IMG/VR virus record: IMGVR_UViG_3300036884_000265
Span: 1-59,395 of that record
Strand: one strand, 5' to 3'
Length of the DNA stretch: 59,395 bases
From: a virus
The notes under the pieces were generated by a model. That model made no database searches. It worked only from the letters and a program-made list of their open reading frames with translations, and was not told the DNA's origin. The position numbers and the translations under genes were made by a program. This document shows positions 1 through 59,395 of the stretch, piece by piece (the stretch's first letter is position 1; the number at the start of each line of letters is the position of its first letter).

Positions 1-104
1 TACTTGACATAAGTAAGAATCACCTTTATGTTCCCAGCCATATAAGCCCATTTTAAAAGGAATACCCTTACAAATAAAAACATCATCTCCCGGCTCACTT
101 CCCT
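1..104. repeat. Terminal redundancy, left copy (circular overlap)
   Basis: These 104 bases recur at 59292-59395. Positions 6-104 are identical and base 5 differs (T here, C at 59296). The ATP-grasp reading frame is continuous when the ends are joined, so this is a circular-assembly overlap or a short terminal redundancy rather than two biological genes. Confidence 0.9.
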
Positions 105-711
105 CAATAGACTTTTCAGTCATAAACTCACAAACATTTCTTGCAATACCTAAATCATGAGCAATTTGATCTAACTTACTTGCTGACTCAGCATATGAGT
201 TAACATAAAATGTCTCAAAAATTCCACGTTCTCCAACATTAGGTTTAACCCAGAACTTAGGATTATCCTTAGCAAGGGAACGCAAATTATCAATACCCTT
301 AATTAACTTCCATTTAGGAACAGCTAAGCCCCGTCTAATTAATGTCTTCTTAAATAATTCACGATCAACTTCAAGTTCAGCAATATCCTTATCTTTCTTA
401 ACTCCACCTGTTCCAAATACTGCACGACCTTGTCTTCTTAATTCACGTTGCTCAGAAACATCACCAACATCAGGAAATACGAATGTATCAACTGAGTCAA
501 GGTCATCCCAAAACTCCCAAATTCGTGTTAATCCAGGTAAGTCACGCCCAACATAACGCTTATTAGGACAGGGAAACGAGTCCATCCACGGTACATAATA
601 CTCAACAGTCCCAAAGCCTTCTTCATTTAATTCTGCACTTAAGGCCATAGCTACTGAAGTAAACATACCATAATCCCAGACCCTACATTTAAGTTTACTT
701 AAATCCTTCAT
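1..711 (-). CDS. ATP-grasp (PurD-like) carboxylate-amine ligase, N-terminal part, cut by window edge
   Basis: The frame is open from ATG 709-711 to base 1 (237 codons) and continues at 59291 to the stop at 58707, giving 431 aa. Segments typical of phage ATP-grasp proteins are visible: a pre-ATP-grasp region ending in VPKWKL, then PKFWVKPNVGERGIFE (nucleotide-binding region) and VCEFMTEKSIEGSEPGDDVF. The family joins a carboxylate to an amine through an acyl-phosphate. The substrate cannot be read here, and purine synthesis is unlikely because no other pur genes are present. The start overlaps the 91-aa gene's stop (ATGA), so translation is probably coupled. It lies between ejection-protein and fibre genes, so it may modify a virion component (inference). 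Confidence 0.75.
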   Translation of the reverse strand, partial: MKDLSKLKCRVWDYGMFTSVAMALSAELNEEGFGTVEYYVPWMDSFPCPNKRYVGRDLPGLTRIWEFWDDLDSVDTFVFPDVGDVSEQRELRRQGRAVFGTGGVKKDKDIAELEVDRELFKKTLIRRGLAVPKWKLIKGIDNLRSLAKDNPKFWVKPNVGERGIFETFYVNSYAESASKLDQIAHDLGIARNVCEFMTEKSIEGSEPGDDVFICKGIPFKMGLYGWEHKGDSYLCQV

Positions 712-983
712 TTTTTAATCACCGGCTTAGAAATAGCTTTTTCATATGATTTAGACTTAGGTCTTAAAACAACACACTGATAACCAAAGTAAATTGCTCG
801 TCCATGTCCACCTGAATCAGCATCAATTTTTGCATTACTTAAAAATTCTATATCCCAGTCCTTTTGTGCTTCCCTTATTTTAAGAGTTAAGCTTTGTGCT
901 GCAATCTCAGGACCACCTTCCTCATTACTTGCAACATAAAAAATATGATAGCCTTCAACCAATGCTAATTCTCGATTATCCAT
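708..983 (-). CDS. Hypothetical protein, 91 aa
   Basis: I do not recognise a family. The protein is small and soluble with a mixed alpha/beta look, a central Gly-rich patch (DSGGHGRAIYFGY) and a basic tail. AGGAGG lies seven bases before the ATG. It sits between the 1431-aa virion protein and the ATP-grasp gene and overlaps the latter by four bases, so it is co-transcribed with it and may be a partner or substrate (inference). Confidence 0.7.
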   Translation of the reverse strand: MDNRELALVEGYHIFYVASNEEGGPEIAAQSLTLKIREAQKDWDIEFLSNAKIDADSGGHGRAIYFGYQCVVLRPKSKSYEKAISKPVIKK

Positions 984-1008
984 CCTTTACCTCCTGATTT
1001 AAATTAAA

Positions 1009-1038
1009 TTAAACATCGTAATAATTACGCTAATCTTG
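1009..1038 (-). repeat. Dispersed palindromic element, copy 1
   Basis: The core CGTAATAATTACG is at 1017-1029. Read on the minus strand it has the AAGATTA flank on its 5' side and the TTTAA flank on its 3' side. It overlaps the TAG stop of the 1431-aa gene and precedes the ribosome site of the 91-aa gene. Confidence 0.9.
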
Positions 1039-4000
1039 ATCTTCAATTTCATTACCTTCACCTTGACTTACATACTTACCATGATCCCAAGTAGGCTGCT
1101 TAATTTTCCCACTTTCAATATCATCAATAAATTGTTTAGTTACAGGTGAAATCATATCTAAGTCATCAATTACATTTTTCTTAGCAAACCAAGCATAACG
1201 ATTTAAGTCAGTCATTGTCATCTTCTTAATTAAGTGTTCTTGGTCAGTTGCGGTCAACCTGTGAAATGACCTTATGTCACCAGGTAAATCAATTGTCCTT
1301 AAGAATGAAGTAACTCCTTCATCACTAATTTTTCCTGTCTCCTTAAGTTTATCTAATTCAGTTTCCGCCTCATCATCCTTTCCTTGTTGGTATAAACTTA
1401 TTATTTTAGATTTAGCATCACTAACCTTATTTCCTTCAAGTGGTTTAACACCGGCAAACCGTTTGCTCATTAAATTACTTATTTCATTCTGCATAGCTGT
1501 ATTTGTAATATATGCAGGAGCTAAGTTAAAACCAAGTGCAGTTGCAATGAATGATTTTTGACTTGACATTCCTGCTTGCTTCTCACGTTTATATGAGTCA
1601 AATGAAATTGGACTTAATGCAGTTTTACTAAGATATTTCATTACATCCCATACTTGTTTAATTGTTGGATCATCTGCATCTTTTATTTCCCTATGCTGAA
1701 AATCTTCATTCTTCCATACTGATAAAAGGGGAGAAATCATTGGATTCATTTTACCTGAAACAACTGAAGACATACCTCCAAGTAATCCATCTTTACTAAC
1801 ATTATAATAAACCGAAAATAAATCCCTTGTTGAGAATGGTGTGTTAAATCTTATTGGACTTCCATCAGCTTTTTTATCCCCTGTTCTTGGATAAAAATAA
1901 TCAAGTCCTTTAGGAAATTCCTGTGTCATTCCATATGTTATTAAACCGCCTATAATTGCTGAATTAAATGTATAAACTCCAGTGTATAACATTTTGCGGG
2001 TAATATCATCTCGTGTAACTTTTTCAAGTTTAGATAGCTTATTTATTAAAGACAATGTATCCTTAATTCCCCCACCAAGTTCACGAACATTTCCAAGGTT
2101 CCAACCCATTGATAAGGAAGATAAAATACCAGCTTCCTTAATTGATTTGCTCATGAATACACCTTTGTAAAATACTTCACCAAAACGGTTTTGAGCTGAA
2201 TCTCCAATTGCTCTTAACTCAATCCCTCGTTCATCTGCATTTTCATCCTTAAGTAATTCAGGTCTTCGTTCTAACAATAACTTAACTTCATGTAAATAAG
2301 ATCCTGTCTTAATTGCAGGGATATACATTTCAAATAAGGGTTTTTGCATGTAATCAAGCCCTGTAGGAATAACCTTTGTAGCCATTTTAACATACTTATC
2401 TTCTCTCCAAGCTTTTTTCCAAGCATCACTTGCCTTTGACTTCCATTCTTCAGACATTTTAGGAACAACACCACCTTCTTTTAAATACTGAATTGCCATT
2501 GCATCATCTGCTGATAAATTTGGAGTTGGTTTATCCCAAGCTTGCATTATTCTCCAACCCTCACCAAGTTCTTCCTTCTGATGCATCTGTAAAAAAGCCT
2601 TCCCAATATCCTTAAACATCTCACCAATTGTCCCACCACCTTTAATTCCATGTTCTAATGCCTGAGCAATTCTCGCTGAAGGGGAGATGGTAAGAACGTG
2701 AACCGCATGAAATAAATTTAAACTAAGTTTAACTGGAACAATTAAATTCTTAGCTTCAGAAACCTTTCTAAACATATTTCCCTTAAGTGAAGGATCACTC
2801 CATAATGATGGCTGAAGAATTGCATTATTTATTACTGGATAAATATCATTAGGTACTCCATATAAATTTCCATCAGGAGCATATAATTTAGTATATCCCT
2901 TTCTTGCCATATCAGCTTCCCATTTAGCAGCTAAATTACGCCCAATTAAATCATTGACAAAATTCATCTTAGTAATTGCAGCTTCAGCACTAAATTGTCG
3001 CATCAATTTAAGTTCTTCAGGATTGGTTGTCTTAAGCTCATATCCTGCCTTAATTGCATCTTTAAGCAAATCAATTTCTCTTTCCTTAGTAAATCTATCC
3101 TTACCCAAACTTGCAATTCTTGATTGAATAAATTCATCAACACCTTTAGGATCTTTAAAAATATGTGGGAAATAATCAGTACGATAACTATAATTTATTC
3201 CAGCTTTAGTTTCTCGTTTATAAATATCATCAAGACTTTCCCTATATTCTTTAGCTAATCCCTTAAGGTTAGCAGGAAGTTTCTCAGGTTCCTCAATTCC
3301 AAACATAAATTCTAAGTGTTTCTCCTTACCTTGCCTATCCCATTCATTTTTCCTTTCCTCAGATGCTTTCATAAGTTGGGCCTTAATATGTTCATCTCCA
3401 GTAATAGCCTTAATTAACATTGCACCAACTTTTCTTGCGTTTGCTGAAATTGATTCAGGTGAAAATAATCGTTTACTTAAATCACTTATCTCAGTTCCTG
3501 TTTTAGTTTTAAAGAACTTACCCATTGAATCACGAAATGAATTTAAGCCAATTGAGTAAACTGGTTCACCTTCATTTTCCTTCAATGTTTCAGGTTTAAC
3601 TTCCTTTTCCTTACCACTCCAATCCTTCTCCCTATGTTCCTTAAGTTTATCAGCAACATTCTCCCCAACCTTAACTTCAAAATTACCACCATTTTCCGGG
3701 TCAGTAATTGTATACATATCTAAGTCAGGCCATTTCTCTGCTTTAAGATTTAAGTCCTTAGCCTGATCAGTTATTGATTTTTCAGTTTCCTTTTTCCCTT
3801 CCCCGCTTGGTTCATTGCTATCGCCACTGCTTGCTTCTGATTCCTTCCCGACCTCACCAACTCCGCTATGTTCTCCGAGATCACCCGTTTTGACTTCCCC
3901 TTCTTCAGTGGCATTTTTACCTTCCTCAGGTTTTTTAACCTCGTCCTTATTTAATTTATCAAGAGCATCATTATAATCTTCAGAATGAAGTTCATAATCC

Positions 4001-5325
4001 TCACCAAGTTTCTTAACTAATTCTTCATGAACTTCAGGTTGTTGAGTTTTAATTAAATCCTTAGCTTCATCCCTATTAAGAACATTTCCATCTTCACCAA
4101 CAAATTTCTTATCATTTTCAGCAATATCCTTAGTATCAAGCTTATGTTCCTTAATAATATCAGGATGAGACTCACCTTCCTTTCCTGGAATTATTCCATT
4201 GTCAGTTTCAATAACCGGTTTAATAATCGGTTTAGTCTTATCAATTTCTTTAGCGATATCCTTAACAACTCCTGATTCACGATTCTCAAAATCTTCAATC
4301 ATTAAATCATACTTATCCATTTTACTTCTTCTTGCTTCTTCCTTAAGATTAAGTCCACTTTCATTTATTTTTGACTTCGGAAGTTTCTTACCATAGAAAT
4401 CATCAGCTCGTTTTTTAACAATTTCATCAGGTGCAGTACCTGTTTCCTTAGCTTCTTTAGCAACATCATTTATAAATTTAACCTTATTTTCACCACCTGA
4501 AATTTTACGGACAACATCTCCAAATATACCTCTTCCAACATCTGTCATTCCACCAGCAATCATACCCTCAACAACAAACTCACCAAGATCAATTGCATCT
4601 TTAGAAAGTCCTTCAGATTTAAGTAAATCAGAAATTCCCTTACCCTCTTGAAATTTATATGGTTCTTTTTGAATTTTAGATACAATTAAATTCTTAAGTT
4701 CATCAAGACCAAAAAATGTTCCAAGTACAGTAGCAGTACTAACTGGATTAGTTGCTAAACCTGCAGTAATACCAAGTTTCATTGCCGTTCCTGCTGCTTG
4801 TTTTAAAGTAGGTTTTCCACGCTCAATAACACCTTCTTGAATATCTTCAAAATTATGTAATACCTTAGTTGGAGATATTCTAGTTTGTTCAGACATACCA
4901 ACAGTCATTGCTGCTTTTTCAGGAGTAACATTTGGTGTGATTACTTTACTTTTTATATCTTGCCAAAGCGACTGCTTAGGTGTTGTAATTAAAGATTCAC
5001 CTGGAGGCATTAATTGTTTTGCTTTAGTTAAAATACCAGCATTTTTATCAATTTGCCTTGGTTGATTTGAAGGTAAAGCCTGAGCCTGAGTTTGCTTTTC
5101 CGGTTGTAGGAGGGGTGTTTGAGGGGCAGCAGGTTGCGGAACCGTATCCTTGTTATTTGTATTCTCAGACTCAGGTGAACTAAACAATCCTTTAAATTTT
5201 TCCCATGTAGACTTAGATTTCTCTTCAGGCTGATCTATCTTAATTTTATATGAAGTATCAGCAACAATAGGTTTAAAATCTGATGATTTATCTTCAGGTT
5301 GATCTATAGTAATATTATAAGCCAT
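1030..5325 (-). CDS. Giant internal virion (ejection) protein, polyvalent-protein-like, 1431 aa
   Basis: This is the largest gene of the virion operon and the last of the probable ejection set. The N-terminus holds two copies of an ITIDQPE/IKIDQPE motif (residues 4 and 29). A Pro/Gln-rich linker, a hydrophobic stretch near 190-215, a long acidic Glu/Lys-rich region (about 380-610) and a helical C-terminal half follow. The segment with [10 protein letters not shown] and the helices after it resemble regions seen in large polyvalent phage proteins that enter the cell with DNA. I see no lytic transglycosylase motif. ATG directly follows the upstream stop, so translation is coupled. Role inferred from size, order and the neighbouring ejection-like genes. 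Confidence 0.65.
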
Positions 5326-7263
5326 TTAGTTTTTAGCTCTCCATTGCCATTTTCCATCTGCATTTTTATATGTCTCAAACTTAGTACCATCATCTCCTAC
5401 TCCTGTCATACCTTCTTTAGGAGGATTTTTTTTATCCTTATTAAGTATATTAAGTGCACTTTGTATATCACTTTTAATTTTATCATCTTCCTTTTCAACT
5501 ATTGTCCTTGCTTCAGATGCACTCTTTCCTTTTTTAATTAAATCAGTTATTTTTTCTATTTTATTATTAATATCTTCAGAATTAGATTTCTTAATTGTTC
5601 CTCCAGATTTACTCATATCCTTTCTTATACTTTCTACCTTATCCAATTCAGACTTAATATCTTTTTCCTTCTTAGTATCTTCTCTATCCTTTTTATTTCC
5701 TGCAACTTCACTTCTTCTAAGTCTTACTTCCTCATCCCTTCGATCAGACTCCCTTGCTTTTTCTTTTCTATCCTCATCAGCCTTTTTTACCTTATCTTCT
5801 TCAGTTTCTTTTCCAATATCTAATTTTCGCTCACCTTGAGCTAACTTTCTTTCTCCTTGATTAAGTTTCATTGCTTCAAGTGGAGTTATTGTTCCTTTAG
5901 GTTCAATAATTGCTGACCAATCTTTCCAATCAATACCTTCAGGTTTTCGTGCTTGTAACCAATCAGTACGATCTTGAGGACTTAAACCTTTAGGAATACT
6001 TTTTAAAACTCCAACTATTTCCTTATCAACTATACTTTTCTGAATACGATTTGTATAATCAGCAGCAAACTTATAAGGATCAGACAATATCATTATTTTT
6101 TGAAGCGCAGCTAATGTTTTAGATGCTTGACTAACCTGAGCGTGCATTAACGCACCAGGAACTTGGGCAACAGGAGCATTAGGGTTAGCATCCCTTCCTA
6201 AGCTCAGTGGAGCATTATATGTTATCTCCTTTTGTCCCTTAGCTGAATACTTCTTAGTATCCTCATTCCACATTGGATCTGAATGAAGTGCTTGAGCATA
6301 TTGATCAGCATCTTGTTCATTATTAAATTTACCTAAATACTTACCTGATTTACGATACTCCTTAATTGCCTCTTCATCACTAAGCAACTTTCCAGTATTA
6401 CTAATCTTAGGAACTAAAACTTCCTTACCATCTTCCTCAAATGACATTGATAAAACTGTTGAAATTGAACCATCAGCATTTCTACGAACAGGACGATTAC
6501 TTAAATCAATATTACCAATTTCATTTCCATCCTTAGAAGTAATTTCATCATTAACGGTAAACTTGGGTTTATCATCTCCAATATGTTTAAATACCTGTCC
6601 ATCCTTAACTGGAGTTGTAACACCAAGAATAAATGAAATTTTAGGATTACTTGGATCATCATTATTAAATAAAACTGATGTAACTTTCTTCTTAACTCCA
6701 TCCTTTTCAGTTGTTAATCCAGTTTTATCTGACCCCTTATCAATTTGTTTTCCGTAAAATATATTAATATTCTTAATAAGATCCGGTGTATCATCCTCAC
6801 TAAGAATATGACGACCTTGAGGTAATTTACCTGCATTACTTTGCATAAAATTATTAAGATAATTAGCAGCTTCAGACTGCTCAGTAATTTTATTTGGGTC
6901 ATCTGTAACAAACGGAGAATGAACTGAGGCAGTTATAATTGCTTCCTTATGTTCTTCAGATGGTTCCCAATCCTTACCTTGTTTAGATGCTTCTTCACTT
7001 TCCCTAATTGCTTCAGTATACGGAACTATTTTTTGCATATCATATGCTGGCATATCTCCAAGTTGACCTTGTAGATTATCAAGTTGATCCATCATTTGTT
7101 TTTGATTATTCATTTTCATAGTCTCAGCTTGAATTTGTAAATCAGTTAACTGACGCTTTTGTTTGTTATCACTTATGCTATCAAGTGCACTTGAAAATGT
7201 TGCAAATGATTTAACTGCTGAACCTATTGGATCAGATAAATTACTACTTAACAATCTTGCCAT
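5326..7263 (-). CDS. Probable internal virion protein with NADGSIST-type domain, 645 aa
   Basis: Residues about 255-340 carry a domain I know from phage internal and transglycosylase-associated virion proteins: NRPVRRNADGSIST, then DGKEVLVP, EAIKEYRKSGKYLGKF and DQYAQALH. The N-terminal 100 residues are Gln/Met-rich helices. Residues about 470-600 are a highly charged coiled coil (Lys/Glu/Asp) with the repeat NQGERKLAQGERKL. It is followed by the 1431-aa gene without a gap and preceded by a Gly-zipper protein, an arrangement typical of ejection-protein operons. Exact function unknown. Confidence 0.6.
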   Translation of the reverse strand: MARLLSSNLSDPIGSAVKSFATFSSALDSISDNKQKRQLTDLQIQAETMKMNNQKQMMDQLDNLQGQLGDMPAYDMQKIVPYTEAIRESEEASKQGKDWEPSEEHKEAIITASVHSPFVTDDPNKITEQSEAANYLNNFMQSNAGKLPQGRHILSEDDTPDLIKNINIFYGKQIDKGSDKTGLTTEKDGVKKKVTSVLFNNDDPSNPKISFILGVTTPVKDGQVFKHIGDDKPKFTVNDEITSKDGNEIGNIDLSNRPVRRNADGSISTVLSMSFEEDGKEVLVPKISNTGKLLSDEEAIKEYRKSGKYLGKFNNEQDADQYAQALHSDPMWNEDTKKYSAKGQKEITYNAPLSLGRDANPNAPVAQVPGALMHAQVSQASKTLAALQKIMILSDPYKFAADYTNRIQKSIVDKEIVGVLKSIPKGLSPQDRTDWLQARKPEGIDWKDWSAIIEPKGTITPLEAMKLNQGERKLAQGERKLDIGKETEEDKVKKADEDRKEKARESDRRDEEVRLRRSEVAGNKKDREDTKKEKDIKSELDKVESIRKDMSKSGGTIKKSNSEDINNKIEKITDLIKKGKSASEARTIVEKEDDKIKSDIQSALNILNKDKKNPPKEGMTGVGDDGTKFETYKNADGKWQWRAKN

Positions 7264-7272
7264 AACATCTCC

Positions 7273-7572
7273 TTAAAAAAGGTCACTGAATAAATATCCA
7301 AGTCCAGCTCCTACAACCATACCAATTGGCCCTGCCCACGAACCTAATTCTGTTCCTAAAGCTGTACCACTCAACAAAGCTGAACTGGCCATATATCCAA
7401 CTGTTGCCCCAACCATTGTACCTTCAGTCTTTTGCTGAACATCTTGTACCTTTTTATTTGCTTTAAGTTCTGAATTAGCCTGATCAATTTGTTGTTGTTC
7501 AGCAGATTCTCTTACGAATCCAGATAATGCTTGATTTTTATAATTAATTCCTGTGCTTATTACACCAGCCAT
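7273..7572 (-). CDS. Glycine-zipper membrane-active virion protein, 99 aa
   Basis: The N-terminal half is polar and Gln-rich. Residues about 52-98 form small-residue hydrophobic segments (GATVGYMASS, GPIGMVVGAGLGYLF) in a Gly-zipper pattern. Such proteins insert in membranes. Between probable ejection proteins, a role in the channel that delivers DNA through the cell envelope is plausible (inference). Confidence 0.6.
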   Translation of the reverse strand: MAGVISTGINYKNQALSGFVRESAEQQQIDQANSELKANKKVQDVQQKTEGTMVGATVGYMASSALLSGTALGTELGSWAGPIGMVVGAGLGYLFSDLF

Positions 7573-7582
7573 AATTTACTCC

Positions 7583-8095
7583 TTATCCTGCTGTAGACGT
7601 ACCCTTCTGAATATTATAATTAGGAAGTGAACCAAGTAAAATTTGTTCATCCTGAATCCTTACATTCTCACGTGCTTGATTACTTGCTGATGCAACATTT
7701 TCAGCAGTATTTAAATTAACCATTCTGTTCATTGTATTTTGCTGACCTACGTTAGGAGTAAGTCCTTGAGACTTATTAGTTCTACTTAAAACACCTGACA
7801 TAGTATCTGAAGTTTGTTGTGCTGCTGTACTTGCTTTACTCACAGCAGTAGTTAATACTGAAGGATTATTAAATGATATTTCATTAAGCATTGATAATTC
7901 AATAGGCTTAAATGTAGATGCCCATTCATTATACTCAGCATTAAGTAAGTCAGCTGCTATTTGAGATGGAGATTCTGCTGGTGTAGGTTCAGCTGAAGAA
8001 TATGCTGAAGGACCTAAACCATTTCCAGAATTTACTACACCTGGAGAATCAACATCACCTGGATCTGCACCTGTATCAAATGTACCATACGGCAT
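7583..8095 (-). CDS. Probable internal virion protein, 170 aa
   Basis: A Ser/Thr/Ala/Asn-rich protein with helical middle and no signal peptide. NEWASTFKPIELSML (about residue 54) matches in position and pattern WNYYQSSYKPVVDKY in the next upstream gene, so the two look like diverged paralogues. The palindromic element copy 2 lies in the leader just upstream. Role inferred from operon order. Confidence 0.55.
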   Translation of the reverse strand: MPYGTFDTGADPGDVDSPGVVNSGNGLGPSAYSSAEPTPAESPSQIAADLLNAEYNEWASTFKPIELSMLNEISFNNPSVLTTAVSKASTAAQQTSDTMSGVLSRTNKSQGLTPNVGQQNTMNRMVNLNTAENVASASNQARENVRIQDEQILLGSLPNYNIQKGTSTAG

Positions 8096-8110
8096 CTTAA
8101 TTACCTCACT

Positions 8111-8142
8111 AAGATCATCGTAATTATTACGATATTTAAATT
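8111..8142 (+). repeat. Dispersed palindromic element, copy 2
   Basis: The core CGTAATTATTACG is at 8119-8131, with TAAGATCA upstream and ATATTTAA downstream on the plus strand. It fills most of the 45-bp gap between the 210-aa and 170-aa virion genes. Confidence 0.9.
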
Positions 8143-8773
8143 AACCATCATAACTCATTACAGGATCAGTTAAAAAATTACCTATAGTATTGGTAGTATT
8201 AGGATTAATTTGTCTTGTCTTTGGTGTTTGTGAATTACCAGCTTTCATTAACCCCGCTGCAGTTGCTCCTGCCATTGATCCATAAGCATTTTCAATTGCC
8301 GCATCAGTCTGTTGTTGAAGATCAATGTTTGAAATCTCAGCCGAAATTGATTGTCCTGCTAATTCAGTAATTCCTGCTCCAGCTGTTGTTTCTTGTCCTT
8401 GTCCAATATCAATAACATTTTTAAGTTCATTAAGTTTACGAGAACGCGCAGCACCCTGACCCTGCATTTGTGCCCCAGTCTCAGTTGTTGCTAACGTATT
8501 AAGCCTTTTTTCATTAACAACCGGATTAGAACTTGCATCCCCAGGTTTAATATTCTTAACTGCCTCAGCATTAATTTGACCCGCAATTTTCCTTCCTTCT
8601 TCATCTTGAGTTTCTGGATCAGCAGTTTTAGCAACATACTTATCTACAACTGGTTTATAAGATGATTGATAATAATTCCATAACTGAGAATTTATATTTT
8701 CTTGTGCTACCATATCAGCTGTAGGTGTTACAACAGCTTGTTCTGAACTACTTCCACTATCTCCACCACCCAT
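8141..8773 (-). CDS. Probable internal virion protein, 210 aa
   Basis: The N-terminus is Gly/Ser-rich (MGGGDSGSSSEQ). Long Ala/Gln/Thr-rich helices follow, and a Gly/Ala segment YGSMAGATAAGLM (about 170) could be membrane-active. It shares the W-x-(F/Y)KP motif with the 170-aa neighbour. No enzyme motif is visible. Position before the Gly-zipper and giant ejection genes suggests a virion core component. Confidence 0.55.
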   Translation of the reverse strand: MGGGDSGSSSEQAVVTPTADMVAQENINSQLWNYYQSSYKPVVDKYVAKTADPETQDEEGRKIAGQINAEAVKNIKPGDASSNPVVNEKRLNTLATTETGAQMQGQGAARSRKLNELKNVIDIGQGQETTAGAGITELAGQSISAEISNIDLQQQTDAAIENAYGSMAGATAAGLMKAGNSQTPKTRQINPNTTNTIGNFLTDPVMSYDG

Positions 8774-8778
8774 TTAAC

Positions 8779-9225
8779 TCACCTCACTTGCTTATAATAT
8801 CTAAATAAACCTTTATGATTAGTATTATCAAGTTGAAAGCCCATAACTGAAAACCAATTAAAATACTTACCATAATTAAATGGAGAATATGCTTCGATGA
8901 TCCCTCCAGATCGTTTAACTAAATCAGTTCCAAACTGAATTAAAAACCGTGTAAGTACTAAACCTATTTTCTCCCAAGCTCCCATAACGGTAATTAAGTT
9001 TACACACCATTTATTAAGTCCCTTAGATTCAAGAATAATCATAGCTTCAGGTTTCATTTCATTACCATAAAAAATTCCAGTAAATTCCTTATTAATATAC
9101 TTAATAAATTCATCCCTTGTTTCATCAATTGTTTTATTAAGCATACTTAATTCAAACATACTACTCAATGAAATATTGCTTAATATAAAATTAATATCCT
9201 CAACATTAAGCTTTCCAATTTTCAT
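8779..9225 (-). CDS. GNAT-like acetyltransferase-type protein, 148 aa
   Basis: Length and strand pattern fit a small GNAT fold: a N-terminal helix pair, central strands (GIFYGNEMKPEAMIILE), a helix after ITVMGAWEKIG and a C-terminal FNWFSVMGFQL segment like the last GNAT motif. The acetyl-CoA loop (Q/RxxGxG/A) is not clear, so activity is doubtful. Genes of this kind often precede ejection proteins in podovirus operons and are probably virion-associated. Confidence 0.5.
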   Translation of the reverse strand: MKIGKLNVEDINFILSNISLSSMFELSMLNKTIDETRDEFIKYINKEFTGIFYGNEMKPEAMIILESKGLNKWCVNLITVMGAWEKIGLVLTRFLIQFGTDLVKRSGGIIEAYSPFNYGKYFNWFSVMGFQLDNTNHKGLFRYYKQVR

Positions 9226-9232
9226 TCATCCC

Positions 9233-10630
9233 TCAGTGAATTATAAGCTTTTCATGACCAATACGTACTTCAGGATCAATCCAAATCTTAAATCCTTTTT
9301 TCATGGCCTTCTGGCAAAAGCCATCATCATCAGTTACAACTTCACACATCTTAAAATTTTGTATCTGATAAATTTGTTTCCATGACTCAAACCAAGGAAA
9401 TCCAATAGCTTCAAATACTCCCTTTTTAATAACAGTTAAACCAAACCCAGTATAATGAGCCGGGATTAAACCCATTTCATTACGCTTAATAAATGGCATA
9501 AGACCAAGTAAATAAGGACGCCTTGTCCAAGGTTTATTAACATCACCAAATAAACCACAAGCTACCTTATTATAAGGACCAAGTAATCCAGTTTCCCTTG
9601 GTGCCATTGAATACCAACCTGCAACAATATCAACATCATGTGAACTTAGTTTAAGAACATCACTTGCTTTTATAAGATTATCAGAATCAACCCAGACAAT
9701 CTTATCATAATCCGCACAATAATCTTCAAATGGAACTTGATCAAGCTCAAATGATTTATTAGCTAAACAAATATTCCTGACATGATAAATATTATTAGCA
9801 AACCCACTTCGTATTAAAACATTTTTACCTATTTTCATAAGCTCAACAATACAACCGAGTAACGTACCTGATTGAAGTCCACTTGAAGGATTACCAGGAA
9901 CACAAAACACAAAATCAACTTTTGCATCTACTCGAGGAGGCTTAGAAATAAACATCCCATATTCCTTAAAAAAGTGCAGTGAATCAACCTTTCCATTAAA
10001 ATGTATGAAGTTTGGAAGTTGATCAGTTACTGTATCAAGTGGTCTTTGATTAAAATTAACCAACTCACCTTCATCTTCCATCATACAATAAAACATTTGC
10101 GTGTTATAATCAAGCTCAAATGTTGAATTAATACCTTGAGCTAACATTTCATTAAGCACTTCTTGATCTAAACCAATCTTAGCTAAGTGCATATTTTGTT
10201 TACATTCTTCAATAAACTCAAGTAAATTATCCCGTGTTCCTGCAAGTCCCCCAAAATTGGCAAACTTCCAAGGTGTACCTCCATCGGGTATTTCATCTTG
10301 AATTGAGCAATTAGGATAACACATTTTCTCAGCTGCAATTAAAACATGCTCCTTAGGAATGTTATTAATAATTTCTTCCTTAGTACCAAAAAATAAAGTA
10401 TCCCATCCATCAACAATTACAATATTCTTATAATCATTAAGTGAAGTAACAACATCATGTAATACATTAAGACGATTTGACACCTCACAAAAGGTAAACA
10501 TATCTCCATTATCAAGTCCATCTCGGGAATCAATATAAAAATCTATTCCAGCATTATTCAATTGTTGTTCAAGCAAACCTAACATTCCCTTTTTCTCCGT
10601 CACTGATGTTACTACAGCTAAATCCTTCAT
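9233..10630 (-). CDS. Two-domain glycosyltransferase (PLOD-type GT plus second GT-A domain), 465 aa
   Basis: Residues 1-225 resemble the glycosyltransferase domain of procollagen lysyl hydroxylases: KNIVIVDGWDTLFF (metal-binding Asp-x-x-Asp near 74-77), SIQDEIPDGGTPWKFANFGG and GLDQEVLNEML. Residues about 238-465 look like a second GT-A domain: VFCVPGNPSSG, KIVWVDSDN (Asp-x-Asp) and a C-terminal DDDGFCQKAM plus IGHEK acceptor/metal motif. No signal peptide, so it acts in the cytoplasm. It lies inside the virion operon, which suggests glycosylation of a capsid or tail protein (inference) rather than of host surface or DNA. Confidence 0.75.
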   Translation of the reverse strand: MKDLAVVTSVTEKKGMLGLLEQQLNNAGIDFYIDSRDGLDNGDMFTFCEVSNRLNVLHDVVTSLNDYKNIVIVDGWDTLFFGTKEEIINNIPKEHVLIAAEKMCYPNCSIQDEIPDGGTPWKFANFGGLAGTRDNLLEFIEECKQNMHLAKIGLDQEVLNEMLAQGINSTFELDYNTQMFYCMMEDEGELVNFNQRPLDTVTDQLPNFIHFNGKVDSLHFFKEYGMFISKPPRVDAKVDFVFCVPGNPSSGLQSGTLLGCIVELMKIGKNVLIRSGFANNIYHVRNICLANKSFELDQVPFEDYCADYDKIVWVDSDNLIKASDVLKLSSHDVDIVAGWYSMAPRETGLLGPYNKVACGLFGDVNKPWTRRPYLLGLMPFIKRNEMGLIPAHYTGFGLTVIKKGVFEAIGFPWFESWKQIYQIQNFKMCEVVTDDDGFCQKAMKKGFKIWIDPEVRIGHEKLIIH

Positions 10631-10652
10631 CCTTTTTCTCCTTTATATTCCT

Positions 10653-10943
10653 TTATTGAAGTACCGCTAATTTAACTTTAAGTCCTTTAATAATAACCTC
10701 AACAAACTTAGTTGTATCTAAAGCTTGTCCAGTTACTCCACCATTTATATCTCTTAATTCCCAGTTTTCAATAACCTTCAATTCCTTAGAATCAATAATT
10801 GTCAGTGTTGATTGAGTTTGTGGCTGAGTAACTATAACCTTACCAACTGAAGGGGTTGTCTCAAAATAATCCCTTAAGCTATCAATAGCCCTCTTAACAT
10901 CTGCAAATGTTTTTATTGCTGTAATAACAGGAAATTTTTTCAT
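10653..10943 (-). CDS. Hypothetical virion-operon protein, 96 aa
   Basis: A small protein with a N-terminal helix (VKRAIDSLRDYFETTP) and C-terminal strands. No known motif. It overlaps the 732-aa gene end by four bases (ATGA), which couples the two. Possibly a small tail or neck component. Confidence 0.6.
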   Translation of the reverse strand: MKKFPVITAIKTFADVKRAIDSLRDYFETTPSVGKVIVTQPQTQSTLTIIDSKELKVIENWELRDINGGVTGQALDTTKFVEVIIKGLKVKLAVLQ

Positions 10944-13138
10944 ACTGGTATTTCACCTAATGTACTTGCCAAAAATATTCCAGATACTTGAGAAGTTCCT
11001 TGAATCCTTACTTCAAATGCTGTTGTTAATCCAGTTATGCCAAACCGAGCAGGACTTCTTTCTGTAACAATTATACTTAATGTCATAGGAATATCCCTTA
11101 ATATAATATCAACGTAAACTGGGTAATCACGTCCAACAACCTTAATCCAACTTAAGTTTGTAGGTAAGCATAAAAATCTTTTACTAAGCCAATTTAATTC
11201 TCTTAACTCAATAGTATCACTTAATGAAACAATTACCCCGTCAATTATTAAGTACAAACGCCCATCAACTGGATCATGATAACCTGCAGTTGCGTAGAAA
11301 TCAAGATCAACCCAATCACCAGTAACCAAATCAAAAATAAATCCTGCCTTAGCACTTCCATTAGTATAAAAACCAACATACTTACCTTGCCAATAAAATG
11401 CACTTATTGTAGCTGGATTATATAAATCATTCCATTCTTCTCTTGTAAATATATTAGCAGTAACTAACTTAGCTCCATCTTGTCCGATAGTCATTAAGCC
11501 TTCAGGTGATGCATAAGCAATAACACCAGCAGTAGGCACAGGACAAATACTCCGTTTAGCTATACAAGACAAACCACCTACAATTTTCTCCATTGTTGTA
11601 TTACTTGGATCATTACAAATAACTCCATAAGGATTTCCCTTAGTCATTATAACTATAGTTGTTCCAATATTTCCTAAACCTACAATATCTCGATCAGTTG
11701 CCTTTTGATATGCTACTGGCCAAGCATGTGGATAATTTGGAACACTTAAACATAATTGATTATCTACGAAACCTGCAACAACTCCATTAGGTAATGCAAT
11801 TAAGCCTGATATACCAACAGGAGGACCATCCCATTCTGCTGAAGGTAAAATCTCAGCAAGTTGAGCATCAGTTAAGGAATCAACATAAGATGTTGTAGCT
11901 GCTGCAATTTGGTCAACAAACTGAAACTGTGCACTACTTAATGATTGATTAAGTCTATATATATTTATATTCTCAATTGCATATAATGCATCAACACCTG
12001 CATTTGATATTTCAGTTATTGTAGAAGTATCTGCATCATATACATCAACTAAGTTAGATACTGGAGAAGGTGGTCCTTCTTCTCCATACGAATTAACATA
12101 GGTATAAACGTATCCTCGTGTTTCAATTAAAGTTGGATCACCAATTGAGGCATATAATGATCCAGTTCCAGATTGTGTTACTGCTGATGGTGAAGATGTA
12201 TAATTGCTTCCTTTATTAGTTAAATCAGTTGCTATTATTAAATGATTAAGAACGGTATAAGTTCCTGCAACATATACTCCTCCATCTCCACCACTGAATA
12301 TAACAGCATATGTTCCATCAGCTTCAGAACACGTTGCATTTTCAATTTTCAGAACAACCACACATCCAGCTACGGTTGTTACATTAACTACTGGAGGAAT
12401 AACTGGAGCTGGTGGGGATGGTAGTAAATAAGATGTAGGATAATCATTACCATACTTATGCATAGTAAATGTACAAGACCAATTTGCTACTAACGAATTT
12501 GTCATTGTAAGTATTGTTGCTGTTGAAGTAGCTACAAATTCAATAGTATTTGCCCCTGCTGCAAGTAAATTAGATGTTGTCGGATTAGTTAATGATAATG
12601 TTGGAGCTTGTCCTGATGTAAGTGTCAAGGTTGCAACAATTCTATATTTCTTCCCAACTATAGTTGGAACTGATGTAGAATGACCACTTTCAGACGTACC
12701 TGCTGTATTAATTGCCGCTGCTATATTTTCACTTAATACTGATGTAAATGTATTGTACCCAGGACTTCCATTAGTCCAAGTTGTAATTAATTGCAAACCA
12801 AGTCCTGTAAAAAGATATTTATCAGTTACTTTAAATACACCTGCTTCAGTATAAAAAACACGATTAAATACATCTCCAGGAAGAGGAGCCTTAATAGCAT
12901 CAACATCTGAGTTCCAAGTAAAAAACCATCCAACATCTGAATCATCGTAATACTTAAATACGGACAATAAAGGTCCTATATTTTCAGGTGTATTAATTAT
13001 ATCATCCTTAAAATATGGAGCAATTCCACCAATATCAAAGCGGCAATTTAATGCTTGTTGTGCCTTATCTTGAGGAATCGCAAAGGGATCCTTAATCTTA
13101 GGGACCACACCTCCAAATTTTTCAAGTTTAATTAACAA
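10940..13138 (-). CDS. Tail/head-completion structural protein, beta-rich, 732 aa
   Basis: The start is TTG, with GGAG eight bases upstream. The N-terminus (FGGVVPKIKDPFAIPQDKAQQALNCRFD) is a pattern common in phage neck/plug proteins. The rest is strand-rich with repeated short motifs such as TYVNSYGEEGPPSPVSN and YWQGKYVGFY, consistent with a propeller or multi-domain beta structure comparable to the DNA-stabilising tail needle base of P22-type phages. A Thr/Ser-rich insert spans about 140-310. Function inferred from order after two probable adaptors. Confidence 0.6.
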   Translation of the reverse strand: MLIKLEKFGGVVPKIKDPFAIPQDKAQQALNCRFDIGGIAPYFKDDIINTPENIGPLLSVFKYYDDSDVGWFFTWNSDVDAIKAPLPGDVFNRVFYTEAGVFKVTDKYLFTGLGLQLITTWTNGSPGYNTFTSVLSENIAAAINTAGTSESGHSTSVPTIVGKKYRIVATLTLTSGQAPTLSLTNPTTSNLLAAGANTIEFVATSTATILTMTNSLVANWSCTFTMHKYGNDYPTSYLLPSPPAPVIPPVVNVTTVAGCVVVLKIENATCSEADGTYAVIFSGGDGGVYVAGTYTVLNHLIIATDLTNKGSNYTSSPSAVTQSGTGSLYASIGDPTLIETRGYVYTYVNSYGEEGPPSPVSNLVDVYDADTSTITEISNAGVDALYAIENINIYRLNQSLSSAQFQFVDQIAAATTSYVDSLTDAQLAEILPSAEWDGPPVGISGLIALPNGVVAGFVDNQLCLSVPNYPHAWPVAYQKATDRDIVGLGNIGTTIVIMTKGNPYGVICNDPSNTTMEKIVGGLSCIAKRSICPVPTAGVIAYASPEGLMTIGQDGAKLVTANIFTREEWNDLYNPATISAFYWQGKYVGFYTNGSAKAGFIFDLVTGDWVDLDFYATAGYHDPVDGRLYLIIDGVIVSLSDTIELRELNWLSKRFLCLPTNLSWIKVVGRDYPVYVDIILRDIPMTLSIIVTERSPARFGITGLTTAFEVRIQGTSQVSGIFLASTLGEIPV

Positions 13139-13153
13139 TTTACAACTCCATAA

Positions 13154-13852
13154 TTATTGTTGCTGTTGTTCTTGAGCCTGAGACTGAGTAGCCTGAACAC
13201 CCATCTGCCTATAAAATTGGCCTAAGCACATAGTTGCTTTATTAAGAGCATTAGGTATTGTTGTTTCTTCCCTCAAAATTAAGTATAAAATATAACTAAT
13301 ACAAGGTAATTTCAATGATTCTTCCAAAGGAAACGTATCATCCTCTGCAGTAAGTTGAGCAGGAAGTTCAGAAAAAATCATTTTAATTCCTTGATCAGTA
13401 TCTATAGGCTGAGGAGGAAAAACATAAAATGCATAAGGATCAAGATCATCCTTAACAACATATTTAATTGTTTTATTAGCAGCAAATGTTTGCCATGATG
13501 GTATTAACTGATCAAGATTTTTTCTTTGTAAGATTGTAATTGCATTACCTGTAAGAACCCCACCAATCATATTGCAGACAATATCTAAGATACATATCTC
13601 AACAGGATCAATTGTCTGAAGAGAACCGGCAACCAAACTAAATACCTTCATAACTGGATAAATAGTTGGATTTACCTTAATCATTTCAACAATTGCTAAG
13701 TTAATATATGGAAGTAAGTAAGCAGGAGAATAAACCGTTCCAGTTACATCCTGAACTTGTTTCTGTACATCAAGTATAATTTCTTCAGTAACCGGTAATA
13801 CCGTTATTGTTGTTGGTATTCCTGAAGCCGATCCACCATCTAAGACTGGCAT
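13154..13852 (-). CDS. Head-tail adaptor-like protein (DUF6682-like), 232 aa
   Basis: The N-terminal half is helical (VQDVTGTVYSPAYLLPYINLAI). The middle contains DPYAFYVFPPQP followed by IKMIFSELPAQL and an acidic stretch before a long helix (YILYLILREE), the pattern I associate with DUF6682. The C-terminus is Gln-rich. It follows the 326-aa gene closely and precedes the large tail protein, so a neck/adaptor role is likely. Confidence 0.6.
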   Translation of the reverse strand: MPVLDGGSASGIPTTITVLPVTEEIILDVQKQVQDVTGTVYSPAYLLPYINLAIVEMIKVNPTIYPVMKVFSLVAGSLQTIDPVEICILDIVCNMIGGVLTGNAITILQRKNLDQLIPSWQTFAANKTIKYVVKDDLDPYAFYVFPPQPIDTDQGIKMIFSELPAQLTAEDDTFPLEESLKLPCISYILYLILREETTIPNALNKATMCLGQFYRQMGVQATQSQAQEQQQQ

Positions 13853-13863
13853 AGCTTTTCACC

Positions 13864-14844
13864 TTACATAAAATTTGAATGATGTGTTCTTGTCTTACCT
13901 AAAATATTCATTCGTGAATTTATAACTGAATCAAATTCTCTCATTAAGAATATATTAAAATCAGGATCAGACTCAGGAATTGAAAGTCCCTTTTGTATTA
14001 TCCTTACAATACCTTCTCTGAAAATTTCATCAAATAATCCATTGAATGGAATTTCTGATGTATTTGTTAATAAAGAAGGTAAACCAAAATATCTTCCTGA
14101 AATTATAAGAGGATAAATTGCATAAGGACGGATATATAATGTTGTTCCAATTATCTTATAATGATGAGGATTTCGCGAAGGTGCTTCCCACTCCCAACCA
14201 TACATTCCGTACTGAGTCCACCATTCAATATCGTGTCCATCATCTGAGTTAAGATAATTAGGTTCTAATGTTCGCTTGCTTACATTAAGTCCAGTAGGCA
14301 TTGCTAAAGGAGTAATATATAATGGAGTACCTACGGGAAGTGTAAGTCCTGGTGTAATTACAAGTGAAACTGGATTAAGAGCACCTACAAATTCAAGTAA
14401 ATCAATTACACCAACAGTTAATGTAGATAATGATGTTCCAATTATTTCAGCATTACTTCCTGGAACAGGTACTGTTGATATGTTCCAAGCACTTATTGTA
14501 TCTGATCCATGTGAATCAAGCATGTCAATAGTTAAGGCACCAGTAGGACCCCAATAATAAGCCACAATTCCCATTATCCAATCAGTATATAAATCCTGAG
14601 ATTTGACCTTTTCAGCTAATGAAATAAATCCACTTGGTAGTGAAGCATAACAACCTTGAGATGGTATGTTAAGGGACAACGAACTTGATGCAACAATCAA
14701 ATCAGATTTACGATCTACTAATTTTTTAGCAAGCATCGACTGAATAGAATTAGCTGCACCAAGAAGCGTTATCCCTGCCTCATTTTTTAAACGCCCAGCA
14801 CGTTGCATTATATCATCAATAAGGTCAGTTACTAAATAACTCAT
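13864..14844 (-). CDS. Probable head-tail connector protein, 326 aa
   Basis: The N-terminus (TDLIDDIMQRAGRLKNEAGITLLGAANSIQSMLAKKL) is a four-helix arrangement like adaptor proteins that dock on the portal. Strand-rich sequence follows, containing LNIPSQGCYASLPSGFISL and an aromatic stretch WWTQYGMYGWEWEAP, with helices again at the C-terminus. No catalytic motif. Order (capsid, decoration, zinc-finger protein, this gene, DUF6682) supports a connector role. Confidence 0.55.
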   Translation of the reverse strand: MSYLVTDLIDDIMQRAGRLKNEAGITLLGAANSIQSMLAKKLVDRKSDLIVASSSLSLNIPSQGCYASLPSGFISLAEKVKSQDLYTDWIMGIVAYYWGPTGALTIDMLDSHGSDTISAWNISTVPVPGSNAEIIGTSLSTLTVGVIDLLEFVGALNPVSLVITPGLTLPVGTPLYITPLAMPTGLNVSKRTLEPNYLNSDDGHDIEWWTQYGMYGWEWEAPSRNPHHYKIIGTTLYIRPYAIYPLIISGRYFGLPSLLTNTSEIPFNGLFDEIFREGIVRIIQKGLSIPESDPDFNIFLMREFDSVINSRMNILGKTRTHHSNFM

Positions 14845-14847
14845 TAC

Positions 14848-15522
14848 TTACCCCTTTGGTATTTGCTGATATTCTTTTCTACCTGGAGTTTTTTCAATTG
14901 GATTTGGAAGATCCTTCTCCATAAATGAATCCTTATTTTCTTTCTGGTGTGATGCTTCCCAGTGCTTAGCTAAGTCAACAGGATTTCCATATACTTCTTT
15001 ACACTCAGCACAATGATATGGTGTCTTATCAATTATTGGAGCAGGTACTTCCTTATTCTCAACAAATGATCTTAACCATACATCAGCATCATTAATATCA
15101 ACAAAAGGCCAGACTTTTTGTACGTCATCAGACCAGATGCCATTTGCACCACAAAACTTAATACTTCCATCCTTTTCCCTATGTTTAATACAATATCCTT
15201 TATCATTGCCCATAACCTTAAGAACATCAACTGAATACCCAGTAAACATTTTCTGAGTACTCTCAATTTTATTTCTCCTTGCAAGCATATCATCCTGAGC
15301 TTGTTTAGGTCGATAAGGTCTAAAATTAGCTCTTCCTTTAATTGGAGGATTCTTAGTCATATTCCCAACTAAATAATCAACTATTTCTTGATTAGCAATA
15401 TTACAAACTGAAGTTGTTTGTTCTCCTTCTAAAGCTCCAGGAATTGGCATAAATTCATAATTGTGTTCCTTAATTGATACAATTGTAAGTCCATCACGTA
15501 ATGTCAAACACTCAATTAACAT
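14848..15522 (-). CDS. Virion-operon protein with C2H2 zinc finger, 224 aa
   Basis: Residues 1-160 show no family I recognise (Arg-rich RPYRPKQAQDD patch near 70). Near residue 170-192 there is a single classical C2H2 finger: C-x2-C-x12-H-x4-H in YHCAECKEVYGNPVDLAKHW and the following EASH. A Pro/Lys-rich tail follows. The finger may bind nucleic acid or another head protein. C2H2 fingers are uncommon in phage virion operons. AGG-rich ribosome site; preceded by palindromic copy 3. Confidence 0.6.
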   Translation of the reverse strand: MLIECLTLRDGLTIVSIKEHNYEFMPIPGALEGEQTTSVCNIANQEIVDYLVGNMTKNPPIKGRANFRPYRPKQAQDDMLARRNKIESTQKMFTGYSVDVLKVMGNDKGYCIKHREKDGSIKFCGANGIWSDDVQKVWPFVDINDADVWLRSFVENKEVPAPIIDKTPYHCAECKEVYGNPVDLAKHWEASHQKENKDSFMEKDLPNPIEKTPGRKEYQQIPKG

Positions 15523-15555
15523 CTTAAACCTCCTATTTCATTTTCCTTTTTAAAT

Positions 15556-15611
15556 TTACACAACGGTAAGATTATCGTAATAATTACGGTATTTAACTTA
15601 CCGTTGTGTAA
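15556..15611. repeat. Dispersed palindromic element, copy 3, inside a 15-bp inverted repeat
   Basis: The core CGTAATAATTACG is at 15576-15588 with the usual TAAGATTA and TATTTAA flanks. Here it is enclosed by a perfect 15-bp inverted repeat: TTACACAACGGTAAG (15556-15570) and CTTACCGTTGTGTAA (15597-15611). In the transcript this is a strong hairpin between the 185-aa and 224-aa genes and could slow RNA polymerase or protect the upstream capsid message. Confidence 0.9.
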
Positions 15612-15621
15612 GTACACCATT

Positions 15622-16179
15622 TTATTCTTGATCCCTGTCAATTTCAATTGCAAGTGTTAGGCTACCTGCAAGTGCTACATTAGGCAGCGTTGTAACCTGA
15701 AATGCAATGATTCGGTCTTTAACCTTATCAACTCCAATTGCAGTCATTGGTTTCAGTGTCATAGTTGTTGCTGTAGTTACACCAAGTCCTACGCGACCAC
15801 CTGCTTGACCAACAGTTAGTGTAGTCATCAAATTCTGACCACTAACCAATTGAGGATCAACACTTGTATCCGTTACTCCACCACTTGAATAAGCCGCAGG
15901 AATTGCAGCCGTTGCAGCAGCCTGACCAAAATACGTATTAAGAATACCAATACTAAAACATAATGCTGCAGCAGTTCCACCAGAGTCGAGTGAAGCTGTT
16001 TCAACAAAAGCATTTACCAAACGATGACCTGCCGGCAAAATATTAAATGCATAGATTTGAGTTGTAATCAAATCAGTCGTAAGCAAAGCAATCGTCCGAT
16101 AACTCCACCTTGCCCCACCCAGTGCATTAAGACCAGGTTTTGTATATAAATCAGTAGAAACTTTAAGAGTATTTGTCAT
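15622..16179 (-). CDS. Probable capsid decoration/head protein, 185 aa
   Basis: It lies directly downstream of the major capsid gene. The protein is rich in Ala, Thr, Gly and beta strands, with few charged residues, like small head decoration or fibre proteins. No recognised motif. Good ribosome site (AGGAGG) before ATG. Confidence 0.5.
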   Translation of the reverse strand: MTNTLKVSTDLYTKPGLNALGGARWSYRTIALLTTDLITTQIYAFNILPAGHRLVNAFVETASLDSGGTAAALCFSIGILNTYFGQAAATAAIPAAYSSGGVTDTSVDPQLVSGQNLMTTLTVGQAGGRVGLGVTTATTMTLKPMTAIGVDKVKDRIIAFQVTTLPNVALAGSLTLAIEIDRDQE

Positions 16180-16207
16180 GTCATAACCTCCTTATTTACT
16201 TGACAAA

Positions 16208-17320
16208 TTATGGTTGTTTGGCAGCAGTCAGAATTGCCATAACACCAAAGTCATTACCATTGAAATTTGTCTTGACAAATCCCCACTTCGTATCTGTGTA
16301 AATGTCAAGTTGATTTCCACCATCATAGGCTTCTTCAAACCAACCAAATGTAAGTGCTCCACCTGCCTGACCCTGAGCAATTGTACCTGCCTGAATTCCA
16401 CAAAATAATGCCATAACTGCACTTACGTTTGTACCAGCACCATAATCAGTAAACTGAATACAATTCTGGTGAACCTGAAGGACAACCTTATTCCACATAC
16501 CAAGGCCACCTTTCATAAACTCATTGTTCTTTCCTGTAGCCATTGCCATCGCCTTTTGTATGTCCGCCCAGTCCATAGACGTTGTATTCCTTCTCAGGTT
16601 AAATTCCTGCCAAGGATTCATTACACACAAAAATACTTCCTCACCATCTAAACTAATTGGTTGAATCTGAGGAACTTCAGAATACGCAGGACCTCCACCA
16701 CCCATCATCTTAGCATAAGCAACAGCCTTGTCAATAGGCAACGTAGTCATTGTATCAGTATCCTGAAGAGTTAATTTAGAAGATGCAACACCACTGTAAA
16801 CAATGTGGTTAGAATCCGGAGCAGAGATTGTGTTATTTGCACGTCCTGTCCAAGTTAATGGAAACACATAATCAGTATTTACTCCACGATACCCGCTTAA
16901 ATACATAAATATAATCTGATCAAAAACACGGCCCCACAATGCAGTCGTTTGCATCCTTGCCACTTGCCTAAGATCATGGAGTGTCCGTTTTTGCGACATT
17001 CTACCACCAGTACTTACAACTTCTCTTTCCTGGTCAATATAAACAATCTGTGTATAGAAAAATAATTTTTCTCCCTTGCCACGAGCCTCATCATCACCTT
17101 CAATTGGCTGTGCGTTAAGCTGCATAGAAATATCGAATGATACCTGTTCTCCACGCTGACTTTCCAAATCTGGAACTGCATAAATCGGACGAGTTGCAGT
17201 TGGCCCACCTGCCATCCACTTGCTTGTCCACTGCCCTTTTCTTGCTGCATCAACAGCTAAGGTTGAACTAAATCGTTTAACAGCCTTAGCATCATTTAAA
17301 CCAACCATCGTTTGCGCCAC
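16208..17320 (-). CDS. Major capsid protein (N4-gp56/DUF4043 family), 370 aa
   Basis: Family signatures: GEQVSFDISMQLNAQPIEGDDEA, KLFFYTQIVYIDQ, GGRMSQKRT followed by an Arg/Gln helix, and WGRVFDQIIFMYLSGYRG. Length about 370 aa is in the family range, and it forms the HK97-like shell. The start is GTG (17320), six bases after GGAGG. The in-frame ATG four codons later is too far from that site. The 126-bp leader upstream holds a hairpin, and the scaffold gene lies two genes upstream, the expected order. Confidence 0.88.
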   Translation of the reverse strand: MAQTMVGLNDAKAVKRFSSTLAVDAARKGQWTSKWMAGGPTATRPIYAVPDLESQRGEQVSFDISMQLNAQPIEGDDEARGKGEKLFFYTQIVYIDQEREVVSTGGRMSQKRTLHDLRQVARMQTTALWGRVFDQIIFMYLSGYRGVNTDYVFPLTWTGRANNTISAPDSNHIVYSGVASSKLTLQDTDTMTTLPIDKAVAYAKMMGGGGPAYSEVPQIQPISLDGEEVFLCVMNPWQEFNLRRNTTSMDWADIQKAMAMATGKNNEFMKGGLGMWNKVVLQVHQNCIQFTDYGAGTNVSAVMALFCGIQAGTIAQGQAGGALTFGWFEEAYDGGNQLDIYTDTKWGFVKTNFNGNDFGVMAILTAAKQP

Positions 17321-17373
17321 TGAGTGCCTCCATTTTAAGCTATCCTTGCATATTTTTTGTTTTATTTGGTGCT

Positions 17374-17400
17374 AAGTAAAAAACCTCGTGTTCTTTACTT
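17374..17400 (-). promoter_or_regulatory. Leader hairpin upstream of the capsid gene
   Basis: AAGTAAA (17374-17380) and TTTACTT (17394-17400) form a 7-bp stem around a 13-base loop that ends in a T-run on the transcribed strand. It sits in the 126-bp gap between the 67-aa gene and the capsid gene. It may be an RNA processing or attenuation site that sets capsid expression apart from scaffold. No clear minus-strand promoter is visible here. Confidence 0.4.
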
Positions 17401-17446
17401 TGTATATTGTTTTCCCCAATTTTATGTTGATTTAATAATTTTCATC

Positions 17447-17650
17447 TTACTGTGTCCTGTCATTGTTATCATAATGCTGATGATTTTTTGTGTGTCTAAT
17501 GGGAACGGATTCCTTATTGGCCATAATAACTAAGATTGCTTTCCTTCCAACAACTTCAGTCAAACGTATCTTAACATTTGTCATTCCTGATTGAGGACTT
17601 AAATCAAAATCCAACTCATCCCCAATTGATATTTCCTTTTTTAAGGCCAT
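17447..17650 (-). CDS. Small CsrA-like protein, 67 aa
   Basis: IGDELDFDL near the N-terminus and VGRKAILVIMANKESVPIRH near the C-terminus recall the strand order and IGDE / A-x-KE-V-x-(V/I)-R spacing of CsrA (carbon storage regulator). The resemblance is weak and the CsrA RNA-binding N-terminal MLxLTR is missing. It lies between scaffold and capsid genes. A small capsid-assembly factor is the alternative. Confidence 0.4.
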   Translation of the reverse strand: MALKKEISIGDELDFDLSPQSGMTNVKIRLTEVVGRKAILVIMANKESVPIRHTKNHQHYDNNDRTQ

Positions 17651-17651
17651 C

Positions 17652-18728
17652 TTATTTGCCTCTTGATAATGAATTTACATAGGCATCAACAACGTTTTGA
17701 GGTTGTTTCTTAAGCCATGCTTCCCGTTTTGCATCAGGCATACGATCAACTGCAGCCCAACCATCTTCAACCGAGTTCTTACCTGCATCAGGAACATCAC
17801 CTAATGTTTCATCAGGTAATTTAGCAACACCTTTTTCCTTAGCAATATCCGCATCAGATTTCTTCTTGGGTTCAATTTCTTCAATAACCTTAACCTCCTT
17901 TGGTTTCACTAAGCCAAGTGTTTCCTTGACAAGCTTATCAGCCTTGACAAGCACTTGCATACCACTTAACCCGGTATCATTAATTTGATTAATTGCTGAT
18001 TGCAAAGCACTCATAAGCATCATGCTTTTTGTGGACTTAATAATTTTACCTTCAGCATTAATTTCACCAAGGTATTCTTTCCTTGCTTTCCAAAAAGTTC
18101 TTTGTTCACTATCCCAGATGAAATCATCCCTAAGTGCATCACGAATACGTTCACGTTCTGTTGCCTTGAAATCACTTAACTTTTCCTTAAGTTCATCACG
18201 CTTATCTTCATAATCATCCTTAGAAATTTCATCATTATCAAATTTATCCTTAAGTCCTTTAAGTGATTCATTGTGCTTACTCAACATATCACTTGGAATA
18301 CTTACAACATATTTTTCCTGTACTTCCTTAGGTTGAGTTGCTAACCAAGTATTCATATCAGCAGAAGTAGCCGTTGTGCGAAAACCAAGTAAATCAGTAT
18401 CACTTACTTCTTCTTCAGGTTTAATTTCCGGTTTGATTTCCTCAACCTTCTTAACTTCGGGTTCAGGAATAACCTCCGGTTTAATTTCATCAGGCTTAAC
18501 TTCAGGAACAATACCTGCAATTTCCTTAAGCACATCTTCATCAACCGTTTCTTCCTCACCATCAGGATTTTTAATCATGTCCCTGATGCCTTCCTTATCC
18601 TCAGTTGATAAACGATCCCACTCACCTTGAGTATATCCTTCAGGTGGAGCGTCTATAACTTCAGCATCAGGAATCTTTATTTCCTCTTCTTCAATTTCCT
18701 TTGTTTCCTTTTTAGTTTCAATAGCCAT
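17652..18728 (-). CDS. Scaffolding-like protein, 358 aa
   Basis: A very acidic, Glu/Lys/Pro-rich N-terminal half (PEVKPDEIKPEVIPEPEV repeats) and a charged coiled coil (about 165-200) match phage scaffolds. A 20-residue motif occurs twice: around WLATQPKEVQEKYVVSI and at the very C-terminus WLKKQPQNVVDAYVNSL, the usual place of a capsid-binding helix. Portal gene upstream and capsid gene downstream give the classical portal-scaffold-capsid order. Confidence 0.75.
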   Translation of the reverse strand: MAIETKKETKEIEEEEIKIPDAEVIDAPPEGYTQGEWDRLSTEDKEGIRDMIKNPDGEEETVDEDVLKEIAGIVPEVKPDEIKPEVIPEPEVKKVEEIKPEIKPEEEVSDTDLLGFRTTATSADMNTWLATQPKEVQEKYVVSIPSDMLSKHNESLKGLKDKFDNDEISKDDYEDKRDELKEKLSDFKATERERIRDALRDDFIWDSEQRTFWKARKEYLGEINAEGKIIKSTKSMMLMSALQSAINQINDTGLSGMQVLVKADKLVKETLGLVKPKEVKVIEEIEPKKKSDADIAKEKGVAKLPDETLGDVPDAGKNSVEDGWAAVDRMPDAKREAWLKKQPQNVVDAYVNSLSRGK

Positions 18729-18742
18729 TTTTCATTTCCTCC

Positions 18743-18943
18743 TTAAATGTCCTTTCCTTCACCAAGTGAAATCATTTTTTCAGCTTCTTCTTTCTTAAAC
18801 TTAGACTCATCAAGCAATTCTTTAGCACGTTTCTTAACAGCTTTCATACGCTCAGGATCATTCTTAATTACACAAGCACGTGCAACAACCCTTAAATCAT
18901 CTTCAGCTTCGTAAGATAATGATACTTCACAATCATTTCTCAT
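18743..18943 (-). CDS. Hypothetical protein, 66 aa
   Basis: A short charged protein, N-terminal strand (CEVSLSYEAEDDLRVVARACVI) and a Lys-rich C-terminal helix. No known family. It lies in the head gene cluster between the paralogue pair and the scaffold, with a good GGA ribosome site. Confidence 0.6.
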   Translation of the reverse strand: MRNDCEVSLSYEAEDDLRVVARACVIKNDPERMKAVKKRAKELLDESKFKKEEAEKMISLGEGKDI

Positions 18944-18955
18944 CCTTAACCTTCC

Positions 18956-19354
18956 TTATGCTAATGCAATCTTAAGCAAACTACTTTTTTCCTGTTGAAC
19001 ACCTTCAAGAATAACATACAAAAAGTTTGAATAATAAAAAGCATCATACACGCCCATGTTAAGGGTTGCAATAAGTGCAACAGCTGAACCATCAGCATGT
19101 AAATTATATACACGCCCATCTGCTAAGACTGCAGTTAGTGCAGCAGTTAAACCAGTATAAACTAAGGCAACAATTCTTCCAGGTAACTTAACCTTGTTTG
19201 TCAATTCAGCCAATGTACCTGAAGTTGTCAAACTCTTAATTCTTCCATTATCATAGCCAATATACATTGTTGTCTGATATCCTGCAGCCCGTGCAACCTT
19301 ATCAGTTGCAAATATTCCCGCTGTGGGTAATTTAGTAATATCGCCCAAACTCAT
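18956..19354 (-). CDS. Small propeller-blade-like protein, paralogue A, 132 aa
   Basis: It shares with the next upstream gene the series LTKLPT/IPT, ELTNKVKLPGRIVAL, LADGRVYNLHADGS and a C-terminal NLNMGVY ... QQEKSSLLKIAL, so the two arose by tandem duplication. Short repeats of strand-turn-strand (DNGRIKSL, DGRVYNLH) look like propeller or beta-helical blades. Possibly a head surface component. Function unknown. Confidence 0.6.
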   Translation of the reverse strand: MSLGDITKLPTAGIFATDKVARAAGYQTTMYIGYDNGRIKSLTTSGTLAELTNKVKLPGRIVALVYTGLTAALTAVLADGRVYNLHADGSAVALIATLNMGVYDAFYYSNFLYVILEGVQQEKSSLLKIALA

Positions 19355-19371
19355 TTTAAACCTCCTTATAA

Positions 19372-19788
19372 TTACGTTAAGCTAATTCTAATTACATTAC
19401 TTCTTTCTTGTTGCATTCCGTTAAGAATTGCATATGCATAAGTACCATAAACATAAACACCAACAACACTCATATTAAGATTTGCAATAAGTGTTATAAC
19501 CGTTCCATCAGTATGAAGTGTATAAACACGTCCATCAGATAAAATTGCAATTAATACTGTAAAACTTACAGCACCTAAAGCAACAATCTTACCTGGAAGT
19601 TTTACCTTATTTGTAAGTTCAGTTTCTGCTGCAATTGTTGTCGAGTCAATATTAGTAATTTGTTTTATTACTCCAGTATCCTTACAAATAAATAATGTTG
19701 TTCCAGTAGTTGCACCAACTATACATGTTATATTATTATTTGCATTTATACCTTGTGTAGGTATTTTTGTTAAGGTTCCAATTGCCAT
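19372..19788 (-). CDS. Small propeller-blade-like protein, paralogue B, 138 aa
   Basis: I place the start at ATG 19788 (MAIGTLTK), because GGAGGT at the portal gene end is correctly spaced; the longer in-frame opening overlaps the portal gene. The same blade motifs as its downstream neighbour are present (DTGVIKQI, ELTNKVKLPGKIVAL, SDGRVYTLHTDGT, ERSNVIRISLT). Function unknown. Confidence 0.6.
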   Translation of the reverse strand: MAIGTLTKIPTQGINANNNITCIVGATTGTTLFICKDTGVIKQITNIDSTTIAAETELTNKVKLPGKIVALGAVSFTVLIAILSDGRVYTLHTDGTVITLIANLNMSVVGVYVYGTYAYAILNGMQQERSNVIRISLT

Positions 19789-19789
19789 T

Positions 19790-22126
19790 TTACATACCTC
19801 CTTGATTAGGTAAGTTACCTTGTTGAGGTTGTTGAGTTTGATCAATTTGTTGAGGTGAGGCTATTTGCCGCTGAGAACCTTGACCTTGATCATCTTGTGC
19901 ATCCTCATTATCAGCACCAAGTTTTTTAGATTCCTTAATAATCTCATCAGCAGCTTCAGCAATTGCAGGATTCATTTGTATACCTGAAGCAACTTCCAAT
20001 GCCTTAAGATATCCTTCAAGTTCCTTAACTGTTGAATCAACTTTATCCTTAATTGCTTTTGAACTTTCAGTTGATGCCTTACCTTCAGTAACTTTCAACT
20101 TAGCCTCAAGTAACTTCATATTAATCATCTGCATCATTTGTTCTTGCTGCTCTTTCTTCTGATCTGCTTGTTGTGCTTGTTTTTGTTCATCAGGATTCAT
20201 CTCACTAAATGGTGCATGTTGTTTATTTATCTTACGGATACGTGCAACCAAATCAGATTTTAGTGGACCAAGATCATCCATGAACTCAACAACTAAGTCA
20301 AGCATGGCAATTGCAACTTGAGGAGCTGTTTTCGTAAGATACATTGTAATTTCAGTTAATGTTGATAACATTGAAGCCCTAACGGACTCACGATAATCAC
20401 GCTTTCCAATAATAAAACGTGCCTTAGCTTTCGTAATTGGATTTAAAATTGTCCCATCATCTTGCGGCTTATTGATTGACTTAAACTCAGGTTTATTCTT
20501 ATCCGTCCCGGTTATTATTTCTTCCTCAGCATCATGAAATTGTTCAATTAAGGCCAAACGAACTTCACCAATTAATTGTAAGCCAAAATAATAATTATCG
20601 AATAAAACACCTGAGGTTATTTGCGTCCCTTCCTTAAGTGAAGTTAACGCCGTACCTGAGATTTCTTTTTTAGATTCAGCAACTTGAGGATCAACATGGC
20701 CTGCAATTGAATGAATGAAACGCTCATCATCATGAGCCATGTTTAAGTGTGCCTGACTCAAATCTAAATTCTTAACGAACTCAAGTTTTTTCCCAACATT
20801 ATATTCAATATATCCATCAGGACGACTTGCCTCATTCATTGTTTCTTGCTTATTATCCGTTGCACCCTTTTCAGCTATAATCTGATTTGAAGCCATAAGA
20901 AACAATGCTCTTGACCTTCGTTTATTAAGATCAATTTGTGGATCTCTCAAGTCCCGAATAACACCATAAGGCATATTATCCCGTTCTCTTACATAACACC
21001 ATATTGGAATTAATGTAAATTCCCAGTGATTATACGGGCTTAATATATCCTTAAGATAAACATTACCACACCAATAAGCCATTCTTACAATCATTTTAAG
21101 TGATTCAGTTGTATTAAAATATCCATTATTAACTAAGTAATCCTGATCTGCATTACCTTTACGATAAACTGTCCCATCAAGGGAACCCCAAGGAATTGAT
21201 TTATCAACTAATCTAAGTATTTTAACCTTAGCTGGCATACGATATTGGCACTCAACTATTCTAACACGTTCCCTTAATGTTTCACCACGAGGAGAAAACA
21301 TTGAGTCTAATTGCCCCTCAACATCAAATTCAGAAGCCGGATCACTTAAAATAATATCATCAGGATTATAAGGATACAATGCATTAACATGGGCAGATAA
21401 TGTTTTTAAATCTTCTGCCCTATCCTCAAACATTGTCTGAGCAATATCTAAATCAATCCATTTTTCTCTTATAACAAACCGAGACATTTTGCGCATTAAT
21501 CCAACACTTAAATGATCAAACCAAACATTTCTCCATTTTTCATTTCTTATGTAAATTGGAGAATCTTCTTGGTTCCTTGCCCCAACATCAACCCAGCCTA
21601 CACCTGCCTTAACTGCTGAAGCAAATGCATTAGAAATAACATACTCAGAATGATTTATATCTGAATCAAACTTAAATATTTCAGTCTTAAGTTTTGCATC
21701 CTGAGCTTCTTCATCTCCCTTATTCCTTGGTGTAATGTTAAAATCAACCCTTATCTTCTTCTCGGTTCCAAGTAACCAATTAATTGTATCCTTAATAACA
21801 TTGAAGGTTAAGATAGGCTGTCTTCGTTCTTGTAATACATTAATATCTTCAATACTCATTTGTATTGAGTCATAAAAATCTTCATCAATTGCCATTTCCA
21901 TACGATTGTTTGCTTGTTGTATTCTTGCTTGTTGCCGGAATGTTTGTAAGTTTGCAAGACGTTGCTGCCATTTTTCATGATCAAGAACTGCACCATGAGC
22001 CTTCATAATTGTTAATGAAGGAGTTTCATTCTTAGATTCACTTAGTGATCCAGAATGAACAGGAGCATTAAAATTTGAACTTCTATCCTTAACTCCAACA
22101 ACTACTTTATTATCTAAAACACTCAT
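19790..22126 (-). CDS. Portal protein, P22-like, 778 aa
   Basis: Large portal with the usual N-terminal helical region (QQRLANLQTFRQQARIQQANNRMEMAIDEDFYDS), QPILTFNVIKDTINWLLGTEKK, an AVKAGVGWVDVG motif and DPASEFDVEGQ, as in P22-type portals of short-tailed phages. The C-terminal 130 residues are Gln-rich coiled coil, suited to a barrel inside the capsid. It starts in a TAATG overlap with the 207-aa gene. As the dodecameric ring it admits and releases DNA and docks TerL. Confidence 0.85.
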   Translation of the reverse strand: MSVLDNKVVVGVKDRSSNFNAPVHSGSLSESKNETPSLTIMKAHGAVLDHEKWQQRLANLQTFRQQARIQQANNRMEMAIDEDFYDSIQMSIEDINVLQERRQPILTFNVIKDTINWLLGTEKKIRVDFNITPRNKGDEEAQDAKLKTEIFKFDSDINHSEYVISNAFASAVKAGVGWVDVGARNQEDSPIYIRNEKWRNVWFDHLSVGLMRKMSRFVIREKWIDLDIAQTMFEDRAEDLKTLSAHVNALYPYNPDDIILSDPASEFDVEGQLDSMFSPRGETLRERVRIVECQYRMPAKVKILRLVDKSIPWGSLDGTVYRKGNADQDYLVNNGYFNTTESLKMIVRMAYWCGNVYLKDILSPYNHWEFTLIPIWCYVRERDNMPYGVIRDLRDPQIDLNKRRSRALFLMASNQIIAEKGATDNKQETMNEASRPDGYIEYNVGKKLEFVKNLDLSQAHLNMAHDDERFIHSIAGHVDPQVAESKKEISGTALTSLKEGTQITSGVLFDNYYFGLQLIGEVRLALIEQFHDAEEEIITGTDKNKPEFKSINKPQDDGTILNPITKAKARFIIGKRDYRESVRASMLSTLTEITMYLTKTAPQVAIAMLDLVVEFMDDLGPLKSDLVARIRKINKQHAPFSEMNPDEQKQAQQADQKKEQQEQMMQMINMKLLEAKLKVTEGKASTESSKAIKDKVDSTVKELEGYLKALEVASGIQMNPAIAEAADEIIKESKKLGADNEDAQDDQGQGSQRQIASPQQIDQTQQPQQGNLPNQGGM

Positions 22127-22749
22127 TAATTCACCGTTGCATCAAAACGTTCTTCAATTAATTCACTCTCAGGAATAATCCAATCACCTGAATATATTTT
22201 AGTTGAACCATCATAAAGTGCCATTCCTCCGGCTAAATACTTATTATCAGGAATTGCCATTGGTGCATTTTTAAGATCATCCAAGGAATCTTCAATAAAT
22301 AATAATAATTGACAAGCGGCCTGAGGTACTGGTTGAATATCAAACATCTGCATACATTTAGCTAAGTTATATCCTGTAACTAATAAAATGTTATTTGTCT
22401 TACATAATACCTCAGCAAACATTAAACATGCAAGATCTGCATTAGACTTAAATATCCTATCCCTTGTTAAGATACCAACTCCCTTACCAAGTTGCATACG
22501 ATCATTAAGAAGTTCTTCCTTAAGCTCAGTAAAACGAATTGCATCCATTGTAATTAACTTAGGATCAGTATATTGAAGAAATGGATTAACATATTTATGC
22601 ATTGCGCTTAATGCAATAATAAATGAAGTTCCTTGAAAACGGGAAGAATGTTCATTTATTATATACAATGCAGGTTCATAATCCTTATCACTTCCTGCAA
22701 CATTAACATGACCAATAACTTTAGAAATTCCGTTTAAGTAAGTAAGCAT
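22126..22749 (-). CDS. Hypothetical protein between terminase and portal, 207 aa
   Basis: I do not recognise this family. It has mixed alpha/beta composition with hydrophobic helices (SFIIALSAMHKYV, ADLACLMFAEVLCKTNNILLVTGY) and no clear catalytic motif. It overlaps the portal start by one base, so expression is coupled with head genes. Confidence 0.65.
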   Translation of the reverse strand: MLTYLNGISKVIGHVNVAGSDKDYEPALYIINEHSSRFQGTSFIIALSAMHKYVNPFLQYTDPKLITMDAIRFTELKEELLNDRMQLGKGVGILTRDRIFKSNADLACLMFAEVLCKTNNILLVTGYNLAKCMQMFDIQPVPQAACQLLLFIEDSLDDLKNAPMAIPDNKYLAGGMALYDGSTKIYSGDWIIPESELIEERFDATVN

Positions 22750-22761
22750 AATGATGACCCC

Positions 22762-22911
22762 TTATTTTTTTCCTTTAATTGAATCCTGTTTTTCCTTTTC
22801 TTTTTTCTTTGCAATTTCTTTATTAATGCGCTGAACTTCAGGATCAGCCTTTCCTTCTTCTTCTAATTGTTTTAAATAACCTTCAAACCCTCCAAGTTGT
22901 CTTGGCATCAT
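22762..22911 (-). CDS. Small charged protein, 49 aa
   Basis: Two adjacent ATG codons (22911, 22908) follow GAGG with proper spacing, and 49 codons run to a TAA. The product begins MPRQLGGFEGYLKQLEEEGK and ends in a Lys/Glu-rich helix. It is not in a longer gene and lies between terminase and the 207-aa gene. Possible assembly cofactor. Confidence 0.55.
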   Translation of the reverse strand: MMPRQLGGFEGYLKQLEEEGKADPEVQRINKEIAKKKEKEKQDSIKGKK

Positions 22912-22940
22912 ATCCTCTTTTTAATCTTAAATTAAAATAA

Positions 22941-22970
22941 TTAAATATCGTAATCATTACGCTAATCTTA
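22941..22970 (-). repeat. Dispersed palindromic element, copy 4
   Basis: The core CGTAATCATTACG is at 22949-22961. Minus-strand flanks are TAAGATTA and ATATTTAA. It lies just past the TerL stop codon, in the 60-bp gap before the 49-aa gene. Confidence 0.9.
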
Positions 22971-22971
22971 C

Positions 22972-24642
22972 TCATGCTGAAATCCAAGACCCCTTTTCCT
23001 TTCCTCTCCAAGTTAAACCACCCTTATTCTTCTTCTCAGTTGGAATGTAAATACCAATACGTTGAGCAGCTAATATTGCATAATTAAGTGAATGACGATA
23101 ATGATCTGCGCCTAATTTGCGGTAATGATATTCTTTTGAGCCCGTTTCCCGGTTCTCCTCAAGTACCTTAGCAATGTTACACATTTGTTTAACCCACTCA
23201 TCAATTTCACCTGACCTACGTGGAATACTAAGTTTCCCCTTGGTCATACACATTGTATGAGTTAAGTCACATATCTCAGTTCGATTAATGCGCACGATAC
23301 CATCAACAACATCCCAGGATGCAGGACCACGTTGATGTTCTTGATAAATGCATCCGTAAACATCAAATGATTCAGCTTCACGAAATGAACGAACTTCCTG
23401 TTGAACTGGCGCAAAGTCAATCACGCAACACTGAACATTATATTGTTTAGCCAAGTCATGTATGGGCGTGAAGTCAGTCATCTTCTTCGACCCCACCTCA
23501 ACTACCTTAACAATGTTAAAGGACTTTTCAGTTGGCCTATCAACAATTGTTATATGAAGGTTATTACCAACATCTACACCCATAGCACATGGCCCTTCAT
23601 GACTTAACGGGCTTGGTTCAGTTGAACATAATGGCCACAAGTCATGTTCTTGAAGGCGATTTTCAGCAGCAATATATGCCATACCTAATTTTGAATTATA
23701 AACTTCTTGAATGTTTCCGTTAGGAGGATTTAAAAATAACTGAAGCAATTTCCAAGGATCAATAAATTTTGAGTTTAACTGAGAAATCCACCAACCTGCA
23801 TTGTTTTTACGTGAAGGATACTGAGCGCACCATTTACCATCATGAGGGAAAATTTCCTTCTTACATTTCCTACATAAGCGCATACCTGAACCATCTTCAT
23901 GTTGTGTAATACACTCAGGAAATTCTACCTCAAGACAAGTCCATTCATTACAATGTTTACACTTAATCATCCACAATCTTTGGTCAGAATTTTGATATAA
24001 TTTGTCAATACCGAAGTCGGGAATTGATGGAGTACTTAAGTAAACCCTTTCCTGAATACTTGAGTGAGAAACACGTTCCAAGGCTAAATCAATCATCTTA
24101 GGATCCATTAAGTCACACTCATCAAATACAAGTTTATCAACCGGAATTGATCTTAATTTTGAAGAGTCCTTTTTTGAACCTGCAATGTCTGAAGTTCCTC
24201 TTGCTCCTCTTAAATATAACAATGATTTATTTATTCGCTTAATTGTTGTTGAATCAGTTGTGTGAACAAATTGTCCAATTGCTTCAAAATTATCAGAAAT
24301 TAAAGGCGCAAATCGTGCCTTGGAAAATTCAGATACATCATCAGCAGTTGGAAATAAATATAAAACACCTTGGATATATTTGTTATAAATTAAGCCATGA
24401 AGGGTTCTTAAAATCTCACATTCTGAGATACCAATTTGTGCCCCTTTCTTATTAATCCTCAATGTCTCAGGTGCATTAAGTATATCTACTTGATACTCAT
24501 GATCCTTAATTGAAAATGGGCCTGAAGGAAGCATGATTCCATTATGCTCAGCCCAGTACCAAGGTGAGTATTTTTCGACATCCTTAAGGCTTAGGTTTCT
24601 TACCTCATCATTAATTTCAAAAGCAGCATTTGACTGAATCAA
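22972..24642 (-). CDS. terL: Terminase large subunit (GpA-like packaging ATPase/nuclease), 556 aa
   Basis: Walker A variant KGAQIGIS at 66-73, Walker B LVFDECD at 171-177 and a coupling-motif region STPS near 203-206. A zinc ribbon (C228-x2-C231 ... C257-x2-C260) is inserted before the nuclease, as in lambda GpA-type terminases. The RNase H-like nuclease begins MGVDVGN (about 352) with a second Asp in CVIDFAP. It is an ATP-driven motor that fills the capsid and cuts DNA. The start is TTG directly after the TerS-like stop; GGAAGG overlaps that stop. Confidence 0.9.
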   Translation of the reverse strand: MIQSNAAFEINDEVRNLSLKDVEKYSPWYWAEHNGIMLPSGPFSIKDHEYQVDILNAPETLRINKKGAQIGISECEILRTLHGLIYNKYIQGVLYLFPTADDVSEFSKARFAPLISDNFEAIGQFVHTTDSTTIKRINKSLLYLRGARGTSDIAGSKKDSSKLRSIPVDKLVFDECDLMDPKMIDLALERVSHSSIQERVYLSTPSIPDFGIDKLYQNSDQRLWMIKCKHCNEWTCLEVEFPECITQHEDGSGMRLCRKCKKEIFPHDGKWCAQYPSRKNNAGWWISQLNSKFIDPWKLLQLFLNPPNGNIQEVYNSKLGMAYIAAENRLQEHDLWPLCSTEPSPLSHEGPCAMGVDVGNNLHITIVDRPTEKSFNIVKVVEVGSKKMTDFTPIHDLAKQYNVQCCVIDFAPVQQEVRSFREAESFDVYGCIYQEHQRGPASWDVVDGIVRINRTEICDLTHTMCMTKGKLSIPRRSGEIDEWVKQMCNIAKVLEENRETGSKEYHYRKLGADHYRHSLNYAILAAQRIGIYIPTEKKNKGGLTWRGKEKGSWISA

Positions 24643-25074
24643 TTAGCCTTCCGGTTTCATTTCAATATCATTTTCAATTATTTCCTTAATCTTTTCATTT
24701 GCTAAATCTTCAGAAGCTTTTCTCAAAATTGCTTCCTCATCCGGTGTATATTCAGTACGCACACCATGAAGTGTCGAATCAAATTTTTCAGGGGCATAAT
24801 CTCCTCTTAACTTATGAGCATCCTGCCTTGCTTTTTGCCGTACATCCCAAGCAACAATATCACGATCACTAATTACTTCCCCTTGAAACGCAAAAAATTT
24901 CGTGTCCTTTGCTTCAAGTTCATCAAGGAGTTTCTTACCAAGCATCTCAGGAGTAATTCCAAGAGTATTCATTGCTTGTTGCATTGGAGTTAATAAATCC
25001 TTAATTGTTTCATCAAGACTCATATTACCATCATACTTAAGACTTTTTTTACCTAATTCATTTTGCTGAGACAT
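24643..25074 (-). CDS. Probable terminase small subunit, 143 aa
   Basis: It lies immediately before TerL, stop and start adjoining. The central VISDRDIVAWDVRQKARQDAHKLRGDYAPEKF resembles the oligomerisation/DNA-binding helices of small terminases, in which a helix is followed by K-(L/F)-x-G-x-Y-(A/P)-P. Acidic C-terminal tail. It would bind the packaging site and recruit TerL. No strong HTH is seen at the N-terminus, so the assignment is from position and this segment. Confidence 0.6.
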   Translation of the reverse strand: MSQQNELGKKSLKYDGNMSLDETIKDLLTPMQQAMNTLGITPEMLGKKLLDELEAKDTKFFAFQGEVISDRDIVAWDVRQKARQDAHKLRGDYAPEKFDSTLHGVRTEYTPDEEAILRKASEDLANEKIKEIIENDIEMKPEG

Positions 25075-25636
25075 TATCTAATCTCCAGTTATGATTTAAT
25101 CCATAATAATATTTAACTAAGGCTGCCTTAAGTTGTGCTTCAAAAGCACACAACCTTCCATTAAGTGTAAAAATAAGATTATCAGCTTGAAGTTTAGGCA
25201 ACCATAAATTAACAAAAGTTGAATGGTCAATTCTTAAAAAACGATAAATATTTGCTTGTGTTTGTATTAAGTTATTAGGAATTTCAGGTATTGGTTGGTT
25301 ACGTAATTTAGCAATAAAAATGTCAAGAAGACTTTTAAATGAACAAGCAGTTCTCACGTTTCTTGATAGTTTTACAGGGCGTAAAACTTTATAAAAAACA
25401 TATCCACCTTTAACCAATAAATAAATTAATTTCTGAGAAGTTTTTCTTATTATTCTAACTAATGCACTGTCATACCCAAGATACTTAGAAATTGCAGCCC
25501 AACCAATAAGCATTGGTTCAGCTGATTTAAGTCCAATAAATTGATCTTCTTTAATACTACTAAATTTAGGCAAGGTAATTTCTTGCTTAATCATGAATAC
25601 CGTTCTTGAGTTTAAATTCGGGGTTAGTTCATTCAT
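25058..25636 (-). CDS. HTH-like protein, first gene of the leftward operon, 192 aa
   Basis: Two similar segments, IGWAAISKYLGYDSALVRII (about residue 44) and IYRFLRIDHSTFVNLWLPKL (about 132), look like two helix-turn-helix units. No Shine-Dalgarno precedes the ATG. The promoter at 25654-25682 would place the RNA start only about 11 bases upstream, giving a nearly leaderless message. As first gene before terminase it may be a packaging or regulatory DNA-binding protein. Confidence 0.55.
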   Translation of the reverse strand: MNELTPNLNSRTVFMIKQEITLPKFSSIKEDQFIGLKSAEPMLIGWAAISKYLGYDSALVRIIRKTSQKLIYLLVKGGYVFYKVLRPVKLSRNVRTACSFKSLLDIFIAKLRNQPIPEIPNNLIQTQANIYRFLRIDHSTFVNLWLPKLQADNLIFTLNGRLCAFEAQLKAALVKYYYGLNHNWRLDNVSAK

Positions 25637-25653
25637 TTTAGTTCTACATTATA

Positions 25654-25682
25654 ATGATATCATAATTAATCAAGGTTGTCAA
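25654..25682 (-). promoter_or_regulatory. Leftward sigma70-like promoter for the virion operon
   Basis: On the minus strand TTGACA (25682-25677), 17 bases, then TATCAT (25659-25654), with TATAAT six bases farther. The -35 box and following bases (CTTGACAACCTTG) equal those of the rightward promoter at 27660. It is the only good promoter for the minus-strand genes that I found. Confidence 0.7.
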
Positions 25683-25853
25683 GGATTATTTTAAGGTTGT
25701 TTTCATGAAATGTTTATAATAAAAAAGTTTAAATTACTTAAAAAATGAAATTTTTTAAATTCGAGAAGACCATGATTAATTAAGATAAAATTCCGAACGG
25801 GATTAAGTTAGTGAGGAAGGAAGTTGGTGAGGGAGGGAGGTGAGTAAGGGTTT

Positions 25854-25911
25854 CCCCATACCCGTATCGGACAGGTGGGGTTCAATTTCCCCTTACGGGG
25901 TACGGGTGGGG
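25854..25911. repeat. Compound inverted repeat in the control region
   Basis: CCCC(AT)ACCCGTA (25854-25866) pairs with TACGGGTGGGG (25901-25911), leaving a two-base bulge. Inside, GGGG (25877-25880), CCCC (25889-25892) and GGGG (25897-25900) allow two alternative hairpins. It is strikingly GC-rich against AT-rich surroundings. Confidence 0.75.
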
Positions 25912-26208
25912 CTTAACTTTGTCGTACCCAAGTATCCTGAATGTCTAACTAAGTTATTGAACGTACAACGTATCATCATTCATTATCTCAGTACAACAAC
26001 ATACATATTAATTAAGTAAATTGTTTTACTGAGTAAAACCGGAGGTCAGACTTTTGGAGGAGAAATGTTATTCGATGTATAACTCAGTCATGTATGAACG
26101 TGGCATGTATGTTGCAAGTAATTTTACTGGCAAATAATCCATTGCATAATTTATGCCAAGCTTTTTACATGTATAACATTTGTACTGCAAAGTTTTGCTC
26201 GAAACATA

Positions 26209-26237
26209 TTGACAATACTCCTGGCATGATTTATATT
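26209..26237 (+). promoter_or_regulatory. Rightward promoter P1
   Basis: TTGACA (26209-26214), 17-base spacer, TATATT (26232-26237). ATATCATGG and ATGGAATGATG follow it, as they do at P2. Confidence 0.65.
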
Positions 26238-26297
26238 ATATCATGGTTACATGGAATGATGATTTCATCAAATATAATTTAATCAGGAAGAAAACGC

Positions 26298-26326
26298 TTG
26301 ACAATTTCATTGACGTGTATTATAAT
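26298..26326 (+). promoter_or_regulatory. Rightward promoter P2, perfect sigma70 consensus
   Basis: TTGACA (26298-26303), exactly 17 bases, TATAAT (26321-26326). The start of the early arm would be near 26333, within the repeated motif ATGGAACGATGG (26332-26343), so that motif could be an operator. Confidence 0.85.
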
Positions 26327-26373
26327 TATATCATGGAACGATGGAGTTAAATAAAAACCAAAGGAGAGTTAAA

Positions 26374-26586
26374 ATGATAACATTAATAAAACGTCATAAA
26401 ATACTTGATATGGTTGCAGTATCTTATCAGGAAAATGCCAGATGGAAAGAACAAGATGATAATCTGAGGAGAAAATACAAGAAAAAAATCGATGAAATTC
26501 CATATGAATTAGAAAAGTTATCCGCAGAACATTTATATGAAATTATCACGTGGATAATTAAATATCATGATGATAAGCAGGAATAA
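26374..26586 (+). CDS. Hypothetical early protein, 70 aa
   Basis: First gene of the rightward arm. The start is ATG 26374, eight bases after AGGAG; an upstream in-frame ATG at 26341 lies too near the transcription start and lacks a ribosome site. The product is basic and helical (RHKILDMVAVSYQENARWKEQ). No family recognised. Confidence 0.65.
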   Translation: MITLIKRHKILDMVAVSYQENARWKEQDDNLRRKYKKKIDEIPYELEKLSAEHLYEIITWIIKYHDDKQE

Positions 26587-26646
26587 ACAAAGGCAACAAC
26601 GCCTTGCTCGTATGAGCTGGCTCAAAATTAATGAAGGAGTATCAAA

Positions 26647-27108
26647 ATGGAATTAAATGAGAATGCAGTGAAATTAACTAAGGAAAGTGCAAAATACAAT
26701 GTAGAAGAAAAATCGTTTTATGCTGGTGGTAACCTGATGAAGTACACATTCGATGGTGAAGCAGTAGACTTATTGAGTAATTCAGCAAAACGTTTACTCC
26801 TTATCGGAATTAGAAACACTGTAATTGACTCTTGCGCATCATTAACTAAGAAAGCAGGGTTTACAGATGAACAACGTCTTGTCCGTATGATGGAAACAAT
26901 GGCTTCATTGAATGATGGTAAAATTATTGAACACAAGGCGGAGAAGGCTCCTTCAGTTAAATTGTCAACCTTTGCAGATGTTGTTGGCCTTGATGAAATT
27001 AGGTTACTTGTTAAAATGCATGTTCCCTTGAATGTTGCGCAAAAAGCACTTCTTGAGAATACACTTGACAATGCAAAAATGGAAGATGATGAGGATAAAC
27101 AAATTTAA
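26647..27108 (+). CDS. Hypothetical early protein, 153 aa
   Basis: Good ribosome site GAAGGAG. The segment YTFDGEAVDLLSNSAKRLLLIGIRNTVIDSCASLTKKAGFTDEQ aligns by eye with the middle of the 154-aa gene at 34433 (DFAELPADIQAKLG ... LGDAAAGKSGQD), so they may be one family. Acidic C-terminus. A strong terminator follows 15 bp after the stop, so this pair of early genes is a separate transcription unit. Confidence 0.65.
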   Translation: MELNENAVKLTKESAKYNVEEKSFYAGGNLMKYTFDGEAVDLLSNSAKRLLLIGIRNTVIDSCASLTKKAGFTDEQRLVRMMETMASLNDGKIIEHKAEKAPSVKLSTFADVVGLDEIRLLVKMHVPLNVAQKALLENTLDNAKMEDDEDKQI

Positions 27109-27123
27109 CGGTTGATTAATGGG

Positions 27124-27157
27124 AACGGGGTAATTCGTTCATGGATTGCCCCGTTTT
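27124..27157 (+). terminator. Rho-independent terminator after the first early genes
   Basis: AACGGGGTAATTC (27124-27136), loop GTTCAT, GGATTGCCCCGTT (27143-27155): 13 paired bases including two G-U, followed by TT. It shields the AT-rich region from early transcription. Confidence 0.85.
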
Positions 27158-27351
27158 AGTGCATTTAATGGTCATGTGGTGATGTTTGTTTAGGGTAACA
27201 TGGATAATTGCATTGATGAAATTTCAATCAACGTCAAAATGGTTGTAACATATAAACGCCTAAACGCCTAAACAATATTTTATTCTACGGCACGTTTAAC
27301 ACCATGCAATTTTGTGCATAACATAATTCCCTTAGAGTATAACATTATCCT

Positions 27352-27381
27352 AAGATTAGCGTAATTATTACGCTATTTAAC
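27352..27381 (+). repeat. Dispersed palindromic element, copy 5
   Basis: The core CGTAATTATTACG is at 27360-27372, flanked by TAAGATTA and CTATTTAA. The wider region pairs loosely (CCCTTAGAGT before, ACTCCTTAAGGG after). It adjoins the AT-rich tract. Confidence 0.9.
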
Positions 27382-27659
27382 TTGGTTGTTTAACTCCTTA
27401 AGGGTATTTATACGTTGTATTTAATTGTTATATCATTATATTACATTGTATTCATTTATATGTATATATTATAATATATATAAATATATATATAAAAGTA
27501 TGACAAAAGACAAAGGGCGTTAAGCTTACATGATGTTCAGATGTTTAATGGAATAATGGAATGATGGGGCGGTTTTAAAATGGGTGTTTAGAAAAAAATA
27601 TTGTTTATCGGTTTAATGGTTTATATGTTTATATGTCACATAACACCTGAAAATAACTC

Positions 27660-27688
27660 TTGACAACCTTGTTGTTGTGGTGTATAAT
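27660..27688 (+). promoter_or_regulatory. Rightward promoter P3, perfect consensus
   Basis: TTGACA (27660-27665), 17 bases, TATAAT (27683-27688). The upstream box CCTGAAAATAACTC is shared with P4 at 34006 (CCTGAAAATAGTTC). It drives the mini-protein cluster. Confidence 0.85.
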
Positions 27689-27718
27689 TATGTATAATAA
27701 ATAAATGGTAAATATAAC

Positions 27719-27913
27719 ATGAGAAATACTAAAAAGAAAAAAGAACATGATGAAGATGATTGTTGGAATTGGAAAGGAAATAAACTAAATCATGTTTCAA
27801 AAGGCTATTTAATAAATGATAAGGAAATAATATATATTTGTAATAATCCTGATTGTTGTAATCCTAATCATCTTAAAAAAGAGGAGGTGATTTTAAATGA
27901 AGAAGAAATTTAA
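27719..27913 (+). CDS. Mini HNH-like zinc protein, 64 aa
   Basis: CWNWKG ... KGYLIN ... CNNPDCCNPNHL are the outer halves of an HNH endonuclease (CWxWxG and C-x-NPxCxNPxHL), but the central His-Arg-containing part is missing. It probably keeps a zinc-bound fold without nuclease activity. There is no Shine-Dalgarno before the ATG, only about 25 bases from the expected RNA start. Confidence 0.6.
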   Translation: MRNTKKKKEHDEDDCWNWKGNKLNHVSKGYLINDKEIIYICNNPDCCNPNHLKKEEVILNEEEI

Positions 27914-28046
27914 ACAACAACTTAAGCATTATCGTTCAGGTTACTTAATGGATACAACTGATCCTCTTGACTTCGGTACATGTTTTGCCGTTGCATTCTC
28001 AGCCTTGTCAGGAAGGAAGCTTGAAGAAGTTCTTGGAGTTAAATAA
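27897..28046 (+). CDS. Hypothetical protein, 49 aa
   Basis: GAGGAGGTGA precedes ATG 27897, inside the end of the previous gene (+1 frame overlap). The product MKKKFKQQLKHYRSGYLMDT... is basic at its N-terminus and ends SGRKLEEVLGVK. No family recognised. Confidence 0.65.
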   Translation: MKKKFKQQLKHYRSGYLMDTTDPLDFGTCFAVAFSALSGRKLEEVLGVK

Positions 28047-28059
28047 GGAGAAATTAGAT

Positions 28060-28272
28060 ATGGAATTTGAAACGGTAGATAAGTACTGGGATTGTGAGTG
28101 TAAGACTAACTACATTCATTCTAAAGAAGTAGGAAACTTCTGTCCTATTTGCCAAGTAGTTGAATGGGATATGCCAGATGCAAGAAGTAATGAGTTATAC
28201 TTATATAATACTGAAAGAGACAAGGCAATCCATGTAGATCGAAACGAAAATGATGAAATGTTAAGCAAATAA
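28060..28272 (+). CDS. Zinc-ribbon-like small protein, 70 aa
   Basis: ATG 28060 follows AAGGAG; the longer opening in this frame overlaps the 49-aa gene and has no ribosome site. Cysteines C-x-C (DCECK) and CPIC about 20 residues apart can bind one metal ion. Acidic C-terminus. Likely protein- or RNA-binding early factor. Confidence 0.65.
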   Translation: MEFETVDKYWDCECKTNYIHSKEVGNFCPICQVVEWDMPDARSNELYLYNTERDKAIHVDRNENDEMLSK

Positions 28273-28287
28273 TAAGGAGGATTTAAA

Positions 28288-28413
28288 ATGCAATATAAAG
28301 TAATGAGAGAAGGCTTAAAAGTTATTGTACAAGATGATAATGGTATAAGAACATATGAATTTAAGGATGTTCAAAATGCCATGTTATTCAAGAAAATGTT
28401 AAAACGAGATTAA
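28288..28413 (+). CDS. Hypothetical protein, 41 aa
   Basis: AAGGAGG sits seven bases before the ATG. MQYKVMREGLKVIVQDDNG... has strand-strand-helix pattern. Too short for family assignment. Confidence 0.6.
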   Translation: MQYKVMREGLKVIVQDDNGIRTYEFKDVQNAMLFKKMLKRD

Positions 28414-28442
28414 CTTAACAAAAAACCTTAAGGAGGTTTAAA

Positions 28443-28559
28443 ATGACAGTAAAAATCCGCTTACGTTCAGGTTGTATTCTTATAATTAAAAAATGGGCAA
28501 AACAACGGCTTCAAAAACTCAATCGTTTACATAAGGTTGTCTGGGTTAAGGAGGTTTAA
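28443..28559 (+). CDS. Hypothetical basic protein, 38 aa
   Basis: AAGGAGG before ATG 28443. Highly basic (KIRLRSGCILIIKKWAKQRL) with an amphipathic helix; it may bind nucleic acid or membrane. Its last codons contain the ribosome site of the next gene, whose ATG begins one base after the stop. Confidence 0.6.
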   Translation: MTVKIRLRSGCILIIKKWAKQRLQKLNRLHKVVWVKEV

Positions 28560-28805
28560 ATGACATTAACTGAAGCAATTCAAACTGTTGAACTTAATTC
28601 GTTTTTAGACTTGGATGATAAGGTTATTAATCGTATTCAAGTTGAATGTTGGCATAAAACTCCCCTGAATGTTGCAATTTTAGATATATCAAAATGGGCT
28701 AAGGAACATAAGAATCCTGAGGTTAGGTTTTCGGTTGAGAAGATTAAACTTTTCCTTAAGGAAATTAGCTCAGGTCATTCATTAGTACCTTTAAAATTTA
28801 ATTAA
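28560..28805 (+). CDS. Hypothetical protein, 81 aa
   Basis: Helical protein (LTEAIQTVELNSFLDLDDKVINRI). It resembles the next gene in length and layout; both look like small four-helix proteins. No family recognised. Confidence 0.6.
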   Translation: MTLTEAIQTVELNSFLDLDDKVINRIQVECWHKTPLNVAILDISKWAKEHKNPEVRFSVEKIKLFLKEISSGHSLVPLKFN

Positions 28806-28816
28806 GGAGGTTTAAT

Positions 28817-29080
28817 TTGAATAAATTAAATGAAGTTAAAAAACCAAGTGAAGAAGATATTCAAGATACATTAGATACAATTTTAAGTGATACAAGGTCA
28901 TATGCAACTTCTCTCAATTATGCAATGGGATATGTACGATATGCTAAAGGAATGACAGGAAGGGAACTTGAGGTTCAATGTATTTACATTTTAAATAATA
29001 TAAGTCATTGGAGGCATAAGGAAGCTAAAAATGTAAGGAATATATTGAAGCAATTTGCCGGTATCAAATTAATTTACTAA
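28817..29080 (+). CDS. Hypothetical protein, 87 aa
   Basis: TTG start at 28817, seven bases after AAGGAGG. Helical, with a central MGYVRYAKGMTGRELEVQ. No family recognised. Confidence 0.6.
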   Translation: MNKLNEVKKPSEEDIQDTLDTILSDTRSYATSLNYAMGYVRYAKGMTGRELEVQCIYILNNISHWRHKEAKNVRNILKQFAGIKLIY

Positions 29081-29099
29081 AATCTTAAGGAGACTAAAT

Positions 29100-29258
29100 A
29101 TGAAATGTTCTCAGTTAATTATAAAATTAAAAGAATTAAACGGAGAAGATGATTTAGACGTAAATCTTGAAAATGATAGAGGTGATGTTTTAAGTGACAT
29201 TGCTGATGTTATTCCAACTGAAGATAAAGATGGAGATGACGTCATATTAATTTACTAA
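29100..29258 (+). CDS. Acidic small protein, 52 aa
   Basis: AAGGAG before ATG 29100. Strongly acidic (GEDDLDVNLENDRGD, EDKDGDDV), similar to DNA-mimic or inhibitor proteins in charge only. Its last nine codons repeat the end of the preceding gene (ILIY/KLIY, TTAATTTACTAAAAT). Confidence 0.55.
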   Translation: MKCSQLIIKLKELNGEDDLDVNLENDRGDVLSDIADVIPTEDKDGDDVILIY

Positions 29259-29269
29259 AATGTGAGAGG

Positions 29270-29315
29270 GGAGCCTAATGGCTCCTTAAACAACAGTCAG
29301 GTCTCAAGTCCTGAC
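29270..29315 (+). promoter_or_regulatory. Two adjacent hairpins in an early intergenic gap
   Basis: GGAGCC-TAAT-GGCTCC (29270-29285) followed by GTCAGG ... CCTGAC (29296-29315). No long T-run follows, so it is more likely an RNA processing or pausing site than a full terminator. Confidence 0.5.
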
Positions 29316-29342
29316 AATTTAAAAACCTTAAGGAGGTTTATT

Positions 29343-29510
29343 ATGTGTATGACTTATCAAGAAGTTAAGGCAAGGGATAATGCTATTGTTGAAAGTATTG
29401 TTTTAAAAAATGAAGAGTTATTAAATTGTATGAAATGTAATTGGTCTGAATGGTGTGATAAGAACATGGCTAAATATTGCAAAGCTGAGAAGTTACAAGA
29501 TTTAAGGTAA
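29343..29510 (+). CDS. Small Cys-containing protein, 55 aa
   Basis: ATG 29343 follows AAGGAGG; the upstream in-frame ATG/GTG region consists of hairpins. LLNCMKCNWSEWCDKNMAKYC holds four Cys (C-x2-C ... C ... C), a possible metal site. Confidence 0.6.
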   Translation: MCMTYQEVKARDNAIVESIVLKNEELLNCMKCNWSEWCDKNMAKYCKAEKLQDLR

Positions 29511-29523
29511 TTAGGAGGATGTA

Positions 29524-29649
29524 ATGCTAATAAAAATAGACACAAATAACATCATTACACATTTTAATAAATATAGGTTTTTCTATGGATACTTAACTGG
29601 ATGTATTGCCATGTTCATTGTGGGATTATTAGCTGGAATTTACCGTTGA
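29524..29649 (+). CDS. Single-TM small protein, 41 aa
   Basis: AGGAGG before the ATG. One membrane helix (GYLTGCIAMFIVGLLAGIY) at the C-terminus. First of a run of tiny membrane proteins. Function unknown. Confidence 0.6.
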   Translation: MLIKIDTNNIITHFNKYRFFYGYLTGCIAMFIVGLLAGIYR

Positions 29650-29693
29650 ATTATTAAATAAAATTAGATATATAGGTGAAAGGAGGTTTTTAA

Positions 29694-29936
29694 ATGACTG
29701 ATCTTGAGTATCTTAATATTGAACATAATAGAGAAAGTAGATCGTCACGTATTATGCTTGGTAGATCCTTATTATTGATATTCATTAGTGTTATGCTAAC
29801 TATTGTATTTCTTAGCATAGTTATCAAACCGGAATTAAAATCAGTGGATAATTGGAAAGGTTGTGTAATTGCGAAGCAGTGTGTCACGCAGGATGGTTGG
29901 AAGGTATTGATAATAGCCAAAGAAGGTAAGAAATGA
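29694..29936 (+). CDS. Membrane-anchored small protein, 80 aa
   Basis: AGGAGG before ATG. Polar N-terminus, one membrane helix at about 24-44 (SLLLIFISVMLTIVFLSIV), then a 35-residue domain with two Cys (GCVIAKQCVTQDGW). It may face the periplasm. Superinfection exclusion or host envelope effect is possible, unproven. Confidence 0.6.
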   Translation: MTDLEYLNIEHNRESRSSRIMLGRSLLLIFISVMLTIVFLSIVIKPELKSVDNWKGCVIAKQCVTQDGWKVLIIAKEGKK

Positions 29937-30031
29937 AAATATCCACTTCTGCATGGTTTTTATTCACAATAGCTTGTATCTTTTTACTTGGTTTGTTTTT
30001 TGTTGCAGTAATTTCTCAATTTTGGAGATAA
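29933..30031 (+). CDS. Single-TM micro-protein, 32 aa
   Basis: The ATG overlaps the preceding stop (ATGA). It is almost entirely one membrane helix (WFLFTIACIFLLGLFFVAVI). Coupled translation supports it being real. Confidence 0.5.
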   Translation: MKISTSAWFLFTIACIFLLGLFFVAVISQFWR

Positions 30032-30035
30032 GAAA

Positions 30036-30158
30036 ATGAATATTAAGAAGATAATAAAGTATGGGGTAGTTATATTCCTTTTACTTTTTGTGGCCTGTTC
30101 TTTCTTTCCGGTAGTTATATGGTGGGTATCATTTCTATGTAAAAAGTTAGGAGTATAA
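30036..30158 (+). CDS. Membrane micro-protein, 40 aa
   Basis: Begins four bases after the previous stop. Basic N-terminus, hydrophobic VVIFLLLFVACSFFPVVIWW, basic end. The VAC-S could be a lipobox but the hydrophobic stretch continues past it, so a plain membrane helix is likelier. Confidence 0.5.
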   Translation: MNIKKIIKYGVVIFLLLFVACSFFPVVIWWVSFLCKKLGV

Positions 30159-30174
30159 AGGCAAGGTGAGGAAA

Positions 30175-30657
30175 ATGAATAATGATAAATTTATAGCAGC
30201 GTTGATGGGAAAGTGCTTACACACATTCGATACAGATTATGCCGAGGAAAAGTGCAAAAACTGTGGAGAAACGTATTATTATGCCGACAAATTCTCAACC
30301 TCCCTCGATGGCGAGATCACAAAAGAGGTAAGGGATCGGATGGCAAAGGAAATGCCGGAGTGGTGGGAGAAATATTTAATACATATTACATCTGAAACGG
30401 GTAAAAACGAATTATATAAAGGTAATAATTTTGCAACTCTAACATTAGATAAACAGCTTTCCATCATCAACCTTGTTCAGTATATCGTGGATAATTATAA
30501 GGAAATGTTTATGGAGGAGTGCCCAGAGTGCTTCGGGAAGGGTGGTTGGCACAGACCAGATGATTATGGCGATATGTGTTTTGAGTGTAATGGCACCGGC
30601 AAAATTCCCATTTCCCGTTTTGCAGCAGCGGTGAAGATGATTAAGGAGGAAAAATGA
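30175..30657 (+). CDS. Zinc-ribbon protein with DnaJ-type CxxCxGxG repeats, 160 aa
   Basis: ATG 30175 with GAGGA; an in-frame GTG at 30166 overlaps that ribosome site. N-terminal zinc-ribbon half CKNCGE (about 27) and C-terminal CPECFGKGG plus CFECNGTGKI, the repeat type that binds zinc in DnaJ. Base composition is richer in G+C than its neighbours, so it may be a recent acquisition. Chaperone-like or RNA-binding role possible. Confidence 0.65.
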   Translation: MNNDKFIAALMGKCLHTFDTDYAEEKCKNCGETYYYADKFSTSLDGEITKEVRDRMAKEMPEWWEKYLIHITSETGKNELYKGNNFATLTLDKQLSIINLVQYIVDNYKEMFMEECPECFGKGGWHRPDDYGDMCFECNGTGKIPISRFAAAVKMIKEEK

Positions 30658-30881
30658 TTAAATCAATTACTTACAATGAAGATGTTTCGCACCTTCATAT
30701 TTATACTAATAAGATACATTACTTATATTATGATGTTCCTTATTCAATGTATCAAAAAGTTATGAAATTAAAAAAGTATAGTATGCTTACACAAAATCTT
30801 ATAGAAGGTAAGATATGGAATATCATTAAGGAATATAGGTTTGATAAAACAATGCTTAAATTAAAACCTAAGGAGGATTGA
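30654..30881 (+). CDS. KTSC-domain-like protein, 75 aa
   Basis: KSITYNEDVSHLHIYTNKIHYLYYDVPYSMYQKVMK resembles the KTSC domain (Y-x-YxxVP followed by a helix), found in small phage proteins and lysyl-tRNA synthetase. It overlaps the previous stop by four bases. Function of the domain is not known. Confidence 0.6.
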   Translation: MIKSITYNEDVSHLHIYTNKIHYLYYDVPYSMYQKVMKLKKYSMLTQNLIEGKIWNIIKEYRFDKTMLKLKPKED

Positions 30882-30882
30882 A

Positions 30883-31161
30883 ATGCTGACACTTGAAAAA
30901 CTAAAAGAAATGGGACCCCATGAATACTTTGCTACTGGAGTTACAATAGATAGTCCAAATGGTGTAAACATGACTAACTCAGGTATACCTTTAAGGTGGG
31001 TGGCAGTAAGAGGAGAAATACCGGATTGGGCAATTTATATTGCTTGGGCATATAAGGATGAAGTTTATATAGCGAAACAAGGGGATAAAGTACATTCTCC
31101 ATTTTATATAAGAAGACTTGTCCCTTGCGATGATGAAGCATTTAAGATGTATAGATCTTAA
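30883..31161 (+). CDS. Hypothetical protein, 92 aa
   Basis: AAGGAGG before ATG. Compact alpha/beta protein with Trp-rich core (LRWVAVRGEIPDWAIYIAWAY). No family recognised; gene overlaps no neighbour and lies in the early operon. Confidence 0.6.
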   Translation: MLTLEKLKEMGPHEYFATGVTIDSPNGVNMTNSGIPLRWVAVRGEIPDWAIYIAWAYKDEVYIAKQGDKVHSPFYIRRLVPCDDEAFKMYRS

Positions 31162-31173
31162 AGGAGATTTAAA

Positions 31174-31308
31174 ATGTATGATGATATAATTGCTGGTTTA
31201 ATTTTTTTCGGCCTTTGTTGTCTTTTCGTTTTCTTCGTAGATTCAGATTATATATTTAAGTCATTTTTACATTATCTCAAAAGGAAGTTAAATGAGATTG
31301 AGGATTAA
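31174..31308 (+). CDS. Single-TM small protein, 44 aa
   Basis: AAGGAG before ATG 31174. Membrane helix IIAGLIFFGLCCLFVFFV near the N-terminus followed by an amphipathic basic helix. Last gene before the gap with palindromic copy 6. Confidence 0.6.
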   Translation: MYDDIIAGLIFFGLCCLFVFFVDSDYIFKSFLHYLKRKLNEIED

Positions 31309-31312
31309 TTTG

Positions 31313-31345
31313 TTAAGATTATCGTAATAGTTACGATGATTAATT
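31313..31345 (+). repeat. Dispersed palindromic element, copy 6
   Basis: Core CGTAATAGTTACG at 31323-31335 (one mismatch from the perfect palindrome), with TTAAGATTA upstream and TGATTAA downstream. It lies in a 200-bp gap that otherwise holds a TACC-AC-GTGC / GCAC-GGTA hairpin (about 31409-31434) and no gene. Confidence 0.85.
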
Positions 31346-31509
31346 TTACGTTTTAACGAAAATTTTCCGTTGACATGACCAACCATACCGGGGTTTATGT
31401 AAAAACGTTACCACGTGCAACATGGGGCACGGTATAGGGTATATAAAACCGGGTGATCGTAAAATGATTGAAAAACGTAATAAATTTAATAAAACTGAGG
31501 AGGTTCAAA

Positions 31510-31785
31510 ATGACTCAAAAACAAACTGAAACTGCAATAAGAAAACATATGAAGGAGTTTGGTGAGTGGTTAATTTCTAAGAATCGTGCATATGGAAATT
31601 CAGTAGTTGAAAACATTAATGTTTTTGGAAAAGGAACAGCTTTAGATATTATTAAGATAAGAATGGATGATAAGTTAAAAAAGATGATTAAGGGTAAGGA
31701 TTTAAGTGAAGAAAAGGATGATGCAGGTAAGGATTTTTGTGGTTACTGGCACTTATTGAAAATACTCGAAAAAATAGGAGAATGA
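31510..31785 (+). CDS. Nmad/DUF1599-like nucleotide-associated protein, 91 aa
   Basis: ATG 31510 with GAGGAGG. LISKNRAYGNSVVENINVFG, IKIRMDDKLKKMIKG and KDFCGYWHLLKILE follow the DUF1599 pattern (KNxxYGxS ... RxxDKxxR ... DLxGYxxLL), a helical family tied to phage nucleotide modification or MazG-like nucleotide handling. It lacks some acidic metal ligands of active MazG proteins. Confidence 0.6.
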   Translation: MTQKQTETAIRKHMKEFGEWLISKNRAYGNSVVENINVFGKGTALDIIKIRMDDKLKKMIKGKDLSEEKDDAGKDFCGYWHLLKILEKIGE

Positions 31786-31787
31786 AA

Positions 31788-31967
31788 ATGAGTGATAAAA
31801 ATTATGATATTGTTTATGCAGATAAAGAAGAGTATGAAGAAATGCATTACTTAAATGTGAGGGATAAAATATTACATAGTATTGTACTTTACAATAAAGA
31901 AGAAGTTGGACCTGATTATGAAAGTGAAGGATATGTAAAAATTAAGATTGAAAGAATATATGAATAA
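31788..31967 (+). CDS. Hypothetical acidic protein, 59 aa
   Basis: ATG 31788 lies seven bases after GGAG; the ATG two codons upstream overlaps the previous stop. Tyr/Glu-rich (YADKEEYEEMHYLNVRDK). No family recognised. Confidence 0.6.
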   Translation: MSDKNYDIVYADKEEYEEMHYLNVRDKILHSIVLYNKEEVGPDYESEGYVKIKIERIYE

Positions 31968-31985
31968 ACCAAGGAGGTAAAGAAA

Positions 31986-32165
31986 ATGACAAGGAAAGAT
32001 TATACACAACTTGCTTTTGCAATTAATATGTTTTTAAAATATGCTGTAATAAATAATTATGCAGAAGAATATTTAATGGATACTTTTTGTGCTATCTTTA
32101 AGAAAAATAATAAATTATTTGATGAAAGTAAGTTTAGAAAAGCTTGCGGGATAAAGGAGGATTAA
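31986..32165 (+). CDS. Hypothetical helical protein, 59 aa
   Basis: AAGGAGG before ATG 31986. MTRKDYTQLAFAINMFLKYA and later ESKFRKACGIKED resemble many small phage proteins of the form KxxFxxACG; function unknown. Confidence 0.6.
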   Translation: MTRKDYTQLAFAINMFLKYAVINNYAEEYLMDTFCAIFKKNNKLFDESKFRKACGIKED

Positions 32166-32186
32166 ATAAGTTGGTTAGAAGATGAG

Positions 32187-32339
32187 ATGTATACTAATCC
32201 AGAGGCTTTTTATGTAAATTCTTATGTTTGTACAGATTGTATACATTTAAAAGATATTGATTTGTGGTGTAACTGGCATAAAAGATTTGTATCAAGAAAT
32301 GATGAAGCTTGTGATGAACTTGAAGAAAAGGAGATTTAA
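32187..32339 (+). CDS. Zinc-knuckle-like small protein, 50 aa (possibly 57 aa from ATA)
   Basis: VCTDCIHLKDIDLWCNWHKRF has C-x2-C ... C-x2-H for one metal. The frame extends upstream through SWLEDE to ATA at 32166, which sits exactly where an ATG belongs after AAGGAGG. Either ATA is used (rare) or a point mutation removed the start and ATG 32187, with a poor ribosome site, is now used. Confidence 0.55.
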   Translation: MYTNPEAFYVNSYVCTDCIHLKDIDLWCNWHKRFVSRNDEACDELEEKEI

Positions 32340-32340
32340 A

Positions 32341-32517
32341 ATGAGCAATCCTTGTGCTACACCTAATTGTAAAAGTAAGGAACATTTTAAGGGTTTATGT
32401 GATAAGTGTTATCATACAATGACCGGACATAGTTATCAATCGGTAAGACAAAATAAGAAAAGGAATAAGGATACTAAACTTCATACTAAGAAACGTGTTA
32501 TTAATTTAGGAGCTTAA
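32341..32517 (+). CDS. Zinc-binding basic small protein, 58 aa
   Basis: ATG 32341 with AAGGAG. CATPNC ... GLCDKCYHT provide four Cys and a His, followed by a strongly basic tail (RQNKKRNKD, KKRV), suggesting nucleic acid binding. Confidence 0.65.
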   Translation: MSNPCATPNCKSKEHFKGLCDKCYHTMTGHSYQSVRQNKKRNKDTKLHTKKRVINLGA

Positions 32518-32518
32518 A

Positions 32519-32821
32519 ATGACAACTCCATCTTGCAGTTTGTGTTCAAACAAGAATGAATGTAGGTTATATAATGATTTTACTTGTAATTTTGGTTTAA
32601 GTAATGTCATGGATACTTTTGTGAAAAATGAATATCCTGAATTTAAGGAATCAAGTGATTATGTTGGAACCGGGATAAGATTTTGGGTAGGTATAACATA
32701 CTGTCCAAAATATAAAGAAGTTGTTACAAGTGCAATGAAGAGACAAAAAGTTAAACAAGAAGAAGTTAGTTTAAGTGAAGATGAAATAAGAATAATGAAG
32801 AAATTAGGACTTGAAATTTAA
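32519..32821 (+). CDS. Cys-rich protein, 100 aa
   Basis: N-terminal CSLCSNKNECRLYNDFTC and a later YCP place five Cys as in small Fe-S or zinc folds. The C-terminal EVSLSEDEIRIMKKLGLEI resembles the tail of the 83-aa gene at 38651 (LTDAEKLLLKKLGISL) and of the 129-aa gene start (LSDAEKELINKLGL). Confidence 0.6.
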   Translation: MTTPSCSLCSNKNECRLYNDFTCNFGLSNVMDTFVKNEYPEFKESSDYVGTGIRFWVGITYCPKYKEVVTSAMKRQKVKQEEVSLSEDEIRIMKKLGLEI

Positions 32822-32832
32822 GGAGGATTAAA

Positions 32833-33042
32833 ATGGATACATTGGTTATTAAGATACATGATGCAATTGAACATCATATAAGAGATATTATAAAAGAAGA
32901 AACTGAAAAGGCAGTTATACAAATTACTAAAAATATAAACGAACAAGTTGACGCAATTGTTTTGCATGTTCTTAGTAATTATGAAATAATAAGTAACTCA
33001 AATAAATTAATAGTTGAAGTTAAGAAGTCAAAGGAGATTTAA
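32833..33042 (+). CDS. Hypothetical coiled-coil protein, 69 aa
   Basis: AAGGAGG before the ATG. Amphipathic helix throughout (IKEETEKAVIQITKNINEQVDAIVLHVL). No family recognised. Confidence 0.6.
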   Translation: MDTLVIKIHDAIEHHIRDIIKEETEKAVIQITKNINEQVDAIVLHVLSNYEIISNSNKLIVEVKKSKEI

Positions 33043-33044
33043 AA

Positions 33045-33236
33045 ATGGCAATTCTTAATTATTTTAATGTATACAATTTGTACAAACATGCGGAAATTGA
33101 ATTTAAAGTTAATTGTTCAAGTTGTAATAGTGAACTTACTGTAAAAAAGGTTAAATATGATAGATGGAATATACCAGTTATAAAAGTAGAACCCTGTGAA
33201 AAGTGTATACAAGAAGCATTAAGCGATGCTGTATAA
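33045..33236 (+). CDS. Zinc-ribbon protein, 63 aa
   Basis: CSSCNSEL and, 20 residues later, CEKC form a classical two-knuckle ribbon. GGAG-type site precedes the ATG. Possibly DNA- or RNA polymerase-binding. Confidence 0.65.
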   Translation: MAILNYFNVYNLYKHAEIEFKVNCSSCNSELTVKKVKYDRWNIPVIKVEPCEKCIQEALSDAV

Positions 33237-33247
33237 AAGGAGAAAAC

Positions 33248-33550
33248 ATGCTTGACCTGAGAAGTTATTTTGATAAAAGCTTAGATTTAAACGAAGGGGA
33301 TAAATTATTTATTCCTTGTTTAAACACAACACATCAAGCTTCAATTCGGACACAAATGAGCCGAATGAGAAAGGATTATGCTAAGAAACAAGATTATAAG
33401 GTAATGGAATTAATTGGTATTTCTAATCAAGAACTTGATGATAAGTTATTTGTTGTTATTGAAAAACGGAATAAACTTGACGATGCCTTCATTCTAAAGG
33501 CTAATGGAAAAATTGAACAAGTTACAATTGGAGATGATAATGATAAATAA
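33248..33550 (+). CDS. Hypothetical protein, 100 aa
   Basis: ATG 33248 with AAGGAG. INTTHQASIRTQMSRMRKDY-like basic helix in the middle could bind DNA. The gene end carries the ribosome site of the next gene. Confidence 0.6.
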   Translation: MLDLRSYFDKSLDLNEGDKLFIPCLNTTHQASIRTQMSRMRKDYAKKQDYKVMELIGISNQELDDKLFVVIEKRNKLDDAFILKANGKIEQVTIGDDNDK

Positions 33551-33929
33551 AAATGGTTTAAGTGATGCTGAAAAAGAACTAATAAACAAACTTGGCTTAG
33601 ATAAATTGATTAAAGGTATATCAACATTCAAAGCTACAGCTAAAAAGGTAATTCCAAAACAAGAATATAATTTAATTGGTGAAATAACATGTTTAACCTG
33701 TGGTTATATTCACTATCATTATTATATAATGAAATGGGATGAGACAAGAACATTATTATACTCAGTTCCTGTATCAAATCATCTTAAACTTATTTTATTA
33801 AATGAAACCAGAACTACAAAATCGACAAGTGAAAGATGCAGTCATTGTCAAGAAGTATTAAACAACATGACTAAGGAAGAATTAATCCAAAGAATATTTA
33901 AAATTTATGCAAGAATGGGGAGTAAATAA
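33540..33929 (+). CDS. Zinc-ribbon protein, 129 aa
   Basis: ATG 33540 lies six bases after GGAG. N-terminal LSDAEKELINKLGL motif is shared with two other early genes. CLTCGY and, about 60 residues later, CSHCQ are the ribbon knuckles; between them lies an aromatic strand region. Confidence 0.6.
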   Translation: MINKNGLSDAEKELINKLGLDKLIKGISTFKATAKKVIPKQEYNLIGEITCLTCGYIHYHYYIMKWDETRTLLYSVPVSNHLKLILLNETRTTKSTSERCSHCQEVLNNMTKEELIQRIFKIYARMGSK

Positions 33930-33991
33930 TGGCAAACCTCATTGTGATCTTGATTATTATTTTTATATTCTGGATTTTTGTAAAAAAATGA
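33929..33991 (+). CDS. TM micro-peptide, 20 aa
   Basis: The ATG overlaps the stop of the previous gene (TAATG). The product is one membrane helix (LIVILIIIFIFWIFV) with a KK end. Short, but coupled; the call is tentative. Confidence 0.35.
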   Translation: MANLIVILIIIFIFWIFVKK

Positions 33992-34005
33992 CCTGAAAAT
34001 AGTTC

Positions 34006-34034
34006 TTGACAACTGCATGGAACGATGGTATAAT
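34006..34034 (+). promoter_or_regulatory. Rightward promoter P4, perfect consensus
   Basis: TTGACA (34006-34011), 17 bases, TATAAT (34029-34034). ATGGAACGATGG sits inside the spacer and CCTGAAAATA lies upstream as in P3. It drives the recombination and replication genes. Confidence 0.85.
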
Positions 34035-34111
34035 TATGTATAATTAAAAATGAAACATTTTAATGGTTTTATTATTTAGTAAGGAAAATAAAGGAACAAA
34101 AGGATTTTAAC

Positions 34112-34345
34112 ATGAGATTTGTTCAATCAGAAATAACAAATGATTTATATGTAAGACTTAAGTTATATGGCCTTAAGTCAAGTAAATCAGTTACGTCAAT
34201 TTTAACCTCAGCAATAATTTATTATTTAGATTTAAAAGAACAGGAAGCCTCTGCACTTAAAAAGTCGGAAGGAACGACAAACTCAAAACCTCTGCAGAAG
34301 GTTAGAGCTAAATCGTTCGCCTCTGCAGGGGAAAGCGATTCATAA
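34112..34345 (+). CDS. Ribbon-helix-helix-like regulator, 77 aa
   Basis: MRFVQSEITNDLYVRLKLYGLKSSKSVTSILTSAIIYYLD fits a strand followed by two helices as in Arc/CopG repressors. First gene after P4, a usual place for an autoregulator. The tail is Ser/Lys-rich, and the DNA there holds three CCTCTGCA repeats. A candidate to bind the dispersed palindrome or the ATGGAAYGATG motif (inference). Confidence 0.55.
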   Translation: MRFVQSEITNDLYVRLKLYGLKSSKSVTSILTSAIIYYLDLKEQEASALKKSEGTTNSKPLQKVRAKSFASAGESDS

Positions 34346-34432
34346 TGGTTCGCCAGGGGCTTCATGTTCTAATTTAAACTGACCTTAATAATCCTTAAGG
34401 ATTAAAGGAATAAAAATAAAAGGAGATACATC

Positions 34433-34897
34433 ATGGCTAAGAACAAATTTAAAAAGGAGGATGCAAATATGGCAGACGAAACAGGATATGGTGAGCAAAA
34501 AGCTGAAGAAGCCGAACAGGAAACACCAAAAAAGGAGAAAGGAAATAAGAAACTAAGTAAGGGAATTGTAGGTTCAGTTGTTACAATTACTGAAGGTACA
34601 GCCGGAACAGTGATGGAATTTGATTTTGCTGAGTTACCTGCTGATATTCAGGCTAAATTAGGCCCCTTTGGTCTTGGGCATAAGTTGGGTGATGCAGCTG
34701 CTGGCAAATCAGGTCAGGATGCAGTTAATGCTATTAATAAGGTTTTTGATGGCCTTATGAAAGATGATTGGTCAGTACGTGCTCCTGCTGCTGAGAAGGT
34801 TAGCAAGTCTGATCTTATTACCAGAATTGGTGCATTGTCTGATGATGAACAGGCTGTTGCAAAAGCAATGCTTGCAAAACTTGGAATTAAGATGTAA
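34433..34897 (+). CDS. Hypothetical protein with two possible starts, 154 aa
   Basis: ATG 34433 has AGGAGA. A second start, ATG 34469 (MADETGYG), has an even better AAAGGAGG, so a short form lacking 12 basic residues may be made. Acidic/Lys N-terminus, then KGIVGSVVTITEGTAGTVMEFDF and a helical C-terminus. Weak similarity to the 153-aa early gene at 26647. Function unknown. Confidence 0.65.
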   Translation: MAKNKFKKEDANMADETGYGEQKAEEAEQETPKKEKGNKKLSKGIVGSVVTITEGTAGTVMEFDFAELPADIQAKLGPFGLGHKLGDAAAGKSGQDAVNAINKVFDGLMKDDWSVRAPAAEKVSKSDLITRIGALSDDEQAVAKAMLAKLGIKM

Positions 34898-35059
34898 ATT
34901 TAGGAAATGGGCTTAAATCCTACGGACTGACCGGGGAGATAGTCCATATGACTAAGCGGGGTAACTGGTTTTTATCTCCTTAAAGGTTTTCCAGTTACTC
35001 CGTGAAGTCATTTTTAATGTTTCAAATGCTTAATCCATAAAATAAATGGAGGTTTCAAA
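34898..35059 (+). ncRNA. Structured leader or small RNA before the nuclease gene
   Basis: Two stems in series: GGACT (34924-34928) with AGTCC (34941-34945), and a long stem of 34949-34968 with 34991-35010, whose inner GGGGTAACTGG / CCAGTTACTCC pairs for 11 bases (one G-U) and whose base TGACT/AGTCA also pairs. The loop contains CCTTAAAGG. Could be an attenuator, a processed RNA or a protein-binding leader. Confidence 0.6.
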
Positions 35060-36118
35060 ATGGCAGAAAATGAAGTTGATATTAATGATTTTAACTTAGA
35101 TTCAGAAAATACAAATAAAACAAACTACCCTCCAACTGAACAATTAGTAAAACAAGGCCCGCGCTCGTTCTTAAATGAAATAAGAATGGATAATACCAAA
35201 CGGTCAACTGCTGAACAATGCTTGAGAAAATTTCAGTTGTCTCATTTACTTGGACTTAAATCTATTTTTGGGTCAACTGCTTTACGTTATGGTTCAACTT
35301 GGCATAAATTTATGGAAGGATATTATGGAACAATTAAGCAAGTTGGATGGGGTTGTAGAGATCAAGCAATTAATACTGCAATTTTACTTGGTAAGAAAGA
35401 ATGGGATGGAATAACTGAGAAACAGCAGTATTTCAATGATTATCGAACCTTTGAAAATTGTGTAACTTCCTTTTTGCAGTACATTGTTCACTTTGAAGGA
35501 GATCAGGCTAAACTTGTTGTAATTGCAACTGAACAAACATTTGCGCTTCCGGTTATCTTGGAAACAGAACTTGAATTAAATTTATTTGATTCGTTACCTC
35601 CAATTATTTTCACTGGGAAACTTGACTTACAAATGGAATTAGATGGGATGCAATGGATTAATGAGTTTAAGTCAACAGGCCAAGCATTAAGTATTCAGGG
35701 AAACCGTTTATATCGGTCAAATCAAGTAATTGGATATACATATGCAGGACCACGGATTCTTAATTTTAATCCAGCAGGAACATTAGTTACACTTCATTTA
35801 TTAACTTCAAGGAAAACTAAGGATGGGACTTATGGCAAAATAACAATTGATTTTGCACGTATCCCTCAAGTTTTTAATGATGATGATTTAAGCAAATGGA
35901 AATTAAGTTTCTTAAGTACATGTAAAAAAGTTTATCATGCGTGTAAGGATAATTACTTCCCTTGTCAATTTGATTCTTGTTTTGCTTATAATCGGAAATG
36001 TCAGTTTTATGGATTATGTAGTCAAGATGCTAACCCTATGAAATATGCTGAAGAAATTCCTGAGGGGTTTATGCAAGATTTTTGGGATGTTGAAAATGTT
36101 GAAGGAGATGTTGAATGA
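35060..36118 (+). CDS. PD-(D/E)XK nuclease with Fe-S-type Cys cluster (Cas4/RecB-like), 352 aa
   Basis: Catalytic motifs: GKLDLQMELDG (Asp, about 187) and NEFKSTG (Glu-x-Lys, about 200-203), preceded by the conserved RYGSTWHKFMEGYY His. One Cys near 53 (AEQCLRKF) and three near 300-322 (PCQFDSC, RKCQFYGLC) reproduce the four-Cys iron-sulfur arrangement of Cas4/AddB nucleases. With the neighbouring ATPase and ssDNA-binding-like genes it probably forms a recombination module that trims DNA ends. Confidence 0.8.
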   Translation: MAENEVDINDFNLDSENTNKTNYPPTEQLVKQGPRSFLNEIRMDNTKRSTAEQCLRKFQLSHLLGLKSIFGSTALRYGSTWHKFMEGYYGTIKQVGWGCRDQAINTAILLGKKEWDGITEKQQYFNDYRTFENCVTSFLQYIVHFEGDQAKLVVIATEQTFALPVILETELELNLFDSLPPIIFTGKLDLQMELDGMQWINEFKSTGQALSIQGNRLYRSNQVIGYTYAGPRILNFNPAGTLVTLHLLTSRKTKDGTYGKITIDFARIPQVFNDDDLSKWKLSFLSTCKKVYHACKDNYFPCQFDSCFAYNRKCQFYGLCSQDANPMKYAEEIPEGFMQDFWDVENVEGDVE

Positions 36119-36336
36119 AAATCTGGTGTTTATTTTCAATTGAAAACGAGTATAATCAACCAAGCAATAATTTAATAGCATGGTGGAATGAGAAGCCATC
36201 ACAAGTTAAACTACAACACATAATGCTCGAAAGCAATGTAAATAAGTTATTAAATGGCTATACAGTAAGATATGGAAATATTGATTTCAGGCTTGAAGAA
36301 GTTAAAGAAGGTGTTGCTTTAAAGTATAATGAATAG
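36115..36336 (+). CDS. Hypothetical protein, 73 aa
   Basis: The ATG overlaps the nuclease stop (ATGA). N-terminal WCLFSIENEYNQP resembles small phage proteins of unknown role. Stop codon is TAG, which shows TAG is read as stop in this genome. Confidence 0.6.
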   Translation: MKIWCLFSIENEYNQPSNNLIAWWNEKPSQVKLQHIMLESNVNKLLNGYTVRYGNIDFRLEEVKEGVALKYNE

Positions 36337-36349
36337 GAATAAAATAAAG

Positions 36350-36465
36350 GTAAGGGTGGCGGAATGGGTAGACGCAGAGAGGATACGCGCTGGCAACGTT
36401 ACTAAGGGCTGTCATCCGAGACAGTTGTTCACCAGTACCGCAGGGTTCAAATCCCTGCCCCTTAT
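36350..36465 (+). tRNA. tRNA-Leu-like RNA with abnormal central region
   Basis: A Leu-type 5' half (GTAAGGG acceptor, TG, D-arm GCGGAATGGGTAGACGC) and a T-arm (GCAGGGTTCAAATCCCTGC, then CCCTTAT) are clear. Between them lie about 64 bases, about twice the normal anticodon plus variable arm, with stems CTGTC/GACAG and CTGG-CAAC/GTTG-TTCA-CCAG. I cannot place an anticodon loop with T33. T-stem and acceptor together would be 13 bp. It is a degenerate tRNA, a tRNA with an insertion, or a tRNA-like RNA. CCA not encoded. Confidence 0.5.
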
Positions 36466-36479
36466 CTTATTAGCATAAA

Positions 36480-36512
36480 AATTAAATATCGTAATAATTA
36501 CGATATTAATTA
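36480..36512 (-). repeat. Dispersed palindromic element, copy 7
   Basis: The core CGTAATAATTACG is at 36490-36502, directly after the tRNA-like RNA and before the 163-aa gene. One flank (TTAAATAT) is standard; the other is TTAATTAATA instead of TAAGATTA. Confidence 0.9.
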
Positions 36513-36534
36513 ATTAAAACCAAAGGAGAAAAAT

Positions 36535-37026
36535 ATGGAGGACAAAGAATTAATATGGGTAAGTAAAGAATTTGCTGAAAAATATAAAATAATAGGTGAT
36601 GAACAAGAACAAATGAAGATATTTCAAGAATACTTAGATCAGGTAAGCCAACAATCTAAGGACGATTATAAGGCAAATTTGGAAGCTATGGAAGAAGATG
36701 TTGCTATTTATACTGGTTTGATGCTGAAAGTTAAACATACATTTAGCAAGGCTAAAGATGAAGCATTAGATGCTTCGTATGCCATGTGGCAAGGTTATGC
36801 AAAAGAAAAGCCTAAGATTGAAAAAAACATAGATGAGATACTAAAACTCCTGAATCCACTTGATGAGAAGTTAGATAGTATAAATAAAAAGTTAGGCAAA
36901 ATAAATACATTCAGAATAGATCAGATGAGTGAATCAATTAGCAAGTTTTCTCAAATGTCAGAAAGCGGACAAGCAATGTTTGAATTTCTAGTTAAACATT
37001 TTAATGAAGAAGGAGGAAAAGGATGA
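36535..37026 (+). CDS. Coiled-coil protein, 163 aa
   Basis: AAGGAG before the ATG. Long helices with Lys/Glu/Asp periodicity (IDEILKLLNPLDEKLDSINKKLGK). No DNA-binding motif. It overlaps the ATPase start by four bases, so may be a partner of the recombination ATPase. Confidence 0.6.
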   Translation: MEDKELIWVSKEFAEKYKIIGDEQEQMKIFQEYLDQVSQQSKDDYKANLEAMEEDVAIYTGLMLKVKHTFSKAKDEALDASYAMWQGYAKEKPKIEKNIDEILKLLNPLDEKLDSINKKLGKINTFRIDQMSESISKFSQMSESGQAMFEFLVKHFNEEGGKG

Positions 37027-37769
37027 GTTCAAGTGCTTTAAATGTTACGAATAATACTGAATTTATTAAATGTTTAATAATTGGAAGCCCGGGTTCGGGC
37101 AAGTCGATTTTTGCGTCCACCTTTCCAACAAAAGGTTACGTATATGACTTTGCTCAAGGCATCTTAAGTTACAAAGGAAAGGATTTTGATTATGACCAAT
37201 TTCAGTTAAATTCTCAAGGTTGGGGAGAATTTGAAAAAGCTCATGTTGAGTTAATTAAGCGTGCAAAAGATGGTGAGTATAAAACAATAATTGTAGATGA
37301 TTTAACTGCAATGGATTCATTAGCTATGGAAAAGGCATTAGCCCTTGATCCTAAGCGAAATGAAGCTCAAGGGCCGCTTTGGAATGTTCATTACTCATTA
37401 ACAAAAAACTTAATGGAAGGTAAGCTTAGGCAAATAATTAATTTACCAGCAAATATCATTTTTATTTGCCATGATGATATTATAACTGACAAGGTTAGTG
37501 GTGCAGTTATTAAGGTAGAACCCCGGCTTCCCGGTCAATTACCTACGGTCATTTCAGGTTATTTTGATGAGGTATATTTTTCAACTACAAGGAGGGAAAC
37601 TGGCAAGGATAATCTTCAACATACACGTTACTTACTCCAAACAGTTCCAATTGGATTTTTAAGGGCACGAAGTCGATTAAGTGGAATTGATAAATTGTTA
37701 CCAGACTTTATTGACAATAATTATACTTCACTTATGGAATATTTGAAAAGTAAAACAAAAAGTGCTTAA
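37023..37769 (+). CDS. Sak4-like RecA-fold ATPase (AAA_24), 248 aa
   Basis: Walker A GSPGSGKS at 21-28 and Walker B TIIVDDLT (88-95), size and context fit phage Sak4 single-strand annealing ATPases. FICHDD near 150 is the family sensor-type motif. It works with an SSB-like protein, here the next gene, to anneal strands in recombination-dependent replication. Confidence 0.8.
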   Translation: MSSSALNVTNNTEFIKCLIIGSPGSGKSIFASTFPTKGYVYDFAQGILSYKGKDFDYDQFQLNSQGWGEFEKAHVELIKRAKDGEYKTIIVDDLTAMDSLAMEKALALDPKRNEAQGPLWNVHYSLTKNLMEGKLRQIINLPANIIFICHDDIITDKVSGAVIKVEPRLPGQLPTVISGYFDEVYFSTTRRETGKDNLQHTRYLLQTVPIGFLRARSRLSGIDKLLPDFIDNNYTSLMEYLKSKTKSA

Positions 37770-37812
37770 GTCCCATTAAGGGACACATCTTAAATTAAGG
37801 AGGCCACTTATC

Positions 37813-38379
37813 ATGGCAAAAAAAGAAGCATCTGACAAAGAATTTGTACCGGAAACAGCAGCACCAGCAGCAAATGAGTTTACCCCCGAAGGGGATGTTG
37901 GTATTGGAGCAGACTTTGATCTTACCGCTGAGTTCAAACCGTTTCCATTAGTCCCGAATGGAACTTATCATGGCTCAGTAACAAACGTCTCATTTGACCC
38001 CGAGAAGCAAGTAATTAATTGGCAGCTTACACTTAATGAAAATGGAGGCTTATGTAACGATGGTGAGACACCAGTTGATGGAGTTCAGTTAATGTTTAAT
38101 AATTGGCTTCCATTAGTTGGAGATGAAAATGTTACTGACCGCTCAGGAAGAGGTACAAAACGTCAGGCAAAAATCAATATGCTTTCACAATTTGCAGGTA
38201 ATATGAAAATTAATATGAACTCTGCAAAAATCATTTCTCAGGCAATTGTTAATAAGGAATGGATTGGTCTTGCCATTGATGCAAAGGTTAAAATTTCTGA
38301 GTATCAAGATGCAGTTACTAAAGTTGGAACAGGTCGTTTTAGGAATGATGTTGAACGTATGATTCAAAGAGTTAGTTAA
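37813..38379 (+). CDS. ssDNA-binding-like protein (DUF669-type), 188 aa
   Basis: It follows the Sak4-like gene. The FPLVPNGTYHGSVTNVSFDPEKQVINWQLTL region and LMFNNWLPLV strands suggest an OB-fold, as in phage SSB-like DUF669 proteins. Low-complexity Ala/Glu/Pro N-terminus; C-terminal acidic tail of bacterial SSBs is absent. Strong terminator downstream. Confidence 0.65.
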   Translation: MAKKEASDKEFVPETAAPAANEFTPEGDVGIGADFDLTAEFKPFPLVPNGTYHGSVTNVSFDPEKQVINWQLTLNENGGLCNDGETPVDGVQLMFNNWLPLVGDENVTDRSGRGTKRQAKINMLSQFAGNMKINMNSAKIISQAIVNKEWIGLAIDAKVKISEYQDAVTKVGTGRFRNDVERMIQRVS

Positions 38380-38384
38380 GTTAA

Positions 38385-38400
38385 AAACACCTCCGTGTTT
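38385..38400 (+). promoter_or_regulatory. Short hairpin after the SSB-like gene
   Basis: AAACAC-CTCC-GTGTTT, six perfect pairs, seven bases past the stop. It may stabilise the 3' end ahead of the main terminator. Confidence 0.45.
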
Positions 38401-38426
38401 GGAAATAAGCTAATTCAATGAATCAA

Positions 38427-38459
38427 GGATACGGGTGTAAAAAGCCCGTATCCACTTTT
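38427..38459 (+). terminator. Rho-independent terminator
   Basis: GGATACGGG (38427-38435), loop of nine, CCCGTATCC (38445-38453), then ACTTTT. It ends the recombination transcript; read-through would be needed for the downstream replication genes, for which I see no clear new promoter. Confidence 0.85.
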
Positions 38460-38477
38460 AATTATTAAGGATAAAAA

Positions 38478-38660
38478 ATGCCTACATTTGGTAAGAATAA
38501 GGAATGTCCATTTAATAAGGAATGTTCAAACATTGCTTGCATTCATCGTACTGAACATAATGCTAATGTAAGTTGTGTATTAAGTTGTTGTAATCCTAAG
38601 ATATGTCCTTTTAAAAGTGTAAAAATAATTACAAGAAAGGTAATTAAAAAATGCGATTAG
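38478..38660 (+). CDS. Cys-rich small protein, 60 aa
   Basis: Nine Cys in 60 residues (CPFNKECSNIACIHR, VSCVLSCCNPKICPF), a probable metal-binding or disulfide-rich mini-protein. Overlaps the next gene by ten bases. Confidence 0.6.
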   Translation: MPTFGKNKECPFNKECSNIACIHRTEHNANVSCVLSCCNPKICPFKSVKIITRKVIKKCD

Positions 38661-38902
38661 AGCAGACTTGCCCATTGTTTCTTAAAATGAATGAAGGTGA
38701 ACAAAGGGAGTTCTTTATAAAATATCGTAAGAAACGTGATGAGGATATTAATGCGTATTTAAGCTCGAAAATTAAACAGCCTAAACAAATTAAATTAAAC
38801 GAAAAAATAATTGCCTCGGTTACATTAACTGATGCTGAAAAATTGTTACTTAAGAAATTAGGAATTTCATTGAGTGAATTTAAAAAACTTAAAGGAGAAT
38901 AA
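38651..38902 (+). CDS. Hypothetical protein, 83 aa
   Basis: Charged helical protein ending in ASVTLTDAEKLLLKKLGISLSE, a tail shared with the 100-aa and 129-aa early genes. No family recognised. Confidence 0.6.
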   Translation: MRLEQTCPLFLKMNEGEQREFFIKYRKKRDEDINAYLSSKIKQPKQIKLNEKIIASVTLTDAEKLLLKKLGISLSEFKKLKGE

Positions 38903-38904
38903 TT

Positions 38905-39132
38905 ATGTTCTATGCGAAGAGTAATGAAGAAGCAGATAAGAAATTAATGGAATTTGTTAGAGGAAGAAGTAAAAGGTTTATTTTTTGTCCTGTAATAAAT
39001 AACCAGTGTAATCCAAACTGCATATGTTATAATGACCCAAGAACTGTGTATAAAAATGATGTATTAATATATGTATATGAGTGGAGATGTTCATATGTTT
39101 TAATATCAGGAGAACTTGACATAAATCAATAA
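38905..39132 (+). CDS. Hypothetical protein, 75 aa
   Basis: AAGGAG before the ATG. CPVINNQCNPNCICY gives four Cys, and an aromatic C-terminus follows. Possibly another metal-binding mini-protein. Confidence 0.6.
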   Translation: MFYAKSNEEADKKLMEFVRGRSKRFIFCPVINNQCNPNCICYNDPRTVYKNDVLIYVYEWRCSYVLISGELDINQ

Positions 39133-39152
39133 GAAAAAATGGAGGAACAAAA

Positions 39153-40493
39153 TTGAACGAGATTTTTGAGCTTAAAACAGATAAAATAATAATTAATGAA
39201 GATTTACCCCGCATAAGACAAGACATGCAGAAAATAAATGCGCTTGCCGAATCATTTAAGCGTTTTGGTCAACTTCAGCCAATTATAATTAATCGAGATT
39301 ATGAATTAATTGTTGGAGGAAGACGTTTAGCCGCTTGTGTAATAAGTGGAGTGAAAGTTAAGTGTTGTTTCAATGATGCAATTGATAAGGATGTTATGCG
39401 GGAACTGGAGATTGAGGAGAATTTACAGAGGGAAAATTTTACACCTGCTGAAGAAGTATTAGCTATTGAAGAATTACATAGAATTAAGACTGCCCGTTTT
39501 GGAGAAGCTAAACTTGGTAGACCAGGAGTAGAATTTGAAGGTGAAGATAAAGATAAAGGATGGAGGGTTGAGGATACTGCTGAAGTAATGGGTAAGACTG
39601 AAGGTAACATACGGGCAGCATTAAAAATGGCAGAAATGGTTAGACAATTTCCTGAGCTTAAAGGCGCAAAAACTAAGAAGGATATTGTCCGGGCAGCTAA
39701 GGGGCTTGAACAAGTTGTAAGACGCATTGATGCAATTGATAAGTATAAAGATATGACTAAGGAAATTGAAATTCCAGTAATTATATCAAGGGCTGATGCA
39801 AGAGATTTTATGAAGGAAATTCCTACGAAGAATGTTGACTTATTATTAACTGATCCAATTTACGGAATTGACATTGATGAGGTTGCAATGGGTTTAGGTG
39901 GAGAAACTGGAGGTAGTTTAACAACATCAGGTTTTAATTATGAAGATAAACATGATGAAGCAATGGATTTATATGAAATCTTAGCTAATGAATCATTTCG
40001 CTTTTGTAAGGATGATGCTCATGCTTGGGTGTTTCTTGGTCCTGAGAATTTTTGGGTGGTAAAGGAAATATTCCAAAAAGCAGGTTGGCTTGTTCATGTT
40101 AAGCCATTTATATGGATTAAGGGGATGAGTGGTCAAGGTAATCAACCAAGTATGTGGCCAACTTCAGCTTATGAAATGTGTTTATTTGCAAGAAAACATG
40201 AGTCAAAATTAGTTATTGAGGGAAAGGTGGACTGGATACAATTACCAAGAATTAATCCCAATGAAAAAAGGCATGGAGCTGAAAAACCATTAGCATTAGG
40301 AAGGGAATTAATTTTAAGAACAACCTTACCTGGTATGATTATGGCAGATCCATTTATGGGAAGTGGATCATTTGTTGAGGCCGCTTGTGATGCTAAGTTG
40401 GCAGTGTTAGCTTGTGATATTACAATGGAAAGTTATGCTACAACAATTGAGAGGATTGGTAAATGGAAGGAAAGGAGGGATGCTGAAAAATGA
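39153..40493 (+). CDS. ParB-like domain fused to DNA methyltransferase, 446 aa
   Basis: TTG start with GGAGG. Residues 1-110 are a ParB/Srx N-domain (RIRQDMQKINALAESFKRFG, IIINRDYELIVGGRRL, EIEENLQRENFTPAE). Residues about 210-446 are an N6-adenine/N4-cytosine methyltransferase of beta order: catalytic TDPIYG (about 232) before the AdoMet motif DPFMGSGSFVEAA (about 398). No restriction enzyme is nearby, so it probably protects phage DNA or marks it for packaging or replication. The fusion type is known in phages. Confidence 0.82.
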   Translation: MNEIFELKTDKIIINEDLPRIRQDMQKINALAESFKRFGQLQPIIINRDYELIVGGRRLAACVISGVKVKCCFNDAIDKDVMRELEIEENLQRENFTPAEEVLAIEELHRIKTARFGEAKLGRPGVEFEGEDKDKGWRVEDTAEVMGKTEGNIRAALKMAEMVRQFPELKGAKTKKDIVRAAKGLEQVVRRIDAIDKYKDMTKEIEIPVIISRADARDFMKEIPTKNVDLLLTDPIYGIDIDEVAMGLGGETGGSLTTSGFNYEDKHDEAMDLYEILANESFRFCKDDAHAWVFLGPENFWVVKEIFQKAGWLVHVKPFIWIKGMSGQGNQPSMWPTSAYEMCLFARKHESKLVIEGKVDWIQLPRINPNEKRHGAEKPLALGRELILRTTLPGMIMADPFMGSGSFVEAACDAKLAVLACDITMESYATTIERIGKWKERRDAEK

Positions 40494-40657
40494 TTGAAAT
40501 GAATGAAGAAGAAAAGAAGGAATTTTGGGCTTGGTTTTTCAATACTAAGTGTAATCATGAGCAGGAATTGTTTAAGTTAAGCTGTGCTGTTGGTCAATTT
40601 GAAGCAGTTGAGGAAATGAAAAGGATTTATTTAAAGGAGAAGGAGGATTTAAAATGA
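40490..40657 (+). CDS. Hypothetical protein, 55 aa
   Basis: ATGA overlap with the methyltransferase gene and with the next gene. Helical, acidic N-terminus (MNEEEKKEFWAWFF), two Cys. No family recognised. Confidence 0.6.
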   Translation: MIEMNEEEKKEFWAWFFNTKCNHEQELFKLSCAVGQFEAVEEMKRIYLKEKEDLK

Positions 40658-40902
40658 TAAGTAAAAATAAATTAATGATGAGAATTGTACAATTAGAAGC
40701 GGATGATATTAAACAAACAGGAGAAAATAACTTAGTATACAATGAAATACAGGGAAATAAACATGCAATACTTAGTATTAAACAACAAATTGATGCGTTA
40801 TGCCGCTATCTTAAAATAAATATGCGTGCTGTACTACCTACAGAAAACATTTGTTATATTTGTGTAAAGAAAGATATAATTAAGAAGAGGAATAAAAAAT
40901 GA
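40654..40902 (+). CDS. Hypothetical protein, 82 aa
   Basis: AAGGAGG precedes the ATG; the gene overlaps its neighbour by four bases. Helical N-terminal half and basic C-terminus with ICYICVKKDIIKKRNKK. No family recognised. Confidence 0.6.
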   Translation: MISKNKLMMRIVQLEADDIKQTGENNLVYNEIQGNKHAILSIKQQIDALCRYLKINMRAVLPTENICYICVKKDIIKKRNKK

Positions 40903-41012
40903 AGATTGAACACTTAATGGATATTTTAGTAACATTTTGTATTTGTATAACAACTTTAAGCGTAACTGCACTTATTGTTATAGTTATAATTAAATTAATA
41001 AGGAGTATTTAA
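40899..41012 (+). CDS. Single-TM small protein, 37 aa
   Basis: Begins inside the previous stop (ATGA). A single membrane helix (TLSVTALIVIVIIKLI) follows a hydrophobic N-terminus. The end contains the AAGGAG used by the polymerase gene. Confidence 0.5.
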   Translation: MKIEHLMDILVTFCICITTLSVTALIVIVIIKLIRSI

Positions 41013-41015
41013 TTT

Positions 41016-43406
41016 ATGTATGTTCCAATTGTGGGGCCAAGTAATGCTAAGATAATGTTTGTTGGAGAAGCGCCGGGTGAGCATGAATCAGCTGAAGGTA
41101 AGCCATTTTCCTCAATTGCTCCTGCTGGTAAAACACTTAATTGGTTATTAAGTCAAGCAGGAATTAATCGAGCTGAGTGTTTAGTTGGAAATGTGGCAAG
41201 GTTGCGCCCACCTCAGAACCGTATGGATTTTTACTTCCGTGATAAGGAATGTACAATTCCTAAGCCTGAATTAGAAGGATGGATTGCTGAGTTGAAGCAA
41301 GACATTGAAAAGTTCAGACCAAATATTGTAGTTGGATTAGGTGCTTATGCATTATGGGCCTTAACTGGTGAGAAATACATTGGAAGATTTCGTGGTTACA
41401 CGATGGAGTCAACATTAGTTCCAGGGCAAAAGGTCTTATGTACTTACCATCCAAGTAATATTAATCGAGAATGGAAGAATTTCTTTCCTGCAATAATGGA
41501 TCTTAAGAAAGCTAAGTTTCATTCTCAGTCAACTAAATTACCCCAGGACAGCCGAACGATTATTTACAATGCACCAAGGAATCAATTCATTCAATATTGT
41601 AAAGATATGCTTGAATCTTCTGAGTATAAAAGAATTGCAATTGATGTTGAAACAATTCAGCCAGGATGTCATATCTCAATTATAGGCTTAAGCCATGCAG
41701 CTAAATATGCAATTTCAACTTGGGTAGTAAATGGAAGCCCGTGTTATCCTGAAAACGATGAATTTGAGTTGTGGTATTGGCTTGCTCAGTTACTTGAAAA
41801 TAAGGAAATAATTATTCACAATGCTTCATTTGATGCAGTTATTGCATTACTTAATCATGGTATTTATATTAAGAATTTATTTATGGATACATTGATTGCT
41901 GCTCACATAATATGGCCTGAGTTACCAAGGGATTTAGGTTTCTTAAGTTCATTATGCTTAGATGTTCCATCTTGGAAAAGTTTATCAAAACAACAACCAT
42001 CTTATTATAACGCTAATGATGTAGCTAATACGTTTGGGATTGCTCAGGTATTTGAGAAGAAACTTAAGGAATCAAAACAACTTCAAGATACGTATAATTT
42101 TGAGATGAGACAATTGCCTGTCGCCATGATGCTTCAAATACAAGGAACACTTATTGATCAAGATAAGAAAAGTGAATTGATTGCAAATACACAAGAAATA
42201 ATTGATACAACGGAAGAACAACTTGAGAAATTATTTGGTAAGAAAATTAATTACCGCTCACCTACTCAAATGCAAGATTTATTGTATAATGAACTTAATT
42301 TGCCGGTTCAATATAAGCGAAGGAAGAATAAAGATGATAAACAAACAATTTCAACAGATAAAAATTCACTTAAGAAATTAGAACAATTGGCCCCGGATAA
42401 TCCTATGTTTAAGTTAATTCTTGAGCATAAGAAGAATTTGACACTGATGAATTTTTTGGATCTTGAATTAAGTCCAGAAGGAAAGGTACATACATCTTAT
42501 AACATTACAGGGAAGAAAATAGATGCTAAAGACATTGACGATGAAGGAAGAAAATCATTCGGGAGATGGAGTTCAAGCGAATCAATTATCTTACCATTTG
42601 GATCAGGTAATTTACAAAACATTCCTGAATCTGCAAGACAAATGTATGTTGCACCAAAAGGTTATCGTATTATAACTGCAGATTATATCCAAGCTGAAGC
42701 AGTAGTGGTCGCTTATCTAAGTAATGATCGGCGTTTAATTTCATTATTCAAGGATTCGTTTGGGATGAAAACTTCTGAGCGTAAAAAACACAGGGAATTT
42801 GATGTTCATATGATTAAGGCAGCTGATTTATTTGATGTTGATTTAAGCTTGGTTACAAAAGAACAAAGGGATATTGGAAAAAGAGTAAGACATGCAAGAA
42901 ATTATGATATGGGAGCAAATACCTTAGCAATACAATTAGGCTGTTCGGTAAGTAGAGCTAAGGAATTAATTAAAAAAGATAATCTTGCAAATCCACTACT
43001 TAAATTATGGCAAGAATCAATTGTTGAGGAGTTAAGACAAACACGAACCTTAACTAATTTATTTGGAAGGGTTCATCGGTTTCTTGAAAGATGGGGAGAC
43101 TCGTTGTTTAAATCAGCATATTCATATAAACCTCAATCAACAGTTGGTGATTTACTTAACCATTCAATTGTAAGAATGTATGAAAATGATGAGTTTGTTA
43201 AGGATTTTCAAATATGGCTTCAACTTCATGATGCAGTTTATGTTTTAGTTCCAGATAATGATGATACAATGTATAAGGCAATGCAAATGATGAGGAAACA
43301 TATGATTGAGAAGGTTAATGTTAATCATGAAGTTATGATGATTGATGTTGACTTTAAATGGGGTTACAACTGGGGAAACTTAAAGGAGATTGATTATGAA
43401 GGCTAA
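41016..43406 (+). CDS. Uracil-DNA glycosylase / DNA polymerase A fusion, 796 aa
   Basis: Residues 1-170 form a family-4-like uracil-DNA glycosylase (GEAPGEHES at 17-25, GKPF, HPS at 145-147). Residues about 205-370 are a 3'-5' exonuclease (DVET at 210-213; HNASFD). Residues about 390-796 are family A polymerase: NLQNIPE, motif A ADYIQAEAVV (about 555), motif B GKRVRHARNYDMGAN, motif C QLHDAVYVL (about 735). Motif A has A where I usually stands and motif C has HDA instead of HDE; both catalytic Asp remain. Replicative enzyme of the phage, with a built-in uracil sensor. Confidence 0.88.
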   Translation: MYVPIVGPSNAKIMFVGEAPGEHESAEGKPFSSIAPAGKTLNWLLSQAGINRAECLVGNVARLRPPQNRMDFYFRDKECTIPKPELEGWIAELKQDIEKFRPNIVVGLGAYALWALTGEKYIGRFRGYTMESTLVPGQKVLCTYHPSNINREWKNFFPAIMDLKKAKFHSQSTKLPQDSRTIIYNAPRNQFIQYCKDMLESSEYKRIAIDVETIQPGCHISIIGLSHAAKYAISTWVVNGSPCYPENDEFELWYWLAQLLENKEIIIHNASFDAVIALLNHGIYIKNLFMDTLIAAHIIWPELPRDLGFLSSLCLDVPSWKSLSKQQPSYYNANDVANTFGIAQVFEKKLKESKQLQDTYNFEMRQLPVAMMLQIQGTLIDQDKKSELIANTQEIIDTTEEQLEKLFGKKINYRSPTQMQDLLYNELNLPVQYKRRKNKDDKQTISTDKNSLKKLEQLAPDNPMFKLILEHKKNLTLMNFLDLELSPEGKVHTSYNITGKKIDAKDIDDEGRKSFGRWSSSESIILPFGSGNLQNIPESARQMYVAPKGYRIITADYIQAEAVVVAYLSNDRRLISLFKDSFGMKTSERKKHREFDVHMIKAADLFDVDLSLVTKEQRDIGKRVRHARNYDMGANTLAIQLGCSVSRAKELIKKDNLANPLLKLWQESIVEELRQTRTLTNLFGRVHRFLERWGDSLFKSAYSYKPQSTVGDLLNHSIVRMYENDEFVKDFQIWLQLHDAVYVLVPDNDDTMYKAMQMMRKHMIEKVNVNHEVMMIDVDFKWGYNWGNLKEIDYEG

Positions 43407-43761
43407 AGTTGTTTTTATCGCTCATCCCATAAGTGGAGATGTTAAGGGAAACCTTGAAAAAATAGCAAATATCATAAGAAATATTAATATACTAAGAGAT
43501 AATGTTATTCCATTTGCACCTTATTTTAGTGATTGTGTTGCCTTAAATGATAAAAATAAATGGGAAAGGGAACGAGGAATTAAAAATACTGAGTATTTTT
43601 TTAGGCTGGGAATAATTGATGAACTTTGGTTATATGGAGATGTAATTACGAATGGAATGAAAAGTGAAATTTTGTTAGCTAAAGAATTAAACATACCGAT
43701 AATTCCTCAATCAGTATCAATCTCAAATGAAATGGTAAGAGAAGTCCTCAATGGCAGATAG
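43396..43761 (+). CDS. Nucleoside 2-deoxyribosyltransferase-like protein (DUF4406/DUF7768), 121 aa
   Basis: ATG 43396 follows AAGGAG inside the polymerase gene end. FIAHPISGDVKGNLEKI, PFAPYFSD, ERERGI and ELWLYGDVITNGMKSEI match the phage branch of this Rossmann-like family that binds nucleosides. Likely nucleotide metabolism for replication. Stop is TAG. Confidence 0.7.
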   Translation: MKAKVVFIAHPISGDVKGNLEKIANIIRNINILRDNVIPFAPYFSDCVALNDKNKWERERGIKNTEYFFRLGIIDELWLYGDVITNGMKSEILLAKELNIPIIPQSVSISNEMVREVLNGR

Positions 43762-45025
43762 AAAATTGAAGGATTGGATTAAAAGTTACATGGATTGGAC
43801 TGAGGACACTGAACCAGCAAGGATATTCCAAAAATGGACCGGGTTGTCAATTATTGCTGGTGCATTAAGGAAAAAGGTTTGTTTATCATTAGGCCGATTA
43901 AGGGTATATCCGAATTTATACTTAGTTTTTGTTGCAGAACCTGGACGAGCAAGGAAAACTCAAGCAATTGATTTTGGAGTTTCAGTTATGAATGATATAT
44001 CTGAATTAAATATGAGTGCAGATACAACATCCAAGGAAGCCCTTATTCAAGATATGGAAGATTTTGGGGCTGATGAACAAATGCCTGATGGAACATTATT
44101 CAAACATTGTTCAGTAAATATAATATCAAGGGAATTTGAATCATTCTTAGGGCAGAAAAAAGAAAACACAAAAATGGTTGTTTTTTTAACAGATTTATTT
44201 GATGCAAAGGAAATACCTTGGAGATATAGAACTAAAACTTCAGGCTCAAATAAACTTGCTTCACCATTTCTTAACTTATTAGCCGCAACAACACCTGACT
44301 CAATTGCATCATGTCTACCAAGTTCAGCAATTGGTGGAGGTTTAACATCTAGAATGTTATTTATATGGGCTGATTGTAAGTATAAAAAAGTTGCACTACC
44401 CCAGAATACATCTGCAGTATTAAAACTAAGACAACATTTAGTTGATGACTTATTTCAAATATCAAGGATTGTAGGAAATTATGAGTTTTCAAAAAGTGGA
44501 AGCGAAAAATGGGTTACTTGGTATAATGATTATGATGAAGATAATCTTAATCGTTTATGTAAAGATCCAACATTCAATGGATGGTACTCAAGAAAGCCAA
44601 TGTATATACTTAAGGTTGCTCAAGCATTTGCAGCAGCTAAAACAAATAAATTAATAATGGAATGGGATTATATTGCTGAGTCTATTGAAGCAATTGAAGA
44701 AATTGAAAAGGACATGACTCAGGTATTTAGGGCAGTTGGTAAATCACAGGTTACATCGGAAGTTGATATGCTTATGCAGATTATAAAACAAAGGAGGGCT
44801 ATTGATGAAAAAGCACTGAAGAACTTAGTTTGGAGAGATATGGATGCAAGTAAATTTGATAATGTAATTGCTACAGTTACAGGGACAGGGAAGTTTGAGC
44901 GTAAATTTCAAGGACCTAAAGGAGAACAAGGAGTTTGGTATTATGATTCTGAGTATTATAATCAATTAGTTAAGGAATATGAAGTTAAAAAACTTAATAA
45001 GGGAGAACAAAATGAAAAAGCTTGA
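43751..45025 (+). CDS. DUF3987-like ATPase, candidate helicase, 424 aa
   Basis: Phage DUF3987 proteins have this N-terminal ARIFQKWTGLSIIAGALRKKV lead-in and a modified P-loop, here VAEPGRARKTQA (about 56-67), where Arg replaces the second Gly of GxxxxGK(S/T). ADTTSKEALIQ and a VVFLTDLFD Walker B-like strand follow, with a winged-helix-like C-terminus. It may be the phage helicase or helicase loader, since no DnaB-type gene is present. Confidence 0.65.
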   Translation: MADRKLKDWIKSYMDWTEDTEPARIFQKWTGLSIIAGALRKKVCLSLGRLRVYPNLYLVFVAEPGRARKTQAIDFGVSVMNDISELNMSADTTSKEALIQDMEDFGADEQMPDGTLFKHCSVNIISREFESFLGQKKENTKMVVFLTDLFDAKEIPWRYRTKTSGSNKLASPFLNLLAATTPDSIASCLPSSAIGGGLTSRMLFIWADCKYKKVALPQNTSAVLKLRQHLVDDLFQISRIVGNYEFSKSGSEKWVTWYNDYDEDNLNRLCKDPTFNGWYSRKPMYILKVAQAFAAAKTNKLIMEWDYIAESIEAIEEIEKDMTQVFRAVGKSQVTSEVDMLMQIIKQRRAIDEKALKNLVWRDMDASKFDNVIATVTGTGKFERKFQGPKGEQGVWYYDSEYYNQLVKEYEVKKLNKGEQNEKA

Positions 45026-45197
45026 TAAAGTTTTATGTTTAGTTAAGGAAAGATTTCCTGATGCCTCATATCTTAATATTGCAATTGATCCAGAGGGAAT
45101 GGAAACTAAAGTAACCTTCCATAATGGACATAAAGATGAAGATACAAGGCGAATAGGCTTAAATGGAGAACCACTAAATGAAAAGGAAGGTGATTAA
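45012..45197 (+). CDS. Hypothetical protein, 61 aa
   Basis: ATG 45012 with GGGAG; overlaps the DUF3987 gene end by 14 bases. Mixed alpha/beta with FHNGHKDEDTRRIGL. No family recognised. Confidence 0.6.
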   Translation: MKKLDKVLCLVKERFPDASYLNIAIDPEGMETKVTFHNGHKDEDTRRIGLNGEPLNEKEGD

Positions 45198-45379
45198 TGC
45201 AAATCAAGTATGATGCAAAAATTGTAGCATTGAATGAAGTAAGTTTTTCGTGGAATCCAGATGACTCAAAAGCAGTGGAAGCACAAGTAACAAAAATAAT
45301 AAAACAGTTACGATTAACGATTGGAGATGTTGTTAAGGTAACACTTGAAGTAGGACCAAGTATTGAACTTAAGAATTAA
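45197..45379 (+). CDS. Hypothetical protein, 60 aa
   Basis: The ATG shares the A of the preceding TAA. Strand-helix-strand pattern (SFSWNPDDSKAVEAQVTKIIKQL). No family recognised. Last of the AT-rich replication genes. Confidence 0.6.
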   Translation: MQIKYDAKIVALNEVSFSWNPDDSKAVEAQVTKIIKQLRLTIGDVVKVTLEVGPSIELKN

Positions 45380-45398
45380 ATTAAAAAGGAGGCAGCAA

Positions 45399-46055
45399 AT
45401 GAATAAAAGAATCGTAGTGATCGCAACAATCATGTTTTTGATGTTTGCACCAATGGCAATGGCGTGTGATATTGAAGCTCAATGTGAGGGACCCTGCGGC
45501 AAGGTAATTCAACCTGGTCAGCAAAGCCCTGTCACAGTCAGTCAGTCACAAAGTGAAAGCCTGGCTCAGGGACAGCAGTTTACATTAGCCTTGACAGGTG
45601 ATGAAAGAGATTTTCTCCCATCACCCGTGGTTATCCCTATTCAACCGGTTCCTATGCAGGGAGGAAGTCAAGAAAATTATACCCCTTATCTCCCCAAGTT
45701 TGCAGACCCTATGCTTCAACCGTTCAACTTCAGCACAGATGTAGTTGTAAAGCAGTTAGACATATTTAACGGAAAATGGTTGTTCGGCCTGTTTGGCAAC
45801 ATTACCCAGGATGAATTATGGGGCAAATTACTCAGCCTCCCTGGTAATTACAAAAGCTATCCTCAGGATAAAATAAGGATACAAGTCCAGGTAAGCTCGT
45901 CAAGCGTGGAGAATGGAATAGGTGGTGGTGGAAGCGGCGGGTCGTCGGTCATGAACGCCAGCAATGCAGTATCAGGATCAGCGTCCATATTACCTCATCA
46001 TACCAGATGGACAAAGGATGATACCTTTTTAATTCGCGTATTGCTCATTCAGTGA
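45399..46055 (+). CDS. Secreted protein with signal peptide, 218 aa
   Basis: ATG 45399 with GGAGG; the longer opening overlaps the previous gene. Signal peptide (MNKRIVVIATIMFLMFAPMA, cleavage near AMA-C). Three Cys follow (CDIEAQCEGPC), then a Gln/Ser-rich and Pro-rich region, and a Gly/Ser-rich region (GGGGSGGSS). Richer in G+C than the genes before it. It may be exported to the periplasm or outside. Function unknown. Confidence 0.65.
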   Translation: MNKRIVVIATIMFLMFAPMAMACDIEAQCEGPCGKVIQPGQQSPVTVSQSQSESLAQGQQFTLALTGDERDFLPSPVVIPIQPVPMQGGSQENYTPYLPKFADPMLQPFNFSTDVVVKQLDIFNGKWLFGLFGNITQDELWGKLLSLPGNYKSYPQDKIRIQVQVSSSSVENGIGGGGSGGSSVMNASNAVSGSASILPHHTRWTKDDTFLIRVLLIQ

Positions 46056-46065
46056 GGAGGGGTAC

Positions 46066-46197
46066 ATGGCTAAGACACATATAATTTTGCATGTTGTTAT
46101 GGATTGGGAGTTGGGCAGGTCAGAACTCAATAATCTGTTTGACGACTCCACCATCCATCTGCCAAACGGACAAGATTTAAGAAACCCGCGAACATGA
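46066..46197 (+). CDS. Hypothetical protein, 43 aa
   Basis: GAGGAGG precedes the ATG. MAKTHIILHVVMDWELGRSE has no recognised family. It belongs to the G+C-richer segment. Confidence 0.5.
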   Translation: MAKTHIILHVVMDWELGRSELNNLFDDSTIHLPNGQDLRNPRT

Positions 46198-46271
46198 GAA
46201 CTGCCAGATATCATCGACTGTATGATGATAATACCAGAAGATATTTTAGTTGTTCAATAAAAGGAGAGTAA
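46194..46271 (+). CDS. Possible micro-ORF, 25 aa
   Basis: Overlaps the preceding stop (ATGA), basic (MRTARYHRLYDDNTRRYFSC). The end carries the ribosome site of the next gene. Weak evidence only. Confidence 0.3.
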   Translation: MRTARYHRLYDDNTRRYFSCSIKGE

Positions 46272-46274
46272 AAA

Positions 46275-46538
46275 ATGATAAAAATTATATTTGTAGCAAT
46301 CTTATATGTATTACTTACTATATCGTTCGTTAATGCTCAAATAATTCCATCGACACCTGCAACACATGCATTAACTCAGCCAACATTGGAACAGCTTACA
46401 ACTGAGCAAGATAGGGACTTAGCAAGGTGGCAAGTTATTCAATATCAGGCAAGGGACTTGCAAAATACAATTCAGGAAAGGGATGCTCAGATTAAGAAAT
46501 TGCAGGAAGCTAATAAACCTAAGACTGAAAAGAAGTAG
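46275..46538 (+). CDS. Secreted coiled-coil protein, 87 aa
   Basis: Signal peptide (MIKIIFVAILYVLLTISFVN, cleavage near NAQ) and then a helical, charged domain (EQLTTEQDRDLARWQVIQYQ) typical of periplasmic coiled coils such as spanins. Last plus-strand gene, facing the lysis cassette across the convergent hairpin; a lysis role is possible. Confidence 0.6.
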   Translation: MIKIIFVAILYVLLTISFVNAQIIPSTPATHALTQPTLEQLTTEQDRDLARWQVIQYQARDLQNTIQERDAQIKKLQEANKPKTEKK

Positions 46539-46546
46539 ATAATAAA

Positions 46547-46598
46547 TGGAGATTAGTGTAATTATATTTAAATACCGTAATAATTACGCTAATCTCCA
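46547..46598. terminator. Convergent hairpin containing palindromic copy 8
   Basis: Arms 46547-46564 and 46581-46598 pair over 18 bases with one mismatch (TGGAGATTAG ... / ... CTAATCTCCA). The dispersed core CGTAATAATTACG (46576-46588) forms part of one arm. Placed between two converging operons, it probably stops transcription from both sides. Confidence 0.75.
46567..46597 (-). repeat. Dispersed palindromic element, copy 8
   Basis: The core is at 46576-46588. Minus-strand flanks GAGATTA and GTATTTAA match the consensus. Its left part is copied in inverted form at 46547-46564. Confidence 0.9.
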
Positions 46599-46623
46599 AT
46601 CCTCAAATAACCTACTTAAATTG

Positions 46624-46884
46624 CTACAGTGCCGTTGCGGTTTCCGTGTTCGCTGTATCAATAGCCGTCTCATCTTCCGTTAATGATGCCTTGACTGTTG
46701 CAAGCTGGTCTTCAAGTGCCTTGATCTGATCGGGATATGTCCCGACAGCCGCCTTGAGGTCTGCAACTTCCTTGATTATCGCTTCCACGTTCTTTAACAA
46801 CAGGTCTGTTTTCTCTGACATTTTTATCACCACCTTTAAAAGTCGTTCATCGAATAACTGTTCGATACGTTCAAAAATATCCAT
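46624..46884 (-). CDS. Coiled-coil protein, lysis region, 86 aa
   Basis: Starts MDIFERIEQLFDERLL, then continuous heptads (LLKNVEAIIKEVADLKAAVGTYPDQI) and an Ala/Thr end. No TM or signal. Last gene of the leftward late operon, just after the holin candidate. Confidence 0.6.
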   Translation of the reverse strand: MDIFERIEQLFDERLLKVVIKMSEKTDLLLKNVEAIIKEVADLKAAVGTYPDQIKALEDQLATVKASLTEDETAIDTANTETATAL

Positions 46885-46887
46885 GGC

Positions 46888-47142
46888 CTATTCCTTTTTA
46901 TCTACTACTTGTTTGTTTTCTTCTAACGTAGATTTCGTGATGTCTGAAGCCTGTACCATCGGCGTGGCCTGTTTGGTAACACCACCTGTGACATTCCAAT
47001 CCTTAGAAAAAATACCTAACAATGCGGTAAACATGGCGGCCCCTGAAAAGAATATAGCTTGATATTTAGGAAAAGCTTGGGAAAGGAATGTGCATACCGC
47101 AGCACACACACCAAAGATTGTTGTCCATTTACTCTTGTTCAT
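46888..47142 (-). CDS. Holin-like membrane protein, 84 aa
   Basis: Two membrane segments (WTTIFGVCAAVCTFLSQAF and AIFFSGAAMFTALLGIFS) with a short basic N-terminus and a polar tail, the layout of class II phage holins. Overlaps the DUF1353 gene by four bases. In the lysis cassette it would open the inner membrane for the endolysin. Confidence 0.7.
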   Translation of the reverse strand: MNKSKWTTIFGVCAAVCTFLSQAFPKYQAIFFSGAAMFTALLGIFSKDWNVTGGVTKQATPMVQASDITKSTLEENKQVVDKKE

Positions 47143-47558
47143 GGTGCCTCCATTATTTCAGTTACGTCTGTTCCGGGAACACACGAAGATGATGCGAACA
47201 GGTGGACCGCCTCATAAACGTAAGCCGCCCTTACCGGTGACATCCCATCTTCCATACATATATTATGTAAGGTCATATCAGCATAATCTTTATAATCTCT
47301 CGGTAAGATACCCATCCTGATTGCCTGATAAAGCACATCGTGAACAAGGGATCCGCGCATGAAGTCCTTTGTGTCGAAGGTGGGCCCACTTGGACCGTCC
47401 CACGCATAGCCAGCGATAATGAGTAATACGCCATCGGTCTTCAGAATGAAGAAACCGCCAGCGCAGGTCATATCCTTGAGACCTATATCGACAGAATAGT
47501 CCTCATGAAGTTGATATTTATATTTACGTTTTCTGTATCTTATCTTGTCACCAATCAT
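47139..47558 (-). CDS. DUF1353-family protein, 139 aa
   Basis: GFFILKTDGVLLIIAGYAWDGPSGPTFD, MRGSLVHDVLYQAIR and a C-terminal AAYVYEAVHLF helix follow DUF1353 (AGFxxDGAS...P ... AAxVHDxLY). This family is common in phage lysis regions, function not known. Confidence 0.75.
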   Translation of the reverse strand: MIGDKIRYRKRKYKYQLHEDYSVDIGLKDMTCAGGFFILKTDGVLLIIAGYAWDGPSGPTFDTKDFMRGSLVHDVLYQAIRMGILPRDYKDYADMTLHNICMEDGMSPVRAAYVYEAVHLFASSSCVPGTDVTEIMEAP

Positions 47559-47561
47559 GGC

Positions 47562-47789
47562 CTATTTCCCTGTCGAGTTCAGAAGGCCAAGTAAGGCGTT
47601 AAGGGTGGCGGCATCGATTTTTTGCCCGTTGACTTTTATGCTTGCATTGCCCACCGTTGCCTCTGTGCTATCCGCTGTCGTGAATAGTCGGGTATAGCTG
47701 ACCGTTGTCCCATCTGCCGTCTGATAATGTAGAGATGCACATCCCGTGAGACATAAACAGATAATTCCTACTACGATAAATAATTTCAT
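47562..47789 (-). CDS. Small lipoprotein, possible outer-membrane spanin, 75 aa
   Basis: MKLFIVVGIICLCLTGCASL has a clear lipobox (L-T-G-C). The mature part is about 59 residues and includes YQTADGTTVSYTRLF, like host-derived lysis lipoproteins. Position between endolysin and DUF1353 favours an o-spanin or lysis lipoprotein. Confidence 0.65.
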   Translation of the reverse strand: MKLFIVVGIICLCLTGCASLHYQTADGTTVSYTRLFTTADSTEATVGNASIKVNGQKIDAATLNALLGLLNSTGK

Positions 47790-48226
47790 GTTGCCTCCTT
47801 AATATTGTCTACCCATCTATAACCTAACACATCCGACTCTTGAAAAAAAGATAGTTTTACGGCATCAGACTGATTACCGCCGACTAATTGTACCCATCCG
47901 CCCGGTGATCTTCGATATTTGAATATTCCAACATGACCGCTTGGAGGATTGCCACGCTTCAGAACAGTGATACATCCAGGGAAAGGATTGTCTATTTTAA
48001 CGCCCCAGTTTAACCAGGAACGTGCCATAGCGTTGTTTGTTCCCTTACCCCCTGCCTGTATGACTACCCAATTTGTAAACGCACTGCACCATGCGATTTC
48101 GTCACTGTTCATTGAAATACCGACAGTGCTGAGATATTCAAGTATTCTCTTTGTCGATTCCGGGCCGGGAGTTTCATGGACTCCTATTTCACCTTCTGCT
48201 ATTCTCAGTACGTCTTTTGGTTGCAT
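47786..48226 (-). CDS. Endolysin, CHAP/TIGR02594-type peptidase, 146 aa
   Basis: Active Cys in EIAWCSAFTNW (C47) and His in SGHVGIF (H98), then VGGNQSDAVKL as in CHAP-like TIGR02594 phage enzymes. It would cleave peptidoglycan peptide bonds. No signal peptide, so it depends on a holin. Overlaps the lipoprotein gene by four bases. Confidence 0.8.
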   Translation of the reverse strand: MQPKDVLRIAEGEIGVHETPGPESTKRILEYLSTVGISMNSDEIAWCSAFTNWVVIQAGGKGTNNAMARSWLNWGVKIDNPFPGCITVLKRGNPPSGHVGIFKYRRSPGGWVQLVGGNQSDAVKLSFFQESDVLGYRWVDNIKEAT

Positions 48227-48243
48227 TTATCGTCCCCTTTAAA

Positions 48244-48313
48244 GATGGGAGTTACACAGAGGTGTATTCCGATGCACAGCAGTACCATACATCTTTCCGC
48301 GTTCACTCCCATC
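48244..48313 (-). ncRNA. Candidate structured RNA between lysis genes
   Basis: GATGGGAGT (48244-48252) and ACTCCCATC (48305-48313) form a perfect closing stem. Inside, TACAC-AGAG-GTGTA and GATG ... CATC give two more stems, a possible three-way junction of 70 bases. Could be a translation-control leader of the endolysin. Confidence 0.45.
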
Positions 48314-48620
48314 ACTTCTGACCTCCAAAAATAGCGATCCCGCCCTTCTCTCCGGTCTTGCCTTGTATCCCTTGTGCTCCGGTATTTCCCTTATTAAACG
48401 TTTTATTCTGTTCCATCTTTTTAAGCATTTTATTATTGCTACCGCTTACATCGTTATATTTCTGCTGAAAATCTTTCTGCTGTTCAACAACTGCTGACAT
48501 GCTTTTGGTAAGTGTAGCAAGGTCTGAATACACCTTTTCAGGTACACCTCTCGGCTGACTATTCATATAAATATTGGTAGCAATGAAAGTAACCAGACCC
48601 AGAACAATAGCTATAAGCAT
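48312..48620 (-). CDS. Membrane coiled-coil protein with collagen-like tail, 102 aa (downstream part of a TAG-split gene)
   Basis: Starts MLIAIVLGLVTFIATNIYMN (membrane helix), then a coiled coil (about 30-75) and a short Gly-x-y tail (GNTGAQGIQGKTGEKGG). The same frame continues upstream through 23 more codons to TAG 48690-48692 and then 30 codons to an ATG with a good ribosome site. Only a weak AGGA precedes this ATG, so it is a reinitiation product or part of a read-through protein of about 156 residues. Confidence 0.55.
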   Translation of the reverse strand: MLIAIVLGLVTFIATNIYMNSQPRGVPEKVYSDLATLTKSMSAVVEQQKDFQQKYNDVSGSNNKMLKKMEQNKTFNKGNTGAQGIQGKTGEKGGIAIFGGQK

Positions 48621-48689
48621 TTGGATAGTCCTGGCCGATATGGTTTGGATAAGTGAGTTAATACTTTCAGAAAGGTGTCCATATTTATC

Positions 48690-48782
48690 CTACAAAGCTT
48701 TTCTATCTTCCTTAGAATCGTTTATAAAATCTGCAATGTGGTCCCTATAATCTCTAAGATCATCTTTTTCATGGTCTGTCAT
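48690..48782 (-). pseudogene. Upstream part of TAG-split lysis-region gene, 30 aa
   Basis: ATG 48782 follows GGAGAAACA. The product MTDHEKDDLRDYRDHIADFI... ends at TAG (48690-48692). The frame then stays open (DKYGHLSESINSLIQT) into the 102-aa gene without a frameshift, 157 codons in all. Either a nonsense mutation or programmed read-through. Confidence 0.55.
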
Positions 48783-48793
48783 TGTTTCTCCAC

Positions 48794-49231
48794 TTAATGT
48801 AGTCGTATGATTGCACTGATTATGGCAATTATTATGCCAGTAACTGAAACGGCCATTGCAAAATTAACAGAAGACCGTGAAGCCTTGCCTTCTAACAGTG
48901 CCTTACTTAATTCAAGTTGCCTAATCTGTTCATCATACTTAGCAAATTGAGATTCGATTTCTCCCTTCATAACAAATTTAGCACACTGTTCTTTGACCTG
49001 AGTATACTCAGTCCTATCAATAAATCTTGCCGTCTGATCTCTGAGGGCATCTCTAAATTCGTTCATGGAATTTAAGCGAATATCCATTTTTTCTTCTGCC
49101 TTATCAAGGGCAATTTTATTCATCTTGAAGTGCAGGTCTACCCTTATGTCCATGTCCTGAATCTTGTGCATGATAAATTCTTTTAAAGACACTTCATCTT
49201 TAAAATCAAAACCGTTATCCTTTTCACTCAT
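48794..49231 (-). CDS. Coiled-coil protein with C-terminal TM, holin/i-spanin-like, 145 aa
   Basis: Residues 15-110 form charged helices (DIRVDLHFKMNKIALDKAEE); the C-terminus is a membrane helix (VNFAMAVSVTGIIIAIISAI). This layout occurs in XhlA-type haemolysin-like proteins and some holin partners. Late lysis operon. Confidence 0.6.
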   Translation of the reverse strand: MSEKDNGFDFKDEVSLKEFIMHKIQDMDIRVDLHFKMNKIALDKAEEKMDIRLNSMNEFRDALRDQTARFIDRTEYTQVKEQCAKFVMKGEIESQFAKYDEQIRQLELSKALLEGKASRSSVNFAMAVSVTGIIIAIISAIIRLH

Positions 49232-49252
49232 TAGAACCTCTCCACTGTTAAT

Positions 49253-49396
49253 TTAGCCTCGTCCTACAAACATGAGCAACATTATCACACTCATGATGAA
49301 TACTGATACCCATAATGGAACTTTGCTTGGAACCGTTATTGCCAATAATACGCAAATAAATGCTGCTACTGATAGAATGATTAAAACCATATTCAT
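49253..49396 (-). CDS. Two-TM small membrane protein, holin candidate, 47 aa
   Basis: I start it at ATG 49396, preceded by GGAGG at the right distance; an upstream in-frame ATG lacks one. MVLIILSVAAFICVLLAITV and WVSVFIMSVIMLLMFVG are two membrane helices. A second holin or antiholin is possible. Confidence 0.6.
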   Translation of the reverse strand: MNMVLIILSVAAFICVLLAITVPSKVPLWVSVFIMSVIMLLMFVGRG

Positions 49397-49446
49397 GCGT
49401 TGCCTCCTTTTAATTATTTTGAACTTACCAAATTGCAATTCCTAAA

Positions 49447-50877
49447 TTAGAATTTACATCCACTGCGTGTTCCACCTGAAAAAGTTGTTGTTGTTCCTGC
49501 GGAAGTTCCTCCTGTACCAACAAGAGCTACATTTGCGCCCATGTCTGCACCCGCTTTACCGGTTCCAACGCAAGGAGCTTTTATCAGGAAATCGTTGAGC
49601 GTGTTGAGGTTTCCGCTTCCATTCGTGAAACAGGACGTTGCTGAATTCAAGCTGTGTGTATCAGGATGACCACCTCCTGACAATTCGCTCGACGCCGCCC
49701 ACGTTGCCAGCGTAGAATAGTATGAACCCGATGGACCTCTGACCATGAAGTTTGTATTACCAAACGAGTTATAGTCTTGTTCCGTAAGAACTGAACCCGA
49801 AGTGTGTCTGACCACTGAACTCCCATAATCTGTGGGAGCGTGAGGCACTTGCAGGGCATTATTGTAGAGATGATGTCCTGTGCCGTCTGCGATAATCAAA
49901 TATGCCTCGCCAGTCGTGTAAGTGGAATACATTGAATTGTTATAAATATTCTCAGTGGCAAAAGTCTGACCGTCCGATATTTCGTTATATACCCCTGTCC
50001 CTGTAAAATTAACGATCACGTTTTGATATATCAGTAAGTTGGCTGGAGACCATATATTATATGCCGATGCATAAATGCCGGTGTCGGTATCGTGGATATA
50101 GTTATAACTCACCGTACAGTTTTGACAGTCTCTCTTGAAATAGATTGTATTAGTATTGTTGGAAAACTCATTATTTTTAACGAGTGTATTCGCCGTGTCG
50201 TAGGTCTTGATTGCCGAGGTGTTATGATAATTGTTGGTCTCCATATAATGATAAAAGGTATTGTTTTGAACAGTCGTATCAGATACGCACTCTATTCTCA
50301 AACCCTCCACATTGTCAGTGTTTGTCTGTACTGTAGACCCGCCACTGAAATAGCAATTCTGAATAGTAACGTGCGTTGAAATCGGGACATAAGTCGAACA
50401 AAGGTCGTTGCTTCCTAAAACCATACGAGCAGTATTCAGACCTCCGTCTACCTGAAGAGTAAATCCATCGAAGACAATATAGGTCTTATCATAGGTCCCA
50501 AGCATCGTTTCTCCTGATTGTCCACTAACGCCTTCTCCCCCTGCAGCAGTACCGTTGAGAATGGGAGTTTCTCCTGTGTACGCCCGAAAGGTTATTGGGC
50601 TTCCTGCTGTTCCTGAATGTTGAGGCTCATAATATCCGTGGTATCCGTCTGCGGATTGACTCAGGTAGTTGTATCCATTTTTTGTAGGAACCGTGTATGT
50701 ACCTCCACGAAAGAGCCATATATCACCCGCCACTGCGTTTGACATAGCATAGGCAATGGTACAGGGAGAACCGATTGAACAGGTTGAACCGGAACCGGCG
50801 TTGGAAACATAATAAGTGGCTGAGAAAACCCATACAGGAAACAAAACAATGAACAATATTAAGATATATTTTTTCAT
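49447..50877 (-). CDS. Secreted right-handed beta-helix protein, 476 aa
   Basis: Signal peptide (MKKYILILFIVLFPVWVFSA). The mature start YYVSNAGSGSTCSIGSPCTIAYAMSNAVAGDIWLFRGGTYT is the entry of pectate-lyase-type beta-helices. Later VTIQNCYFSGG, LRIECVSDTTVQNNTFYHY and VSYNYIHDTDTGI are helix rungs. Such folds bind or cut polysaccharide, as in tailspikes, yet a signal peptide is odd for a virion part. Overlaps the 335-aa gene by four bases. Confidence 0.72.
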   Translation of the reverse strand: MKKYILILFIVLFPVWVFSATYYVSNAGSGSTCSIGSPCTIAYAMSNAVAGDIWLFRGGTYTVPTKNGYNYLSQSADGYHGYYEPQHSGTAGSPITFRAYTGETPILNGTAAGGEGVSGQSGETMLGTYDKTYIVFDGFTLQVDGGLNTARMVLGSNDLCSTYVPISTHVTIQNCYFSGGSTVQTNTDNVEGLRIECVSDTTVQNNTFYHYMETNNYHNTSAIKTYDTANTLVKNNEFSNNTNTIYFKRDCQNCTVSYNYIHDTDTGIYASAYNIWSPANLLIYQNVIVNFTGTGVYNEISDGQTFATENIYNNSMYSTYTTGEAYLIIADGTGHHLYNNALQVPHAPTDYGSSVVRHTSGSVLTEQDYNSFGNTNFMVRGPSGSYYSTLATWAASSELSGGGHPDTHSLNSATSCFTNGSGNLNTLNDFLIKAPCVGTGKAGADMGANVALVGTGGTSAGTTTTFSGGTRSGCKF

Positions 50878-51881
50878 GGATTAGCCGCCTTAAATCCTAT
50901 TATAAGAGTTTGCCAACTACCGGATGCTACCCTTGTTGTGGTCATAGATGTAGCACCGGCAGTGGTTTGAATATGGTCAAACATATAATGATAATGGTCA
51001 TTTTGATTTACTCTAATGGTGTAACCGGCTCCAGGAGTTGGTGTACCCGCCGTTGCCTCATCTCCACACATGACTATTATCAGTGAATTGTTATAGCTTG
51101 TAACAATTGTCTCCGATGAAGGATTGGCCGATGAAGTATCCGCTCCCAAGGGTGTACCGTCTAACGTACCAGCAGCGGTTAAGCCGGAATATTCAGCCAT
51201 GCCCCATCCAAAATCTCCTCCTCCGTTTGTAACCGATACGGCATTGCTTCCAGCGGTTGCATCAGGACACCATGCAACCTTCGAATAAACATCGGTTGTA
51301 TGAATGACTGAGGAGTATTGCCATGAAACACCACAACCTCCAGAAAGTGTAGTTGTCGCAAGATCAACGCCTGACGACATACCGGCGATTAAGGCGTTGT
51401 GAACCGTTACCCCTGTTATCGTTAAAGCTGAATTGGCGTAGACCGACTGAACGTGACCAGCGATGAAGGCAGGGGCGACCGAACCGCTACTCGGTGTGGC
51501 CGTTACCTCACTACTACACGTCTGCCCGGCCAAATCAGTTCCGCATAATCTATAATAATAAGGGGTTCCATTTGTACGTCCGGTATGTACATAAGCCGTG
51601 CCAGGGAATGATGCTACAACGAGCGTGGCATTACTTATATTGTTAGCGTACAGATTGTATGTTGCGCGAGATGTGGTGTCCCAGTAAAGTACATTTGTTA
51701 AAGCTCCCACGTCACCGGAAGTTAGGGCAATAGTGACTTGAGCGGCCCCTGCTGTAGCTGAAATGACTGGGGAAGTAGGAGGTGTTCCTACTACCTTTCC
51801 AATTTGCATAAGCATTTGTGCTTGACAGGAAATACCCCATCCAATCAAAATCAGTAAAATAAATATAAGTATTTTTCTCAT
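50874..51881 (-). CDS. Secreted FN3-domain protein, 335 aa
   Basis: Signal peptide (MRKILIFILLILIGWGISCQ). A fibronectin type III-like domain spans about 35-135 (PTSPVISATAGAAQVTIAL ... YYYRLCGTDLAGQ). The C-terminal half is a beta-sandwich-like domain (GWGMAEYSGL, NSLIIVMCGDEAT, WQTLIIGFKAA) seen in phage fibre and adhesin proteins. GGAG ribosome site. Part of the G+C-richer island. Confidence 0.65.
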   Translation of the reverse strand: MRKILIFILLILIGWGISCQAQMLMQIGKVVGTPPTSPVISATAGAAQVTIALTSGDVGALTNVLYWDTTSRATYNLYANNISNATLVVASFPGTAYVHTGRTNGTPYYYRLCGTDLAGQTCSSEVTATPSSGSVAPAFIAGHVQSVYANSALTITGVTVHNALIAGMSSGVDLATTTLSGGCGVSWQYSSVIHTTDVYSKVAWCPDATAGSNAVSVTNGGGDFGWGMAEYSGLTAAGTLDGTPLGADTSSANPSSETIVTSYNNSLIIVMCGDEATAGTPTPGAGYTIRVNQNDHYHYMFDHIQTTAGATSMTTTRVASGSWQTLIIGFKAANP

Positions 51882-51884
51882 ATC

Positions 51885-54800
51885 TTAGCTCCCTGCTGAA
51901 GTTCCTGATAAAGTGGTACATTTCAAGAGCCAGGTTGAAGTATTGGTCTTAAATGAGAAACAACTTAAGCTACTTGATATAGGTTGAGCAGTAAACGTAG
52001 CATATCTTTGAGCAGTACTGCTACCATCCAAGTATAGACTACTTGCACCAGCATCCAATCTAAACCCACCAGTACTTGTCAAAGCTGTGCCCTGAATCAT
52101 AACGAAGTTTATCCCTGCTACTAAAGCTGGTGCCGTAACTGTAACAACACCACTGCTTGTTGGTGACTGACCATAGTTACCTACAATGGCATTACTCAAC
52201 TGTGCAGCTGTAGGAGTACAATTTGCTGAGCAGTCAATAGCTTGAGGAGTTACTGAAGCTGTTGTAAGAACAGGAGAAGTACTCATTACAGGTGAACCAG
52301 TTCCTGTTGAAGCTGTCCATACTGGAATTGTTGTAACTCCTGCGCCTACTAATTGATAATTTGCTGAACCTGCTGCTAAATAACTAAGTGCTGCTCCTGA
52401 ACCATTTGACATTAAGAATGAACCAACTGCACCTGGAGCCAATGCAGCAATTGTGTTTGCAGTAGCTGCATGAAGTAACCCACCCTGAACATATGTATCA
52501 GCATAAGTTGATGTAGAATCTGTATATTTACCTGCAACTGTTGTAGAAGTTGGAAATTTTCCTGCTGCTGTATCGGTTGCAGTAAGTAAGGGTATATATC
52601 CTGTTACTGCTATATCAGGAATATTAACAATCCTTGCTGCTGCTGAAGTACCAGTAATCTGAAAATTGTTTGTTGCTGCATTTCCTAAGTAAAATGAAGC
52701 AAATGGGGCAGCTGCTGTTCCAATAGTTCCTGTCCCTGCGGTTGCTGCATGAATATCTGTTGTTATTGCTGCAGTAGTTAATGCAGGTGATGTCATTGTT
52801 TGAACACCAGTAAATGAGTTTGCTGCATCAGTTCTTGCAACCGTTATTGCTGCATCAGGAAATGTAATTATTCTTGCTGTTGCACCACCAGTTGTAAATG
52901 TAAGTGGAGCAGTTGCACCTGCTAATGGTATTGAGTATCTTGTAGTTGATGGACTAAGATAAAATGATGTCCCATCAAACTCCATTGCTCCAGCTGCTGC
53001 TGTTGTTAAGTTTGTTCCTGATTGAAAATATAATGGGCCAGCTCCTACTCCAATTGCCCCAACCTTAAGTGTTAATGCAGTTGTTAGTGTACCGCCAGTA
53101 AAACCACCAGCAACAGACCAAATTGGTACATGAGTTGAAGGTGAAATTGTTAATACATAAGAATCAGTTCCAGCAGCCAAGCGAGTCCAGGCATTTGCTG
53201 AAGATGCATATAATAAATCTCCCGTTGCTTGGGATGCAATTACCATTGCAGCTGGTGATCCTGTTGTTGCAAGCAACGAAGAAGTTGTTGAAGGGAATGT
53301 ATATGTTTGTGCTGCTGTTCCTGAGAAAGTATATCCTGCATAACCCGGTGCTGTCGTAACACCACCACTAAGTAAAGGTTGACCTGCTGCAACATCGGCA
53401 AGACGAGTAATTGCAGTACCTGAAGTAGCATAAAATATATCTCCAACTGCCTGAGATGCTAAGGCAATTGGTGCAGTTAATGTACCAAGAGTACCGGAAG
53501 TTGGAAATGTAACACTCGTATTTCCCCCAAGTGTCCATGCCATTGAGTAATTGCCACCGGCAAATGTTATCGTATTAAGATCATTATTAGCAATACCTGT
53601 CCCACCCTTTGACCCAGTAACAATTGGTAAATCAGATGCTGCAATTGCCCTGAATGAAGGATCTGCTGTTGAATTAGCAAATAAGGGATATGTTGGATTA
53701 GCTACATTTGCTACGACTACTGGAGCAGTTGATGCTCCTTCCATAACAACAATACCATGAGTAGTAAGTGCAGCTGTTGAAGATATAGTATTACTTGATG
53801 AAACATAAGGTAATCCACCATTTGTCATTGTATTAATACTAATTTGATTAGCATAACTTGATGACAAAGCAGGAACAACCCAAGTCATTGGTGTTCCATA
53901 AGCTACAACTTGACCTGTTGTTGGAGTAGCATTAGGATATTGCAGCGTATATGCTGAAGCCATTGAACCAGTTGGACCTTCAAAAATAACTCCAAATGCT
54001 TGAGTTGAAGAATCATTATACAACTGAGATGTTCCAGCAGTTCCACTTGTTTTTGCTGATGCAAAACCTTTTGCGGTTATGACATAAGCCCCAACATTCC
54101 AATCTGCAGTTAATGGAATTGTGCCATCTGCTTTTAAATCACCAGTACCTGCAGGAGCAGCCCAAGAAATTGTTCCACTTGTATTAGCTAAATAATATGT
54201 ACCCGTGGCTGAAGTAATTGCACTTAAAACATTTGCTGAATTAGCTGCAAATATCGAACCTGCTGCAATTGTATCAGGCATTGTTAATGTAGTTTCAAGA
54301 TAATTTGTTCCATTTGCCCTAATTAATTTCCCTGTTGTTGCAGCTGTTGGCCAAGTTGCTGAAGACCAAGCAGGATTTGTTGCACCCATTTGAAGCATTT
54401 TGCCCGTTGACCCTGCAGCAAGAACTGAAAATGCATCAGTACCTGTACCATAAATAAGTGAACCTGAAGTAATTGTTAAACCAGCAAGGGCAGTTAATGT
54501 CCCATCAGATGTTTGATAAGTTGAAGGATTAACATTACAACCGATTAATGTACCTGAAGCAGTATAATTACACAAATCACCATCAGTAAATGTTCCATTT
54601 AAAATAAGTGTTTTACCTGCTCCAATTGTTAATGAACCTGCTGCACCAGCAATAAGTGAACCTGTCCCATTTGAGATTGTTAAGGCATTTGTTGTAGCAT
54701 CATTAATCGTAAATGTTGACCACTGAGGAGCAGTATCTCCAGCATTCATTCTTAATACATTATAAGCTGCTCCTTTAGCAAGTCTTCCATAAGATGAAGC

Positions 54801-56300
54801 ACCACGATATGCCATATCTCCAGCAGCATCAGAAGTAAAAACTAAGTCACTTGCAGTTGTAAATTGAGTATTACATGAAATCAATGTACCTGAAGTAGTA
54901 TACTTGCAATAATACCCATCAGTCATTGTACCAAGAATTGCACCTGCATTATCCGTAGCTTGTCCTGTCCCTGTAAACTTAACAAGTGAATTTGCTAACG
55001 GAGTTGATGGTCCGGTTACTGGCCTTGTAATTGTTGTTTGATAACCTGTAATTGCACCTGCTCCACCAAATGCTAAAACACCAATTGAGGAAATTGTAGC
55101 AAAATCAGCACCTGTTCCTATTTTAAGAAATTGAGTTCCATCTGCAGCTAAACCTAAGCCTAAACGCGCAAATTGAGGAGTTGCTGTTGTTCGTATATCC
55201 TGAATAGGATTAATGGTATAAGTTGAATTAGCTCCTCCATCAGTTCCTGCTGCCATTGAAGTTCCCATTGTAAGAACACGTTCACTTGTTAATGTCCCAT
55301 CTGTACCCAAGGTGATATAAGATGCATCAACTGGAGCAGCAGTTGCCCCAACTGAGTTCCATCCTGAGTCATAAAATTTAATTGCTTTAGCTGCATGATC
55401 GTAAGTTATTGGATAACCCGCACTTGGAACATTATCTACCCAAGCAGGTAATTCAAATCCATATCTTAATCCTGTTGCAGGTGAGGCTGCACTTAAATTC
55501 ATTAAGTATGTAGCACCTGCAGTTAAGTTTGGAATATCCCCACTTACTAATGCAGGTAACTGAGCATGGGGTAAGGTACCTGTTGTTAAATCACTTGCTG
55601 AAACCGTTACATTTGAACTTAAGGCATGACCATTAACTGTTGTTGAACTCAATGCAAAGTCAGTTGAAGCATGACTTGCTGCACTTAAAATTGTTGTTCC
55701 TCCACCATACTTGCTTACTGTAACTCCTCCACCAAATGCAATAGCTGCATCACCACTCATTGTAATTGGAGCATAAGCAGTACCACCAGTATTACCAACT
55801 AAAATTTGACCTGATGCTGGAGCAGTATTCGGAACAACACTTGCCTTAGTCTGAGCATCATTTGTCACTGCTGATAAACCAACCATTGTTGAAGTTATAC
55901 CACCAACAGTTCCTGTAAATGTTGGATTTGCTAAGGTTGCATAACTTGCAATTGTGGCAAAAGCACCAGTACCAAAGGAAACACCACCAGACTTAGCACA
56001 AGTAATTGCACCAGAAGCAACAACTAAGGTACAATCCCCGGACATTGTAAATCCAGCAAATGCAGTACCTCCGGAATTGTACTGAATTTGATTTGCAGTA
56101 CCTCCAGGATTTGCTGCAGTCCCTGAAACAACTGCACATGCATATTTATGTGTTGTTGTTGAGTATGTTAAGACATACCCATTAGTACTACAAGTAGGAA
56201 GTCCTGCTCCCAAAATAAACGGAGGAGGAACCTGAGCATTTAGTAATGAGCAGGTAAAAAATAATGTAATAAATGTTATAAGTAATATAAGCTTTTTCAT
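51885..56300 (-). CDS. Long fibre protein with signal-peptide-like N-terminus, 1471 aa
   Basis: Signal-like start (MKKLILLITFITLFFTCSLL, cleavage near NAQ). Many repeats follow, such as GTANQIQYNSGGTAFAGFT, TSDGTLTALAGLTITSG, GTATLSISW-like strands and TSGTLISCN, low in charge and rich in Thr/Ser/Gly/Ala, as in trimeric tail fibres. The C-terminus (SSLSCFSFKTNTSTWLLKC) resembles a fibre tip. The longest gene of the window; AT-rich like the virion operon and unlike the genes after it. Confidence 0.65.
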   Translation of the reverse strand: MKKLILLITFITLFFTCSLLNAQVPPPFILGAGLPTCSTNGYVLTYSTTTHKYACAVVSGTAANPGGTANQIQYNSGGTAFAGFTMSGDCTLVVASGAITCAKSGGVSFGTGAFATIASYATLANPTFTGTVGGITSTMVGLSAVTNDAQTKASVVPNTAPASGQILVGNTGGTAYAPITMSGDAAIAFGGGVTVSKYGGGTTILSAASHASTDFALSSTTVNGHALSSNVTVSASDLTTGTLPHAQLPALVSGDIPNLTAGATYLMNLSAASPATGLRYGFELPAWVDNVPSAGYPITYDHAAKAIKFYDSGWNSVGATAAPVDASYITLGTDGTLTSERVLTMGTSMAAGTDGGANSTYTINPIQDIRTTATPQFARLGLGLAADGTQFLKIGTGADFATISSIGVLAFGGAGAITGYQTTITRPVTGPSTPLANSLVKFTGTGQATDNAGAILGTMTDGYYCKYTTSGTLISCNTQFTTASDLVFTSDAAGDMAYRGASSYGRLAKGAAYNVLRMNAGDTAPQWSTFTINDATTNALTISNGTGSLIAGAAGSLTIGAGKTLILNGTFTDGDLCNYTASGTLIGCNVNPSTYQTSDGTLTALAGLTITSGSLIYGTGTDAFSVLAAGSTGKMLQMGATNPAWSSATWPTAATTGKLIRANGTNYLETTLTMPDTIAAGSIFAANSANVLSAITSATGTYYLANTSGTISWAAPAGTGDLKADGTIPLTADWNVGAYVITAKGFASAKTSGTAGTSQLYNDSSTQAFGVIFEGPTGSMASAYTLQYPNATPTTGQVVAYGTPMTWVVPALSSSYANQISINTMTNGGLPYVSSSNTISSTAALTTHGIVVMEGASTAPVVVANVANPTYPLFANSTADPSFRAIAASDLPIVTGSKGGTGIANNDLNTITFAGGNYSMAWTLGGNTSVTFPTSGTLGTLTAPIALASQAVGDIFYATSGTAITRLADVAAGQPLLSGGVTTAPGYAGYTFSGTAAQTYTFPSTTSSLLATTGSPAAMVIASQATGDLLYASSANAWTRLAAGTDSYVLTISPSTHVPIWSVAGGFTGGTLTTALTLKVGAIGVGAGPLYFQSGTNLTTAAAGAMEFDGTSFYLSPSTTRYSIPLAGATAPLTFTTGGATARIITFPDAAITVARTDAANSFTGVQTMTSPALTTAAITTDIHAATAGTGTIGTAAAPFASFYLGNAATNNFQITGTSAAARIVNIPDIAVTGYIPLLTATDTAAGKFPTSTTVAGKYTDSTSTYADTYVQGGLLHAATANTIAALAPGAVGSFLMSNGSGAALSYLAAGSANYQLVGAGVTTIPVWTASTGTGSPVMSTSPVLTTASVTPQAIDCSANCTPTAAQLSNAIVGNYGQSPTSSGVVTVTAPALVAGINFVMIQGTALTSTGGFRLDAGASSLYLDGSSTAQRYATFTAQPISSSLSCFSFKTNTSTWLLKCTTLSGTSAGS

Positions 56301-56318
56301 TTCACTCTCCGTTTTATA

Positions 56319-56774
56319 TTAACGTCTCTGGTTCCATATCCAAGCTCTTATTGTAAATATTGCTCCATGCACAATATTACTTGTTATTACTGGAGTCAAT
56401 GTACCATTAATCCATCCACTTATTGCAGGAGCAACTCTATTTGCTGTTGCCCCAAGCATTGTTGATCCGGTACTGCTTAGAACATCAGCACTTGATTCTG
56501 ATGATAATAATGTAAATCCACTTGACGCAGTTGGTGAAGGGCTTCCTGGAGTTGTATCAACTGAATAAACCCACCCCCTAAATGTAGGTGAAGGAGTGAT
56601 TGTAGTTGGAAATGTTCCATCACCTGAATTACCTGTACATACCCATGTAACACTTGAAATAGCATCAAGATCTTGATGAGTCATTACACACGAACCAGCA
56701 AGTGCATGTGCAAATAACGGAAAGAATACCGTAATTATTACGATGTTTAATAAAATGCATAAATACCTTTTCAT
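56319..56774 (-). CDS. Secreted protein, 151 aa, signal peptide encoded over palindromic copy 9
   Basis: Signal peptide (MKRYLCILLNIVIITVFFPL, cleavage near AHA). The mature part starts SCVMTHQDLDAISSVTWVC and is Ser/Thr-rich with strands, ending in a basic WNQRR. The dispersed palindrome lies inside the signal-peptide codons. Possibly a small fibre-locus component. Confidence 0.6.
   Translation of the reverse strand: MKRYLCILLNIVIITVFFPLFAHALAGSCVMTHQDLDAISSVTWVCTGNSGDGTFPTTITPSPTFRGWVYSVDTTPGSPSPTASSGFTLLSSESSADVLSSTGSTMLGATANRVAPAISGWINGTLTPVITSNIVHGAIFTIRAWIWNQRR
56722..56751 (+). repeat. Dispersed palindromic element, copy 9 (inside a gene)
   Basis: The core CGTAATTATTACG is at 56730-56742, with AAGAATA and ATGTTTAA flanks. 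It is translated on the minus strand as NIVIITV of a signal peptide, so the hydrophobic segment and the DNA element coincide. Confidence 0.88.
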
Positions 56775-56799
56775 AAGTCCTCCATTAAGTTAAATTAAA

Positions 56800-58710
56800 C
56801 TAAAAACCTCTTTCTATAGAAATTCTTGAGTTTCCATTAATTGCTGTCCATATAGTTGTATCCTCCGTAAGTGTGAAGTCCTTTGAATATATTTGTGTGC
56901 GAAGTCCAGGATACCCTTCCCAAAGAAAAACCTTTTTTAAATCCACTCCCATATAATCATATAAGGTTGTCAATGTTGGATATGATCCACCTGAATGAGT
57001 AATTAACTCACCCGAATCATATCTTCCATTTAAGGCATAATTAATAACACTTGTTATTGTAGTTGCACCTGCAAGGGCTTCCCCAACAAAAACAACTTGT
57101 GTAGGTGTTACCCAATTGTTATAATATCCTGAATACATAATAGCCTGAAGAATATTATAATAATACAATGTATCTGGACTTAAGGCCGTAGGTGGAGTAA
57201 ATGCAGTTGTATAACGTGCATAAGGAGTATACCTAAACTCATCATAATATCCACCATCAGCACTAAATCCCAAGCCTGTTTCAATACCTAAGTAAAATAA
57301 TCCAGTTACATTATAAATAGAAAGAGAAGATGTTACTGCAATATCCTGAACTCCATCTACATAAATTTTATATGTAAGTCCACTCCAGACAATGGCAATG
57401 TGATACCAATTATCTTTAAGTAATGTTGCAGTTCCAGTATTACCATTTGCAATATCTTGTGAATTACCAGCAGAAGACATAAATATCTCTAAATGGTTAA
57501 ATGAGTTTCTTGTCAATTGTAATGAACGCAATGATTCACCATATACAACAGGATAATTATTTCCACTTGTTTGTGTTGGTCTGTAATAAAATTCTATTAC
57601 CCAGGGATGAGAACTCCATAAATAAGGTAATGTAGTATTCCAAACCGGTCCGGCTACTGGATATATATAAGGAGTATATGCAGATGCAGTTCCATATTTA
57701 GATTGAGCAGTAGAAATAACAGCATAATCAGTTGTTCCTGTCCACACATTTCCGTAAGTATCCGTGAAAGTTGTTGCCCCATTTGTACCATCAAAATTTG
57801 CAAGAACAGCAGCATTTTGGCCAGCTCCCGTTGGAGCAACAACTGAATATGATGGTTTATAAGGAGTGCTTCCAAGTGTAATTGCTCCAGTACCTGAATC
57901 TCTACTTGCATAAAGGTAATTGTTTGCATAAGCCTGAACTGCTGGCCATGCAGTATCTGCAACAATTGCCCCAACATAATCTGATCTTCCAGTTACTTCA
58001 AATCCAGCTGCAAAAGACACATACACAGGAGTTGTTGTTGCTGCAAGGGCAGGTAATAAACCAGTCCCAGTTGATATGAAATTAGGATGTCCATTTGCAT
58101 CAACTGCTGAATTTAATACAGTTTGTCTTGTACTATTTAAGGAAGCTGAATTTTCACCAGCAGGTCCTGTTGGCCCCTGTGGTCCTTGTGGACCAGTTAC
58201 GGAATCACCTTTATCTCCTTTAGGGCCAGCAGGACCTGATGCTACCCATATAACCCAAGGAGTTAATGCTGAACCTGAGCCACTTGTATTTGTTACATTA
58301 ACAACAAGTATGCCTGTCGTATAATTATAACTTGTAATTGTACCAAGCATATAATCACTAACATCAGTTGCATAAGTAATTTCAACAACCATTCCGGTAA
58401 TGAAGGATAGACCGGCTTCAACAGTTAATGTTTTTGTACCTGTACCTATTGTCAGCATTGATGTTGAACTTCCATAAATGTTTCCAAGGTAAGGTAGGTT
58501 AATCCAGTGACTTAAACCATCACCAATTTTAAGTCGGTTAGCATCATACTCAAAACCTGGTTCACCTTGTAATAAAACTGGATTGTATCGTGTCCAGTTA
58601 CTTGCAGTATCTCTTCTTAATTGATACTGATTAAATAAGGTATCTCCATTTACAACTGTTGAGATGAATAACATCAAGAATATAAATAGCCCACAAATAA
58701 GTTTTTTCAA
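56800..58710 (-). CDS. Tail fibre protein with collagen-like and LamG-like domains, 636 aa
   Basis: TTG start overlapping the ATP-grasp stop (TTGA). Signal-like N-terminus (MKKLICGLFIFLMLFISTVV), then FNQYQLRRDTASNWTRYNPV, GEPGFE and KIGDGLSHWINLPYL, a module known from N-termini of phage receptor-binding proteins (Mtd-N type). A collagen-like stretch follows (GPAGPKGDKGDSVTGPQGPQ), then a concanavalin/LamG-like domain (about 300-510: FYYRPTQTSGN, WYHIAIVWSGLTYKIYVDG). Receptor binding is likely. Confidence 0.75.
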   Translation of the reverse strand: MKKLICGLFIFLMLFISTVVNGDTLFNQYQLRRDTASNWTRYNPVLLQGEPGFEYDANRLKIGDGLSHWINLPYLGNIYGSSTSMLTIGTGTKTLTVEAGLSFITGMVVEITYATDVSDYMLGTITSYNYTTGILVVNVTNTSGSGSALTPWVIWVASGPAGPKGDKGDSVTGPQGPQGPTGPAGENSASLNSTRQTVLNSAVDANGHPNFISTGTGLLPALAATTTPVYVSFAAGFEVTGRSDYVGAIVADTAWPAVQAYANNYLYASRDSGTGAITLGSTPYKPSYSVVAPTGAGQNAAVLANFDGTNGATTFTDTYGNVWTGTTDYAVISTAQSKYGTASAYTPYIYPVAGPVWNTTLPYLWSSHPWVIEFYYRPTQTSGNNYPVVYGESLRSLQLTRNSFNHLEIFMSSAGNSQDIANGNTGTATLLKDNWYHIAIVWSGLTYKIYVDGVQDIAVTSSLSIYNVTGLFYLGIETGLGFSADGGYYDEFRYTPYARYTTAFTPPTALSPDTLYYYNILQAIMYSGYYNNWVTPTQVVFVGEALAGATTITSVINYALNGRYDSGELITHSGGSYPTLTTLYDYMGVDLKKVFLWEGYPGLRTQIYSKDFTLTEDTTIWTAINGNSRISIERGF

Positions 58711-59395
58711 AGTGTACCCCCTAAACCAAATTTTTCTCCTTCCTTAATCATTTCTTTCAACTCCTCAAATGAATTTTTGTTATAAGATTTATGTGGGCAC
58801 TTAAAATTTTCAGCTGCCTTTAAACATTCTTCTTCAGCCTCATCCTGCGTATCTCCTAATCCAACTACTTTAACAATTGTTGAACCATTTTTCTTAAATG
58901 GAATATGCTGAAATATACCTTCAACTTTACAAGCTGTTCTCAATTTAACACTAAGCCAATCCTTAGGATCAAACTCAAATGGAGTAGGTTCATCTGCACA
59001 ATCAGCAGAATCAACACTTAATTCAGCTCCAAATTTTGTGCGAAATTCAGGTTCAACAACTTCCCCATGAGCAATTCCTTGGACAATTTTAGGAAAGTTT
59101 TTATATTCTGATGTAATAACCCCAGCAGGTGGATTACCAAATCTTGAACATATATCACTGAAGTGAGGAACTTTATTCTTTCCTTGTCTAAATTCAGTTG
59201 ATATTGCCCCATCAACTTCACAACCTAAATAAACTGGAGCCATAGCTTCATGTATTGTCTTAAGTGGTTTAATAATTTCATTCATATTAACTACTCGACA
59301 TAAGTAAGAATCACCTTTATGTTCCCAGCCATATAAGCCCATTTTAAAAGGAATACCCTTACAAATAAAAACATCATCTCCCGGCTCACTTCCCT
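58707..59395 (-). CDS. ATP-grasp (PurD-like) ligase, C-terminal part, cut by window edge
   Basis: Continuation of the gene at 1-711. The piece before 59292 duplicates codons read at the left end (EGSEPGDDVFICKG). The C-terminal half includes EVDGAISTEFRQG, FSDICSRFGNPP, a probable catalytic/ATP-site region, and an insertion-free end. The 212-codon ATG at 59342 is an internal Met, not the start. Joined, the protein has 431 residues. Confidence 0.75.
   Translation of the reverse strand, partial: GSEPGDDVFICKGIPFKMGLYGWEHKGDSYLCRVVNMNEIIKPLKTIHEAMAPVYLGCEVDGAISTEFRQGKNKVPHFSDICSRFGNPPAGVITSEYKNFPKIVQGIAHGEVVEPEFRTKFGAELSVDSADCADEPTPFEFDPKDWLSVKLRTACKVEGIFQHIPFKKNGSTIVKVVGLGDTQDEAEEECLKAAENFKCPHKSYNKNSFEELKEMIKEGEKFGLGGTL
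59292..59395. repeat. Terminal redundancy, right copy
   Basis: Same 104 bases as 1-104 with one difference (C at 59296, T at base 5). The change turns a Gln codon into Arg in the ATP-grasp gene. Confidence 0.9.

Follow-up and report, generated by a model that had tools for sequence, protein, structure and literature searches.

Predicted Sec signal peptides on five consecutive fibre-locus genes of a podovirus

Introduction

Tailed phages normally make the parts of their fibres wholly in the cytoplasm, and the virion is taken as finished there. Use of the Sec pathway by such phages is known for endolysins, among them Lys44 of Oenococcus phage fOg44 and the SAR endolysins of P1 and phage 21 (PMC6116005). 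These resemble the case described here as late products that depend on host Sec and stay outside the inner membrane until holin action; however, they are single lytic enzymes, whereas the genome analysed here (IMG/VR record IMGVR_UViG_3300036884_000265, 59,395 nucleotides, the whole of which we call the window) carries a block of fibre- or adhesin-type proteins. The target proteins of phage DGRs are stated to be without signal peptides (PMC6199706). Bacterial DGR lipoproteins of the Legionella type offer a likeness as lectin-like adhesins that are Sec-exported and surface-displayed, but these are cellular and the window is viral.

Two groups of phages come closer. The Mtd family of Bordetella phage BPP-1 (PF18454) shares with the window the same N-terminal domain, the fibre architecture and a late structural neighbourhood, but all Mtd_N fibres sampled outside the clade begin at the domain, whereas in the window and in related contigs G006 and G007/G008 a signal comes first. 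Phages of the Bcep22/Lessievirus type (DC1, Itty13, Pavtok, PBC5 and Microcystis phage Mwe-JY07) have capsid proteins 40-43% identical to that of the window, together with a related portal, terminase and giant internal protein and a similar structural gene order. The fibre genes of these isolates sit between those of capsid and internal virion proteins, around the phrog_511 gene, and lack signals with the exception of PBC5 gp16. A full-text literature search of partial coverage brought up no account of signal-bearing fibres as a set; the fibre families are familiar ones, and the literature searched does not describe their systematic export.

Results

The window is a podovirus genome in which PHROG profiles identify a major head protein, a portal, a large terminase and an internal virion protein, with DNA polymerase and primase encoded on the strand opposite the structural genes. 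An exact 99-base direct repeat is present at its ends (6-104 and 59297-59395) and splits one 430-aa gene between them (1-711 joined to 58707-59393), from which we conclude that the window assembles into a closed circle and is probably complete. Only the 3' half of this gene is represented by the ORF at 58707-59342; the gene itself lies upstream of the fibre block, has no Pfam match and is conserved among relatives at 40-61% identity.

On the minus strand the 430-aa gene is followed by genes for proteins of 636, 151, 1471, 335 and 476 aa, and past this five-gene block by small membrane proteins, a CHAP-domain protein and a lipoprotein. The module has a late-operon position. The CHAP-domain protein is endolysin-like (47786-48226, minus strand; PF05257, E 2.3e-7). 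The 75-aa lipoprotein (47562-47789, minus strand), which was absent from the list in an earlier note on this DNA, has an LTG^C lipobox and is a candidate outer-membrane spanin, and the product of 48312-48620 (minus strand), an N-terminal membrane segment (TM 2.18) followed by a coiled-coil-like part and a collagen-like part, may be the inner-membrane spanin. When GTDB genomes were scanned with the capsid protein, one locus was found, in a gammaproteobacterial MAG. Since the lipoprotein and the candidate inner-membrane spanin are present and a Pfam search of the five proteins gave neither a C-terminal beta-barrel nor a CTD translocation domain, a diderm host with storage of the exported proteins in the periplasm seems likely.

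The first gene of the block (56800-58710, minus strand) starts with a TTG codon that overlaps the stop of the preceding gene. It encodes a 636-aa fibre with a predicted signal at residues 1-22 (score 38.5), Mtd_N at 30-65 (PF18454, E 1.2e-13, 51.1 bits against a cut-off of 26.3), a collagen-like stretch, LamG at 366-496 and a conserved C-terminus. Mtd_N thus stands at the mature N-terminus, after the signal, which places the fibre in that family; LamG is called by Pfam (PF13385, E 1.6e-9). Next are a 151-aa beta-sandwich protein (56319-56774, minus strand; score 30.7) and a 1471-aa tail-fibre-repeat protein (51885-56300, minus strand; score 34.8) whose predicted mature N-terminus begins QVPPPFILGAGLP. 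The 335-aa protein (50874-51881, minus strand; score 36.8) is a predicted secreted protein for which the earlier label of FN3 found no profile confirmation, as it has neither a Pfam nor a PHROG match, and its structure model has a pLDDT of 33. The 476-aa protein (49447-50877, minus strand; score 36.0) matches Pfam Beta_helix (E 3.4e-10), and with a PHROG tail spike match at E 0.001 this right-handed beta-helix protein is tailspike- or depolymerase-like. A tblastn search of INPHARED with four of the fibre genes gave no match.

The earlier note had claimed that all five of these genes, from 49447 to 58710, carry Sec-type signals, and this was borne out: all five were called as Sec/SPase-I type, with rule scores of 30.7-38.5. 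Each protein begins with Met, one to three Lys/Arg and 12-18 hydrophobic residues leading to an A-x-A-type site, and each gene has a purine-rich ribosome-binding site 6-10 bases ahead of its start codon, which makes the signal-bearing starts credible; positive n-region, h-region, cleavage site and supported start are therefore found in every one of them. The likely cleavage points are MKKYILILFIVLFPVWVFSA^TYY for the 476-aa protein, for which the rule itself chose a later site that is allowed just as well, MRKILIFILLILIGWGISCQA^Q for the 335-aa, MKKLILLITFITLFFTCSLLNA^Q for the 1471-aa, MKRYLCILLNIVIITVFFPLFAHALA^G for the 151-aa and MKKLICGLFIFLMLFISTVVNG^D for the 636-aa protein. Signals that had also been proposed for two plus-strand genes were recovered, both behind a ribosome-binding site. 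One is at 45399-46055, inside ORF 45363, where the rule calls a protein of mature start CDIEAQC, the counterpart of which in the related contig G001 (3665-4363) is signal-bearing too; the other encodes an 87-aa protein (46275-46538; score 38.9).

On 50 kb of E. coli K-12, which served for calibration, the rule recovers seven of the eight secreted proteins with scores of 18-27. Its only other calls were tolA and ybgE, both N-terminal membrane segments, and within this stretch no soluble cytoplasmic or polytopic membrane protein was called, one small N-terminal-membrane case excepted. Real ORFs were used as backgrounds, since 1-23% of shuffled N-termini passed a loose threshold. Among the 606 ORFs of at least 100 aa in 79 other Mtd_N loci (670 kb), 2 reached a score of at least 30; the enrichment in the five-gene block is significant against this background (Fisher p = 3e-11) and within the window (p = 3e-6). 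Across the 38 signal-bearing proteins of the clade, Ala is found at -1 in 28 and at -3 in 20, the median signal length is 22 residues, and no convincing membrane segment was seen beyond the signal. The pattern of a SAR-type anchor, weakly hydrophobic and without a cleavage site, was absent from the window proteins, in which the A-x-A-type sites are clear. To judge from these features, the fate of the five N-termini is very probably Sec export and cleavage by signal peptidase I.

Relatives were found in IMG/VR by their capsid protein, the Stx-phage records among the matches being left out of the comparison. Runs of two to five consecutive signal-bearing ORFs occur in the near-complete contigs G001, G006, G007, G017 and G033, and more such genes in the partial contigs G003, G024 and G035 and in several short loci, while nine other near-complete contigs have none or a single isolated one. 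In a capsid tree the signal-bearing contigs are not confined to a single branch of the environmental group; a fully supported branch separates the window's group from five cultured relatives. Among eight cultured relatives scanned, seven had no signal on a fibre-slot gene, the exception being Sinorhizobium phage PBC5, whose gp16 (L251, 6493-7542) is a GDSL hydrolase in the fibre slot with a signal peptide, MKTFGKVLAVMALLGCFASLDTVANAQS, called at a lowered scan threshold and not at the stricter one; the other fibre genes of PBC5 are ordinary and signal-less. Being in culture, PBC5 offers a convenient laboratory model. The signal-bearing fibre genes of G007, G024 and G033 adjoin the nozzle-like gene, the region of the signal-less fibres in isolates, and G003 has signal-less Mtd_N and 496-aa fibres alongside its signal-bearing genes. 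G008 (IMGVR_UViG_3300027896_000014, 145 kb) was considered as a phage joined to its host and rejected; it consists of two phages joined, one of which is the G007 phage.

The earlier note had also held such signals to be abnormal for tailed-phage fibres, and the wider Mtd_N family supports this. In the 79 other loci, about 74 of which have a readable start, no signal was found and the protein begins directly with the domain, in keeping with the description of phage DGR targets (PMC6199706); a signal of 22-29 residues precedes Mtd_N in the window, G006 and G007/G008. The closest relative with the locus, G001, with a capsid protein 86% identical to that of the window, keeps a signal-less Mtd_N fibre beside its signal-bearing genes. 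This orthologue is 51% identical to the window fibre over residues 22-193 and 45% over 513-636, and its start, MSGTIFETIKMRRDTLANW, aligns with NG^DTLFNQYQLRRDTASNW of the window protein, exactly at the predicted cleavage point. In each genome the fibre start codon shares bases with the stop of the same upstream gene, as TTGA in the window and as ATGA in G001, and the difference is therefore a clean insertion or loss of the signal at the start codon. The occurrence of the fibre with and without a signal at one locus suggests that its function tolerates either compartment.

A 300-aa gene of G001 in the same place as the 1471-aa gene shares with it PPPFI.G right after the signal. A scan with the 151-aa family matched G001 only. 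In a pair of 151-aa orthologues the signal sequences have diverged while the architecture is kept, which points to selection on the function of the signal. The model of the mature 151-aa protein (pLDDT 82) has as its best fold match a signal-less 125-aa viral protein (TM 0.81), with weaker resemblance to phage structural proteins. From these comparisons, it appears that ordinary phage parts acquired the signals.

The mature 1471-aa protein has 12 cysteines, which fall into six tight pairs (14/32, 67/78, 442/453, 554/565, 1334/1338 and 1424/1438; p = 1.5e-5 under random placement in a permutation test). In the 151-aa protein the mature pair Cys3/Cys20 is kept in G001 and G017, that is, in three phages, and the model places the two residues in facing hairpin strands (2-10 and 13-21), in register if residue 10 pairs with 13. 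The cysteine pairs of these two proteins would fit with folding in an oxidising compartment. Clear pairing is limited to them: the mature 636-aa fibre has no cysteine, and over all signal-bearing proteins the counts are even in 18 and odd in 14. A raised total cysteine content of the signal-bearing proteins was dropped as evidence because the difference is weak (1.25 vs 0.96 per 100 aa).

No signal-less fibre-like protein was recognised in the window. Adjoining its nozzle-like phrog_511 protein (10940-13138, minus strand), a profile search found a 96-aa stub (10653-10943, minus strand) whose N-terminal motif is found, in signal-less relatives, at the head of a full-length fibre of 637 aa. This anchor-like motif of about 28 residues, PVIxxIRTFxDVxxALxxIRxYF, heads fibres adjoining the nozzle gene; there is one copy in the window stub and three tandem copies in G007 (39438-39695) and in L064 (18001-18252). 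The stub was tried as a marker of signal-bearing phages (7/7 vs 1/5, Fisher p 0.01) and dropped, since L265 and L266 combine it with a signal-less Mtd_N fibre.

Discussion

The earlier note had listed four meanings for the signals without choosing between them. The one that fits best is that the fibres are joined outside the inner membrane, and two of the others are weakened. Against a decoy or a surface coat stands the failure to find any outer-membrane-crossing domain, together with an apparently diderm host; membrane-anchored assembly is disfavoured by classical cleavage sites and by mature parts that have no further membrane segments. The results suggest that the fibre parts mature outside the inner membrane, and that their joining to the virus, or their action on the host, waits until about the time of lysis.

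The scheme that we propose, of Sec export to the periplasm, disulfide bonding and docking to virions at lysis, may well be right as a whole, although we stop short of calling it probable; export itself, disulfide formation and docking are all three steps that we infer. The host Sec translocon would take the Mtd_N-LamG fibre and the 151-aa, 1471-aa, 335-aa and beta-helix proteins, signal peptidase I would remove their signals, and the proteins would fold and form disulfide bonds in the periplasm of a diderm host, while virions were assembled in the cytoplasm without them. Once the holin opened the inner membrane, virions and stored fibres would meet in the dying cell, and the fibres would dock on the virion, perhaps via the small anchor-motif stub at the nozzle. 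As no signal-less fibre was recognised in the window, its receptor binder is likeliest one of the signal-bearing proteins, and such a protein would have to join the virion once the inner membrane is open. The apparent tolerance of the Mtd_N fibre for either compartment, which docking at lysis would allow, also suggests this. On the other side, a domain search found no known docking domain in the signal-bearing fibres except Mtd_N, the signal-bearing set of G003 need not be the fibres of its virion given that signal-less ones are kept there, and the stub does not mark the system, since L265/L266 pair it with a signal-less fibre. With a little more reserve, we suggest a virion of two compartments, in which a cytoplasmic capsid and tail and periplasm-matured, disulfide-bonded fibres are joined only at lysis and the Sec signal is an evolvable, switchable part of a fibre gene.

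Alternatively, the module may be secreted and never enter the virion, supplying periplasmic or extracellular glycan-binding and glycan-degrading proteins that are released in infection or at lysis and that modify the envelope, block re-adsorption or superinfection or clear surrounding polysaccharide. We rather doubt this but take it seriously, as the signals and glycan-type domains of the module, the signal-less Mtd_N fibres that G003 and G001 retain next to signal-bearing genes, and the single signal-bearing GDSL hydrolase that PBC5 has in addition to its signal-less fibres would all be expected of it. It fits less well with a window in which the Mtd_N fibre itself lies behind a signal, as also in G006 and G007, and in which nothing signal-less was recognised that could serve in adsorption; moreover, with no recognised domain for export across the outer membrane, the proteins would, in a diderm host, stay in the periplasm until lysis.

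The remaining readings concern what the N-termini are and where the genes came from. That they are uncleaved SAR-like anchors, holding the fibres on the inner membrane until pick-up by the virion or depolarisation, has a precedent in the SAR and signal-peptide export of phage endolysins (PMC6116005) and in some long h-regions of 15-18 residues; we consider it improbable given how cleavable the signals look (Ala at -1 in 28/38 and at -3 in 20/38, median length 22). Hydrophobic tails might in principle enter the portal or nozzle, but it is very improbable that the N-termini are segments for virion attachment or trimerisation that merely resemble signals, since n-, h- and A-x-A c-regions recur on unrelated proteins, the signals diverge while their architecture is kept and signal-less Mtd_N proteins start directly at the domain. 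It is hardly credible that the genes are cellular secreted adhesins acquired by, or mis-assembled into, a viral contig. Beta-helix, LamG and GDSL domains do also occur in cellular secreted proteins, but the genome is a closed circle, the module adjoins structural and lysis genes and recurs at syntenic places in independent contigs, and both Mtd_N and the fold of the 151-aa protein are families of phages.

Conserved exported fibres would, if true, imply either that assembly has a second step outside the inner membrane or that infection includes a secreted arm against host glycans. The recognition of receptor-binding proteins would also be affected, as a signal peptide tends to count against a phage fibre, and here the domains that follow the signals are of fibre and depolymerase types (Mtd_N, LamG, beta-helix, GDSL and collagen). 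Disulfide-stabilised, secretable fibres would in that case be useful reagents.

A further gene of the window (9233-10630) encodes a protein of 465 aa in which Pfam recognises a glycosyltransferase domain of PLOD (procollagen-lysine) type (PF25342, E 1.7e-14) and which weakly matches a 2OG-Fe(II) oxygenase PHROG. It could act on collagen-like repeats, and the same phage has collagen-like fibres; a similar gene, of 464 aa, is found in G001.
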